A stretch of 37,279 nucleotides of DNA from Candidatus Binatia bacterium (GTDB lineage: Bacteria; Desulfobacterota; Binatia; Bin18), in NCBI GenBank assembly GCA_022824615.1, contig JAJDZM010000002.1, positions 1 through 37,279 of the forward strand, in the 5' to 3' direction. Of this stretch, positions 1 to 37,279 are shown piece by piece. How positions within the stretch are numbered: position 1 is the stretch's first letter; every line of letters begins with the position of its first letter. The notes under the pieces are model-generated. The model saw only the letters and a list, made by a program, of their open reading frames with translations. It did not search any database and had not been told where the DNA came from. The position numbers and the translations under genes were made by a program.

Positions 1-186
1 GAGACAACCGAGCACATCGGGTTGCTGCCGCAGGGCGGGGCAGTGCGTTGTGAGAATGGCCATCGTTTGCGCGTCGGTCAGACGGAGAGACGTGACGGTA
101 GGCTGATGTAGGACACCACAAACCGCGAGTAGACACAGAGCCCCGAGAACAATATCCAAGACGTAGCGAGAGGAGAAGCATTGCAT
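1..186 (-). CDS. Exported or membrane-anchored protein with CPxL-x8-C motif (N-terminal part, cut by window edge)
   Basis: An open frame of 62 codons runs from an ATG at 186 off the left edge of the window. It begins with a short polar stretch and then a hydrophobic segment of about 18 residues (around DIVLGALCLLAVCGV), which is a signal peptide or membrane anchor. Residues near the cut contain C-P-A-L, eight residues, then C. The same spacing occurs twice in the upstream gene at 220-1158, whose stop lies 33 bases before this start, so the two are probably co-transcribed paralogues. No family is recognised. The frame starting at the overlapping ATG at 181 is also open but lacks the hydrophobic segment, so I prefer this one. 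Confidence 0.55.
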   Translation of the reverse strand, partial: MQCFSSRYVLDIVLGALCLLAVCGVLHQPTVTSLRLTDAQTMAILTTHCPALRQQPDVLGCL

Positions 187-219
187 TGTTTTTTCTAAAT
201 CCAGAGGTCGAAATAACCA

Positions 220-1158
220 CTACTGTGCCCCCCAACGAGTGTGTGGTACTCCGAGACGGCTTCCTACGCGTACGGGCTCGGCCCGCACAGGTAGACCCTC
301 AAGGGCAGCAGGGATGAGGGCCGGCTGTGTGGTGCGCACGACTAAACCCTCCACTCCAAGCCGGACATCCCAGACCCCGTCTAGGGATATGAGATTTTGG
401 CTTTCAAATATCTCCACTGCCTTGGCGTAAGGAATCCCTGCTATCGGTGGGTTCTGGGACGACTCTGCGGACGCCGGTGTCTCAGTGGTAGGCTGATTCG
501 TGTCCGACGCCTCGGTATCTTGCGTATCCTGATCGGTCCCGTCCGAGTCCGCACTCTCTTGGCCAGACTCGCCAGACTGGGCAGTATCAGGCCCCGAGGT
601 GTCCAACTCGGACGAGTCAGGGTCAGATTCAGACTGTGGGTCAGAGGGCGGAGCAATGGTGAGGGTGGGAATGGTTCCAATCTGAGCGGGGATAAGCGCA
701 GGCGTGTCGGTCAGGACGACGATGTGTAATGTTTCGTCCACATATCCTGTCCAACAATCTTCAATGTACACTTCGTCCAGTAATGTGGGACAGACAGCCC
801 GGTAGACTTCTATGGCCTGGGGTAAGGCGGCGAGCGGGGCCGGAGGTGGAGCGGGCGGGGCAACAGTCAGGATGGGAATCAGGTCCATCTCGGCTGGGAT
901 AAGGGTCGGGGTGTCGGTGACGGCAACGATGTGCAATTCCTCGTCGGCATAGCCGGTCCAGCAGTCGGCCACATAGGCTTCGTAGGTCAATTCCGGGCAG
1001 TATTCCCGGTATACTTCTACCTCCCACGGTATCTCCGGCTCGGGGGCAGGATCATTTTCTCCCCACGCGGTGAAGACGAATAGGGAAGTGCCGAACAGGG
1101 CCAGCAGACTCACGATCAACCACCCGTACCGCCATCTCGTCGCCAGCATCGTTTTCAT
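220..1158 (-). CDS. Membrane-anchored protein with two Cys-containing repeats and an acidic Ser/Asp/Thr linker
   Basis: The protein has 312 residues and function is unknown. Residues 12-32 form one membrane segment or uncleaved signal, so the rest is probably outside the cytoplasm. Two near-identical repeats follow at about 45-100 and 115-169. Each has E-V-Y-R, C-P-x-L-x8-C-W-T-G-Y, H-I-V, then T-D-T-P-x-L-I-P-A and a closing I-P-x-L-T-x-A-P-P. A low-complexity linker rich in S, D, T and E spans about 173-235. Residues 244-297 look like a third, degenerate copy that keeps P-A-L-I-P-A and G-L-P-V but lacks the cysteines. The paired cysteines suggest a disulfide within each repeat (inference). 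The cut gene at 1-186 carries the same motif. A GGAGG lies about 22 bases before the ATG, too far to be a normal ribosome site. Confidence 0.7.
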   Translation of the reverse strand: MKTMLATRWRYGWLIVSLLALFGTSLFVFTAWGENDPAPEPEIPWEVEVYREYCPELTYEAYVADCWTGYADEELHIVAVTDTPTLIPAEMDLIPILTVAPPAPPPAPLAALPQAIEVYRAVCPTLLDEVYIEDCWTGYVDETLHIVVLTDTPALIPAQIGTIPTLTIAPPSDPQSESDPDSSELDTSGPDTAQSGESGQESADSDGTDQDTQDTEASDTNQPTTETPASAESSQNPPIAGIPYAKAVEIFESQNLISLDGVWDVRLGVEGLVVRTTQPALIPAALEGLPVRAEPVRVGSRLGVPHTRWGAQ

Positions 1159-1259
1159 ACGCGCGAGCCTATTTTCTTCCTCCCAAGAGCGTCAAGAACG
1201 GGCATTCGACAGCAGATAGGACAAGGGTAGCAAGGGCGAGAGCGGCCCTTCCCTGCCCG

Positions 1260-1676
1260 TTAAAACGACTCCGGCATACCGCCTACTTTTGGCACATCCG
1301 GGTGCATCACATCCCACGGCTGGGCACTGGCCACATAAATATCCCGCTGAGGCTGATACCAGCTTGGGTCGTCCAGGCTGCCCGCGTACAGCACCCTGAA
1401 GTCCGGCGCAGCCCCGTTGGTTAACAGGACGGGAGAGCCGCAGGAGGGGCAGAACGAACGGCCCATAGTGTGACCACGGTCAGCCGACTTCTCATACCAA
1501 GCCAGATCGCCCGTGAGAGAAAAGTTGGATTTTTTGACAATGACCGCCGCAAAATAGGCGCTGCCGGTTGCGCGCTGGCAGTCCCGACAATGGCAGTTTC
1601 CCATATAGAGCGGTTCAGCAGTACAGGTATAGCGGACCGCACCACACGCACAGCCACCGGAAAATGGTGTCTTCAT
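1260..1676 (-). CDS. GFA / CENP-V family zinc protein
   Basis: This 138-residue protein belongs to the family of glutathione-dependent formaldehyde-activating enzymes, small beta-folds binding two zinc ions. It shows G-G-C-A-C-G-A-V-R-Y (C9, C11), then N-C-H-C-R-D-C-Q (C28, C30, C33) followed by R-A-T-G-S, and later F-C-P-S-C-G-S-P. These are the family's cysteine sets in order and the length is normal. The start is the ATG at 1676, preceded by GGAGG with six bases of spacing; an upstream TTG at 1682 would sit on the ribosome site. Most members have no proven substrate, and the formaldehyde role is known only for Gfa of Paracoccus. It may detoxify an aldehyde or thiol adduct for the adjoining catabolic genes, but that is a guess from context. 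Confidence 0.85.
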   Translation of the reverse strand: MKTPFSGGCACGAVRYTCTAEPLYMGNCHCRDCQRATGSAYFAAVIVKKSNFSLTGDLAWYEKSADRGHTMGRSFCPSCGSPVLLTNGAAPDFRVLYAGSLDDPSWYQPQRDIYVASAQPWDVMHPDVPKVGGMPESF

Positions 1677-1730
1677 ATGCAACCTCCTTCAGCAGTATCG
1701 AGAATAAAATTCTGGCAGTAGAACTCCTTG

Positions 1731-2885
1731 TCAGGCCGCAACCGCGGGATGTAGCTCTTTCAGACGTGGGTACACTTCTCGGGCAAAAAGTTTCATGCCC
1801 TTGACCGTCTCTTGATGGTCGAGAAAGCCAGCCTGTCCCATCAGGAGAATGTGACCAAAGCCGCCGACGTGTTCGTAAAACTTGATGATTTGACGGTAAA
1901 CGGAGTCCGGGTTGCCGGCAAAGACCAGCCCGTGCTCCATAAAGCTCTCCAGTTGCGGATTCTGGAACATCTTGAACACGCCCGAGGCCGGTCCTTTCAT
2001 CGCGCCGGCCATCGCCTGTGGAGGATGATAGCCTGGCGGGCTGGTAAACTGGAACGGCACCTTATTGGCCTCCACATACCACATCAGCTTGCGCGCCCCG
2101 GCATAGCCTTCCTCATCCGTCTCGCCCGTGTAGACCAGGGCGGCATAGGCAAAACGATCCAGGCCGGCGGGGGGAAGGCCGAGTTCGGCCCGGCGCGTCC
2201 GATAAGCATCAAACACCTGTTTCGACCCGTCGAAGCCGGTCAAAAAGCAGGCCACAATCGTGCCGCGCTCCCCAACCGCCTGCGCCGAGCCCGGACTGAG
2301 CGCCGTGATCCAGACGGGCGGATGCGGCTCCTGATAAGGTCGGGGCCAGATATTGACCTGACGATGGTGAAAATATTTGCCCTCCCAATTAAATGGCCCG
2401 TCGTGACTGGTCCAGGCCTTGAGAATCAAGTCGTACGCTTCCCAAAAGCGCTCCATCATGCGCGTGGGTCGATGGTTGCCGGCCGACATCTCGTACGGCA
2501 CTCCGCGCACAAAGCCGACCTCCAGGCGTCCGCGGGAGTAGACATCGACCATAGCCATCTCTTCTGCCACCCGCACGGGCTCGCGCCGGTTGGCAATCGG
2601 GTTGCCGAGAATCAGCAAGCGGGCCGTTTTGGTTTCACGGGCGAGGATACCCATGACGATGGGCCCGCCTGGGTTGAGATTGGTCGCGGTCTGATGGTGC
2701 TCGTTCACCATGATGTCGAGCCCCAACTCCTCGGCAATCAGCCATTCGTCGATAAAGCGGTGATACAGGTCGGCCCCGATTTTCGGGTCGTAGTAACGAT
2801 TCGGGAGAGTCACACGGATCGAGTCGTACTCTTTCGCATCGGGCAGCAGATGGTAGGCGTTTTCGCTGAAATGCCAGGCACGCAT
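1731..2885 (-). CDS. LLM class flavin-dependent oxidoreductase
   Basis: This 384-residue protein is a bacterial luciferase-like monooxygenase of the FMN or F420 TIM-barrel superfamily. Family features include W-L-I-A-E-E-L-G-L-D near the N-terminus followed by the N-E-H-H substrate-side histidines, E-E-M-A-M-V-D-V-Y-S-R-G-R-L-E-V-G-F-V-R-G around the flavin phosphate loop, and P-H-P-P-V-W-I-T. Such enzymes use reduced flavin from a separate reductase to oxygenate small organics. No reductase gene is next to it. The start is ATG 2885, eight bases after AAGGAG; the GTG two codons upstream is too close to that site. It leads a minus-strand set with the hydrolase (20-base gap), amidohydrolase and VOC dioxygenase. 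It is clearly different from the second LLM enzyme at 8758. Confidence 0.9.
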   Translation of the reverse strand: MRAWHFSENAYHLLPDAKEYDSIRVTLPNRYYDPKIGADLYHRFIDEWLIAEELGLDIMVNEHHQTATNLNPGGPIVMGILARETKTARLLILGNPIANRREPVRVAEEMAMVDVYSRGRLEVGFVRGVPYEMSAGNHRPTRMMERFWEAYDLILKAWTSHDGPFNWEGKYFHHRQVNIWPRPYQEPHPPVWITALSPGSAQAVGERGTIVACFLTGFDGSKQVFDAYRTRRAELGLPPAGLDRFAYAALVYTGETDEEGYAGARKLMWYVEANKVPFQFTSPPGYHPPQAMAGAMKGPASGVFKMFQNPQLESFMEHGLVFAGNPDSVYRQIIKFYEHVGGFGHILLMGQAGFLDHQETVKGMKLFAREVYPRLKELHPAVAA

Positions 2886-2905
2886 GAACACGGCTCCTTT
2901 ATCAT

Positions 2906-3697
2906 CTATGTTGAGGCAAGAAACGCACCGACCCGCTCGACGAAGACTTCCGGCTGTTCCACGTGCGGCCAGTGGCCGGCTCGGTCAATAACGGCAAGCT
3001 GCGCACCGGGAATAGCGTCACGATAGGCCGCACCATAATAGCCGGGGGTCACAAAACGATCACTCGCCCCCCAGATGAGCAGCGTCGGAATAGCGATCCG
3101 GTGCAAACGCTGACGCAATTTCGGATTATGAAAATACGGCTCCCAGGCATACAGGGCGGTTGCTTCCCGGTTGCGGGCAATCACAAGGAGTTCGTCATCG
3201 GACAGGCCGGTATAATCAAGCGCGGCCTGGGCGGGGTCGTGGTATTGCAGCCGCGCGACCTCTTCTGGTGGCAGGGCAAAAATATCCGGGATATCCCGCG
3301 TCTCCCGGTCACCGACCTTGATACCGAGCGGCGCAACCAAGACCAGCCGGCTGAGGCGAGCCGTAGACTTCACCGCCATTTCGGCGGCTATCCAGCCACC
3401 GAGCGAGCAGCCGATGACAACCGCATCGCGGAGATCATACTCATCGAGCAGATCGAGATAGAGATAGGCCAGGTCGTCCACCGTGTCGATATCGGCCATG
3501 TCGGGCGCATGACCAAAGCCGGGATGGGTCGGCAGGATCACTCGACCCTGATTCGCCAACAGAGCAGAAAACGGAGCCTGAGGATACGGCCCGTCCTCAC
3601 CGTGCAGGACGAATATCGGACGGCCCTGTCCCTGCTCATAGACGTCAAGTTGTACGTCGTGCAGCGTCAACCGGCGCGACTGGATGGGAGGACTCAT
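2906..3697 (-). CDS. Alpha/beta hydrolase (possible C-C bond or ester hydrolase)
   Basis: This 263-residue protein is a typical single-domain alpha/beta hydrolase. The nucleophile elbow is G-C-S-L-G-G with Ser98, the acid is Asp213 in G-A-S-D-R-F-V, and the base is His242 in A-G-H-W-P-H-V-E-Q-P. The oxyanion loop H-G-E-D-G lies at 32-36 instead of the more usual H-G-x-G-x. Lying in the same strand set as an extradiol-type dioxygenase, it could hydrolyse the meta-cleavage product, as BphD and MhpC do. An esterase or lactonase role is equally possible from sequence alone. The start is ATG 3697 with a weak AGGTGA before it. The gap to the amidohydrolase upstream is 71 bases. Confidence 0.85.
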   Translation of the reverse strand: MSPPIQSRRLTLHDVQLDVYEQGQGRPIFVLHGEDGPYPQAPFSALLANQGRVILPTHPGFGHAPDMADIDTVDDLAYLYLDLLDEYDLRDAVVIGCSLGGWIAAEMAVKSTARLSRLVLVAPLGIKVGDRETRDIPDIFALPPEEVARLQYHDPAQAALDYTGLSDDELLVIARNREATALYAWEPYFHNPKLRQRLHRIAIPTLLIWGASDRFVTPGYYGAAYRDAIPGAQLAVIDRAGHWPHVEQPEVFVERVGAFLAST

Positions 3698-3768
3698 GGT
3701 TCACCTGTGTCTAGCAGAACTGTACGGTGATATAGGTTGCAACTCCGCACCGCAATCGAGACTTCCGT

Positions 3769-4734
3769 TCACACCGCAAACAAACGTTCAGCGTTTCCGT
3801 GCAATATCTGTTCGCGTTCGGCATCCGAGCAGGCCAGTTGCTCCACCAACTCAATGGGCCGCTGCCAGGAGCCGTAGGGATGATCCGTACCCAGCACGAG
3901 TTGCTGGGCTCCCATCATCGACAGGCACCATTCCAGCGGTTCCGGCTCATAGGCCACCGTATCCATATACAGCTTTTTCAGAAACCGACTCGGTTCCTGC
4001 ACTACGTCCTCCCCGCCAAAAGCCCCCAGCATGCCGTCCAGCCGACCCATCAGATACGGCACGGTCGCGCCAACGTGGGGGATGATGATCGGCGCGTCCG
4101 CATAGTCTGCCAGTACCCCGGACAGGGCCAGACGCATGGCGGCCAGCGTATTATCGACCATGAACGCCAGCACCGGCACCGGCACCAGGTCCATCAAATA
4201 GCGCTGATTCAAGGGAACAGTGGGATGGATAAAAATGGGCCGGCCGAGTTCGGCCATACGCGCGAAAACGGGGCGGAACTCGGGAGAGTCGAGCGGTTTG
4301 TCGTTGATATTGGAATACAGTTGAAGGCCCCGAAAGTTGAGTTCCGAGAGACAGCGATCGAGTTCCCTGAGCGTCGCCTCAGGGTCCCCAAAACCCAAAG
4401 TCGCATAGCCCCAGAAGCGATCCGGGTGAGCAGCAATGAGGTCGGCCAGGAGATCATTCGCAATCCGGGCCAACTCATCAGCCTGAGCGCCCCCGACCCG
4501 GTCCGGGCCGGGCACGGCAAGACTCAGGACGGAGATGTCGATACCGGCCTTATCCATATGCGCCAGCTTGGTCGGCATATCGTGCAGGGGCGGCAGCATG
4601 GGAATAGTCAGGCCCTGACAGCAGTGAAAATGGTACGTGCCGTCCACCAGCCGGGTGTAGGGGAAGTCGCTCCGTTTTTCGAGCGTGCGGGCGATGTGCT
4701 CAGATAAGAAATGAGTGTGAACATCGATTTTCAT
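3769..4734 (-). CDS. Amidohydrolase family 2 protein (ACMSD / resorcylate decarboxylase-like)
   Basis: This 321-residue protein is a metal-dependent amidohydrolase of the group that includes ACMSD and gamma-resorcylate decarboxylase, which remove CO2 from aromatic or muconate acids. The metal ligands are visible: His6 and His8 in D-V-H-T-H, His170 in F-I-H-P-T, His220 in I-I-P-H-V-G-A-T, and Asp284 in G-T-D-H-P-Y. P-Y-L-M-G-R-L-D follows His220 as in the family. The start ATG has GGAGGGCGAGC before it. It lies between an alpha/beta hydrolase and a VOC dioxygenase, a setting that fits decarboxylation or hydrolysis of a ring-cleavage intermediate. Many relatives act only as hydrolases, so the reaction is not settled. 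Confidence 0.88.
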   Translation of the reverse strand: MKIDVHTHFLSEHIARTLEKRSDFPYTRLVDGTYHFHCCQGLTIPMLPPLHDMPTKLAHMDKAGIDISVLSLAVPGPDRVGGAQADELARIANDLLADLIAAHPDRFWGYATLGFGDPEATLRELDRCLSELNFRGLQLYSNINDKPLDSPEFRPVFARMAELGRPIFIHPTVPLNQRYLMDLVPVPVLAFMVDNTLAAMRLALSGVLADYADAPIIIPHVGATVPYLMGRLDGMLGAFGGEDVVQEPSRFLKKLYMDTVAYEPEPLEWCLSMMGAQQLVLGTDHPYGSWQRPIELVEQLACSDAEREQILHGNAERLFAV

Positions 4735-4763
4735 GCTCGCCCTCCTCTCTCTTTACGCCAGCT

Positions 4764-5669
4764 TTATCCAGCCTTGCGGGCTTCACTCCGCACGTCAAAG
4801 CCGCCTTCTTCGGGCGCGTGGCCATAGACGTCGCGCACATAGTATTCGGACTGATGAGTCGCGGGCCGCCCGCCCCAGCCATACTCGATCAGCCAGCCCG
4901 AGGGCGTGCGGAAATAGAAGGAATACATGTGGTCGTTGGAGTGTTTGCCGGGTGTAATGGCGACCGGCACCTTATGCTCACGGACGATCTCATGGGTCAG
5001 GCCCACGTCGTCCAGATTGTCGACCTCGACCATAATATGGTTGAGGCGCTGCTTGGACGGGCCGATCCCAAAGGCCACGGAGTGGTCTCGCTCATTGCAG
5101 TGCATAAAGACTGGCGCGATGACCTGCTTGCCTCTTTGAATCTTGTATTCCACGCTGCCGCGCATGCCCAGGGCACGGTAAAAGCGGTAGGCCGCCTCCG
5201 TATCCTGTTGGCCGACGATACAGTGTCCCAAGCCGCCCGCGCCGGTCTTGAAGCGGCCGTGCATGCGGCGTCCGGGATAAAACGGCTGGCTGAACTGGAC
5301 CTGCGGACCGTGAAAAATTTCAACCGGATTGCCGTTGGGGTCGGCGAGTTTCAGCACTTCCAGCACGCGGCGCTCGGCAGCCTCGTCCGGCGACCCCAGG
5401 CGGTAGGCAATATCCGCCTCGGACAACTGCTGCTGCATCTGCCCGAACTCTTCGGGCCCGGCAACCCGAAAGCCCAGATAGAGCAGATCGTCGCTCGGGT
5501 CGTCATGCAGGACAATCCGATGATGCCAATAGTCCATGCGCGCGTAGCAGCGGTCGCCTTCTCCTTCATCCGCAATTTCCCAGCCAATGATATTGGCCGC
5601 AAAATGCTTCCAGGTGTCGATATCCTTGACGCCAACACCCATATAGCCCAACTCTGTGACGTGAATCAT
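4764..5669 (-). CDS. Type I extradiol dioxygenase (VOC family, two-domain)
   Basis: This 301-residue protein has two vicinal-oxygen-chelate modules like 2,3-dihydroxybiphenyl 1,2-dioxygenase (BphC). Iron ligands are present: His149 (G-L-G-H-C-I-V), His211 (L-N-H-I-M-V-E-V) and Glu262 (W-L-I-E-Y-G-W). They sit close to BphC His146, His210 and Glu260. Second-shell residues His196, His243 and Tyr252 also align, so the enzyme should be active. It would open a catechol ring beside a hydroxyl using Fe(II) and O2. The start is ATG 5669 after AGGAGGGAAAT; an upstream in-frame ATG at 5690 would place that ribosome site inside the gene. It is the first gene of the minus-strand set and is divergent from the DUF104-like gene. 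Confidence 0.92.
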   Translation of the reverse strand: MIHVTELGYMGVGVKDIDTWKHFAANIIGWEIADEGEGDRCYARMDYWHHRIVLHDDPSDDLLYLGFRVAGPEEFGQMQQQLSEADIAYRLGSPDEAAERRVLEVLKLADPNGNPVEIFHGPQVQFSQPFYPGRRMHGRFKTGAGGLGHCIVGQQDTEAAYRFYRALGMRGSVEYKIQRGKQVIAPVFMHCNERDHSVAFGIGPSKQRLNHIMVEVDNLDDVGLTHEIVREHKVPVAITPGKHSNDHMYSFYFRTPSGWLIEYGWGGRPATHQSEYYVRDVYGHAPEEGGFDVRSEARKAG

Positions 5670-5774
5670 ATTTCCCTCCTGTGGTGACATGGCTGATTAC
5701 TCCCGTTTGATTCCGGCGCGTTGATCTTTGCCTGACGGCGCTATAGAGAAATAATGAAAATGGAGGCCGAGGTC

Positions 5775-5987
5775 ATGGCTGACAAGATCTATGAATGCAC
5801 TATAGCAAATGGCCAAGTCGTGCCACCTGCGGGCATACATTTGCCGGAAAACTGCCGCGTGTGGCTGACGGTACACGAGGAGGCCACACGTCCGCCTGCA
5901 AGAATCCACAGTCCCCGTCTCGTTCATCCGGAACACGCTCAACATTTCGAAATGGAAGTCGAAGATGTGAGCGATGCCCAAATATGA
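5775..5987 (+). CDS. DUF104 / AF2212-like antitoxin-type small protein
   Basis: This 70-residue protein begins with K-I-Y-E-C-T-I-A-N-G-Q-V-V-P-P and continues P-E-N-C-R-V-W-L-T-V. That is the short beta-strand pattern of the AF2212-like (DUF104) proteins usually listed as antitoxins. The acidic tail ends in E-V-E-D-V-S-D-A-Q-I. The start is ATG 5775 after GGAGGCCGAGGTC; the upstream ATG at 5754 would bury that site. Its end overlaps by 14 bases the start of a decayed retropepsin-like gene, so the two were a translationally coupled pair. With the partner broken, this gene is probably an orphan. The function of the family is poorly established. Confidence 0.6.
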   Translation: MADKIYECTIANGQVVPPAGIHLPENCRVWLTVHEEATRPPARIHSPRLVHPEHAQHFEMEVEDVSDAQI

Positions 5988-6146
5988 CGCATCGCAGTTT
6001 GACCCACCGGCACCAATGGCCTTGGTGACGGTCCATTCACCCAGGAATGGAATGTCTTGAAACGTTGTTCCCTTCTGCTTGACGGCCCGAATCTGACTTG
6101 GGACGAATATCAGGAAGACACTGGAGCAAGACGGGAGTCGCCATGA
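5974..6146 (+). pseudogene. Remnant of a retropepsin-like aspartic protease gene (internal deletion and frame change)
   Basis: An ATG at 5974 opens 28 codons, M-P-K-Y-D-A-S-Q-F-D-P-P-A-P and on to V-T-V-H-S-P-R-N-G, before a stop at 6058. This is the usual N-terminus of small retropepsin-like proteins found beside DUF104-type genes. From about 6042 the next frame reads E-W-N-V-L-K-R, then L-L-L-D-G-P-N-L-T-W, which is the usual C-terminus. It stops at 6144 in an ATGA overlap with the MetE-like start. The central part carrying the catalytic D-T/S-G-A is missing, so an out-of-frame internal deletion has joined the two ends. The family match is from memory of such proteins and was not searched. 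Confidence 0.55.
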
Positions 6147-7141
6147 TCCGAACAACGGTCGTAGGAAGTTGGCCGCTGCCTGAACAATACCGGCACCGCT
6201 TATTGCAGTATCACCGAGGGCAGTTGCCCGACATGCTCGTCAAACCGACACTGAGCGGTGCGGCAGAAGTCGCCATCCGCGAGCAGCAGGCGACCGGCGT
6301 GACCCAGTTCATGGGCGGCGAGTTTTTCGCCGAGGTCTTCATTCAGCACATTCCCCGCCAACTGACCGGCATCCGCCTGGTGAAACCCCAGGCCGACGAA
6401 TTGCGGACGTATAGGGATGTGGCTCGCTACGAACTGACCGGCGATATTGAGGCGCCCCGCGGGCTGGGTTATGTCGAGGCATTCCGCCGCGAATCTCATA
6501 TTGAACCGAGCCTGGGCAAAGTTGCCGTGCCCGGCCCCTTGGAAGTGCTCGGACACCTCAAGTGGACGGACGCGATCCGGGCCCAGCTTCCGCGGGCCAT
6601 CGAGATCGTCAATCGGGAGCTACGCGGGCTCGCGGCAGCCAAGGTCCGGGAGATTCAACTCGATATTCCCACGGTCGCCATCCGCTCCGTCCTGGGCCGT
6701 CTCGCTCCCGAAGAGGCGGCCGATGTCATCGCCCGGAGCTTTGAAGGGGTGGACGCGCTCAAGACCATCCACTGTTGCCTGGGTGATCTCGGTTCGCAGT
6801 CGGCCGTCACCACCCATAATCTCCACGCCCTGCTACCCTATATTGAGCGCCTGGCCGGTGTGATCGACAAGGTCCACCTGGAATGCTCCCATCCCGGACA
6901 GTGGGCCGACCGGGCCTGTCTGCGCGATATTCCTACGGGCATGCAGGTCATTGCCGGCATTGTCGATGTCAAAGCGCCGGTCGAAACCAATGTGCAGATT
7001 GAGGAGCGCATTCGTGAGGTGCTCAAATATGTCGAAGCAGACCGGCTGTGGATTGCGCCGTCCTGCGGCCTGGGCCGCCGCACAGCGGACATTGCCATGG
7101 GCAAAGTCTCACGCATGGTTGAGGTAGCAAAGCGCAGCTGA
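6143..7141 (+). CDS. MetE C-terminal-like zinc methyl/thiol transferase (core-MetE type)
   Basis: This 332-residue protein matches only the C-terminal catalytic barrel of cobalamin-independent methionine synthase. The zinc ligands are kept: His210 and Cys212 (T-I-H-C-C), Glu247 (H-L-E-C-S) and Cys308 (P-S-C-G-L-G). The Glu-to-Cys spacing of 61 equals that of E. coli MetE (Glu665 to Cys726). The folate-binding N-terminal half is absent. Such stand-alone cores include core-MetE methionine synthases and epoxyalkane:coenzyme M transferases. Here it heads a plus-strand set with the hydroquinone dioxygenase, so a role in moving a methyl or thiol group on the catabolic substrate is possible. The start is ATG 6143 after GGGAG, overlapping the stop of the decayed gene before it. 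Confidence 0.8.
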   Translation: MIRTTVVGSWPLPEQYRHRLLQYHRGQLPDMLVKPTLSGAAEVAIREQQATGVTQFMGGEFFAEVFIQHIPRQLTGIRLVKPQADELRTYRDVARYELTGDIEAPRGLGYVEAFRRESHIEPSLGKVAVPGPLEVLGHLKWTDAIRAQLPRAIEIVNRELRGLAAAKVREIQLDIPTVAIRSVLGRLAPEEAADVIARSFEGVDALKTIHCCLGDLGSQSAVTTHNLHALLPYIERLAGVIDKVHLECSHPGQWADRACLRDIPTGMQVIAGIVDVKAPVETNVQIEERIREVLKYVEADRLWIAPSCGLGRRTADIAMGKVSRMVEVAKRS

Positions 7142-7192
7142 CACAGGCTATGTTCACGGCCGAACAGGTCGGCAGTATCAGGAGGGAGCAGT

Positions 7193-7693
7193 ATGCCGGA
7201 ATACACGACCGTGTTTGGTTCCCTGGAACGGTATGAGAAAGGCCGGGTCGAGATCATTAATGACCAGGCCCAGCATTATGCCTTTTCCAATATCTTCGAA
7301 GTCGCCTCTCAGGCCCAGCCGTACGAAAAGATTGCCGTGGCGAAAAACCTGGAGTACGTGGTCGAAGTCCTGCGCGCGGAAGGCCGCTCAGACTGGTTTA
7401 CCGCTACGCACGATGAATTCGCGGTGGTAATGGACGGACACCTGGAGCTTCATCTGGTCAAACTCGACGACCCGGCCTCCGTTGTGTCGCCGGACACGCA
7501 AGGGTCCGTGCGCCTACAAGGGCCACCCGTCGGCAAACCGATGGGCTGGCTGAAACTCCGGCGCGGGCATCAGGCCCTGCTGCCGGCCGGTGCGGCCTAT
7601 CAGTTCCTTGCCGAACAGCCGTGCGTCATACTGCTGCAAACGCTGAAAGGCCCGCTCACGGTCGAAAAATGGGCGGATATTTGCGCGGGCTAG
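7193..7693 (+). CDS. Hydroquinone 1,2-dioxygenase, small subunit
   Basis: This 166-residue cupin-like protein corresponds in size and position to the small subunit of two-component hydroquinone dioxygenases (HapC, PnpC, HqdA types). Visible features are the A-T-H-D-E-F-A-V-V-M-D-G-H-L-E-L cupin strand near 72-87 and the later L-L-P-A-G-A-A-Y-Q-F. In the known enzymes this subunit supports the iron-carrying large subunit, which is encoded 58 bases downstream. The start ATG follows AGGAGGGAGCAGT. The complex cleaves hydroquinone to 4-hydroxymuconic semialdehyde in 4-nitrophenol and 4-hydroxyacetophenone breakdown. Assignment rests mainly on its pairing with the large subunit. Closely related proteins are sometimes labelled hydroxyquinol dioxygenase. 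Confidence 0.82.
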   Translation: MPEYTTVFGSLERYEKGRVEIINDQAQHYAFSNIFEVASQAQPYEKIAVAKNLEYVVEVLRAEGRSDWFTATHDEFAVVMDGHLELHLVKLDDPASVVSPDTQGSVRLQGPPVGKPMGWLKLRRGHQALLPAGAAYQFLAEQPCVILLQTLKGPLTVEKWADICAG

Positions 7694-7701
7694 CATACCT
7701 A

Positions 7702-7735
7702 CCCTCACCCTAGCCCTCTCCCAGGGGGAGAGGGG
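7702..7735. repeat. Palindromic repeat of the CCCTCTCCC type between dioxygenase subunit genes
   Basis: CCCTCTCCC at 7714-7722 pairs perfectly with GGGAGAGGG at 7726-7734 across a three-base loop, preceded by CCCTCACCCTAG. A second copy of the stem lies at 36161-36182. Its place inside an operon argues against a strong terminator; it may be a dispersed REP-like element that stabilises or separates the two mRNAs. Confidence 0.65.
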
Positions 7736-7751
7736 AAGAAGGAGACAGACG

Positions 7752-8741
7752 ATGAGCAGCATCAAAGCCTCGGCTCCCGACACGAAGACCGGGTATAAGA
7801 GTTTTGAGCTGGGACGGTTCTCTTTTTCACGCGACGAGTATTTCGTCACCGTCCGCTGGCCAGCCAGGGAGGCCCAGCTCTCCCACACGCTACCGGTCGA
7901 TGCCTTTCTCAGGGCCCTGGTGCGCGATGTAGCCTGGGGATTTTTTTACGGCTGGGTCAATTTCGATAGCGTGCTCGGCACCCGCAACCGCTACGGACAG
8001 GTGGAGCTGTACGCCGGACGCTATAACGACAGCTATCGGGACTCCAGCCTCGACTATGTCGAAACCTTTGACACACCGGAGATTCTGGCCACCTTCAAGA
8101 CCATGCTGAGTGACTGGACGAACGCCGGCTTTGACCCATTTGCTGCGCCCGCGGAGACCGGTACCGCGGTCTTCGGTAAAAAGAACGGGAGCAATACCGC
8201 GGCCATTGAACGCAACCGGGAGACCTGTCGGCGCATGCCGGGTCTCCCCGGCGATGCCTCGCTCCGCTCGGACGCCAACGGCTATCCGGTCAATCGCGCC
8301 TTTACCGATGTCGAACAGGACGAGCCCGAAATTCATGCTGAGCCGGGCTTTGAAAACGAGGTCCACGCCTTTAACCTGTTCAAATACCTGTCCCGCTCCG
8401 ACGTGACCTGGAATCCTTCCATCGTATCCGTATGTCGTAACAGCCTGTTCTGTCCGACTACCGAGGAACACATCCTGCCGGTCATTCACGGCAACGACCG
8501 GGTCGAGTGGTTTATCCAGGTCAGCGATCAGATCACCTGGCAGGTCAGCGACAAGGAAACCGGCCATCCGCGGGCCAGGGTGGTCATGAAGCCCGGCGAT
8601 GTGGCGGCCATGCCGGCCGATATTCGACACCAGGGCTTTTCGCCCAAGCGCGCCATGCTGCTGGTCTGGGAAAACGCGACGCCGGGTCTGCCCGAGAAAT
8701 ACGACAGCGGTGAGCTCTCACCCTATCCGATCGAGCTGTAA
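7752..8741 (+). CDS. Hydroquinone 1,2-dioxygenase, large (iron-binding) subunit
   Basis: This 329-residue protein is the catalytic subunit of a two-component hydroquinone dioxygenase (HapD, PnpD, HqdB types). The Fe(II) ligands reported for PnpD are His256, Asn258, Glu262 and His303. Here H-G-N-D-R-V-E gives His246, Asn248 and Glu252, and I-R-H-Q-G gives His293, a constant offset of ten. The enzyme is therefore probably active, opening hydroquinone between C1 and C2. The start ATG follows AAGGAG with nine bases of spacing. The LLM oxidoreductase begins 16 bases downstream, so the set is an operon. The natural substrate could be a substituted hydroquinone, because side-chain pocket residues were not examined. 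Confidence 0.9.
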   Translation: MSSIKASAPDTKTGYKSFELGRFSFSRDEYFVTVRWPAREAQLSHTLPVDAFLRALVRDVAWGFFYGWVNFDSVLGTRNRYGQVELYAGRYNDSYRDSSLDYVETFDTPEILATFKTMLSDWTNAGFDPFAAPAETGTAVFGKKNGSNTAAIERNRETCRRMPGLPGDASLRSDANGYPVNRAFTDVEQDEPEIHAEPGFENEVHAFNLFKYLSRSDVTWNPSIVSVCRNSLFCPTTEEHILPVIHGNDRVEWFIQVSDQITWQVSDKETGHPRARVVMKPGDVAAMPADIRHQGFSPKRAMLLVWENATPGLPEKYDSGELSPYPIEL

Positions 8742-8757
8742 TCAGAAGGAGGAGCGC

Positions 8758-9813
8758 ATGAAATTCGGCGTGTTGTATATTCCTGACTATTACGAAGAGC
8801 GCCACAAATCGTCCAGCCATTACTACGGCGAAATGCTGGAGCAGATCGACCTGTGTGAAGAAATCGGTCTGGACAGCATCTGGTTTGCCGAGCACTACGT
8901 CGGCGGCTATGCGTTTCCTTCCCCACCGATTTTTGCCGCTGCGGTGGCGCAGCGCACGAAGCGCGTTCGCTTCGGCACCGCGGTGACCTTGTTGCCATTG
9001 ACCAACCCGATCAAGACGGCCGAGGAATATGCCATGCTGGACGTCCTCAGCGACGGACGGCTCGATTTCGGGATCGGCCGGGGCATTCTGCGCCACGAGT
9101 ACGACCTGTTTGGAATCAACCCGGACGAGAGCCAGGGCCGTTATCACGAGGCGCTCGAGGTTATCCTCCAGGCCTGGACCCAGGACGAGGTCACGTGCAC
9201 GGGCGACTACTTCACCGTCGATCATGTCAAAACCCTGCCCAAGCCGGTTCAGCAACCCCACCCTCCTGTCTGGGCCGCCGCGGTGGCTTCCCAGGAGTCG
9301 TTTATCTGGACGGGTGAGCGGGGCTATAACATCATGCTCGTCCCATTCGCCTATCCAACCTTCGGACCGCTGCGCGAGCGCGTTGATCTGTATCGCCAGA
9401 CCTTGATCGACAACGGCCACGACCCGGCCCAAAAAGAAGTCCAGGGCACCTACCATCTGTACGTTGCCGAGGATGACGAGCAGGCCCGGCGCGAAGCCGC
9501 AACGGAGTTGGAGCGCTATTTCAAGTTCTTCGCCAGCCTGGACAAGCCCTGGCAGTCGGACGAGTACAAAGCCTACGGCAAGGGCCTCGGCGCTATCTTC
9601 TCTCAGCTCAGCTACGACGTTCTGGACAAGGGCGACGGCCTGATGTTCGGCACTCCCGAGCGTTGTATTCAGCGCATCAAGAACATCAAGGCAGGCTTGG
9701 GCATTACCCATATGCTGTTCGAGGTCAATTTCGGCGGCATGGCTCACGACAAGGTATTGCGCTCGCTGGAACGTTTTGGCAAGGAAGTGCTACCGCACGT
9801 GCGCGACGTCTAG
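8758..9813 (+). CDS. LLM class flavin-dependent oxidoreductase
   Basis: This 351-residue luciferase-like protein has M-K-F-G-V-L-Y at the N-terminus, E-E-I-G-L-D-S-I-W-F-A-E-H-Y, then T-A-V-T-L-L-P-L-T-N-P and A-E-E-Y-A-M-L-D-V-L-S-D-G-R-L-D-F-G-I-G-R-G, the flavin-binding core of the family. P-H-P-P-V-W-A-A-A follows near the middle. It is shorter than the enzyme at 1731 and not a close copy of it. The start ATG 8758 follows AGAAGGAGGAGCGC. Between the ring-cleaving dioxygenase and an FAD monooxygenase, it may oxygenate an upstream compound using reduced flavin. No flavin reductase is encoded nearby, so one must come from elsewhere. Confidence 0.92.
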   Translation: MKFGVLYIPDYYEERHKSSSHYYGEMLEQIDLCEEIGLDSIWFAEHYVGGYAFPSPPIFAAAVAQRTKRVRFGTAVTLLPLTNPIKTAEEYAMLDVLSDGRLDFGIGRGILRHEYDLFGINPDESQGRYHEALEVILQAWTQDEVTCTGDYFTVDHVKTLPKPVQQPHPPVWAAAVASQESFIWTGERGYNIMLVPFAYPTFGPLRERVDLYRQTLIDNGHDPAQKEVQGTYHLYVAEDDEQARREAATELERYFKFFASLDKPWQSDEYKAYGKGLGAIFSQLSYDVLDKGDGLMFGTPERCIQRIKNIKAGLGITHMLFEVNFGGMAHDKVLRSLERFGKEVLPHVRDV

Positions 9814-9839
9814 TCTGCGCTCGCTGAGGGAGGCAGCTT

Positions 9840-11102
9840 GTGAAAATCGCCATTATCGGTGGCGGTATCGGGGGTATGACGCTGGCCCTGTCGCTCCACG
9901 ACGCCGGCCTCACCGATGTCAATATCTATGAGTCCGCTCACACGATCAGCGAGCTGGGCGTCGGCATTAACGTCCTGCCCCACGCGGTGCGCGAGCTGAC
10001 CGAACTCGGCCTGCTGAACGGCCTCGCCGCGGTCGGCATTCCCACCGGTGAGTTGGTCTTCTACTCCAAACATGGCCAGCGCATCTGGGGTGAGCCGCGC
10101 GGCCACGCCGCGGGCTATCACTGGCCCCAGTTCTCCATTCATCGTGGCGAGCTATTAAAGGTGCTCCACCAGGCCGTAGCAGAGCGGCTCGGCCAGGCGC
10201 GTGTCCACACTGGCCACCATTTGGTCCGCTTCGGACAGGCAGCGGGAAGGGCCTGGGGCGAGTTCGTCGATAGAGCAAAGAATACGGCTGTGCGGCGGGT
10301 CAATGCCGACTTGCTTGTCGCCTGTGACGGCGTCCATTCGGTTGTCCGTCAGCAACTCTATCCTGACGAGGGGCCGCCCAAATGGAACGGGATTACCATG
10401 TGGCGCGGGGTCACCGAGGGCGAGCCGTTTCTGTCGGGCCGCACGATGCTGATGGCCGGCTATTTTCGGCGGCGGGTGGTGATCTATCCGATTTCAAAGC
10501 GCCACGAAGACCGGGGACAGGCGCTCATCAACTGGGTAGCGGAATTCAAGGTCGCCGACAATCAACCCATGCCCCCGCAAGACTGGGCACACGCGGCGCG
10601 TCTTGAAGAAGCGCTGGCCCCCTTTGCGTCGTTTAGCTTTGACTTTCTCGATGTACCGGAACTCATGCGGCAGGCGGAGACCATTTACCAATACCCGATG
10701 GTCGATCGTGACCCGCTGCCGACCTGGGATTTCGGCCGGGTCACGTTGCTGGGCGACGCGGCCCATCCCATGTATCCGGTCGGCTCGAACGGAGCCTCCC
10801 AGGCCATTATTGACGCGCGCGTATTGGCTCGGGAACTCGCGCTCCAGCCGTCGATTGAGCGCGCCGTGGCCGCCTATGATGCCGCGCGCCGTCCGGCTAC
10901 CGCGGCGGTCGTGCAGGCTAATCGTCAAGTCGGACCGGAACAGTGCATGGAGCTTGTCGAGCAACGCGCGCCAAATGGGTTTACCGATCTTGACGCCGTC
11001 ATCAGCCAACGCGAACTGGAAGAAATATCCCGTTCGTATAAACGCACGGCCGGCTTCGACCCGGAGATATTGAACAACCGACCATCCCTGTCGGTCGGCT
11101 AA
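9840..11102 (+). CDS. FAD-dependent aromatic monooxygenase (salicylate / 4-hydroxybenzoate hydroxylase fold)
   Basis: This 420-residue protein is a single-component class A flavoprotein hydroxylase. The FAD fingerprint G-G-G-I-G-G is at 7-12, the D-G motif A-C-D-G-V-H-S-V-V-R-Q near 160, and the G-D motif L-L-G-D-A-A-H-P-M-Y-P near 304, followed by G-S-N-G-A-S-Q-A-I-I-D-A. Such enzymes use NAD(P)H and O2 to hydroxylate phenolic acids, some with loss of carboxylate. A hydroxylase of this kind could make the hydroquinone cleaved by the neighbouring dioxygenase (inference). The start is GTG 9840, six bases after GGAGG. It is the last gene of the plus-strand set and converges on the acyl-CoA dehydrogenase gene with a 19-base gap. 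Confidence 0.9.
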   Translation: MKIAIIGGGIGGMTLALSLHDAGLTDVNIYESAHTISELGVGINVLPHAVRELTELGLLNGLAAVGIPTGELVFYSKHGQRIWGEPRGHAAGYHWPQFSIHRGELLKVLHQAVAERLGQARVHTGHHLVRFGQAAGRAWGEFVDRAKNTAVRRVNADLLVACDGVHSVVRQQLYPDEGPPKWNGITMWRGVTEGEPFLSGRTMLMAGYFRRRVVIYPISKRHEDRGQALINWVAEFKVADNQPMPPQDWAHAARLEEALAPFASFSFDFLDVPELMRQAETIYQYPMVDRDPLPTWDFGRVTLLGDAAHPMYPVGSNGASQAIIDARVLARELALQPSIERAVAAYDAARRPATAAVVQANRQVGPEQCMELVEQRAPNGFTDLDAVISQRELEEISRSYKRTAGFDPEILNNRPSLSVG

Positions 11103-11121
11103 AAGGACAATCCCTTCCCCC

Positions 11122-12255
11122 CTATCCACACGCGGCAAAACGCTCCAGATGGTGATCGGCGTCGCCAAAGGTTTGGGCGAGCATGGTCAGGCGACGGAAG
11201 GTATGACTGACTTTCAATTCCTCAGTCATACCCATCCCCCCGTGCAACTGAACAGCCTCCTGGCTGATGTGGCGGCAGGCGTCGGCAATATGGATTTTTG
11301 CTGCGGATATGGTCCGGCGGCGTTCGTCGGCATCCGCGCTGTCGGCCTTCACGCAAGCCAGACAGGCCATGGATCTGGCCTGCTCGGCGATGATCGTCAT
11401 CTCCACCATACGGTGTTGCAGGGCCTGAAACGAACCGATCGGCACCCCGAACTGCTGACGGGTCTTGAGGTACTCAAGCGTGGTGTCGTTCGCAAACTGC
11501 ATAGCCCCGACCGCCTCGGCGCAGACCAGGGCGGTGGCATAGTCCACCACGACTTCGATCAGCGGCCGGGCCTGCCCTTCCGGGCCGAGCAGCGCATCGA
11601 CAGGAACAACCGTCCCGGCGAAACGCACATCCGCGGCGCGTAAATTATCAATCGTCCGATAGGGCGTGAGCGTCACACCCGGCGCGCTCGGGTCTACTAT
11701 GAGCAGGCTGATACCGTCCGCGTCGGTAGGAGAACCGGCGGTGCGCGCCGACACAATGAGTGTATCGGCGCAGGGCGCGTGCAGGACGACGCATTTCTCG
11801 CCCTCCAGCCGATAGCCGTCAGCGGTCTTCTCCGCCCGGCAGGCGACATGGGCCAGATTATAGCGCGCCTGGCGTTCGGTTTGGGCGAACGCCAGCTTGC
11901 ACCGACCGGCGATGAGCGCCGGCAGAATCTCCTGCTGCTGGGTCTGGCTGCCGCCCCTGGCAATGAACTGTCCACCCAGACCGACGCTGGCCAGGTAGGG
12001 CTCGACAATAAGCCCGTCGCCTATTGCTTCCATGACCGGCATCAGGTCTACCGCGTTTCCCCCAAAGCCCCCAACCTCGCTCGCAAAGGGCAGACCCAAC
12101 AGGCCCATTTCGGCAAACGTGGTCCAGACCTGCTCGCTATAGCCCTGGTCTGACTCGATGATCGCCTGGCGCGCGGCAAAGGTGTATTCTTTGGTCAGAA
12201 ACTGCCGGACGCTCTGCGTCAGCAGTTGTTGTTCTTGGCTGTAGTCGAAATTCAC
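11122..12255 (-). CDS. Acyl-CoA dehydrogenase, small-subunit type
   Basis: This 377-residue protein is in the acyl-CoA dehydrogenase superfamily, with the N-terminal helical domain, middle beta domain and the C-terminal four-helix part ending Q-L-H-G-G-M-G-M-T-E-E. It lies 28 bases downstream of a second dehydrogenase gene on the same strand, matching the paired alpha2beta2 enzymes such as PimC/PimD and FadE26/FadE27. Both members were probably needed for one FAD site in each half-complex. The likely role is alpha,beta-dehydrogenation of the CoA ester of a ring-cleavage or side-chain product. The start is GTG 12255 after AGGAG with eight bases of spacing. The exact substrate cannot be read from sequence. 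Confidence 0.88.
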   Translation of the reverse strand: MNFDYSQEQQLLTQSVRQFLTKEYTFAARQAIIESDQGYSEQVWTTFAEMGLLGLPFASEVGGFGGNAVDLMPVMEAIGDGLIVEPYLASVGLGGQFIARGGSQTQQQEILPALIAGRCKLAFAQTERQARYNLAHVACRAEKTADGYRLEGEKCVVLHAPCADTLIVSARTAGSPTDADGISLLIVDPSAPGVTLTPYRTIDNLRAADVRFAGTVVPVDALLGPEGQARPLIEVVVDYATALVCAEAVGAMQFANDTTLEYLKTRQQFGVPIGSFQALQHRMVEMTIIAEQARSMACLACVKADSADADERRRTISAAKIHIADACRHISQEAVQLHGGMGMTEELKVSHTFRRLTMLAQTFGDADHHLERFAACG

Positions 12256-12283
12256 GCTGCGCTCTCCTGTTTACCCATCCGGT

Positions 12284-13462
12284 TTACAGCCCAAGGGACG
12301 CCTTGGCGATAATATTGCGCTGGATCTCGTTGGAACCCGCATAGATCGAGGTCTTGCGGTAATTGCAGTAGCGCGGGGCGATGCTGGCCGTTTGCTGGTC
12401 AAAGTCCGTGGCGAGCAGCGACCGGAACGGCTGGGCAAGCGGCCCGACCGCTTCCAGCATGAGTTCCGTGAGCGCCTGTTGGATTTCCGTGCCGCGAATT
12501 TTGAGCAAAGAGACTTCCGCGCCAGGGGCTCGTCCGCCGCGCATCTGGTCCAGAAAACGCAGATTGGTGATCTCCAGAGCCATCAACTCGACCTCCACCC
12601 GCGACAGCCGGTCGCGGAAGCGTGGGTCGTCGATGAGCGGTTTGCCGTTTTTGGACTGCTGGGCCGCCAGTTCTTTCAGGCGCAGCACCTCTCGCTTTGA
12701 CGCACCGGTGTTGCCCGTACCGAGGCGCTCGTAGCCCAACAGATATTTGGCGACCGTCCAGCCATCATTTTCTTCGTGGACGAGGTTTTCCGCCGGGACG
12801 CGCACATCGTCAAAGAACACCTCGTTCACTTCATGGCCGCCATCCATGAGCATCAGCGGCCGGACGCTGATGCCCGGCGTGTTCATGTCCATGAGCAAAA
12901 AGGAAATGCCCTGTTGTCTTTTTGGAAAATCGGCGCTGGTTCGCACCAGACAGAATATCCAGTCCGCGTGCTGGGCCCAGGTGGTCCAGATTTTCTGGCC
13001 GTTGACGACGAAGCTGTCCCCCTCCCGGACCGCGCTCGTCTTGAGCGAAGCCAGGTCCGAACCTGAGCCCGGCTCGGAGTAGCCCTGGCACCAGAATATG
13101 TCGCCATTATACATGCCGGGCAGAAAGCGCTGTTTCTGCTCTTCGGTGCCAAATTTATGCAGGACGGGCGCACACATGGACACGCCAAAGGGAATACGCG
13201 GCGGGCAGCCGGCATAGCCGCACTCTTCTTCAAAAATATGCCGCTGCACGATGGTCCAGTTTGTCCCGCCCCACTCTTCCGGCCAGTCGGGCGCGCCCCA
13301 GCCTCGCTCGGCCGTAATTTTCTGCCAGCGCAGCAGGTCTTCTTTGGTCAGCTCTTCGTAGTGGACGACTTTGTCGCGCAGTTCGTCCGGCAGGTTGTCC
13401 TTGAGCCAGGCGCGGACTTCATCGCGGAAGGCCATTTCTTCAGGAGAATAGTTGAGATCCAT
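12284..13462 (-). CDS. Acyl-CoA dehydrogenase, large-subunit type
   Basis: This 392-residue dehydrogenase has W-C-Q-G-Y-S-E-P-G-S-G-S-D-L-A-S-L, the FAD-contact loop of the family, V-N-G-Q-K-I-W-T-T-W-A-Q, and the C-terminal I-Y-A-G-S-N-E-I-Q-R-N-I-I-A. In many single-subunit members the catalytic Glu sits in the Y-E-G triplet; here it is Ala. The base must therefore lie elsewhere, as in isovaleryl-CoA dehydrogenase and the paired FadE enzymes. It probably pairs with the 11122-12255 product. The start ATG follows GAGGAGTTGCCGT. It is the first gene of a two-gene minus-strand operon divergent from nudC. Confidence 0.9.
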   Translation of the reverse strand: MDLNYSPEEMAFRDEVRAWLKDNLPDELRDKVVHYEELTKEDLLRWQKITAERGWGAPDWPEEWGGTNWTIVQRHIFEEECGYAGCPPRIPFGVSMCAPVLHKFGTEEQKQRFLPGMYNGDIFWCQGYSEPGSGSDLASLKTSAVREGDSFVVNGQKIWTTWAQHADWIFCLVRTSADFPKRQQGISFLLMDMNTPGISVRPLMLMDGGHEVNEVFFDDVRVPAENLVHEENDGWTVAKYLLGYERLGTGNTGASKREVLRLKELAAQQSKNGKPLIDDPRFRDRLSRVEVELMALEITNLRFLDQMRGGRAPGAEVSLLKIRGTEIQQALTELMLEAVGPLAQPFRSLLATDFDQQTASIAPRYCNYRKTSIYAGSNEIQRNIIAKASLGL

Positions 13463-13528
13463 ACGGCAACTCCTCTCGTCGGTCTGCCCTATGTATCAGG
13501 CTTTTGCCCGCCGTTCACCCAGCCCCTA

Positions 13529-13670
13529 CCCTTCGACTTCGCTCCGCTCCGCTCAGGGCGAACGGTGGGGAGGAACGACCCGACGCAACCCGAACCGTTC
13601 ATGCTGAGCGTAGCTCCACAGGGGCGAAGTCGAAGCACGCTCGGGGCGAACGGAGAACGCAGTCGAAGGG
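13529..13670. repeat. Dispersed repeat with inverted ends between acyl-CoA dehydrogenase and nudC
   Basis: CCCTTCGACTTCGC at the left edge mirrors GCAGTCGAAGGG at the right edge. Inside are further short repeats, CTCAGGGCGAACGG and CTCGGGGCGAACGG, and TTCATGCTGAGCG with GCGAAGTCGAAGCA. The 142-base block is non-coding and has the form of a short dispersed element common in intergenic DNA of environmental bacteria. It lies between two divergent genes; its own role is unknown. No transposase is present. Confidence 0.6.
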
Positions 13671-13753
13671 CCTGGGGGATACAGTCGGGGGCGGGTTTGC
13701 TATGCTTTGCTGACGCCGTACCGCTGACCATACCAAGACTGGAGGATTTGGGT

Positions 13754-14620
13754 ATGCCTGCCCGCAATGCACCACACTCCCACGGACAGCCGATCTTTGG
13801 CATGCGGAGGACGTTTATTTCCGAAGTCGCACCGCCCCACGACCTGTCCGGCCCGGCCTGGTGGTTCGGCTTTCACCGTAACCGGCTTCTGCTTCAGAAG
13901 CATGGCAAGACGTTTCGAGTCCCCTGTCTGAAGCGCTTTGAAGAACTGGGGGTCTCCGCGGGCAATCGACATTATCTCGGACGCTACGACGGGCGGGCGT
14001 GTTATGCCATTGATGTGCTGGACGCCTCGCTGCCCGACCACCTGGACTTCCAGGACCTCCGCCAGGCACACAGCGGAATTGACGAAGATTTGTTTGTCCT
14101 GGGTGGCCGCGCAGTTCAGATCGTCGAGTGGGACCGCACCCATCAGTACTGCGGGCGGTGCGGCACCCGCAACGAAACCAAATCGGACGAGCGGGCCAAG
14201 TGCTGTCCCAAGTGCCAGCTCTTGAGCTTTCCCCGCTTGTCGCCCGCCATTATTGTGATGGTCGAGCGCGACGGAAAAATCCTGCTCGCCCGTTCGCCCC
14301 ACTTCCCGACCAAGATGTATAGTGTGCTGGCCGGCTTTGTGGAGCCCGGCGAAACCATAGAGGAATGCGTGGCCAGAGAAATCAAGGAAGAGGTCGGCAT
14401 TACAGTCGATAATATCCGGTATTTTGCCAGCCAGCCGTGGCCGTTTCCGAATTCGCTCATGCTCGGTTTTACCGCCGAGTATGCGGGAGGCGAGATTGAA
14501 GTGGACGGCGTGGAAATCGCCGAGGCGGCCTGGTTCAGCCCGGATGCCATGCCCGCCATCCCCGGCCGTATCAGCATCTCCCGCCGGTTGATCGATTATT
14601 TTCTGGACAAGCACGGGTAG
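13754..14620 (+). CDS. nudC: NADH pyrophosphatase / Nudix hydrolase NudC
   Basis: This 288-residue protein hydrolyses NAD(H) to NMN(H) and AMP and, in known cases, removes NAD caps from RNA. The zinc ribbon is C-G-R-C at 133-136 and C-P-K-C at 151-154. The Nudix box runs from Gly194, with G-F-V-E-P-G-E-T-I-E-E-C and R-E-I-K-E-E-V-G-I. It is followed by S-Q-P-W-P-F-P-N-S at 226-234, the diagnostic motif of the NADH-specific group. The start is ATG 13754 after GGAGG with eight bases of spacing; longer upstream reading runs into repeat DNA. It appears to be a single-gene unit. Confidence 0.95.
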   Translation: MPARNAPHSHGQPIFGMRRTFISEVAPPHDLSGPAWWFGFHRNRLLLQKHGKTFRVPCLKRFEELGVSAGNRHYLGRYDGRACYAIDVLDASLPDHLDFQDLRQAHSGIDEDLFVLGGRAVQIVEWDRTHQYCGRCGTRNETKSDERAKCCPKCQLLSFPRLSPAIIVMVERDGKILLARSPHFPTKMYSVLAGFVEPGETIEECVAREIKEEVGITVDNIRYFASQPWPFPNSLMLGFTAEYAGGEIEVDGVEIAEAAWFSPDAMPAIPGRISISRRLIDYFLDKHG

Positions 14621-14625
14621 TTCCA

Positions 14626-14651
14626 TAGGGGCAATTCATGAATTGCCCCTA
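14626..14651. repeat. Perfect 26-base palindrome (GTAGGGGC family)
   Basis: The half-site TAGGGGCAATTCA is followed directly by its exact reverse complement, giving a perfect palindrome right after the nudC stop. Related elements with GTAGGGGCA next to a palindrome of different inner sequence occur at 24116-24138 and 27621-27646. It could fold as a terminator-like hairpin, but no T-run follows. Confidence 0.7.
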
Positions 14652-14757
14652 CCTTGGCCAGTCAAAGGGACGGGGAGAACCCACCCCGCCACTGACGCGG
14701 CAGGCCCCCCAAGAGGAAATGGTTGCTGGAATCCCTAGAACAAGGAAGTAAAGCAAT

Positions 14758-17625
14758 ATGGCAAACGCAACGGAGGTTGCCTACAACCTGTCCCTGGCAC
14801 GATTGCTGCGCCATGAGGGGCTGAGTGCAGAAGGAGAGCAACGCCGTGTTTTTGGTAGCTCCCGTGGGCAGGCTGATGTGCTGCTTGACTTCGATGAGTA
14901 TGCCGTCGTTCTTGAGGCCGAGTTCGGCTCTCCGGCAAAGGCAGACGCAGATAGGAGGCTTCCTCAAGACGCTCCGGCCATCGTGAATGGATTGCCAGTC
15001 AGGCTTGGCGTTGCTATTGGCTACCCCCAAAACCTTGCAGACTTGCCGGAGAGCAAGACAGACGAAAACCTGGCGGCCTGTCCCGACCTGCGTATTGCCT
15101 ATCGGTATTTCGGGGAGCCGTGGGGCGAAGAAACAACAGGCAGCGTTACCGATCTTGCCGAGGTCCTGCGGAACTACTGGATACAGAGTGACAATGGCAC
15201 TGGAATCGAGGAGACCGTCAGCCGTGCAGACGCGGCTATTCAGGCAGCGAGCAACGTTCTGACACGGATAGAATTGCAGGATCGGAGCGAGCAGGACGGA
15301 CCCGCCACAAAAGCGCTGATCTGGCTGAATGCCTTGCTCTTTCACGAACTCCTGGCCTTACACCTAGACCCCACTTTACTTCCTGAAGAACATCGCGGTA
15401 AACGCATCCTTCGTCCCGACCCTGATGGTGGCCCTTCTCATTTGCTTCAGCAATGGCGCGAGATACTGGAAATCAACTGGTGGCCGATTTTCCATATTGC
15501 CAGAGAAACCTTAAAGACGACGCCCAGCCCAACGAACCAGGAAGCGATACGCATCCTCAAACGGGCGGCGGCGGAGATTGCCGAGACCGGAACGATACGA
15601 CGCCATGATGTTGCCGGGCGGATATTCCACCGTTTGCTCGATTCAAGAAAGTTTCTGGCGACAAACTACACCACCATACCCGCAGCTATTCTCCTTGCGG
15701 GACTTGCCTTTGACGAGCGCAGTACGTGCTGGGCGGACTTTGACTTTACCGACCCGAAATCGGTTGCCGGTATGCGGGTTGTAGACCCGGCCTGTGGTAG
15801 CGGGACCTTGCTCATGGCGGCGGTGCAAGAGGTTATCAAACGGGCACGGCGAGACGGCCTGAGAGGGTCAGACGAACAAGAACTCATGCGCGCTACCCTG
15901 GAGGACGCAGTGTACGGATTTGATGTCGTCCCTGCTGCGATTCATTTGGCCGCCTCTACGTTGTGCATGGCAGAGTCGCGGCAGGTTATTCGAGACATGA
16001 ATCTGTGGCGGGTGCGTCATGAAATACTCGATAAAACCCCTCGGCTCGGTAGCCTCGATTTTCTTCCGGACTCTCCGAGTCGTGGCAATGCAGCGTGGTT
16101 GCCGGTTTTCACGGATGGAGCGTCGCTCCGTGTCACAGGGGCGGGTGAGGTTCCAGACGATGTGACGATGCCGAATCACTGCCACTTAGTCATTGCCAAT
16201 CCCCCCTTTACGCGGGCAGGGGGGCCGGGAGACGAGAAGAATACGCTGTGGAACCCGATATTTGGGTCCCTTTTAGACGCTGCTGACGCAAAGACCATGA
16301 ACGCCGCCTTGCAAAATACGCTGAAAAAAACTCCTGCCAGCCTCTACGCTGGTCTTGGCTCAGCCTTTGTCGTGCTGGCAGACGAAAATTTGTCTTTGGG
16401 TGGGCGTTTTGCTTTCGTGCTTCCCGCAACCGTGCTGACTGGAAGCCGTTGGAAAAGCATTCGGAAGATGTTGCTGGAAAAATACTGCATTGATTGGATA
16501 ATCGTCAGTCATGACAATCGGAATAGACATAGTGTTCAAGGCTTGCCTGGTCGTCGTTTGGTCTCTTTTTCAGAGTCCACTCGTATTGCCGAGGTCCTCA
16601 TCGTGGCAACAAAAAGTCGTGAGTTTGCAGCATCACAAAACCATGTCCGGTTTGTCAATTTGGTCAACAATCCTGACGAACCTGTGCAGGCTATGGCACT
16701 CACCCGCAAGCTGCTTGCGATGGATGGAGAGGCCTCTCCCTTTGAGCCCCAAGCGGTTGCTGTTGGTGGAACGAATTGGGGAAGCCTCGTAGTCGTTCCA
16801 CAAAAGGAACTCACAGATGAGCCGTGGGAATACACCGCGCTGGCCCAGCCCGAGCTTGTCCTTGTAGCAGAAAAAATAAGCGCTGGCAGAAGTCCGGCTT
16901 TGGGAGCAACAGGGATATCCGAGTTAGGAGATATCGCTCATTTGGGGCCATACCACATGCAGGTGAAAAACCCGAAGCATGGACTGTTTACGATTGCTGA
17001 GACAGAGGATGTTCTGCGGGCAGGAATTCCGGCCCTTTGGCACCATAAGGCAACACGGAATACTACCCTTGAATCAAAGGCCGATGCCCGTTTGGAGCGC
17101 CGGAGTGATACGGACCGGGTTGCACAGGATAAAATGCTTGCACGACAGGGGAGACTACATTTGGTATGCGATCTCGGCATGGCACCACAACGAGTCGCCG
17201 CTGTCCTGACACAACCCCCCATGCTCGGGGTTAGCTCATGGATCACACTTGTATTCAAAGAGCCTGCTCACGGAAAAGAAGAGGCCCTTTGCTTGTGGCT
17301 CAACTCTACACTGGGCCTTTTATTGCGAATCCTCAATAGCAACCGCCCCTATTTAGGGCGGTCTAGGCTGCCCCATGAACTTGCGCGGGTTTTACCGGTA
17401 TTAGATGTGAACACGCTCTCGGAAAGTCAGCTTGAAGCCGCCGTTGCTCTCTATGAAGACTTGAAAGCAAAAGAATTGAGAGGGTTCACTGATATTGCAA
17501 ACGATCCGGTCCGGGCTGAGTTGAATACCCGCCTCTGCCGTGAAGTGTTGGACGTTGATCCTTCCGCCGTTGATAACCTGACACACAAGCTGGCGAACGA
17601 GCCAACACTCCACGCGAGGGCCTAG
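14758..17625 (+). CDS. N6-adenine DNA methylase with possible nuclease-like N-terminus (type IIG-like)
   Basis: This 955-residue protein carries methyltransferase motif I D-P-A-C-G-S-G-T-L-L at 343-352 and the catalytic motif N-P-P-F at 481-484, placing it with HsdM and type IIG enzymes that methylate adenine. The first 60 residues contain G-Q-A-D-V-L-L and then V-V-L-E-A-E-F. This resembles the D...ExK core of PD-(D/E)XK nucleases, but with Glu in place of Lys (D40, E53, E55). Residues 280-340 resemble the HsdM helical region, and the C-terminal third could recognise target DNA. If the N-terminus is active, this is a one-protein restriction-modification enzyme. If not, it is a solo methylase serving the facing DUF488/TcmP block. 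AAGGAAG lies before the ATG. Confidence 0.85.
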   Translation: MANATEVAYNLSLARLLRHEGLSAEGEQRRVFGSSRGQADVLLDFDEYAVVLEAEFGSPAKADADRRLPQDAPAIVNGLPVRLGVAIGYPQNLADLPESKTDENLAACPDLRIAYRYFGEPWGEETTGSVTDLAEVLRNYWIQSDNGTGIEETVSRADAAIQAASNVLTRIELQDRSEQDGPATKALIWLNALLFHELLALHLDPTLLPEEHRGKRILRPDPDGGPSHLLQQWREILEINWWPIFHIARETLKTTPSPTNQEAIRILKRAAAEIAETGTIRRHDVAGRIFHRLLDSRKFLATNYTTIPAAILLAGLAFDERSTCWADFDFTDPKSVAGMRVVDPACGSGTLLMAAVQEVIKRARRDGLRGSDEQELMRATLEDAVYGFDVVPAAIHLAASTLCMAESRQVIRDMNLWRVRHEILDKTPRLGSLDFLPDSPSRGNAAWLPVFTDGASLRVTGAGEVPDDVTMPNHCHLVIANPPFTRAGGPGDEKNTLWNPIFGSLLDAADAKTMNAALQNTLKKTPASLYAGLGSAFVVLADENLSLGGRFAFVLPATVLTGSRWKSIRKMLLEKYCIDWIIVSHDNRNRHSVQGLPGRRLVSFSESTRIAEVLIVATKSREFAASQNHVRFVNLVNNPDEPVQAMALTRKLLAMDGEASPFEPQAVAVGGTNWGSLVVVPQKELTDEPWEYTALAQPELVLVAEKISAGRSPALGATGISELGDIAHLGPYHMQVKNPKHGLFTIAETEDVLRAGIPALWHHKATRNTTLESKADARLERRSDTDRVAQDKMLARQGRLHLVCDLGMAPQRVAAVLTQPPMLGVSSWITLVFKEPAHGKEEALCLWLNSTLGLLLRILNSNRPYLGRSRLPHELARVLPVLDVNTLSESQLEAAVALYEDLKAKELRGFTDIANDPVRAELNTRLCREVLDVDPSAVDNLTHKLANEPTLHARA

Positions 17626-17633
17626 CTGAGATG

Positions 17634-17663
17634 TCGGATTACGCCTCCGGCTAATCCGATCTA
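17634..17663. repeat. REP-like palindrome, island copy A
   Basis: TCGGATTA pairs with TAATCCGA around a ten-base loop, followed by TCTACG. It lies just after the methylase stop. It shares CGGCTAATCCG and the trailing CTACG or CTGCG with three other copies, at 18183, 19321 and 21475. Confidence 0.7.
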
Positions 17664-17712
17664 CGAGACTGTCATTTTTCGTACCGGGTTGCTTTGAGAG
17701 GATTTAATGGCT

Positions 17713-18114
17713 TCATTCGTCCTCGTAGAAAAACCAGTCCGGCTTTTCCCCGGACGCTGCAACATATAAATTTATTCCGATAATGGTTGGAGTAATGCCT
17801 TCTACCAGTCCCCGGAAACCTCCGGGTTTCAAGGGAAGCTTTGGATCACGAGACACGCAACCCAACGAAATTAGCTTTTCCAACGATATGTGCCAATGCT
17901 GATGTGAGAGTGCTTTTTCAATCTCATCAGGATCAATTAGCCTTAACTGCATACCGTCTTTGTCTTCGCTTTCCACTCCATTCCGGACGATAAACCCAAG
18001 AACATCACAATCCAGTCGTGAAAATTGGTGAAGGATCTCAACATAGGTTGTATAGAGGTGAAAATCACCCTCTGAACGTTCATCGGATGCGCTCGTCACA
18101 ATCGGGCGCGACAC
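17713..18114 (-). CDS. Hypothetical 133-residue protein
   Basis: No family is recognised. The sequence is a soluble mixed alpha/beta protein with an acidic end (W-F-F-Y-E-D-E). Its GTG start at 18114 has only a weak AGGG before it. The frame stays open upstream to 18201 and reads plausibly as protein, with a small hydrophobic patch A-L-G-A-V-A-G-I-S-G-F, but has no ATG, GTG or TTG there. The true start may therefore be non-standard, or the 5' end may be damaged. It is the last gene of the minus-strand block after DUF488, with a 111-base gap holding a REP-like copy. It is visibly richer in A+T than the catabolic genes, a sign of transfer. Confidence 0.55.
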   Translation of the reverse strand: MSRPIVTSASDERSEGDFHLYTTYVEILHQFSRLDCDVLGFIVRNGVESEDKDGMQLRLIDPDEIEKALSHQHWHISLEKLISLGCVSRDPKLPLKPGGFRGLVEGITPTIIGINLYVAASGEKPDWFFYEDE

Positions 18115-18182
18115 AAACCCTGAAATCCCAGCGACGGCCCCAAGGGCTTTTCTGAATCTTTGACATACCGTGATTATTTGCT

Positions 18183-18215
18183 GGCGTATGACGTTTCCGG
18201 CTCATGCGCCCTACG
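18183..18215. repeat. REP-like palindrome, island copy B
   Basis: GGCGTATG pairs with CATGCGCC (seven of eight positions) and is followed by CTACG. The loop region TTTCCGGCT aligns with copies A and C. It sits between the short DUF488 gene and the 133-residue gene. Confidence 0.6.
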
Positions 18216-18225
18216 GAGCTACCGA

Positions 18226-18663
18226 TTACCCCAGATGGACAATCTCAACATCGCCCCATTGCCTTTCGAGGTACTCTGCAACCAGCCGGCGGTGGCAATG
18301 TTCGGGTTTGTCCTCACTGCATAACAGGCATCCGTTGGAGATTGTCCTTTTTATGCCCTTTTTACCGATACGCCTCTCGTCCATAAGGGCCAAAAACTGG
18401 CGCTCATATGTTTCCCAGTCCTTGTGCTCTTTACGATAGGCGTCCAGCATCTCTTTGGTGGGGGCAAGGTCCGACAAATGAATGTACTTCATCCGGCAAA
18501 TCTTTTTTAGAAAGTATTCAAGATCATCTTTTTTGGCGAATCCCGCCAGTTGGGAGATATTGTTCAGTCGGACATCAACTAAACGTTTCGCGCCGGACTC
18601 GCGGAGGAGTTCAAAGAAGGTGGCAGCGGATTTTTTCGTGAAACCAATAGTATAGACTTTCAA
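18226..18663 (-). CDS. DUF488 family protein (short form)
   Basis: This 145-residue DUF488 protein opens with K-V-Y-T-I-G-F-T-K-K, the family's first strand, has L-V-D-V-R-L-N next, and ends with L-L-C-S-E-D-K-P-E-H-C-H-R-R-L-V, the conserved Cys/His signature. The biochemical function of the family is not established. The start is a TTG at 18663 that overlaps the stop of the upstream DUF488 gene (TTGA, four bases), so the two are translationally coupled. A pair of different DUF488 proteins side by side suggests a heteromer or two steps of one process (inference). Confidence 0.85.
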   Translation of the reverse strand: MKVYTIGFTKKSAATFFELLRESGAKRLVDVRLNNISQLAGFAKKDDLEYFLKKICRMKYIHLSDLAPTKEMLDAYRKEHKDWETYERQFLALMDERRIGKKGIKRTISNGCLLCSEDKPEHCHRRLVAEYLERQWGDVEIVHLG

Positions 18664-19295
18664 AATACACTCTCTCGCTGGTTGGCACGGGCCTGGGGTT
18701 TTTCGCCCCTATAGGCCACTTTCCGCGCCTGACGGGTGAGGGCATCAGCAATGACCTCCGCTCTGGAGGTGAACATATCGCCATCATGGGGCAGTTTGAA
18801 CATGTCCAGCAGTCGGTCCATAGCAGCGGAGTGGTTTTCTAGGCTGCCGTCGGCGAGGATGTGCTCAACTGCAACGCCGCGTTCTGAGAGTGTCCGAGCA
18901 ACCAGTAAGGTGCGGTGGCATTCCAAGGGTTCTTTCTCGGTACACATCAGGGCAATACGGCGTTCATTGGCATCACGCATGACACGCCTGAGACCATCAT
19001 CAAACAAGGCCGTATTCGCTACCCGGTCGTACCGGACTCTCCCGTTGGCGTCGTAGCACGAGCGGTCGGAAGGTCGCCCGCCTAGTTCGCGGCCCAGAAA
19101 CGTATACCCGATTCCCATCCCATCCAGCATCTGGTTCAAACTTTCTGAGTTGAAGTGCGTAATATGTCGGCTGTATGGGGTTGAGCGAACATCAACGACT
19201 TCAGCCACGTCGTGCCGGTGCAGCAGTTGGATGAACGTCTCCGGCGAATGGTTGGAATGGCCGATCGTGAACACTGGATATTGAGTTGTACTCAT
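18660..19295 (-). CDS. DUF488 family protein (long form)
   Basis: This 211-residue DUF488 protein has F-T-I-G-H-S-N-H-S, E-V-V-D-V-R-S-T-P-Y-S-R, G-R-E-L-G-G-R-P, and M-C-T-E-K-E-P-L-E-C-H-R-T-L-L-V. The last motif matches the Cys-x-E-...-C-H-R signature of the shorter partner downstream. A basic, Gln/Arg-rich tail of about 40 residues is extra and could bind nucleic acid (inference). ATG 19295 lacks a clear ribosome site. It lies 81 bases after the TcmP gene on the same strand, with a REP-like element between. DUF488 proteins often occur in defence or mobile islands, but no activity is known to me. Confidence 0.87.
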   Translation of the reverse strand: MSTTQYPVFTIGHSNHSPETFIQLLHRHDVAEVVDVRSTPYSRHITHFNSESLNQMLDGMGIGYTFLGRELGGRPSDRSCYDANGRVRYDRVANTALFDDGLRRVMRDANERRIALMCTEKEPLECHRTLLVARTLSERGVAVEHILADGSLENHSAAMDRLLDMFKLPHDGDMFTSRAEVIADALTRQARKVAYRGEKPQARANQRESVF

Positions 19296-19320
19296 TGTAC
19301 AGACACAACTCCGCCAGCCC

Positions 19321-19352
19321 CGCAGGGCGGATTAGCCGTAGGCGTAATTCGA
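19321..19352. repeat. REP-like palindrome, island copy C (inverted)
   Basis: On the minus strand it reads TCGAATTACGCC then TACGGCTAATCCGCC and CTGCG, close to copy A. It lies between the DUF488 pair and TcmP. With copy A it brackets the three downstream genes in inverted orientation. Confidence 0.65.
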
Positions 19353-19376
19353 CATTCTCGCTTGCACGAACAACAG

Positions 19377-20630
19377 TCAGCGTCGGCGTGAAGTTCCCGG
19401 CAGTAATAGCTGTTGGGGAAATGCAATCCGGTCTGTGGGAGTGACCCGCCTCAGCGCGCGCGAGCGGACCGTGCCATCTGGGCGCAGAATCTCAATTTCT
19501 CTTTCTCGAAAAAGTTCGAGGACGACGGAATCAAGGTCCGAGAATCGAGCGGCAGTTCTGTTCGCAAACATATGTCGCATCGTGTCTATGGTAACAGGTT
19601 CTTCGGACGCCAAACTGAAAAGTTCGTTGGGCATTGAGTTGAGCAGTTGCCTGCGCATGGCCTCGGCATCCAATTCTTCAAAATGGAACAGTGGGAGTGT
19701 TTCTGAGTTCAAGGCGTCCCATCCCAGCATGTCGAAGCCGCCAGGACCGTAATGTTCAAATTTGTTGTAATTGTTCCAGTGACATTGGATCATCACGTCA
19801 CGCGCCGTGGGATGTCTTGAAAGATGAAGGAACCATAGGGCGCGCCGCGACTGCCTGGGTCGAATGAAAAAAGGCGTATCATAGGTCGCTTTCGTTGCGT
19901 TACGAATGTGTCCCCGGAGTATCCTTTGAACGAGGGCTCTTCCGCCATCGCCATTACGAAGTTGGATCAAGTCGGATATTCGTTGTTCCGTCAGTTCGAG
20001 CGGAGTGACCATTCGGACGAATTCTGGCGTCTCCGCAAGAAAGTTGGTGAGGGCATCCGCCGCGAACGTCAGAATAATTTCTGCAGCGGGTAGCTCACTG
20101 AAAATCCGAGCGATGAGACTGATTTCCACCTGTGAAAAGCCGCACTGGTCCAGAAGAAAGAGTGAACGACCGGCTCTTGGTTGACGGCGGCGAATTTCGG
20201 CGATGATGTCGTCCACCACGTCTTCAAACCGACTGTTATGAACGACGATTCTTTCACTGTCCACTTGATAGCCACGTTCGTCCAAAACTTTTCGGAGGTG
20301 ATTTGTGTGGGCGGCTTCAATATCAACAAAATAGTATTTGAAGTCGAAATGAAGAGTTTTGGTACGGCTCTGGTTCAGCCTGTCTATCGCGGCTTCAGAT
20401 TCCTCAAGCATGATTAAAGGCGTACCGGATACGATCTCGTCGCCGGCCAGAAACGTACCTCCACCCGCAAAGCCATCAATAAGGTCGAGCTTGAATTGGT
20501 CGCGAGAAGGGTTGATGCTCAGCCTGTCGAAGTAAGCCCGAAGGTAACTGCGCAAGACATCTAGTTTCGCCTTGCTGTGTTCTTCTATCGAAGGGGGGGG
20601 TTCATTAGGATGCCATTTGAAGTCCGCCAT
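19377..20630 (-). CDS. tcmP: Three-Cys-motif partner protein TcmP
   Basis: This 417-residue protein matches TcmP, a family named for always pairing with the three-Cys DUF5131 (phage Gp37/Gp68-like) protein. K-L-D-L-I-D-G-F-A-G-G-G-T-F near 47-60 looks like the glycine loop of a Rossmann-fold SAM methyltransferase. L-F-L-L-D-Q-C-G-F-S-Q-V further on could be the motif IV strand. Catalytic residues cannot be assigned by eye and no reaction is known for the family. The ATG at 20630 follows GGAGGAAG and lies 26 bases inside the end of the DUF5131 gene, so the pair is translationally coupled. It may modify nucleic acid together with its partner (inference). Confidence 0.85.
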   Translation of the reverse strand: MADFKWHPNEPPPSIEEHSKAKLDVLRSYLRAYFDRLSINPSRDQFKLDLIDGFAGGGTFLAGDEIVSGTPLIMLEESEAAIDRLNQSRTKTLHFDFKYYFVDIEAAHTNHLRKVLDERGYQVDSERIVVHNSRFEDVVDDIIAEIRRRQPRAGRSLFLLDQCGFSQVEISLIARIFSELPAAEIILTFAADALTNFLAETPEFVRMVTPLELTEQRISDLIQLRNGDGGRALVQRILRGHIRNATKATYDTPFFIRPRQSRRALWFLHLSRHPTARDVMIQCHWNNYNKFEHYGPGGFDMLGWDALNSETLPLFHFEELDAEAMRRQLLNSMPNELFSLASEEPVTIDTMRHMFANRTAARFSDLDSVVLELFREREIEILRPDGTVRSRALRRVTPTDRIAFPQQLLLPGTSRRR

Positions 20631-21366
20631 CTTCCTCCGCCCCCAAATACCTGGGCACCCCGTTGTACTCGATTCCCTCTAGTATGCGCCCCTTTGCTTT
20701 CGGCGTCGGACCACCCCACTGCTTGAAAAAGAAGGGCACGCCCTCCTGCTCGCAACGGTCCCGCACCTCAATGGCCCACTCGGGCCGCATGGGCCGGGCC
20801 TTCGGGCCACTCTCCCCGCCAACAATAACCCAGGCGATTCCCTTGAGGTCTAGGTCCCCTATGGGGCCGAGCAATGGCTCGATGGAAAGAAAGCGCGTGG
20901 AGATGGGAGCCTGCTGGAGATGCCGAACCCTGGCGGTCGCCGTGTGGTCTTCAACAGACACGCCGCACCAGATATGTCGTGGGGCAGGACACGATTGATA
21001 GCGGCGCTGAACATATCTTTTCATGAGTGTACTACGCTTCGTCAATATCTGGAAAATATGCCGATCCGCCACTTCCATTATGTCGAACACTTGGTCGATG
21101 AACGCCGTGGGAACTTGCTTGTGGAACAGGTCACTCATGGAATTTACAAAGATCATGCGTGGTCGTTTCCACGTCAGTGGCTGGCTCAGGCGCTCAGGTC
21201 GGAGCGTTAAATCGAACCCGTGCTCAAAAGGGTGTCCGGGAACACTACGAAAGCGCTCGGAGAAGCGCTCAGCGTAACAATGGTCACAGCCCCGCGTGAT
21301 CTTGGTGCAGCCTGTCACCGGGTTCCAGGTTGCATCCGTCCACTCAATTGCAGATTTATAGCTCAT
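20605..21366 (-). CDS. DUF5131 three-Cys-motif protein (phage Gp37/Gp68 family)
   Basis: This 253-residue protein begins S-A-I-E-W-T-D-A-T-W-N-P-V-T-G-C, with C20, C27 and C30 forming C-x6-C-x2-C. This is the motif that names the family and resembles a radical-SAM or iron-sulfur site with unusual spacing. Later blocks F-V-N-S-M-S-D-L-F-H, L-T-K-R, W-C-G-V-S-V-E and V-G-G-E-S-G-P-K-A-R-P-M are also typical. The function is unknown; relatives occur in phages and defence islands. It is the first gene of the minus-strand block, and its last 26 bases overlap TcmP. Upstream is an AT-rich stretch with a possible -10 and a short palindrome. Confidence 0.87.
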   Translation of the reverse strand: MSYKSAIEWTDATWNPVTGCTKITRGCDHCYAERFSERFRSVPGHPFEHGFDLTLRPERLSQPLTWKRPRMIFVNSMSDLFHKQVPTAFIDQVFDIMEVADRHIFQILTKRSTLMKRYVQRRYQSCPAPRHIWCGVSVEDHTATARVRHLQQAPISTRFLSIEPLLGPIGDLDLKGIAWVIVGGESGPKARPMRPEWAIEVRDRCEQEGVPFFFKQWGGPTPKAKGRILEGIEYNGVPRYLGAEEDGGLQMAS

Positions 21367-21383
21367 GGTGGCACTACGTTACG

Positions 21384-21403
21384 TTATATACACAGCACGT
21401 GCT
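21384..21403 (-). promoter_or_regulatory. Possible promoter and operator of the DUF5131-TcmP block
   Basis: On the minus strand TATATAAC lies about 17 bases before the DUF5131 start, preceded by the perfect ten-base palindrome AGCACGTGCT. An AT-rich hexamer next to a palindrome suggests a regulated promoter. The -10 is unusually near the ATG and no clear -35 is seen. Confidence 0.3.
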
Positions 21404-21474
21404 ACTTGGTTGCCTCAGCGTTGGTGTCAATTCATAGGCGAATATAAAGCGAAAGTAAAGCGCCGGACCGTCAA

Positions 21475-21501
21475 CTTACGCATCCAGTTAATCCGACCCG
21501 C
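21475..21501. repeat. REP-like element, degenerate island copy D
   Basis: CTTACGCATCCAGT runs into TAATCCGACCCGCAG, matching copies A and C with several changes. It marks the outer edge of the island, between DUF5131 and the vapBC remnant. Confidence 0.4.
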
Positions 21502-21518
21502 AGGCTTCCATAAAAACC

Positions 21519-21723
21519 TTAGCTTGTTTTCTCGATCAGGCTACCGCGGCTTTCCACAACCATGGATGTCTCCAGCGCGTTGGCGACCGATATGCGGCAG
21601 GGCGAAGCCGTCGCGGCGTTCACGCAACGCTACGGTAATCGCGCCAGTCATGGTCTCGCCAGTCAATCGCGCCAACTCACCGGCCAGCCGGTAGGTTTCA
21701 TCGTTCTTGATATTGAGGCTCAT
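21519..21723 (-). pseudogene. vapB antitoxin gene fused by deletion to a vapC toxin fragment
   Basis: From ATG 21723, after GGAGGACGACC, the first 37 residues (M-S-L-N-I-K-N-D-E-T, then A-L-R-E-R) are a standard N-terminus of a VapB antitoxin of the Rv0623-like kind. After that the antitoxin sequence stops making sense and ends at 21541. In the next frame the same DNA reads C-R-I-S-V-A-N-A-L-E-T-S-M-V-V-E-S-R-G to a stop at 21519. That is a known internal stretch of VapC PIN-domain toxins (typically after the first Asp). A deletion has thus removed the vapB end and the vapC start. A 60-residue product could still be made and might bind DNA, but the toxin is dead. Confidence 0.6.
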
Positions 21724-21973
21724 GGTCGTCCTCCGGGTAGAATAACGTGCGTGAAGTCTACCCTACGCTGGGCCGCGGTCATGTACAACATCTTGGCTTT
21801 CCAAACTTTTCATAAGCGGAATCCGACATTTCCACTGCTTTCGTACTTACCTAACGAACGGCCAAATCGGGGAATATGAGCACAGGATTAAAGGCACCTG
21901 TGACATGGTTGGCGGGCTCTTCTTGAATATTCCTCGTCTTGACGAAAGACTACGTATAGGAGAAAACGATCGC

Positions 21974-22246
21974 ATGAGTGAGTTTGAGACAGCGACGCTT
22001 GCCTTCCAGAATGCTTCCCTAGCAGCGACGTACTGGGCAACCTATGTCCAAGCGGGGGTCGCGGGCCTGGTGGGATTGGTGCAATGCCTCTTGATTGCCT
22101 ACGGCTTAAGGTTGATGCAGCGGAACAATGCTGACCGGCAACGCCAAACAGACCTCGCCGAAAAACGGCATGAGGAAAGCATGCTGGCCTTACATCAGCA
22201 GGGAGAAGCCTTACGGACGCTGATCGAACGGACCGCCCACCAGTAA
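21974..22246 (+). CDS. Small single-pass membrane protein with coiled-coil tail
   Basis: This 90-residue protein has F-E-T-A-T-L-A-F-Q-N-A-S-L-A-A-T at the N-terminus, one membrane helix at about 24-45 (V-Q-A-G-V-A-G-L-V-G-L-V-Q-C-L-L-I-A-Y-G-L), and then a charged helix with heptad-like spacing that is rich in Q, R, E and H. No domain name is recognised. The start is ATG 21974, after ATAGGAG with ten bases between; an upstream ATG at 21905 lacks a ribosome site. Similar small proteins are seen in mobile regions. It stands alone between the vapBC remnant and a convergent methyltransferase gene. A hairpin follows its stop. Confidence 0.6.
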   Translation: MSEFETATLAFQNASLAATYWATYVQAGVAGLVGLVQCLLIAYGLRLMQRNNADRQRQTDLAEKRHEESMLALHQQGEALRTLIERTAHQ

Positions 22247-22270
22247 CGCTCACCCCCCTTACAATTGACT

Positions 22271-22288
22271 CCTCCCAAAAACGGGAGG
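22271..22288. terminator. Hairpin after the small membrane protein gene
   Basis: CCTCCC pairs with GGGAGG around AAAAAC. On the minus strand the loop is GTTTTT, and the segment resembles the hairpin at the right end of IS200/IS605-type elements. As a terminator it lacks a following T-run on the plus strand. It lies between two convergent genes. Confidence 0.4.
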
Positions 22289-22343
22289 GCTTGATTCAGA
22301 AGTTCCGGAGGTCGGATGAGCCCTGGGACGTAACCCGACATCC

Positions 22344-22952
22344 CTACGGTCGCTTGACCGCGACAACGATCAACAATTTTTCCTCGTCCGTATATTGCGT
22401 CACCGTCAGGCCATACGATCCGAGGAAGGCATGCGCTTCGTCCTGTGAGGGGAGCGCCGTTATGGGAAACGGCTCCGAGCGGACGAGCCCTTCGACAAAC
22501 TCCCGGCCCTCCGGGTGACTGATCACGACCCGCCCGCCCGGTCGCAGCATGCGCATGATATTGCGCAAGGCTCCGGGCTTGTCCGCGATATTGCCGTACA
22601 TGCCATTCATGAAGACCACATCGACACAGGCGTCGGGCAGGTCCAGGTCCCGGATGTCACATTGGTGGCGTTCGACTTCAGGATAACGCTTTGCGACCTG
22701 TTCCAGCATCTTGCTCGACAGATCACAGGCGTAGATACAGCCGGGCCGATACTGCCGAATGTCGGGCATGAGTGCCCCCGTCCCCGTCCCGACATCCAGC
22801 ACATTTTCTCCCGCCTGAATGTCGGGCGCGGCAACGATACGTTCCATGCGGGCGCAGACATCCTGGGGTAATTCGACCAGAAAACGGTCGTACACATTAT
22901 CAAACGCCTGGCGCTGTTTTGCGTTGAATTGGGCAATCTGTTCATCGTTCAT
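22344..22952 (-). CDS. Class I SAM-dependent methyltransferase
   Basis: This 202-residue protein has the Rossmann methyltransferase core. Motif I is V-L-D-V-G-T-G-T-G-A-L near 33-43, the acidic residue ending strand 2 is in Y-A-C-D-L-S-S-K-M-L, C-D-I-R-D-L-D-L-P follows, and M-L-R-P-G-G-R-V-V-I-S-H-P comes next. It resembles small-molecule methyltransferases of the UbiE/type 11 group, and the substrate cannot be told. The start is ATG 22952 after AAGGAAAAAC; a longer reading from 22982 would overlap the upstream gene. It lies eight bases after the Uma2-like gene and is probably co-transcribed. Confidence 0.85.
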   Translation of the reverse strand: MNDEQIAQFNAKQRQAFDNVYDRFLVELPQDVCARMERIVAAPDIQAGENVLDVGTGTGALMPDIRQYRPGCIYACDLSSKMLEQVAKRYPEVERHQCDIRDLDLPDACVDVVFMNGMYGNIADKPGALRNIMRMLRPGGRVVISHPEGREFVEGLVRSEPFPITALPSQDEAHAFLGSYGLTVTQYTDEEKLLIVVAVKRP

Positions 22953-22960
22953 GTTTTTCC

Positions 22961-23533
22961 TTATCCTTCTTGCTCCGGCCACCAGCGGCCCAGGTCAATC
23001 TCAATGGCATCAAAGGGTTCGGCCCGTATCAGGCCACTCCCGCCGTATGTACTCGCCACAACCCAGCGTTGCGATTCCAGACGATACACTTCCAGGGTGC
23101 GCAGACCGGGATCGACCAGCCACAAATGACCCACCTGCTCTCGGGCATAGATCGGCATTTTGAGCACCCGGTCGCTACGGCCCGTGCTGGGCGACACCAC
23201 CTCACACACCCAATCAGGAGCCAGTTCGCTATACGGCACATCTTCCAGCACGGGCATACGTTCTCTTCGCCACCCGGCGATATCCGGAACGAGAATATCT
23301 GCACCAAGATGCACTTCCGGCTCGAAAAGAATCCACCAGCCCCCAGGACCGTCGGGTCCATCGGGACTCCGGGAGAAGGAACCAATATCTTGTATAATCG
23401 AGGAAGAAGCATGGGCGTGGGGGAAGGACGGCCGGGGCGCGGTCGTCAATTCGCCGTCAATGATCTCCGCAACAAAACGCTCAGGGACCTGGAGCAGGTC
23501 CGCATAGGTGGCTCGTTTCCGCGCCGGGTTCAT
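22961..23533 (-). CDS. Uma2 family (DUF820) nuclease-fold protein
   Basis: This 190-residue protein is a Uma2/DUF820 member of the PD-(D/E)XK nuclease superfamily. Key stretches are I-I-D-G-E-L near the N-terminus, L-V-P-D-I-A-G-W-R, W-V-C-E-V-V-S-P-S-T-G-R-S-D-R, K in V-L-K-M-P-I-Y-A-R, then G-H-L-W-L-V-D-P-G-L-R-T-L-E-V-Y. The Asp, Glu and Lys of the fold all seem present. Members are very numerous in some bacteria and their role is unproven. A Pro/Gly-rich insertion (P-D-G-P-D-G-P-G-G) sits near residue 57. The ATG at 23533 has no strong ribosome site. The methyltransferase gene follows after eight bases. Confidence 0.88.
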   Translation of the reverse strand: MNPARKRATYADLLQVPERFVAEIIDGELTTAPRPSFPHAHASSSIIQDIGSFSRSPDGPDGPGGWWILFEPEVHLGADILVPDIAGWRRERMPVLEDVPYSELAPDWVCEVVSPSTGRSDRVLKMPIYAREQVGHLWLVDPGLRTLEVYRLESQRWVVASTYGGSGLIRAEPFDAIEIDLGRWWPEQEG

Positions 23534-23650
23534 GGCGGGGAACTTACCACGGGCTTGACAGCCGGGGAAGCAGTACTGCGGGTGAACTGTGGTCAGCGGG
23601 AGAGAAAAAGCCTGTGCTTGGGGGAATATCTGACAGTGAGGAGTGTCCTC

Positions 23651-24112
23651 ATGAGTACGGCGGTATCCACTCCGTTGCCCGCTCTCAGCTTATACGACAA
23701 AAATTTCCACGCCTGGATTTTTCAGACTGCGGATCTCCTTCGACAAGGGCGGTTGGCTGAAATTGACGCAGGACATGTTGCGGAGGAGTTGGAAGACATG
23801 GGGAAACGCGAGCGTTGGGCCCTGGAAAGCCACACCAGAAACGTGACTCTGCGTTTGCTCAAGTGGCGCTATCAGTCAGACAGGTGCACGCCCTCCTGGC
23901 GTAAATCTATTTGGAACGAACGCCTTGAGATTCAGACCCTTCTAAAGGACAGTCCGAGTCTGACGAGCCAACCGGTCCAGATGTTGGCGAACGCCTATCC
24001 TGCGGCCCGGGCGGACGCTGTCGATGAGACCGGACTGAGCGAGGAGGTGTTTCCAGCGCAGTGCCCGTTTACCGTTGAGCAGGTTTTGGATGCGGGGTAT
24101 TGGGGAGAGTGA
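23651..24112 (+). CDS. DUF29 family protein
   Basis: This 153-residue protein is a DUF29 member: L-Y-D-K-N-F-H-A-W-I-F-Q-T-A-D-L-L-R-Q-G at the start, then I-D-A-G-H-V-A-E-E-L-E-D-M-G-K-R-E-R, L-L-K-W-R-Y-Q near the middle, and the helical C-terminus ending F-T-V-E-Q-V-L-D. The family is all-helical, of unknown function, and very common in cyanobacteria and some other bacteria with many Uma2 genes. It is divergent from the Uma2 gene here. ATG 23651 follows AGGAG with eight bases of spacing; the longer upstream frame is only the antisense of Uma2. Confidence 0.87.
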   Translation: MSTAVSTPLPALSLYDKNFHAWIFQTADLLRQGRLAEIDAGHVAEELEDMGKRERWALESHTRNVTLRLLKWRYQSDRCTPSWRKSIWNERLEIQTLLKDSPSLTSQPVQMLANAYPAARADAVDETGLSEEVFPAQCPFTVEQVLDAGYWGE

Positions 24113-24115
24113 GGA

Positions 24116-24138
24116 CAGACACAGGGGTCTGCCCCTAC
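24116..24138. repeat. GTAGGGGC-family palindromic element
   Basis: CAGAC and GTCTG form a short stem and are followed by CCCCTAC. On the minus strand it begins GTAGGGGCAGAC, like the elements at 14626 and 27621. It lies between convergent DUF29 and esterase genes. Confidence 0.5.
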
Positions 24139-24154
24139 GAGTATTCTGGCTTTC

Positions 24155-25051
24155 CTAGGCTGCGGCCCATTGTTCGCGCAGGAACTCTCCTACCCGTTTA
24201 ATGCCCCTTTTGCCCTCATCCAGCATAGGGTGAAAGGCGTGCCAGACGTGGATCATATTGTCCCAGATTTCGAGACTGCACTCGACACCCGCCGCTTTTG
24301 CCTTTTCGTCGAATATCATGGCGTCATCCAGCAGAATCTCATCCCGACCGGCATGGATCAACACCGGTGGTAAGCCGCTGAGATCGGCCAGATTGGGCGA
24401 CGCATACGGATGCGTGGGGTCGCTGTCACCAACATAGAGGCCCGCCATGCGTTTGAGACCGTGGCCCGTCACCATGGGGTCGACTGCGGCTCGGGTCTGA
24501 TACGACTCATTCGAGCAGGTCATATCCGACCACGGGCTGATCGCCACCGCGGCCGCAGGCATAGGGACCCCTTTGTCACGCGCCGCAACCAAGGTCGCCA
24601 GGGTCAAGCCACCCCCGGCTGAGTCCCCGCCAATAGCCAGATTTTCTGGTGAAAACCCTTGCGCAATCAGCCATCTGAGTGAGGCGACGCCATCGTCAAC
24701 CGCGGCCGGAAAGGGGTCTTCCGGTGCCAGCCGATAATCCACGAGCAACACCGCGGCTTGGGTGCAGCGGGAGATTTCTCCAGCCAGCGACCGGTGCGTG
24801 TTGATCGAGCCGACGACGTAGCCTCCGCCGTGCAGATAGAGGATAGCCCGCTCGGCCTGACTACCCGGCGCGCGGACCCACTCTGCGGCGCAGGCCGCCA
24901 CGCTGACCGCCTCGGTTTCAATATCGTCCGCGGCCGGGAAGGCCAGCTTCTCCATGCTTTTGCGCATGGCCTCAATCGGCGGTTCAACATCCGCCGGGAG
25001 CTGTTTTTCGCGTAAAATCTGTTTCAGCTTGTCAATACTCATGCCTGCCAT
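24155..25051 (-). CDS. HSL-type alpha/beta hydrolase (esterase/lipase)
   Basis: This 298-residue protein is a hormone-sensitive-lipase-like esterase. It has the oxyanion motif Y-L-H-G-G-G-Y-V, the nucleophile motif G-G-D-S-A-G-G-G-L, the acid in H-A-G-R-D-E-I-L-L-D-D, and the base in M-I-H-V-W-H-A-F, all in the family order and spacing. Such enzymes hydrolyse short acyl esters in the cytoplasm. The start is ATG 25051, seven bases after AAGGAGG; a longer reading from 25111 passes through that ribosome site. It seems to be a single-gene unit, divergent from the ParA gene, and has no visible link with the neighbours. Confidence 0.92.
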   Translation of the reverse strand: MAGMSIDKLKQILREKQLPADVEPPIEAMRKSMEKLAFPAADDIETEAVSVAACAAEWVRAPGSQAERAILYLHGGGYVVGSINTHRSLAGEISRCTQAAVLLVDYRLAPEDPFPAAVDDGVASLRWLIAQGFSPENLAIGGDSAGGGLTLATLVAARDKGVPMPAAAVAISPWSDMTCSNESYQTRAAVDPMVTGHGLKRMAGLYVGDSDPTHPYASPNLADLSGLPPVLIHAGRDEILLDDAMIFDEKAKAAGVECSLEIWDNMIHVWHAFHPMLDEGKRGIKRVGEFLREQWAAA

Positions 25052-25164
25052 TGGCTTCCCTCCTTCGCGTGCTAGTGTAGACACCCTATGCTTCATCGCT
25101 GCCATTGTCACTATTGCCCGCTTGCTGTACCGCAGGGAGAGGGCCCAGCCTGGGTTTGAGTGAA

Positions 25165-26085
25165 ATGCAGGTATTGGCGCTCTACCATATGAAAGGAGGG
25201 GTAGGTAAAACGGCCGCGGCGGTCAATCTTTCCTATCTGGCCGCACAGTCCGGAGCCCGGACCTTGCTGTGCGATCTCGATCCTCAGGCTTCGGCCACCT
25301 ATTACTTTCGCGTCCAACCCAAGCTCAAAGCCAAGAAAAGAGTGTTTGCGCGTAGTGGAAAGCCGCTTGAAAAGAGTATTAAGGCGACCGATTTTGCCCG
25401 CCTGGAGCTGCTCCCCGGCGCATTGTCTCATCGCCACCTGACAGAGGTGTTTCAGCAAGCCAAACATCCGACGCGCTGCCTGCACCGCAGCTTGGCCGTG
25501 CTTCAGGACGAATACCAGTATGTGATCCTCGACTGTCCGTCCGGAGTGAGCCTGGTTGCGCAAAATGTTTTCTATACCGCGGACTACGTTCTGATTCCCA
25601 TTGTCCCCTCACCGCTGTCGGTCCATGCCTATCAGCAGCTCCGGACGTTTTACACCAAACACGGCTATAACCCCGACAAGCTCCGCACGTTTTTCTCCAT
25701 GGTGGAACGGCAAAAAAAACTGCATCGGTCTGTCATGCGGGAACTGACCGCTTCTCACCCCGAAGCCCTGCCACAGGCCATCCCATATCTCGTCGATGTC
25801 GAAAACATGGGCATCCACCGGGAACCGGTCCTCGTCTCGCTTCCGCAGTCCCGGGCATCCCAGGCGTATGAACGGTTGTGGACAGCAGTGGAAACGCTGC
25901 TCAATCAGGCTCAGCCAGGCTCTCCGCCCGCTCTTGCTGATCCTGATGGCCTTGCGGCCCGGCAATCTCAACCCGGTCAGGATCGCTCAATGGCAGAATC
26001 ATCGGAGCAACCACCGCGGTCAACACCTGAAACTCCTCCACAACCTGCTGTTGCAGAGCCTGCCGCTCTGAAGTCAGCGAAGTAA
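25165..26085 (+). CDS. ParA / MinD-type ATPase
   Basis: This 306-residue protein has the deviant Walker A motif K-G-G-V-G-K-T at 10-16, L-C-D-L-D-P-Q-A-S and the Walker B strand Y-V-I-L-D-C-P-S-G. These mark a ParA-type ATPase that binds nucleoid DNA and positions a cargo. No ParB gene or parS-like site is seen. Residues after about 250 are low-complexity (P, Q, S, E) and are encoded antisense to the end of the CHAD gene, with a 185-base convergent overlap. ParA genes next to CHAD genes may serve the partition of polyphosphate granules, as CHAD binds polyphosphate (inference). The ribosome site before ATG 25165 is weak. Confidence 0.9.
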   Translation: MQVLALYHMKGGVGKTAAAVNLSYLAAQSGARTLLCDLDPQASATYYFRVQPKLKAKKRVFARSGKPLEKSIKATDFARLELLPGALSHRHLTEVFQQAKHPTRCLHRSLAVLQDEYQYVILDCPSGVSLVAQNVFYTADYVLIPIVPSPLSVHAYQQLRTFYTKHGYNPDKLRTFFSMVERQKKLHRSVMRELTASHPEALPQAIPYLVDVENMGIHREPVLVSLPQSRASQAYERLWTAVETLLNQAQPGSPPALADPDGLAARQSQPGQDRSMAESSEQPPRSTPETPPQPAVAEPAALKSAK

Positions 26086-27508
26086 GCAGGACTCCCAGAG
26101 CAGAGTGTGTGCCGTTTTCGTGAAAGGCAAAACCTCCGCCGGTCGTGCTGAACTCCTGGATCAGGGCACTCTGTACACTGATGTCCTGTATCCGACCGAG
26201 GGTCCGCTGGACGCGCTTCAACTGCTTGAGCACGTCTCGGACCGGGAGTTCGGGCAGGCCGGTAATGAAAAAATCCAGCAGATAGCGGAGTTTTTTACAT
26301 GCGATTCTCAGCCTGTGGAGTTGCTCGCTGTCGGCGCGTTGCAGGCTGTCCGGCTCGATTGAGACGAGGGCGCGGCATTTCTCGACCACCCGGTCGGGGA
26401 CGAACTCTTTGACGGCTGGGGTATGGGAGTCGTTGTCTTCAGGCTGGCCGGCAAACGCTTCCCACTCTCGGATCACTGCTCGATAGCGCTTGGTCTCAAA
26501 GGTCTTTATCAGGGTCCGATAGTGTTCCCGCCGTTCCTGCTGGAGAAAGGCGGAAAACGGCTGAAGGGCGGCCCGGCTGTCAGCCGGAAGCCGTTGACGG
26601 TAGGCGTCCTGCACCAGGAGAAAAGCATCCAGATCCCGTGCGCTCCCGGTGGACCGGCCAAGCTGGGCCAGGTCTTTTCGAAACCGCTGTACTGCTTTTC
26701 TGGGAAAAACCTCACGCGTCTGCCCGAGCAGGGAGCGTGCCCGTCTGACGGCAACCCGAAAGTCGTGCAAATAAAGCGGATCATCCCCCTGACGCAGACC
26801 CCGCTCGTTGTAGCGCACCATGGCCAGGAGGAGGCGCAAGAGACGGCGGACTGCCCACTCAACCGGGACTTCCGGCTGTATCGGTAGCGGGCGTTTGATC
26901 GAATATTTCCCCGGAGAGCGACCGGTTGTCGCCAACACCTCTTGGTGAGCGCTCTCGGTCGCTGGTATGAGGTCTTGCTCCCTGCACCACAGCACTAATC
27001 GGTGTGCCTCTTGCTGATAACCTCTGAGCGGCTGGACCCAGATACGCGGTCGGAGGGAACGCCGTTGATTTTTCTTAGCGAGCGTGTGCTCTTCAATAAA
27101 CAGGCGCACCGTTGTCTTCTGGCGCTGGTCGAGTATCCGTATCGGGATGATACGCGTGTGCAGGCTGAAGAGCGGGGTGAGCGGAAGGTCGTCAATCAGC
27201 GCCACCAGGCGCTCTCGCAAACGGCTGGGCGGCAAATCCGTGGCAGTCGCAGGAAGACTGGGACACGGCAACTCTTCAAGCGGGAAGATGGCATCATACG
27301 ACCGGAGGGCAAGCGTCTTCGCGTTCGCACCCAGGGCCAGACGGTACAGGCTGAGTTGCCAGTCCGCCGTGTCGTACTGAGTCCGCCGCTCAGTTGTGAG
27401 CGGCTCTTTATGGATGGAGAATGTCTCTGCCAGGGCATCGAGGAGTTTTTTTCGACTCCAGCGCCCTCGGGGGAGGAATTGAATATCAGCAAGGTGTTCT
27501 CTTGGCAT
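25901..27508 (-). CDS. CYTH-like/CHAD domain protein (polyphosphate-binding type)
   Basis: This is a protein of 535 residues from ATG 27508. The C-terminal half is a CHAD domain with two histidine-centred repeats: H-D-F-R-V-A-V-R-R-A-R-S and, later, H-R-L-R-I-A-C-K-K-L-R-Y. CHAD domains bind polyphosphate through such His/Arg/Lys faces and locate to granules. The N-terminal third looks like a degenerate CYTH (triphosphate tunnel) domain, with Y-D-T-A-D-W-Q-L and K-T-T-V-R-L-F-I-E-E, but its active-site set was not confirmed. The start is uncertain because no good ribosome site is seen and the frame stays open upstream into repeat DNA. The last 60 codons lie antisense to the ParA gene. Confidence 0.85.
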   Translation of the reverse strand: MPREHLADIQFLPRGRWSRKKLLDALAETFSIHKEPLTTERRTQYDTADWQLSLYRLALGANAKTLALRSYDAIFPLEELPCPSLPATATDLPPSRLRERLVALIDDLPLTPLFSLHTRIIPIRILDQRQKTTVRLFIEEHTLAKKNQRRSLRPRIWVQPLRGYQQEAHRLVLWCREQDLIPATESAHQEVLATTGRSPGKYSIKRPLPIQPEVPVEWAVRRLLRLLLAMVRYNERGLRQGDDPLYLHDFRVAVRRARSLLGQTREVFPRKAVQRFRKDLAQLGRSTGSARDLDAFLLVQDAYRQRLPADSRAALQPFSAFLQQERREHYRTLIKTFETKRYRAVIREWEAFAGQPEDNDSHTPAVKEFVPDRVVEKCRALVSIEPDSLQRADSEQLHRLRIACKKLRYLLDFFITGLPELPVRDVLKQLKRVQRTLGRIQDISVQSALIQEFSTTGGGFAFHENGTHSALGVLLTSLTSERQALQQQVVEEFQVLTAVVAPMILPLSDPDRVEIAGPQGHQDQQERAESLAEPD

Positions 27509-27620
27509 GCGCCCGACGAGAGCGCTTCGAGATTTCTGTCTGATCCCCTGCCCTCGCGCCTGTACTTGTAGCGCAGCCCCCCTTGCTCCGACAATACCGG
27601 TCCGGCGGATGGGAGCCAAC

Positions 27621-27646
27621 GGGCAACCACAGAGGGTTGCCCCTAC
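27621..27646. repeat. GTAGGGGC-family palindromic element
   Basis: GGGCAACC at 27621-27628 pairs perfectly with GGTTGCCC at 27635-27642 around a six-base loop, followed by CTAC. On the minus strand it reads GTAGGGGCAACC. It lies between the CHAD gene and the polymerase gene. Confidence 0.65.
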
Positions 27647-27679
27647 GGAGGGGCCCCAACCACTAGCCACTGACCACTC

Positions 27680-29506
27680 CTACCCGTCCAGCGGCACGCC
27701 GGCCCAGTTTTTGCCGATCACCGCTTCGACTGCAATCGGAACCCGGTCCGCCACAATCTCTCGCATGGCTTCAACCATATGGCTGGTCAGCCAGGCCTGG
27801 GTGGCTTGGGCATCGGCCAGGGGCGCTTCGACCAGAATCTCGTCGTGGACGCAGGCAACGGGTGTTGCCTGCGGCGCTTGGTCGCGGTGTTCAAACAGGC
27901 GCGCCAGAGCCAGCTTGAAGCCGTCGCCCCCCGTCCCTTGCACCGGGATATTGAGGAGCACGTTAAAGTGCCGTACCCCCAGGAAACGGCGACCGGTGAG
28001 GGTGCGGGTTGCGAGGCTACTCTCCTGATGCCTCACCTGCTCGGCCTGTTGTTTGGCCTGCTGATGCCAGCGGGCAATGCCCTGATAGGTCAGAAAGAAC
28101 GCGCGGTGGTATTGGGCCGCTTCCCGGTCGGACATGCGGACACCATACTTTGCCTCCGCATCCTGTTTCAGGCCGTTCACCCCCATACCGTACAACAGGC
28201 CGAAATTAACGCTCTTGGCGAGTTGGCGGTGGTGCGGTTCGACCTGGTTCAGCGGGATGTGCAGGATGCGCGAGGCCGTCAGGGCGTGCAGGTCGGTTTC
28301 CTCTCGAAACGCTTGCAGCATGGTCGGGTCGTTGGCCAGGACCGCGGCAATCCGCAGTTCGACCTGGGAATAGTCGGCCTTGATCAGGGCCCTTTCCGGA
28401 GCGGCGCAAAAGCAGGCGCGAAAGGCGCGCGCCTTTGGGATCTGCTGGATGTTTGGGCCGCCACAACTCATGCGCCCGGTGGCGGTCCCGTTTTGAAAAT
28501 ACACCGGATACACCCGGCCCGAGTCCGCATCGAAAAACGAGTCAATTACACTCCGGCCATAGGTACTGACCCGTTTGGCGACTTCTTTATGGCTGACCAG
28601 AAGTGCGGCAATGGGATGATCGATTTTCCTGAGCGTAGCAGAGCGGACATTGGGCAACTCGATCCCGAGGGTCTGGAACAGGGCCTTGATTTGCTGCGAT
28701 GACGCCCAGTTGATGGACATACCGACATCCCGGGCGTAGGCGTGGAGTTGATGGGTGAGCGCTTCGAGTTGGGCTTCATCTTCCAGCGTCCGCGCCAGCC
28801 AGCCCTGGGCGTCAAAGGCGATACCGGCGAGTTCCAGCCAGGCCAGCGCCTTGACGCAGCGAAATTCAATCTCCGCCGCCCGTTCCAGACCCGCCTCGAC
28901 CAGGGCCGGACCCAAGCGGTCGTACAGCGGCCACAGCACCCCCACATCCCGAGCGGCGTACTCACACTGGGCAGGACTGAGTTCTCCCGACCAGTCGGCA
29001 GTTTGCAAGTGTTTCGGCAGGGCTCGACCCAATTCCTGTTCCACCACCTCTTCGAGACTATGGCGGACGCGCAGCCCGGCTTTGAGCACCTGGCTGGCTA
29101 ACATGGTGTCAAAGACGGTATCAGGCCAGGGACAGCCAGCGGAGACAAGAAATTTCAGATCAAACTTGGCATTGTGGAGCAGCCAGCAACGCGGGGCACT
29201 GAACAGGGGGAAGAGGGCGGCAATGGGGATGCGACGCACATCAAACAGATAGGCGTGGTCGGGTGTCGCAATCTGGATGAGCCGCAGGGAGTCTGTCCGA
29301 AAGTCGAGCCCGGTTGTCTCGGTATCGCAGGATAAGACGGGAGCGGCATGCAGGCCGGGCAGCACACGCTCAAGCTGAGCGGATTCCGTCACCACGGTGT
29401 ACCCAGGCGTTTCACATATGGACAGAGCCTCGGACGGAGCCGTCTGGCTGGCCTGAGAGGTCATCTCTTCCGGGAAGAGAACGCCTTGTTCGTATAGCTG
29501 CACCAT
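27680..29506 (-). CDS. Family A DNA polymerase with 3'-5' exonuclease, lacking the 5' nuclease
   Basis: This is a protein of 608 residues from ATG 29506. The exonuclease motifs are complete: C-D-T-E-T-T-G-L-D, H-N-A-K-F-D-L-K-F-L and Y-A-A-R-D-V. Polymerase motif A is D-Y-S-Q-V-E-L-R-I, motif B is R-Q-L-A-K-S-V-N-F-G-L-L-Y-G, and motif C is V-H-D-E. The 5'-3' nuclease domain of PolA is absent and the whole protein is about two thirds the length of PolA, similar to phage or accessory polymerases. It should copy DNA and proofread. It may aid repair or come from an old phage. An extra GTG start lies four codons upstream. The ribosome site is weak. Confidence 0.93.
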   Translation of the reverse strand: MVQLYEQGVLFPEEMTSQASQTAPSEALSICETPGYTVVTESAQLERVLPGLHAAPVLSCDTETTGLDFRTDSLRLIQIATPDHAYLFDVRRIPIAALFPLFSAPRCWLLHNAKFDLKFLVSAGCPWPDTVFDTMLASQVLKAGLRVRHSLEEVVEQELGRALPKHLQTADWSGELSPAQCEYAARDVGVLWPLYDRLGPALVEAGLERAAEIEFRCVKALAWLELAGIAFDAQGWLARTLEDEAQLEALTHQLHAYARDVGMSINWASSQQIKALFQTLGIELPNVRSATLRKIDHPIAALLVSHKEVAKRVSTYGRSVIDSFFDADSGRVYPVYFQNGTATGRMSCGGPNIQQIPKARAFRACFCAAPERALIKADYSQVELRIAAVLANDPTMLQAFREETDLHALTASRILHIPLNQVEPHHRQLAKSVNFGLLYGMGVNGLKQDAEAKYGVRMSDREAAQYHRAFFLTYQGIARWHQQAKQQAEQVRHQESSLATRTLTGRRFLGVRHFNVLLNIPVQGTGGDGFKLALARLFEHRDQAPQATPVACVHDEILVEAPLADAQATQAWLTSHMVEAMREIVADRVPIAVEAVIGKNWAGVPLDG

Positions 29507-29572
29507 GCTTCGTCTCACCGAAAGAGAGCTATGCTATTACTCTTCAGAACCTCACGCCACACGTAAATGTTG

Positions 29573-29860
29573 CTATTTCTGCTCGTTGGATTCGGCTCCG
29601 CGCACCTCGGATTTGGGCACCGTGCAGACGACACTATCGCCCCCATATAGCCCCAGGCACTCCCAGCGGTATTCGCTCGCCGTGTCCTCCTCACCGCGGC
29701 CTGAATAGCGCCCAGACACACAACTATTGCGGGTGCTCCCGCATTGCCCGTTAACCCGGGCTAGGCATGTCGGCGAGTCTGCCCCGTATGCCCTCTCACA
29801 GGTCCACTCACAGGCCGCAATGTCTGCTGCTGCCGTGCTGCGCGCACGAATTCGGTAATC
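29573..29860 (-). pseudogene. Out-of-frame Cys-rich C-terminal module of the secreted-protein gene
   Basis: A frame with no start codon at its head stays open from 29860 to the TAG at 29573. It reads A-C-E-W-T-C-E-R-A-Y-G-A-D-S-P-T-C, then V-N-G-Q-C-G-S-T-R-N-S-C and Y-R-W-E-C-L-G-L-Y-G-G-D-S-V-V-C. The W-x-C...G-x-D-S-x-x-C block occurs twice, so this is a tandem Cys-rich extracellular repeat. It is offset from the frame of the 29761-30204 gene and runs past that gene's stop into the gap before the polymerase gene. A frameshift or deletion near 29820-29850 has probably split one larger secreted protein. Confidence 0.6.
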
Positions 29861-30204
29861 TCAAAAAGCCCGTCGTTATGGGCATGGGCTCCCTTCTCTT
29901 CCCCATAGGCATCCTCATAGGTACGATAACGTCCGCGCACTTCCACAAAGAGTCTACCAGACTTCGACAACTGCCTAATATCTGCTCCGTCATATGCCTC
30001 CAAGAGGGCAGAAAAGGCCGGACTGTCCCTATCCACCGCCCATAATTCAAAAACATGACACGGGGTCAAACTATTGTCCCCCTCCCCCTCAAAACCACCC
30101 CTATATAAGCCCGTCACAGTGATGATTTCGCGGTCCTGTGCTCGTACTTGATCGCTGGTCAGCATCAACAGCAGTAGAACGACATACAGTGGGTTTAGCC
30201 GCAT
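29761..30204 (-). CDS. Secreted protein of unknown function, probably truncated by frameshift
   Basis: This is a protein of 147 residues from ATG 30204, which follows AGGTGAAGAT. Residues 1-23 are a clear signal peptide (hydrophobic L-rich core, R-A-Q at its end), so the product is exported. The mature part includes I-I-T-V-T-G-L-Y-R-G-G-F-E-G-E-G-D and F-V-E-V-R-G-R-Y-R, a likely beta-rich fold with no name I know. After about residue 127 the sequence turns into Arg-rich filler that is the wrong frame of a Cys-rich module (see 29573-29860). The intact ancestor would have been longer. It is divergent from the HAD gene with a 22-base palindrome between them. Confidence 0.65.
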   Translation of the reverse strand: MRLNPLYVVLLLLMLTSDQVRAQDREIITVTGLYRGGFEGEGDNSLTPCHVFELWAVDRDSPAFSALLEAYDGADIRQLSKSGRLFVEVRGRYRTYEDAYGEEKGAHAHNDGLFEITEFVRAARQQQTLRPVSGPVRGHTGQTRRHA

Positions 30205-30284
30205 ATCTTCACCTAGAGACTTTGGGTGTTGAAACAGCTTCGCCAAGTGCGTCTCTCTAGTCAATAATCATATGAACCTGCACT

Positions 30285-30306
30285 TCAAATTATCATGATA
30301 ATTTGA
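30285..30306. promoter_or_regulatory. Perfect 22-base AT-rich palindrome, possible operator
   Basis: The half-site TCAAATTATCA is followed directly by its exact reverse complement. It lies between divergent genes, 80 bases before the secreted-protein start and 103 before the HAD start, in an AT-rich gap within GC-rich DNA. The symmetry and place suggest a dimeric regulator's site. A hairpin terminator is less likely because it would face no gene end. Confidence 0.45.
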
Positions 30307-30409
30307 ACCATTACCCCGTTTTAACACCCCGGAATCATTTCATCAGAAATTATGTTAAAGTAAGACGCTGGGGTAAGACCGAATCAAAGGAGAACAAAAG
30401 CATATCCGC

Positions 30410-31189
30410 ATGAGCTATTCCAATCTTATTACCCCTGAGCGCTTTGACGCGGTGCTGTTCGACCTGGACGGCGTGCTGACGGCAACGGCGAAAATTCATG
30501 CTGCCTGTTGGAAGCGGATGTTTGACCGCTTTCTGCATCAGTACGCGAAAATTCACAATCTCTCCTTTCAGCCTTTTGACCTTCAGACCGATTACAATCT
30601 GTATGTCGACGGGAAAGCTCTGGACGACGGCGTGCGAAGCTTTCTCGAATCACGCCACATCGAGTTGCCGGAAGGAAGTCCGACCGCGCCTCCCGATTGG
30701 GAGACGGTTCACGGCTTGGGCAACCAGAAAGACAGCCTGGTCAATCGGGTCATTGCCTCGGATGGGGTAGAGGCCTTCCCTGGCAGTACGGCCTTTGCCA
30801 CCCATGTCCGGCAACTGGGGCTGAAAACCGCGGTCGTCACCCCCAGCGCGAACTGTCAACTCGTGCTCAAGTCGGCTGGGATTACACACCTCTTTGATCT
30901 TCGGGTTGATAGAGAGGTCGCCGCCCAGGAACAGTTGGCCGGCAAACCCGCCCCGGATATGTTTTTGGCGGCAGCGGACAAGCTGAAGGTGCTGCCGGTC
31001 CGGGCCGTGGTGATTGAGGACGCCATCTCAGGCGTGCAGTCGGGCCGCGCCGGAAATTTCGGTCTGGTGGTTGGTGTCGACCGTCGCGGTCACGGCGACT
31101 TACTCAAAGCCAACGGGGCCGACATTGTTGTGAAGGACGTGGGCGACCTGCTCAGTCCTGCGGCGCGCAACTCATCCCGGTACTCCTGA
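30410..31189 (+). CDS. HAD-superfamily hydrolase, beta-phosphoglucomutase-like
   Basis: This 259-residue protein has all four HAD motifs: D-L-D-G-V with Asp18 and Asp20, V-V-T-P-S-A-N, the lysine in A-G-K-P-A-P-D, and V-I-E-D-A-I-S-G-V-Q-S-G. The D-L-D-G-V-L-T start and large helical cap fit the beta-phosphoglucomutase subgroup, which moves phosphate on glucose. A general sugar phosphatase role is also possible. There is no sugar-phosphorylase gene nearby to support the mutase. The best ribosome-like AGGAG lies 17 bases before the ATG, which is odd. Its last 38 bases overlap the end of the convergent phosphoesterase gene. Confidence 0.88.
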   Translation: MSYSNLITPERFDAVLFDLDGVLTATAKIHAACWKRMFDRFLHQYAKIHNLSFQPFDLQTDYNLYVDGKALDDGVRSFLESRHIELPEGSPTAPPDWETVHGLGNQKDSLVNRVIASDGVEAFPGSTAFATHVRQLGLKTAVVTPSANCQLVLKSAGITHLFDLRVDREVAAQEQLAGKPAPDMFLAAADKLKVLPVRAVVIEDAISGVQSGRAGNFGLVVGVDRRGHGDLLKANGADIVVKDVGDLLSPAARNSSRYS

Positions 31190-32402
31190 AGCGGCACGGT
31201 CGAGGCAGCCCTGCGGTATCGCGTGGCGTGATCGTCCAGCCCTCCTCCCCCCGCTCCAGCGTCACATAGCCAAAGCCCGTCAGCGTTTCTGCCTGTGAGA
31301 CCGTTCGGTCGGCTATGTCGAGGCCGACCAACTCGGTTGCCAGCGGCGGGTCGAGCAGTGCTCCGCCATTCCCGACTACGAACTGATGCGGCTTTCCCTG
31401 CACAAAGGCCAGCAACTCGGTCGTGTGGAGATGGCCCGACAGGACCAACTCGATGCCGTCGGGCAATCCCTGCCGGACTGCGGCCTGAAGGGTCGGGTTG
31501 GTTCGGAAGAGCATCTCCCTGCCCTGCACCTGTCCCCGCGTGCCGAAGGCCCAGAAGGGCTTGTGAGACAGCAGCCAGACCGGACGGTTTTCAGCCAATG
31601 TCGCCAACTGTGTGGCGAAGTAGGTGACGGTCTCGGGCGCCGTCCTCAGGTCGTGCGCTGTCGTGGTATCCATCACAAACAGCGTGCGCTCCCCGATTGG
31701 CACGGTATAGGGCGCAGTCTGGTCGGTACATTCCTGGGCTAAGGGCCGGGGATCAAGCAGACGAAACCAGGCGTTACCCGTTCGCTGACACTCCTCGTGA
31801 TTCCCCCGGACAAATATCCACGGCGCCGCCTGCAGTAAGGGCTCAGCCGGTGCGAAGAAGTCGGCCTGAGCGGCCGCCCAGGTATCTCCCCACGGACTGC
31901 CGGCACAGACCGCGTTGCCGGTCGGACAGGGCGAATCCCGATAAAAATAATCCCCCACATGGAGCACCAGGTCTGGATTCCAGGCCGCAGCACTCCGGGC
32001 GATTCGGGCAAAGGGCCAGGCATTCGGATCGTGACACGCCTGGACCAGGGTGTTTTTCATCCGGCAGCCAGTGTCACCCAGGATGACGATCCTTTCTGGA
32101 GCGTGCGATAAAAGAGGCAGTTGTCGGCCATCCAGTGTGACGCTGACAGCATCGGGCGGCAACACGGCCTCGCAGACCAGGATAGGAAAGTCCGGTCGGG
32201 CAGGACGCGCGCGCACGTGTAACGGGAAACGTTCAGCATTCACCTGTAACGCCGGACAGGCCGTCGCGGTTGATACGACTCGTACAATTGTCTGGCCGCC
32301 CGGCCCAAGGGCAGTCCAGGCCAGGGGAAGGGCCGCTCTCACGGAGACACCCAAGAGATGCAGCACACCGGAGATCAGCAGAATACACCGCAAGCAAGAC
32401 AT
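31152..32402 (-). CDS. Secreted metallophosphoesterase (purple acid phosphatase-like)
   Basis: This 416-residue protein starts with a signal peptide of about 23 residues. It then shows the calcineurin-type metal motifs in order: I-L-G-D-T-G, H-V-G-D-Y-F-Y, R-G-N-H-E-E, L-S-H-K-P-F and S-G-H-L-H-T-T-E. A beta-rich domain of about 80 residues precedes them, as in purple acid phosphatases. G-D-Y-F-Y includes the Tyr that, in that group, binds iron. The likely role is phosphate release from organic phosphates outside the cytoplasm. No ribosome site is evident before ATG 32402. The 32428 peptidase gene lies 25 bases upstream on the same strand, so both may be one operon. Confidence 0.9.
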   Translation of the reverse strand: MSCLRCILLISGVLHLLGVSVRAALPLAWTALGPGGQTIVRVVSTATACPALQVNAERFPLHVRARPARPDFPILVCEAVLPPDAVSVTLDGRQLPLLSHAPERIVILGDTGCRMKNTLVQACHDPNAWPFARIARSAAAWNPDLVLHVGDYFYRDSPCPTGNAVCAGSPWGDTWAAAQADFFAPAEPLLQAAPWIFVRGNHEECQRTGNAWFRLLDPRPLAQECTDQTAPYTVPIGERTLFVMDTTTAHDLRTAPETVTYFATQLATLAENRPVWLLSHKPFWAFGTRGQVQGREMLFRTNPTLQAAVRQGLPDGIELVLSGHLHTTELLAFVQGKPHQFVVGNGGALLDPPLATELVGLDIADRTVSQAETLTGFGYVTLERGEEGWTITPRDTAGLPRPCRFRSTGMSCAPQD

Positions 32403-32427
32403 CGTGCAGGAAGTTTCCGTTCCAGGC

Positions 32428-35397
32428 TCATTCCCGTGACGCGGGTGTAATCGTCAATTCGACCCGCTGCCCGTTACGCAGGACTGTCATCCCGACCGGC
32501 TCGTCGACTTTGAGACTTCCGAGAACAAAGGTGTAGTCATAGATATTCTCAACCGCCTTCCCGGCCAGCTCACGCACCACATCCCCGGCCTGCACCCCAG
32601 CCCGGTCGGCCGGGCCACCGTTTGCCACCCCGGAGAGCTTGACCCCGGTGATGTTGCCCTGAGCATAGTCGGGAATCGTACCCAGATAGGCCCGCAGGCG
32701 GCCACGGCTGCCGAGGTGGCGAGGCTTTTCGATGCGGATATAGTCCGGTGCCTGCTCGGTACTCGCCAACGAGCGTGTCAGGCCAGTCATCAGCCGGGTA
32801 ATTTGTGTGAGCCCGGCATAGTTGAGCTTTTCCACGGTATCGCGCGGCGAGTGGTATTCCGCATGTCCACCGGTAAACGCGTTCAGAACGGGAACGCCCT
32901 TGAGATAGAACGCAGTCGCATCGGTTGGCAGATAACTGTCGTTCTGGAGCGTGATGGGCAGACCGATGGGCGCGTTGTGTTGCTCAATTTCCTCGGGCCA
33001 GACCGAACTTGAGCTCACGCCCTGCAGCACCAGGGCGGTATCAAGGCGACCGACCATGTCCAGATTGAGATAGGCGGCAATGGCAGGGGCGAGTGTCTGC
33101 CGTTCTGTCTGGCCGAAGGTCCTGGCGAAGTGGCTCGACCCCAGAAGACCCAGTTCTTCGCCCGACCACAAAGCAAATACAATATCGCGCTTCAGAGCCC
33201 CTTCGCCTGCGGCTTGTTGTGCGGCAAGCGTTTTGGCAATGCCCAGAACGGCCGCCACGCCGGAGGCATTGTCGTCGGCTCCGAAATGGATGCCGCCCTT
33301 TTCATCCTCGCGGGCCAGCGACCCGTTCCCCAGACCCGTGCCCAGATGGTCGATATGCGCCCCAACCATAACGATACCCGCGTCCGCTGCACCCTCAGGC
33401 ACGCGTAACCGTGCCAGGACGTTGCGGCCCTGGCGTTTCTCCTGCCGAATATCGATCGTCGCTCCGAGCGTCAGACCGTCGAGGCTGAAGCCGGGTATGA
33501 GTTGTCCGGTATCTAAGGTCTCTTGAACCTCTTCCAGTGACTGGTCCGCCTGCCGGAACCAAGCTTCGGCCAGCGCGTCAGTCACGGACACCGCTCCGAT
33601 GCTGCTGCCTGCCAAAGAGGCGTCAAAGCCGAGGGGAACCAACTGTGCCTTAACCGTGGTGTTCGGCCCGCTCGCAACGATGAGTCCACGTGCTCCCCGG
33701 TCGCGGGCAAGCATGGCTTTATAGCGCAGGCTGGCGTAGCGATTGAGATGCTGGCGATAGGCGGCGGCTATGTCTTCGGGCAGATAGCGCAACACCAAAA
33801 CCCATTGGTCTTGCACATCCAGATGGGCATAGGAGTCATATTCCGGGTGCTCATCGACCGCCGGAGCGACAATGCCATAGCCGGCAAAGACCACGCTGGC
33901 AGGCTCGAAGTCGCCCACCTGCGAGAAGGTCAACGGACGCCAGTCTGTATCAACGACATACGCCCGAGCCTGATCTGACAGGGACTCGGACTGTTGTTCT
34001 AATACATTTTTCGGACCAAGGGAGACGCCGGCGGTGAACTCGAAAGACTGAAAAAACGTGCCGTTATCGCCCGCCGGTTCGAGCCCGCTTTTTTCCAGTA
34101 TCGCGGCGGCGTACTCCGTTGCCAGCCTTTCGCCGTCCGTTCCCGTGAGCCGGCCGGCCATGCGCTCGGAGGCGAGTTCGGCAACGCTCTGGCGCAACTC
34201 ACACGTTCGCGCCTCGTGCGTTCGGAGGGAGGCCGCGTCAGTGGAGTCGAGCCCCAACAGGCAGCGGGCCGCGGTATCGTCCCAGTCGGCAAAAAAGAGC
34301 TGCGCCTTTTTATCCACGGTCCGGCTGCTGGTCCACGACAGATGCTTTCCGTCCGGAGTGAACACCGGCAGGCCGTCAAAGCCATCGGTATAGGTGACCC
34401 GCACGGGTTCGGCCTGCCCTTCAGTGTCCACGATATACAGCTCAAAATTCCCAAAACCGTGGCGGTTGGTCGTGAAGGCCAGATAGTCGCCGGAGGGATG
34501 AAAATAGGGTGCCCAGGACATCGCTCCCAGTTTCGTCACCTGCTTCTGAGCTGTCCCATCGACGCGCATGGTCCAGACCTCGGCCTGTGTGCCGTCGAGA
34601 GAAAACCGACGCCAGACCAGCCGTTCGCCATCCGGACTGAAAAATGGCCCGCCATCATAGCCCGGCGAGGTCGTCAGCCGACGCACGTCCGACCCATCCG
34701 CCCGCATGGTGTAGATGTCCATCTGCGCTGACGGGTCTTGCTGAAAGCGTTCCTTCTCCTCGGTCGACAGGGTTGCCGCATAGGCGTGGCGATTTGAGGC
34801 AAAGGCGATAAACTCGCCGTTCGGAGACCAGGAGCCCTCGGCGTCGTAGCCCCTTGCCCCGGTCAGCTTTCGTAGCTCGCCTCCGTCGAGCCTTACTTCA
34901 AAAAGGTCGTACTGCTCATCAAAGTCCCACTCGTAACGTCGCTGGGTACCTGCCCGCCGTTCTTCCAGCTCTGCCTGTCGCTTCTTTTCGGCGTCCGGGT
35001 CTTCATGCGTTGAGGCAAACAGGACTTTGTCTTGTGAGGGATGGAACCAGGCACACGTCGTCTTACCGATTCCGGGCGAGACCCGACGGGTCTCGCCGGT
35101 GAGGCGATTCATGACATAAATCTGAAAAAACGGATTGTCGGGTTCACGTTCACTCTGAAAGATGAGTTGCGAGCCATCCGGGCTGAAATAGCCCTCGCCG
35201 GCACGCCTGCCGGCAAAGGTCAGTTGTCGGGTATTGCGTACGAGCTGGGCTTCGCGCCAGGTCTCTGGAACGGCAGATTGCGTGGCGGTCGTACCTGCGT
35301 GTGGATGTTGGTTATCTTGCCGAGTCGGGTCGGCGAGGAGCGGTGCAGTGAAAAGGCCCATAACCAGGGCGGCGTACAGAGGGGTAGCAAACTTCAT
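32428..35397 (-). CDS. Secreted TolB-propeller / PA / M28 aminopeptidase / PDZ protein
   Basis: This is a protein of 989 residues from ATG 35397, with a signal peptide ending near L-L-A. Residues 40-380 carry repeated F-S-P-D-G and W-S-P-N-G units typical of a TolB/WD40-like beta-propeller. A PA-like lid follows (G-Y-G-I-V-A-P). The M28 zinc peptidase comes next, with G-A-H-I-D-H-L-G, G-A-D-D-N-A-S-G, G-E-E-L-G-L-L-G, N-L-D-M-V-G and E-Y-H-S-P-R-D, a full ligand set. A PDZ domain closes the protein (G-G-P-A-D-R-A-G-V-Q-A-G-D). It should cut N-terminal residues off peptides in the periplasm or outside. No clear ribosome site precedes the ATG; an upstream GTG or ATG would spoil the signal peptide. 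Confidence 0.92.
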   Translation of the reverse strand: MKFATPLYAALVMGLFTAPLLADPTRQDNQHPHAGTTATQSAVPETWREAQLVRNTRQLTFAGRRAGEGYFSPDGSQLIFQSEREPDNPFFQIYVMNRLTGETRRVSPGIGKTTCAWFHPSQDKVLFASTHEDPDAEKKRQAELEERRAGTQRRYEWDFDEQYDLFEVRLDGGELRKLTGARGYDAEGSWSPNGEFIAFASNRHAYAATLSTEEKERFQQDPSAQMDIYTMRADGSDVRRLTTSPGYDGGPFFSPDGERLVWRRFSLDGTQAEVWTMRVDGTAQKQVTKLGAMSWAPYFHPSGDYLAFTTNRHGFGNFELYIVDTEGQAEPVRVTYTDGFDGLPVFTPDGKHLSWTSSRTVDKKAQLFFADWDDTAARCLLGLDSTDAASLRTHEARTCELRQSVAELASERMAGRLTGTDGERLATEYAAAILEKSGLEPAGDNGTFFQSFEFTAGVSLGPKNVLEQQSESLSDQARAYVVDTDWRPLTFSQVGDFEPASVVFAGYGIVAPAVDEHPEYDSYAHLDVQDQWVLVLRYLPEDIAAAYRQHLNRYASLRYKAMLARDRGARGLIVASGPNTTVKAQLVPLGFDASLAGSSIGAVSVTDALAEAWFRQADQSLEEVQETLDTGQLIPGFSLDGLTLGATIDIRQEKRQGRNVLARLRVPEGAADAGIVMVGAHIDHLGTGLGNGSLAREDEKGGIHFGADDNASGVAAVLGIAKTLAAQQAAGEGALKRDIVFALWSGEELGLLGSSHFARTFGQTERQTLAPAIAAYLNLDMVGRLDTALVLQGVSSSSVWPEEIEQHNAPIGLPITLQNDSYLPTDATAFYLKGVPVLNAFTGGHAEYHSPRDTVEKLNYAGLTQITRLMTGLTRSLASTEQAPDYIRIEKPRHLGSRGRLRAYLGTIPDYAQGNITGVKLSGVANGGPADRAGVQAGDVVRELAGKAVENIYDYTFVLGSLKVDEPVGMTVLRNGQRVELTITPASRE

Positions 35398-35518
35398 GGT
35401 CGGGCATGATATGCCAGCCGGGGCCGGTCCGCCACGGCGGTCGGTATCACATTGACCGGACCCGCGCCAAAGCGGTACAAACACGGTAGGCACGGCATGA
35501 GAGAAGGAGGTCCTAAAG

Positions 35519-35737
35519 ATGCCAGATACCGAAGAGTATGAGGGCTTTTATATTGAGCCGCGCTCGAAACAACTCGATGGCGGCGCTTGGAAACCGGTGG
35601 CCCGGGTCTTTCGGCTGATCGATGGGGTGGTCGATGAGTTTTATCCGCTCCGGGGAACCGAGCAGACCTTTACCAGCCAGGAGGAAGCTGACGGTTATGC
35701 CCTTCAGACCGGCAAAGATTGGGTGGACCGCAATTAG
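35519..35737 (+). CDS. Small hypothetical protein, DUF6566/HlyU-like
   Basis: This 72-residue soluble protein has E-G-F-Y-I-E-P near the N-terminus, then A-W-K-P-V-A-R-V-F-R, P-L-R-G-T-E-Q-T-F-T-S-Q-E-E-A-D and a final G-K-D-W-V-D. This looks like the small beta-beta-alpha fold of DUF6566-type proteins. The ATG follows AAGGAGG with eight bases of spacing, a strong site. It is divergent from the large peptidase gene and lies before the NIPSNAP-like gene on the same strand, 106 bases apart. The function is unknown. Confidence 0.7.
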   Translation: MPDTEEYEGFYIEPRSKQLDGGAWKPVARVFRLIDGVVDEFYPLRGTEQTFTSQEEADGYALQTGKDWVDRN

Positions 35738-35801
35738 CTCGATTTGGTAAGTCACAGGAGGCGGCCAGATGGATCGGGGCCGATTGTACCAACACCGATA
35801 T

Positions 35802-35829
35802 TATTAACCCCTAATCTATTAACCCCTAA
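35802..35829. repeat. Tandem direct repeat upstream of the NIPSNAP-like gene
   Basis: TATTAACCCCTAA occurs at 35802-35814 and again at 35817-35829, a period of 15 bases. It ends six bases before the AAAGGAGG ribosome region, so it could be a regulatory site or a chance duplication. Confidence 0.45.
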
Positions 35830-35843
35830 CCAAAGGAGGCAGT

Positions 35844-36146
35844 ATGGCGTACGTATTTGCACACATCAAACTTCGGGCGGGCAAGGTCCAGAAATTCACG
35901 GAAATGCTGAGCTCGCTGGCGCCGCAGTTGGAAAAACATGGCGGCTGGAAGCTCCAGGGGAGTTATTTCAACGTCATCGGTCGTTTGAACACCGTCGTTG
36001 ACGTGTGGGAGGTCCCGGATGCCAACTCGGTCCAGACAACCCTGGAAATCGCGTCTCAGGACCCCGAGTTCCAGAAATGGGTCCCGGTGATTGAAGAGTG
36101 TGTTGAGGATGAAACCTTGCAGGTCATGACGAAATTGCCCGTGTAG
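35844..36146 (+). CDS. NIPSNAP / Dabb-like alpha+beta barrel protein
   Basis: This 100-residue protein has the small ferredoxin-like barrel pattern of NIPSNAP and stress-response Dabb proteins: M-A-Y-V-F-A-H-I-K-L-R-A-G-K, then a helix F-T-E-M-L-S-S-L-A-P, W-K-L-Q-G-S-Y-F-N-V-I-G-R-L-N, and V-V-D-V-W-E-V-P-D. Proteins of this fold are often monooxygenases or binding proteins and form dimers. The activity here is unknown. The ATG follows AAAGGAGGCAGT, a strong site. It converges on the SdhB gene with a hairpin between. Confidence 0.75.
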   Translation: MAYVFAHIKLRAGKVQKFTEMLSSLAPQLEKHGGWKLQGSYFNVIGRLNTVVDVWEVPDANSVQTTLEIASQDPEFQKWVPVIEECVEDETLQVMTKLPV

Positions 36147-36160
36147 AGGACTCAGCCTGG

Positions 36161-36182
36161 CCCTCTCCCGCAAGGGAGAGGG
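36161..36182. terminator. Hairpin with GCAA loop between convergent genes
   Basis: CCCTCTCCC at 36161-36169 pairs perfectly with GGGAGAGGG at 36174-36182 around GCAA, a GNRA-type loop. It could end transcripts from both sides, although no T-run follows. The stem equals that at 7714-7734, so it is also a dispersed repeat. Confidence 0.6.
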
Positions 36183-36206
36183 CATGTCTTGATCGCCAAC
36201 CCGGCT

Positions 36207-36953
36207 TTACTTTCCCGTCAGCTTGTTCATCAGCCACACGACCGGATCGTAGTAGGCGTCAACGACCCGCTCCTTCAGCGGAATGATCGCGTTGTCGGTG
36301 ATGTGAATGCCCTCGGGACAGACTTCGGTACAACACTTGGTGATATTGCAATAGCCCAGACCGGCATCACTCTTCAGGAATTCCCGGCGGTCCTCCTCGT
36401 CGAGCGGATGCATTTCCAGGGAAGCGAGGCGCACAAACGAACGTGGCCCGGCAAACTCGGGCTTGTTGTCTTCGTGGTCGCGGATGACGTGGCACACGTC
36501 CTGGCAGAGGAAGCATTCAATGCATTTGTGGAATTCCTGTACTCGGTCCACGTCGTCCTGATACATCCGGCGCGTGCCGTCCGCTTCTTTGGCTTTCAGC
36601 TTGAGAGCGGGAATGCTTTTGGCCTTCTCATAGTTGAAAGACACGTCGGTCACCAGGTCGCGCAGCAACGGAAAGGTCTGAATCGGCGAGACCGTAATGG
36701 TTTCGCCCGGTTCAAAGAGATTCATCCGTGTCATGCACATCAACCGGGGCTTACCGTTGATCTCGGCGCTGCACGAACCGCACTTGCCGGCTTTGCAGTT
36801 CCAGCGGACCGCCAGGTCGGGCGCTTGCGTGGCCTGGATGGTGTGTATCACATCCAGAACAACCATCCCTTCCTGCGCCTCGACCCGATAGTCCTTGAAC
36901 TCCCCCCCTGAGATGTCGCCGCGCCAGACGCGCATGGTAAATTCACTGGCCAT
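36207..36953 (-). CDS. sdhB: Succinate dehydrogenase / fumarate reductase iron-sulfur subunit
   Basis: This 248-residue protein is the electron-relay subunit of complex II. The 2Fe-2S cluster site is C-K-A-G-K-C-G-S-C with a later L-M-C-M; the 4Fe-4S site is C-I-E-C-F-L-C-Q-D-V-C; the 3Fe-4S site is C-N-I-T-K-C-C-T-E-V-C-P. All are in normal order. It passes electrons from SdhA's FAD to quinone, at the inner membrane. The start ATG overlaps the stop of the SdhA gene (TAATG), so the two are translationally coupled. Some features, such as the long 2Fe-2S spacing, also fit the fumarate reductase type. Confidence 0.95.
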   Translation of the reverse strand: MASEFTMRVWRGDISGGEFKDYRVEAQEGMVVLDVIHTIQATQAPDLAVRWNCKAGKCGSCSAEINGKPRLMCMTRMNLFEPGETITVSPIQTFPLLRDLVTDVSFNYEKAKSIPALKLKAKEADGTRRMYQDDVDRVQEFHKCIECFLCQDVCHVIRDHEDNKPEFAGPRSFVRLASLEMHPLDEEDRREFLKSDAGLGYCNITKCCTEVCPEGIHITDNAIIPLKERVVDAYYDPVVWLMNKLTGK

Positions 36954-37279
36954 TATTTGCTCTCCTCAAATAGTTCCTTGAGATCGTCGGGCATCTCAGG
37001 CAAGGGCTCTTCGGACAGGCTGAATTCTCCGTCTTTGCGCCGCAGCACGAGGTTGATCTTGCCGTATTTGTCCGGGTCGGGTCCTGGATGATCTTCCCGG
37101 GTATGGCCACCCCGGCTCTCTTTGCGCTCCAGCGCACCCATGGTTGTGGCCTCGGCGGTCGTCAGCAGGGACTGCAGATCGAGCGCCAGATTCCAGCCCG
37201 GATTATACTGGCGGTGACCCTCGACTGTGACCCTGGCCAGCCGCTCTTTCAGACTGGCGATCTCGGTTTGCGCCTTTTT
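36953..37279 (-). CDS. sdhA: Succinate dehydrogenase / fumarate reductase flavoprotein subunit (C-terminal part)
   Basis: The frame is open to the right edge and reads Y-N-P-G-W-N-L-A-L-D-L-Q-S-L-L-T-T-A-E-A, followed by L-E-R-K-E-S-R-G-G-H-T-R-E-D-H-P and G-K-I-N-L-V-L-R-R-K. This is the helical and C-terminal part of SdhA/FrdA; R-x-E-S-R-G-G-H is a hallmark of the family. The FAD-binding part is outside the window. The subunit oxidises succinate to fumarate with a covalent FAD. Its TAA stop shares a base with the SdhB start. About 108 codons are seen. Confidence 0.93.
   Translation of the reverse strand, partial: KKAQTEIASLKERLARVTVEGHRQYNPGWNLALDLQSLLTTAEATTMGALERKESRGGHTREDHPGPDPDKYGKINLVLRRKDGEFSLSEEPLPEMPDDLKELFEESK

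Follow-up and report, generated by a model that had tools for sequence, protein, structure and literature searches.

The window, that is, the whole analysed stretch of 37,279 nucleotides, contains a block of six genes in which an N6-adenine methylase gene on the plus strand converges on five minus-strand genes. The gene order, strands and overlaps given in the first-pass annotation were confirmed from the open reading frame coordinates. The features are as follows.

about 14630..22300, no strand assigned: whole inserted island, delimited by blastn against same-genus genomes
14758..17625, plus: N6-adenine methylase, 955 aa (PF02384, E 3e-8)
17632..17665, minus: dispersed palindromic repeat, copy 1, after the methylase gene
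17713..18114, minus: orf133, GTG start, weak sub-threshold resemblance to Abi_alpha (E 0.004)
18226..18663, minus: DUF488-C (PDC-M45C), TTG start (PDLC04658, E 4e-73)
18660..19295, minus: DUF488-B (PDC-M45B; PDLC04657, E 1e-79)
19321..19354, plus: second copy of the dispersed palindromic repeat, within the gap that holds a truncated DuOB gene in the related locus L030
19377..20630, minus: TcmP (TIGR04474, E 1e-56, over the cut-off)
20605..21366, minus: DUF5131 (PF07505, E 6e-95)
21544..21723, minus: truncated VapB/Rv0623-like antitoxin remnant (PF07704, E 2e-14, profile positions 1-37 of 82)
22306..22340, plus: third and more divergent copy of the dispersed palindromic repeat, on the right border of the island

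The two DUF488 genes overlap by 4 bases and TcmP and DUF5131 by 26 bases, and a gap of 81 bases lies between TcmP and DUF488-B. The two DUF488 proteins also match PF04343 (E 1e-25 and 3e-22); judged by profile scores, the family matches of the island genes are far beyond chance. The G+C content of the block is 0.51-0.56, against 0.57-0.62 in the nearby surroundings. A sigma-70 promoter scan of positions 17500-21900 found none, against 2.8 expected, and no tRNA was found in the 37,279 nt of the window. Relatives of orf133 were absent from the plasmid collection searched and from the fetched M45C loci outside its own genome (80 loci with flanks of up to 10 kb and 27 loci of about 3.4 kb or less), and orf133 was rejected on these grounds as a member of the cassette.

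The insertion site and the palindromic repeat

The block is an insertion. By blastn, it is missing from two same-genus genomes, which show an empty site: in G402 window positions 14629 and 22301 are directly joined with an 11-base overlap, and in G401 positions 14620 and 22305 are joined with 28 bases between them. At the same site G403 carries a type IIG/ISP restriction enzyme, G404 a helicase with a weak match to GajB (E 9e-9), and G399 restriction remnants. The insertion site is a chromosomal defence hotspot. The empty site and the other defence cargo found there in sister genomes support the original reading of the block as a defence island. The word 'undescribed', which accompanied that reading, was too strong, because both enzyme pairs match PADLOC models (PDC-M45 and PDC-M30/M41) and are thus already catalogued as phage-defence candidates; the PDC families are candidate defence families only.

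The palindromic repeat occurs in 10 copies in the genome, against none for a reversed control, and four sister genomes also have a copy at the right border. Since its copies divide the island into the methylase, the DUF488 block and TcmP-DUF5131, the island looks like a mosaic of three gene sets.

The enzymes of the block

The N-terminal stretch of the methylase has a D...ExE pattern conserved across five aligned full-length proteins and may be PD-(D/E)xK-like; none of the curated nuclease models searched matched it. As in type IIG restriction-modification enzymes and PglX, N6-methylase motifs follow an N-terminal stretch, here possibly nuclease-like, in a single chain, but the island protein has no strong match to any model, its best PADLOC match (among the best 25 of 38) having E 6e-10 and covering only about 80 residues. 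From its motifs it is a type IIG-like restriction-modification candidate, judged to be a separate cassette. Relatives were found in seven of 395 genomes, its own included, a count that may miss some since at most two first-look candidates were scored per genome. By coordinates, none of the six other genomes has such a relative near DUF5131 or M45C, and none was found in the flanks of other M45C loci. The methylase had been proposed as a self-marking or restriction partner of the other genes; never seen beside DUF5131 or M45C elsewhere in the sample, it was rejected in that role.

The three cysteines of DUF5131 (C20, C27 and C30, spaced CX6CX2C) reach at least 99% conservation across 112 sequences, and the third is followed by Tyr. 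The AF2 model (pLDDT 92.8) combines a partial TIM barrel with the three-Cys motif, and its fold matches several radical SAM enzymes: spore photoproduct lyase (Z 13.2, 3.0 Å, 194 residues), a viperin-like protein (Z 11.4, 3.4 Å, 192 residues) and RlmN (Z 11.1, 3.7 Å, 193 residues). Foldseek gave no matches with E < 0.001. By its model, DUF5131 resembles radical SAM enzymes of the spore-photoproduct-lyase/viperin kind, sharing with them the fold and the Tyr after the third Cys but differing in its low identity (about 10%) and in having CX6CX2C instead of CX3CX2C, the canonical radical SAM spacing. The conserved cysteines and the fold matches of the model agree with the radical-SAM-like character first suggested for this protein; binding of a 4Fe-4S cluster and SAM, with radical cleavage of SAM, is predicted.

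The TcmP model (AF2, pLDDT 80) matches the 23S rRNA m6A methyltransferase RlmJ (Z 17.0, 3.2 Å, 223 residues) and Trm1 (Z 14.8, 7.6 Å, 251 residues). TcmP therefore models as an RlmJ-like methyltransferase fold, in line with the SAM fold assigned to it at the outset. Motif I reads DGFAGGG. Motif IV begins with DP in 45 of 54 relatives, most of which have DPxG; the island protein has DQCG, so its catalysis may differ. TcmP proteins have DPxG/DQCG in place of the DPPY of RlmJ. A further difference from RlmJ and Trm1 is an extra C-terminal part that resembles a wHTH (PF22560, E 0.001, below the cut-off). Neither TcmP nor DUF5131 matched the PDB by sequence. Both proteins required by PDC-M30 and PDC-M41 are present and encoded by overlapping genes: DUF5131 matches PDLC04569 (M30B, E 3e-101) and PDLC04639 (M41B, E 3e-100), and TcmP matches PDLC04566 (M30A, E 1e-17) and M41A (E 8e-14), with the variant motif IV setting it apart from most relatives.

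The Cys-x-Glu...Cys-His-Arg motif is intact in both DUF488-C (conservation judged over 102 sequences) and DUF488-B (over 80), so that the Cys/His signature initially ascribed to the pair holds, with Arg in addition. As read from the alignments, the catalytic residues of the island enzymes are intact save for the variant motif IV of TcmP. DUF488-C exceeds the cut-off of PF22751 ('active DUF488-N3 subclade'). For DUF488-B, a sequence search of the PDB gave nothing usable (best E 0.02, a LacI-type regulator). The rhodanese-phosphatase superfamily was reportedly treated by Burroughs and Aravind in 2023. A limited literature search on DUF5131, TcmP, DUF488 and DuOB found no functional study.

The two proteins match M45B and M45C over their full length, and their genes are adjacent on the same strand with a 4-base overlap, an arrangement shared by 41 of the 110 DUF488-C reading frames examined (own genome counted twice). 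PDC-M45 consists of DuOB, DUF488-B and DUF488-C; no DuOB (M45A) was found in the island, and TcmP stands upstream in its stead. PF22557 and PDLC04653 gave no DuOB match in the island's own genome (89.6% complete); PF22557 matched in three of four comparison genomes. In four loci the gene directly upstream of the DUF488 pair encodes DuOB fused to a RecQ helicase, which speaks for DNA as the DUF488 substrate. The pair may be impaired where DuOB is missing, and the related alleles L030 and L258 have little of DUF488-B left.

Linkage of the two enzyme pairs in other genomes

The first-pass annotation had joined both pairs into one system that may make or recognise a nucleic-acid modification. Such an integrated system, in which DUF5131, TcmP and the DUF488 pair (and perhaps orf133 and the methylase as well) would work on one modification, gains from the recurrence of the linkage. 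Five further contexts (L030, L040, L052, L101 and L239) combine TcmP/DUF5131 with DUF488 genes; they comprise a Binatota MAG, an Hma operon, Rhodothermales, Mycobacterium szulgai and an Agrobacterium plasmid. The modules are co-directional in L030, L040 and L052, as in the island; they are convergent in L101 and L239, which counts against a single system, as do the repeats that part the modules in the island. In L040 TcmP-DUF5131 and DuOB-DUF488-DUF488 both lie within an HmaA-HmaB-HmaC operon of the Hma/DUF499-centred BREX-related systems, and on the Agrobacterium plasmid both modules are near CBASS genes and an integrase. HmaA, HmaB and HmaC are absent among the PADLOC matches listed for the six island proteins (for the methylase, the best 25 of 38).

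Among 80 M45C loci, five have DUF5131 in their flanks where 0.065 would be expected (P 9e-9, 77-fold); in one of the five, L097, the gene is split into two pieces on opposite strands and TcmP is absent. The calculation assumed genomes of 3.7 Mb on average and used 73 background places counted by eye in 395 genomes of one phylum, whereas the 80 loci span many phyla. A control restriction gene, HsdM, whose query came from one of the 80 loci and was chosen for the recurrence of its family at them (four loci, three without its own), was enriched 34-fold, or 26-fold without its own locus. These are upper values, since the HsdM background (127 places by eye) is a lower bound with only three candidates scored per genome. 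The difference between DUF5131 and HsdM (5 against 3) is not significant (P 0.12), and the linkage enrichment is indistinguishable from the control value.

At the genome level co-occurrence is weak (7/395 against 3.8 expected, P 0.064). In the phylum sample the modules are close in none of the six other genomes holding both; four of these are draft assemblies in which the genes fall on separate contigs, where linkage could be masked by a contig end. Flanks of 1.5 kb and up to 5 kb showed a DUF488 gene at no cellular DUF5131 locus out of 30 and at one viral locus out of 80, where the match was weak. In a DUF5131 tree built by a quick method the linked label needs five changes. Starred branches force at least four of these, so the linked cases do not form a single clade. 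The modules combine more than once but are usually apart. Methylase and orf133 lack relatives at the other M45C loci examined. The single five-gene system was not upheld, and the integrated reading appears unlikely. The variant in which DUF5131, as a viperin/spore-photoproduct-lyase-like radical enzyme, and TcmP would modify a nucleic acid or nucleotide, with the DUF488 pair acting on the product and TcmP replacing DuOB as the partner that handles the substrate, is quite improbable.

Probable defence cargo and rival readings

It is rather improbable that DUF5131-TcmP is instead a phage-derived protective or repair pair (for phage self-modification, anti-restriction or photoproduct repair) that is carried as cargo and plays no part in host defence. 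DUF5131 is frequent in viral contigs (at least 592 stretches) and present in 161 of 50,697 phage records, an abundance that also fits a phage-serving gene; TcmP adjoins it in 27 of 80 viral loci, viral contigs hold the nearest tree relatives of the window protein after L030, and spore photoproduct lyase is the closest fold of its model. Against this, the pair is embedded in the L040 Hma operon and lies near defence genes in L239, restriction and helicase genes occupy the island site in sister genomes, and none of the six island proteins matches a PHROG family of a structural category.

Very improbable indeed is a toxin-antitoxin-like effector/guard pair of DUF488-B and DUF488-C, in which DUF488-B would often be deleted and DUF488-C kept: DUF488-B has suffered an internal deletion or truncation in L258, in L030 and in an upstream L052 fragment, and at 11 of 80 loci DUF488-C was called while DUF488-B and DuOB were both missing from the calls (L061 has almost no upstream sequence), but DUF488-C of L030 also carries a stop, both proteins keep the identical catalytic motif, and a DUF488-B-only locus was seen on a Bosea plasmid, a class that cannot be counted among the 80 because these were chosen by DUF488-C.

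The favoured explanation, considered fairly probable, is that the island is horizontally acquired defence cargo at a hotspot, made up of three palindrome-bounded modules whose enzymes act on nucleic acid. The modules would be a restriction-modification-like methylase, a DUF488-B/DUF488-C pair of the PDC-M45 type that lacks the usual DuOB protein, and a DUF5131-TcmP pair of the PDC-M30/M41 type. From the folds we infer that DUF5131 may use a 4Fe-4S cluster and SAM to carry out radical chemistry, its target being a nucleobase or nucleotide, and that the RlmJ/Trm1-like TcmP may position or methylate the nucleic acid on which DUF5131 acts. The DUF488 cysteine enzymes may act on phosphate or modified DNA ends, which would be held by DuOB or, in the island, perhaps by another protein. 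The latter two modules may cooperate as add-ons, as in the L040 Hma operon, and probably also act alone. Through the alteration or processing of nucleic acids, the island probably helps the bacterium to withstand phages.

The sister genomes illustrate the module-wise rebuilding of a defence hotspot beside short palindromic repeat copies, and the two candidate modules are seen to combine repeatedly, in one case within a named defence operon. Both gain a testable chemistry, a putative radical SAM enzyme with a putative nucleic-acid methyltransferase in one and, in the other, two cysteine enzymes associated with a DNA-binding domain that is fused to RecQ. If true, the DUF5131-TcmP-DUF488 reading would represent a new class of radical-SAM-based antiviral chemistry.

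Insertion site and layout of the island

The six genes claimed for the island in the first-pass annotation were all recovered in place, and Pfam, NCBIfam and PADLOC confirm the families of five of them (DUF5131, TcmP, the two DUF488 proteins and the N6-methylase).

Features of the island and its borders (window coordinates)
14758-17625, + strand: methylase P0001, a 955-aa N6-adenine methylase
17632-17665: palindrome copy, just after the methylase
17713-18114, - strand: orf133, small ORF, GTG start
18226-18663, - strand: DUF488-C, TTG start, 4-base overlap with DUF488-B
18660-19295, - strand: DUF488-B, starting 81 bases after TcmP
19321-19354: palindrome copy, between TcmP and DUF488-B
19377-20630, - strand: TcmP, 26-base overlap with DUF5131
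20605-21366, - strand: DUF5131
21544-21723, - strand: truncated VapB/Rv0623-like antitoxin remnant, upstream of DUF5131
22306-22340: palindrome copy, more divergent, at the right border
22961-23533, - strand: Uma2-family gene (PF05685, PADLOC PDC-S03), just beyond the island

The single family match of orf133 is Abi_alpha, below threshold (E 0.004). The G+C content of the island is 0.51-0.56, versus 0.57-0.62 nearby. A left-flank probe located the site in six same-genus genomes, and the region was fetched for all six; for G400 the piece covers 3 kb and stops short of the right flank, and this genome is left out of the count. In G402, window bases 14629 and 22301 come together, the two flanks overlapping by 11 bases, and 28 bases separate 14620 from 22305 in G401; both are empty sites with flanks 90-95% identical to the window. 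The gap in G403 carries a type IIG/ISP restriction enzyme of 1141 aa (PDLC03610, E 4e-91; PF18135, E 4e-39) together with an ORF of 396 aa that has no family match, that in G404 a UvrD-type helicase of 900 aa whose matches to GajB are weak (E 9e-9), and that in G399 a Type_ISP_C domain remnant and a GIY-YIG gene. All resolved sisters (5/5) are therefore empty or carry different cargo. A search of 13 genomes for DUF488-C found it in no sister; the one same-family genome with a copy, G405, has it without TcmP or intact DUF488-B. The site is a defence hotspot and the island was inserted there; the empty site in some sisters and its re-use by other cargo support the designation as a defence island. 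G401 and G402 also lack window bases from roughly 23004 to 24127, which marks a second small variable site by the Uma2 gene.

A repeat search found a 41-base inverted repeat with arms just past the methylase and between TcmP and DUF488-B. It is a dispersed palindrome, with 10 copies in the genome at up to 3 mismatches (both island arms counted) and 0 for the reversed control. The element also occupies the right border of the site in four sisters (G399, G401, G402, G403) and, in two of them, the end of the restriction gene (G403) or remnant (G399); the G404 piece and two shuffled windows gave no copy. The copies divide the island into methylase, repeat, orf133 with the DUF488 pair, repeat, TcmP with DUF5131 and the antitoxin remnant, and repeat, and it looks like a mosaic. 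In its assembly the repeat may have acted as a mobile element, a recombination point or a terminator. The palindrome marks borders of defence cargo at the hotspot in the window copies and in four fetched loci (L251, L252, L253, L254).

The methylase has a paralogue in its own genome (32% identity; a further palindrome copy lies ~1.4 kb before it, contig C290) and relatives in 6 further genomes of 395. Its proposed role as partner of the cassette was not upheld. Full-length relatives share a D...ExE stretch in the N-terminal part. In loci L141, L143 and L148 a 216-223-aa gene, in two cases without a Pfam match for its protein, precedes a 763-771-aa methylase; that these are a nuclease split from the methylase is a guess.

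The two enzyme pairs

The island had been proposed as a candidate undescribed system, a label that is not supported because both pairs fit PADLOC PDC models and are already known candidates. DUF488-B matches PDC-M45B (E 1e-79) and DUF488-C matches M45C (E 4e-73), DUF5131 matches PDC-M30B/M41B (E about 1e-100) and TcmP matches M30A (E 1e-17). Passages of PMC10855318 describe PDC systems as non-validated candidates discovered through 'guilt-by-embedding', and report PDC-M30 as predicted in 32 of 100 Pseudomonas aeruginosa panel strains, 68.8% of those 32 being resistant. Hma was named as a candidate system in PMC8565338; some Hma-embedded candidates had antiviral activity in assays (PMC12988326), and PMC12839542 groups Hma with BREX-related systems and states that a later study confirmed the defence role of HmaA. 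A table in PMC12445080 places TcmP (SMa2243) adjoining the defence helicase Hna (SMa2245).

Residues C20, C27 and C30 of DUF5131 are each conserved in 99% or more of the 112 sequences compared. Its AlphaFold2 model (54 sequences, pLDDT 92.8) matches best to spore photoproduct lyase (Foldseek E 4.4e-3, probability 1.0; VIA structure comparison Z 13.2, 194 residues, 3.0 A), followed in VIA by viperin-like enzymes (Z 11.4, 192 residues, 3.4 A) and RlmN (Z 11.1, 193 residues, 3.7 A). No Foldseek match fell at E <0.001, so the radical-SAM assignment is carried by agreement with the Cys motif; conserved motif and model fold together bear out the earlier description of a radical-SAM-like protein. The TcmP model (28 sequences, pLDDT 80) is closest in VIA to a DUF519 protein (Z 17.4), RlmJ (Z 17.0) and Trm1 (Z 14.8, 7.6 A); the resemblance to the methyltransferases RlmJ and Trm1 agrees with the SAM fold first proposed. 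Motif I of TcmP is intact and motif IV reads DQCG; 45 of 54 relatives have DP, and the DQ minority comprises 6 distinct loci, the window's own genome among them.

Both DUF488 proteins retain the Cys-x-Glu...Cys-His-Arg motif, (near-)invariant in 80 (B) and 102 (C) relatives. Burroughs and Aravind (2023) reportedly assigned DUF488 to the rhodanese-phosphatase superfamily and predicted that it processes DNA ends. In the best 80 of 348 DUF488-C loci confirmed by similarity, some clipped by contig ends, DUF488-B adjoins DUF488-C in 66 and DuOB (PF22557, PDC-M45A) is present in 59; five further loci carry a DuOB-like family (one member scanned, PF22557 E 1e-9). In 4 of the 59, a RecQ-like helicase carries DuOB at its C-terminal end (custom HMM for all four; for L070 also Pfam DEAD, RQC, HRDC and DuOB, E 2e-48).

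RecQ-DuOB helicases directly upstream of the DUF488 pair
L070:6443-9349
L073:787-3726
L080:6467-9355
L105:6467-9361

This position ties the DUF488 pair to DNA unwinding, and the fusion fits the predicted DNA-end processing. The island differs from PDC-M45 in having DUF488-B and DUF488-C without the usual DuOB, which is absent from the window and was not found in its genome. On an Allochromatium plasmid (L240, 8307-10031) DuOB-DUF488-DUF488 adjoins type III-B CRISPR genes (csx16, csm6, cmr). In L258 (G405:C59), L030 and L052, DUF488-B is deleted or truncated and DUF488-C kept (in L030 with a stop), a possible sign of an effector/guard relation or of simple decay.

Association of the pairs

DUF5131 lies within the flanks examined of five of the 80 DUF488-C loci (L030, L040, L052, L097, L101), with TcmP in all except L097. 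The locus closest to the window, L030 from a Binatota MAG, has a fused DUF5131-TcmP, a truncated DuOB, only the tail of DUF488-B, and a DUF488-C 91% identical to the window protein with an in-frame stop. L040 reads HmaA-TcmP-DUF5131-HmaB-DuOB-DUF488-B-DUF488-C-HmaC on one strand. L052 has DUF5131-TcmP-DUF488-C, with an upstream fragment in which the beginnings of both DUF5131 and DUF488-B survive. DuOB-DUF488-DUF488 converges with DUF5131-TcmP in L101 (Mycobacterium szulgai) and L239; L239 is an Agrobacterium plasmid with CBASS genes and an integrase nearby, common to the TcmP (25 of 60) and DUF488 (40 of 111) plasmid matches listed, and more may exist.

The five occurrences in 80 loci (1.30 Mb) compare with 0.065 expected (77-fold, P 9e-9). 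The HsdM control occurred 4 times versus 0.116 expected (34-fold; 3 times and 26-fold minus the query's own locus), its query coming from one of the 80 loci and its background count being a lower bound, so that the fold is an upper one. The two enrichments do not differ significantly (P 0.19 and 0.12) with this imperfect control, and general clustering of defence genes may therefore account for much of the DUF5131-DUF488 linkage. Among 395 genomes of the phylum, DUF5131 is in 62, M45C in 24 and both in 7, versus 3.8 expected (P 0.064); they are close in the window's genome only, and among the other six, contig ends could mask a link in those that are drafts. Starting from DUF5131, a DUF488 gene lay nearby in 0/30 cellular loci, whose flanks span about 1.5 kb, and in 1/80 viral loci (L168, weak match). 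Linked cases are ungrouped in quick trees of DUF5131 (117 rows; 5 changes, 4 forced by starred branches) and DUF488-C (112 rows; 6 changes, a count one too high because the own-genome copy carried an 'unlinked' label, 3 forced by starred branches), in which the L239 branch is very long. This suggests, without proving, that the association arose repeatedly. The proposed linkage of the two pairs recurs elsewhere (L030, L040, L052, L101, L239) but is loose and not significantly above the HsdM control.

DUF5131 and TcmP in viral loci also allow the reading that the pair serves phages: DUF5131 is confirmed in at least 592 viral stretches and matches in 161 of 50,697 phage records, and TcmP adjoins it in 27/80 viral and 23/30 cellular loci. 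Few viral contigs carry M45C (7, in a search covering close relatives). What proves most useful among the new findings is that DUF5131-TcmP can be read, from the models, as a putative radical-SAM/methyltransferase pair, that DUF488 pairs combine with it repeatedly but loosely, that DuOB is missing here and RecQ-fused in other loci, and that the island at the hotspot looks like a mosaic bounded by repeats.

Follow-up and report, generated by a model that had tools for sequence, protein, structure and literature searches.

Evolutionary linkage of a ParA-type ATPase with a polyphosphate-binding type of CHAD protein in Binatia and other bacteria: a candidate module for the positioning of polyphosphate granules

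The stretch of DNA that we have analysed, hereafter the window, is 37,279 nucleotides long; it is contig 149 in the draft genome of a member of the Binatia (G000), which totals 4.98 Mb. Two convergent genes form the subject of this study: the first, on the forward strand, lies in an open reading frame (ORF) at positions 25105..26085, with its first ATG at 25165 and an in-frame TTG also at 25105, and encodes an ATPase of the ParA type; the second, on the reverse strand, lies in an ORF at positions 25901..27670, with its first ATG at 27508, and encodes a protein with a CHAD domain. The 3' ends of the two genes are antisense to each other over 185 bp (25901..26085), and the ORF coordinates thus agree with the initial annotation, which had described a convergent pair with tails overlapping by that length and a lone ParA without a ParB. 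No ParB is found among the neighbouring ORFs that were scanned against Pfam, which encode the CHAD protein, PolA, an alpha/beta hydrolase and others; a separate soj-parB locus is located on another contig of the same genome (L166), and the genome encodes one copy of PPK1. Directly upstream of the CHAD gene and on the same strand (27680-29518), there is a gene for a family A DNA polymerase of 612 amino acids, with 3'-5' exonuclease and polymerase domains; Pfam gives no match to a 5'-3' nuclease in it.

The conserved core of the ParA (25165..25900, forward strand) matches the Pfam family AAA_31 (2e-31) and carries a KGGVGKT Walker A motif with the signature lysine, together with DLDPQ and VILDCP, i.e. 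the deviant Walker A, the Walker A' and the Walker B are all present; in the alignment, K10, G11, G12, G14, K15, T16, D37, D39-Q41 and D123 are invariant. The AF2 model, with a pLDDT of about 90 across most of residues 1-247, has the ParA fold, as indicated by its match to 8ray (Z 31.5, 244 aligned residues, rmsd 2.2); its similarity is greatest to ParA/Soj structures (Z 31), followed by McdA (Z 27.6) and by FleN and BcsQ (Z 25-26). The arginine of the Soj motif IPRNVR is replaced in the subfamily of the window ParA (IPYxxD), where an RxKK patch is present; because of this replacement, the binding of the nucleoid remains unproven.

The members of the subfamily score about 280-490 bits against its profile, where Soj-type proteins reach at most about 128 bits. 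In a tree of 86 ParAs, the Soj-type entries are split from the subfamily at 100/100, and the window ParA is placed within a clade of 23 entries, all of them CHAD-linked (100/98), which joins the entry from genome G036 at 100/97; a clustering with chromosomal Soj types, which the initial annotation had named as a result that would refute its proposal, is therefore not observed. The window ParA resembles the Soj/ParA of chromosomal ParABS systems in its Walker motifs and its fold, but it differs from them in its separate clade, in the absence of a neighbouring ParB, in the replaced IPRNVR arginine and in the presence of a soj-parB pair elsewhere in the genome. A Soj-type ParABS identity is ruled out by the split in the tree, the missing ParB neighbour and the soj-parB pair on the other contig, and our computations establish an ATPase with intact ParA motifs and fold that is distinct from Soj.

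The CHAD protein (25901..27508, reverse strand) consists of a degenerate TTM/CYTH domain (amino acids 1-195), a CHAD domain (amino acids 206-507) and a disordered tail (amino acids 508-535); its AF2 model (pLDDT 85.7) comprises a beta-rich N-terminal domain and the CHAD domain. The latter is matched by Pfam (2e-50) and resembles CtCHAD from Chlorobium tepidum and the phosins, with 29-31% identity and with model matches of Z 30 to the polyphosphate-bound structure 6qva and Z 30.7 to 6qv7. The polyphosphate-binding residues of CtCHAD have been demonstrated by mutation (PMC6537752); the window protein has the same residue at seven of the eight contacts (H248, R251, R255, R291, R408, Y409 and K431), and the eighth, R438, corresponds to K428, an arginine-to-lysine change. 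The first six, i.e. H248 to Y409, are invariant in 29 of 29 relatives. Computation thus establishes that the window protein keeps the residues that grip polyphosphate in CtCHAD; there are no binding or localisation data. CtCHAD is different in that its CHAD domain alone has been characterised, and a link with ParA is not seen in the accessible part of that paper.

The protein had been named "CYTH/CHAD" in the initial annotation: the fold implied by this name is confirmed, as the N-terminal domain of the model matches TTM enzymes with Z 12-13 over about 175 residues, while the implied enzyme is not, as the ExExK motif is missing from the first strand, and we therefore use the term "degenerate CYTH"; Pfam gives no CYTH match in this protein. 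The domain order, TTM followed by CHAD, is that of the Escherichia coli CYTH-CHAD tripolyphosphatase YgiF, from which the window protein differs by the absence of ExExK; with this motif lost, it has the appearance of a binding protein and is probably not a phosphatase. ExExK is missing from the first strand of the ParA-linked CHADs, compared to its retention in 17 of 20 CHADs from Pseudomonadota genomes that lack the ParA (the CHAD ORFs of the comparison genomes having been identified by HMM), and where a Pseudomonadota genome carries the ParA unlinked, its CHADs are mostly proteins of about 310 amino acids that consist of the CHAD domain only; on these grounds, the ParA-linked CHADs represent a distinct pseudo-CYTH branch.

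The hallmark of the partners of ParA/MinD ATPases is a basic, disordered N-terminus (PMC10241942, which does not mention polyphosphate); such an N-terminus is not evident here, most of the linked CHADs starting directly in the first beta-strand. Of the 29 CHADs in the linked branch, 12 have a C-terminal LFxxLF motif, which is lacking from all 40 CHADs outside it that were compared; it is possible that it serves as a ParA-docking peptide, but we do not claim this role, because the motif is missing in the genus of the window. A second CHAD protein of the pseudo-CYTH branch is encoded in the window genome (L002:599-1306 and 1339-2880, contig 254); its gene converges on that of a stand-alone CYTH protein, with no ParA beside it.

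The seven genomes of the Binatia genus to which the window belongs all have the convergent, overlapping arrangement. In the overlap, codon position 3 of ParA is opposite to position 2 of CHAD and the reverse, with the two positions 1 coinciding; across the seven congeners, the variable sites amount to 10 of 61 at the shared position 1, 27 of 62 at ParA position 3 and 21 of 62 at ParA position 2, which makes the shared position 1 the least variable (Fisher p 0.0015 and 0.037 against ParA positions 3 and 2, respectively). Insertions and deletions in the overlap are multiples of three, with both frames being kept, and the second codon positions of both genes are relaxed relative to the cores (p about 1e-6 each). 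Based on the variability of sites by codon phase and on the frame-keeping indels, which are evidence from sequence only, both frames appear to be translated under weak constraint. An artefact of the ORF caller is ruled out by the presence of the overlap in the seven congeners, by the indels and by the low variability of the coinciding first positions.

Both tails had been described as low-complexity and antisense to each other. The ParA tail (25901..26085, forward strand) is of low complexity and lies entirely antisense to the CHAD 3' end, and both it (pLDDT 46-58) and the CHAD tail (25901..25987, reverse strand, pLDDT below 50) are predicted by AF2 to be disordered. The ParA segment after residue 246 is missing from every relative outside the genus, as is the last part of CHAD, and this restriction to one genus fits the earlier suggestion that tails had grown through the loss of a stop, which remains an inference. 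The simplest reading that we can infer is that stops were lost in both tails after a rearrangement: an ancestral same-strand pair would have been turned into a convergent one in this genus, and the 3' ends would then have extended into each other.

A survey of gene neighbourhoods, which the initial annotation had proposed as a check, with the absence of a link in other genomes as a refuting result, has found the link of ParA with CHAD to hold in the Binatia, in the wider phylum and in a second phylum. The ParA subfamily is present in 15 of 148 Binatia genomes and is adjacent to CHAD in all 15, with two gene orders: seven convergent pairs in the genus of the window, and eight pairs in another family with ParA followed by CHAD on one strand. 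The 395 genomes that were drawn evenly from the wider phylum contain 23 ParA loci, 19 of which adjoin CHAD, three of which do not, and one of which is located at a contig edge, with CYTH and SixA downstream. In the phylum of MAG Prado141 (G201), CHAD is followed by ParA on one strand in 14 of 14 genomes; PPK1 belongs to eight of these clusters, and it is absent from the examined contig stretch in the other six. Ppx, PPK2, CYTH, SixA and NUDIX genes occur in some other ParA-CHAD clusters, for example PPK1-CHAD-ParA-CYTH-NUDIX/SixA in genome G186 and CHAD-ParA-CYTH-NUDIX on Paracoccus plasmids, one of them near phoU-phoB. In three genomes of one family (L154, L155 and L156), argJ lies directly upstream of CHAD-ParA-SixA, and at L186 argJ-ParA is retained without CHAD.

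The ParA subfamily is also found in 61 of the 299 Pseudomonadota genomes (the phylum of a Methylococcaceae MAG), where it adjoins CHAD, by coordinates, in at least four (G342, G304, G318 and G358), most copies being unlinked; the unlinked copies are often located near RnfH-like and TruA-like genes (L105, L106, L112 and similar loci). CHAD is detected in 51 of the 61 genomes with the ParA, versus 102 of the 238 without it, leaving 10 ParA genomes with no detected CHAD. In the phylum of the window genome, the ParA and the pseudo-CYTH CHAD occur in 22 genomes each, 18 of which are common to both, against 1.2 expected; neither co-occurrence has been corrected for relatedness. Taken together, these computations demonstrate that ParA and CHAD are evolutionarily linked, and that they occur in the polyphosphate gene clusters of other phyla. 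That the two are merely neighbours by descent, without functional coupling, is a reading that we already disfavour and consider very improbable, as the linkage persists in three gene orders and many families with a chance adjacency of about 0.1% per genome, even if the pair is convergent rather than an operon in this genus and many Pseudomonadota copies are unlinked.

Among known systems, the pair can be compared with McdA/McdB, where the gene of a ParA-type ATPase likewise neighbours those of a cytoplasmic inclusion that is not DNA, and where the nucleoid is likely the matrix. The placement of the ATPase gene beside cargo-associated genes, as expected of an McdAB-like system, is observed in our case (CHAD, PPK1, Ppx and PPK2 in the relatives); the differences are that the partner is not McdB but a folded pseudo-TTM/CHAD binder of polyphosphate, with no basic disordered N-terminus, and that the fold of the window ParA is matched less closely by McdA than by Soj. 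AlgP of Pseudomonas aeruginosa spaces polyphosphate granules on the nucleoid, as the window pair would also do, but it is a histone H1-like tether and not a ParA ATPase (PMC9239181). The same gene set, folD-ppk-parA-CHAD, was reported as a conserved group of Acidithiobacillus in a 2024 study of copper resistance (PMC10892726); that report concerns one genus, says of ParA merely that plasmid partition depends crucially on it, and proposes no cargo. Among the papers that were searched, none names the CHAD domain and the ParA family together, and an older mention of the neighbourhood is not excluded.

The co-inheritance of the ParA with a polyphosphate-binding CHAD in several phyla, in many cases with the gene for polyphosphate synthesis as a neighbour, suggests that bacteria may space and share their granules by means of ParA. 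We hold with high confidence that the pair serves polyphosphate at all, a dedication that is strongly supported; that it forms, along the whole chain, an McdAB-like positioning module of the ParA/MinD type, with polyphosphate as the cargo and CHAD as the adaptor, is an inference that we think reasonably probable. The fuller statement, i.e. that an ATP-driven ParA places polyphosphate granules on the nucleoid and partitions them through a pseudoenzyme TTM-CHAD granule adaptor in several phyla, often together with ppk1, is one towards which we lean only slightly. In this mechanism, ATP-bound ParA dimers would coat the nucleoid and the CHAD protein would coat the granule; CHAD would stimulate the ATPase of ParA and its release, and the granules would track the resulting ParA gradient, keep apart and be divided between the daughters, in the way of McdB-coated carboxysomes on McdA. 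The initial proposal that the pair could segregate polyphosphate granules is thus supported by the linkage and by the non-Soj clade, while localisation and segregation of granules are unshown. Against positioning stand the lack of localisation, ATPase or binding data, the missing basic N-terminus of the partner, the replaced IPRNVR arginine, the unlinked state of most Pseudomonadota copies and the 10 ParA genomes of that phylum in which no CHAD is detected.

Two further readings have to be weighed. The ParA may instead be a regulatory or assembly ATPase of polyphosphate metabolism, which controls the formation of a PPK1/CHAD complex and not the position of the granule; its presence in the same gene clusters as polyphosphate genes, the fold match to the non-segregating FleN (flagellar regulation) and BcsQ (cellulose secretion), and the absence of the canonical N-terminus from CHAD are all compatible with this, but the closest folds and sequences are those of ParA/Soj, and the cluster can do without PPK1, which six of 14 lack on the contig stretch examined; we regard this reading as unlikely. 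Less probable still, in our judgement, is that polyphosphate-bound CHAD titrates or triggers the ParA, which would then act on Soj/ParB or on division, coupling polyphosphate status to the chromosome and the cell cycle: a separate Soj-ParB is available in the window genome, and the inheritance of polyphosphate granules in Caulobacter depends on chromosome segregation (cited in PMC13052382), but the ParA subfamily is sharply separated from Soj, and no parB or division gene is located beside the ParA in the loci that were read.

The positioning of granules through ParA has not yet been shown in a cell by anyone. In a 2025 review (PMC13052382), AlgP is the only spacing factor of polyphosphate granules that is covered, and whether the positioning of polyphosphate costs energy is left open; through the conserved ParA-CHAD-PPK1 cluster, this question becomes readily accessible to genetics. 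With the positioning module, the ParA/MinD ATPases gain a probable new class of cargo, and a role is offered for a CHAD branch whose CYTH domain looks catalytically dead.

Elsewhere in the window, the region 14758-21400, in a part of reduced GC content (0.52-0.53 over 16-22 kb), encodes an N6-DNA-methylase/Eco57I-like protein of 955 amino acids and, as judged by eye, two DUF488 proteins, a TcmP-like protein and one that resembles phage Gp37/68; a mobile or defence island is a possible interpretation of this region.
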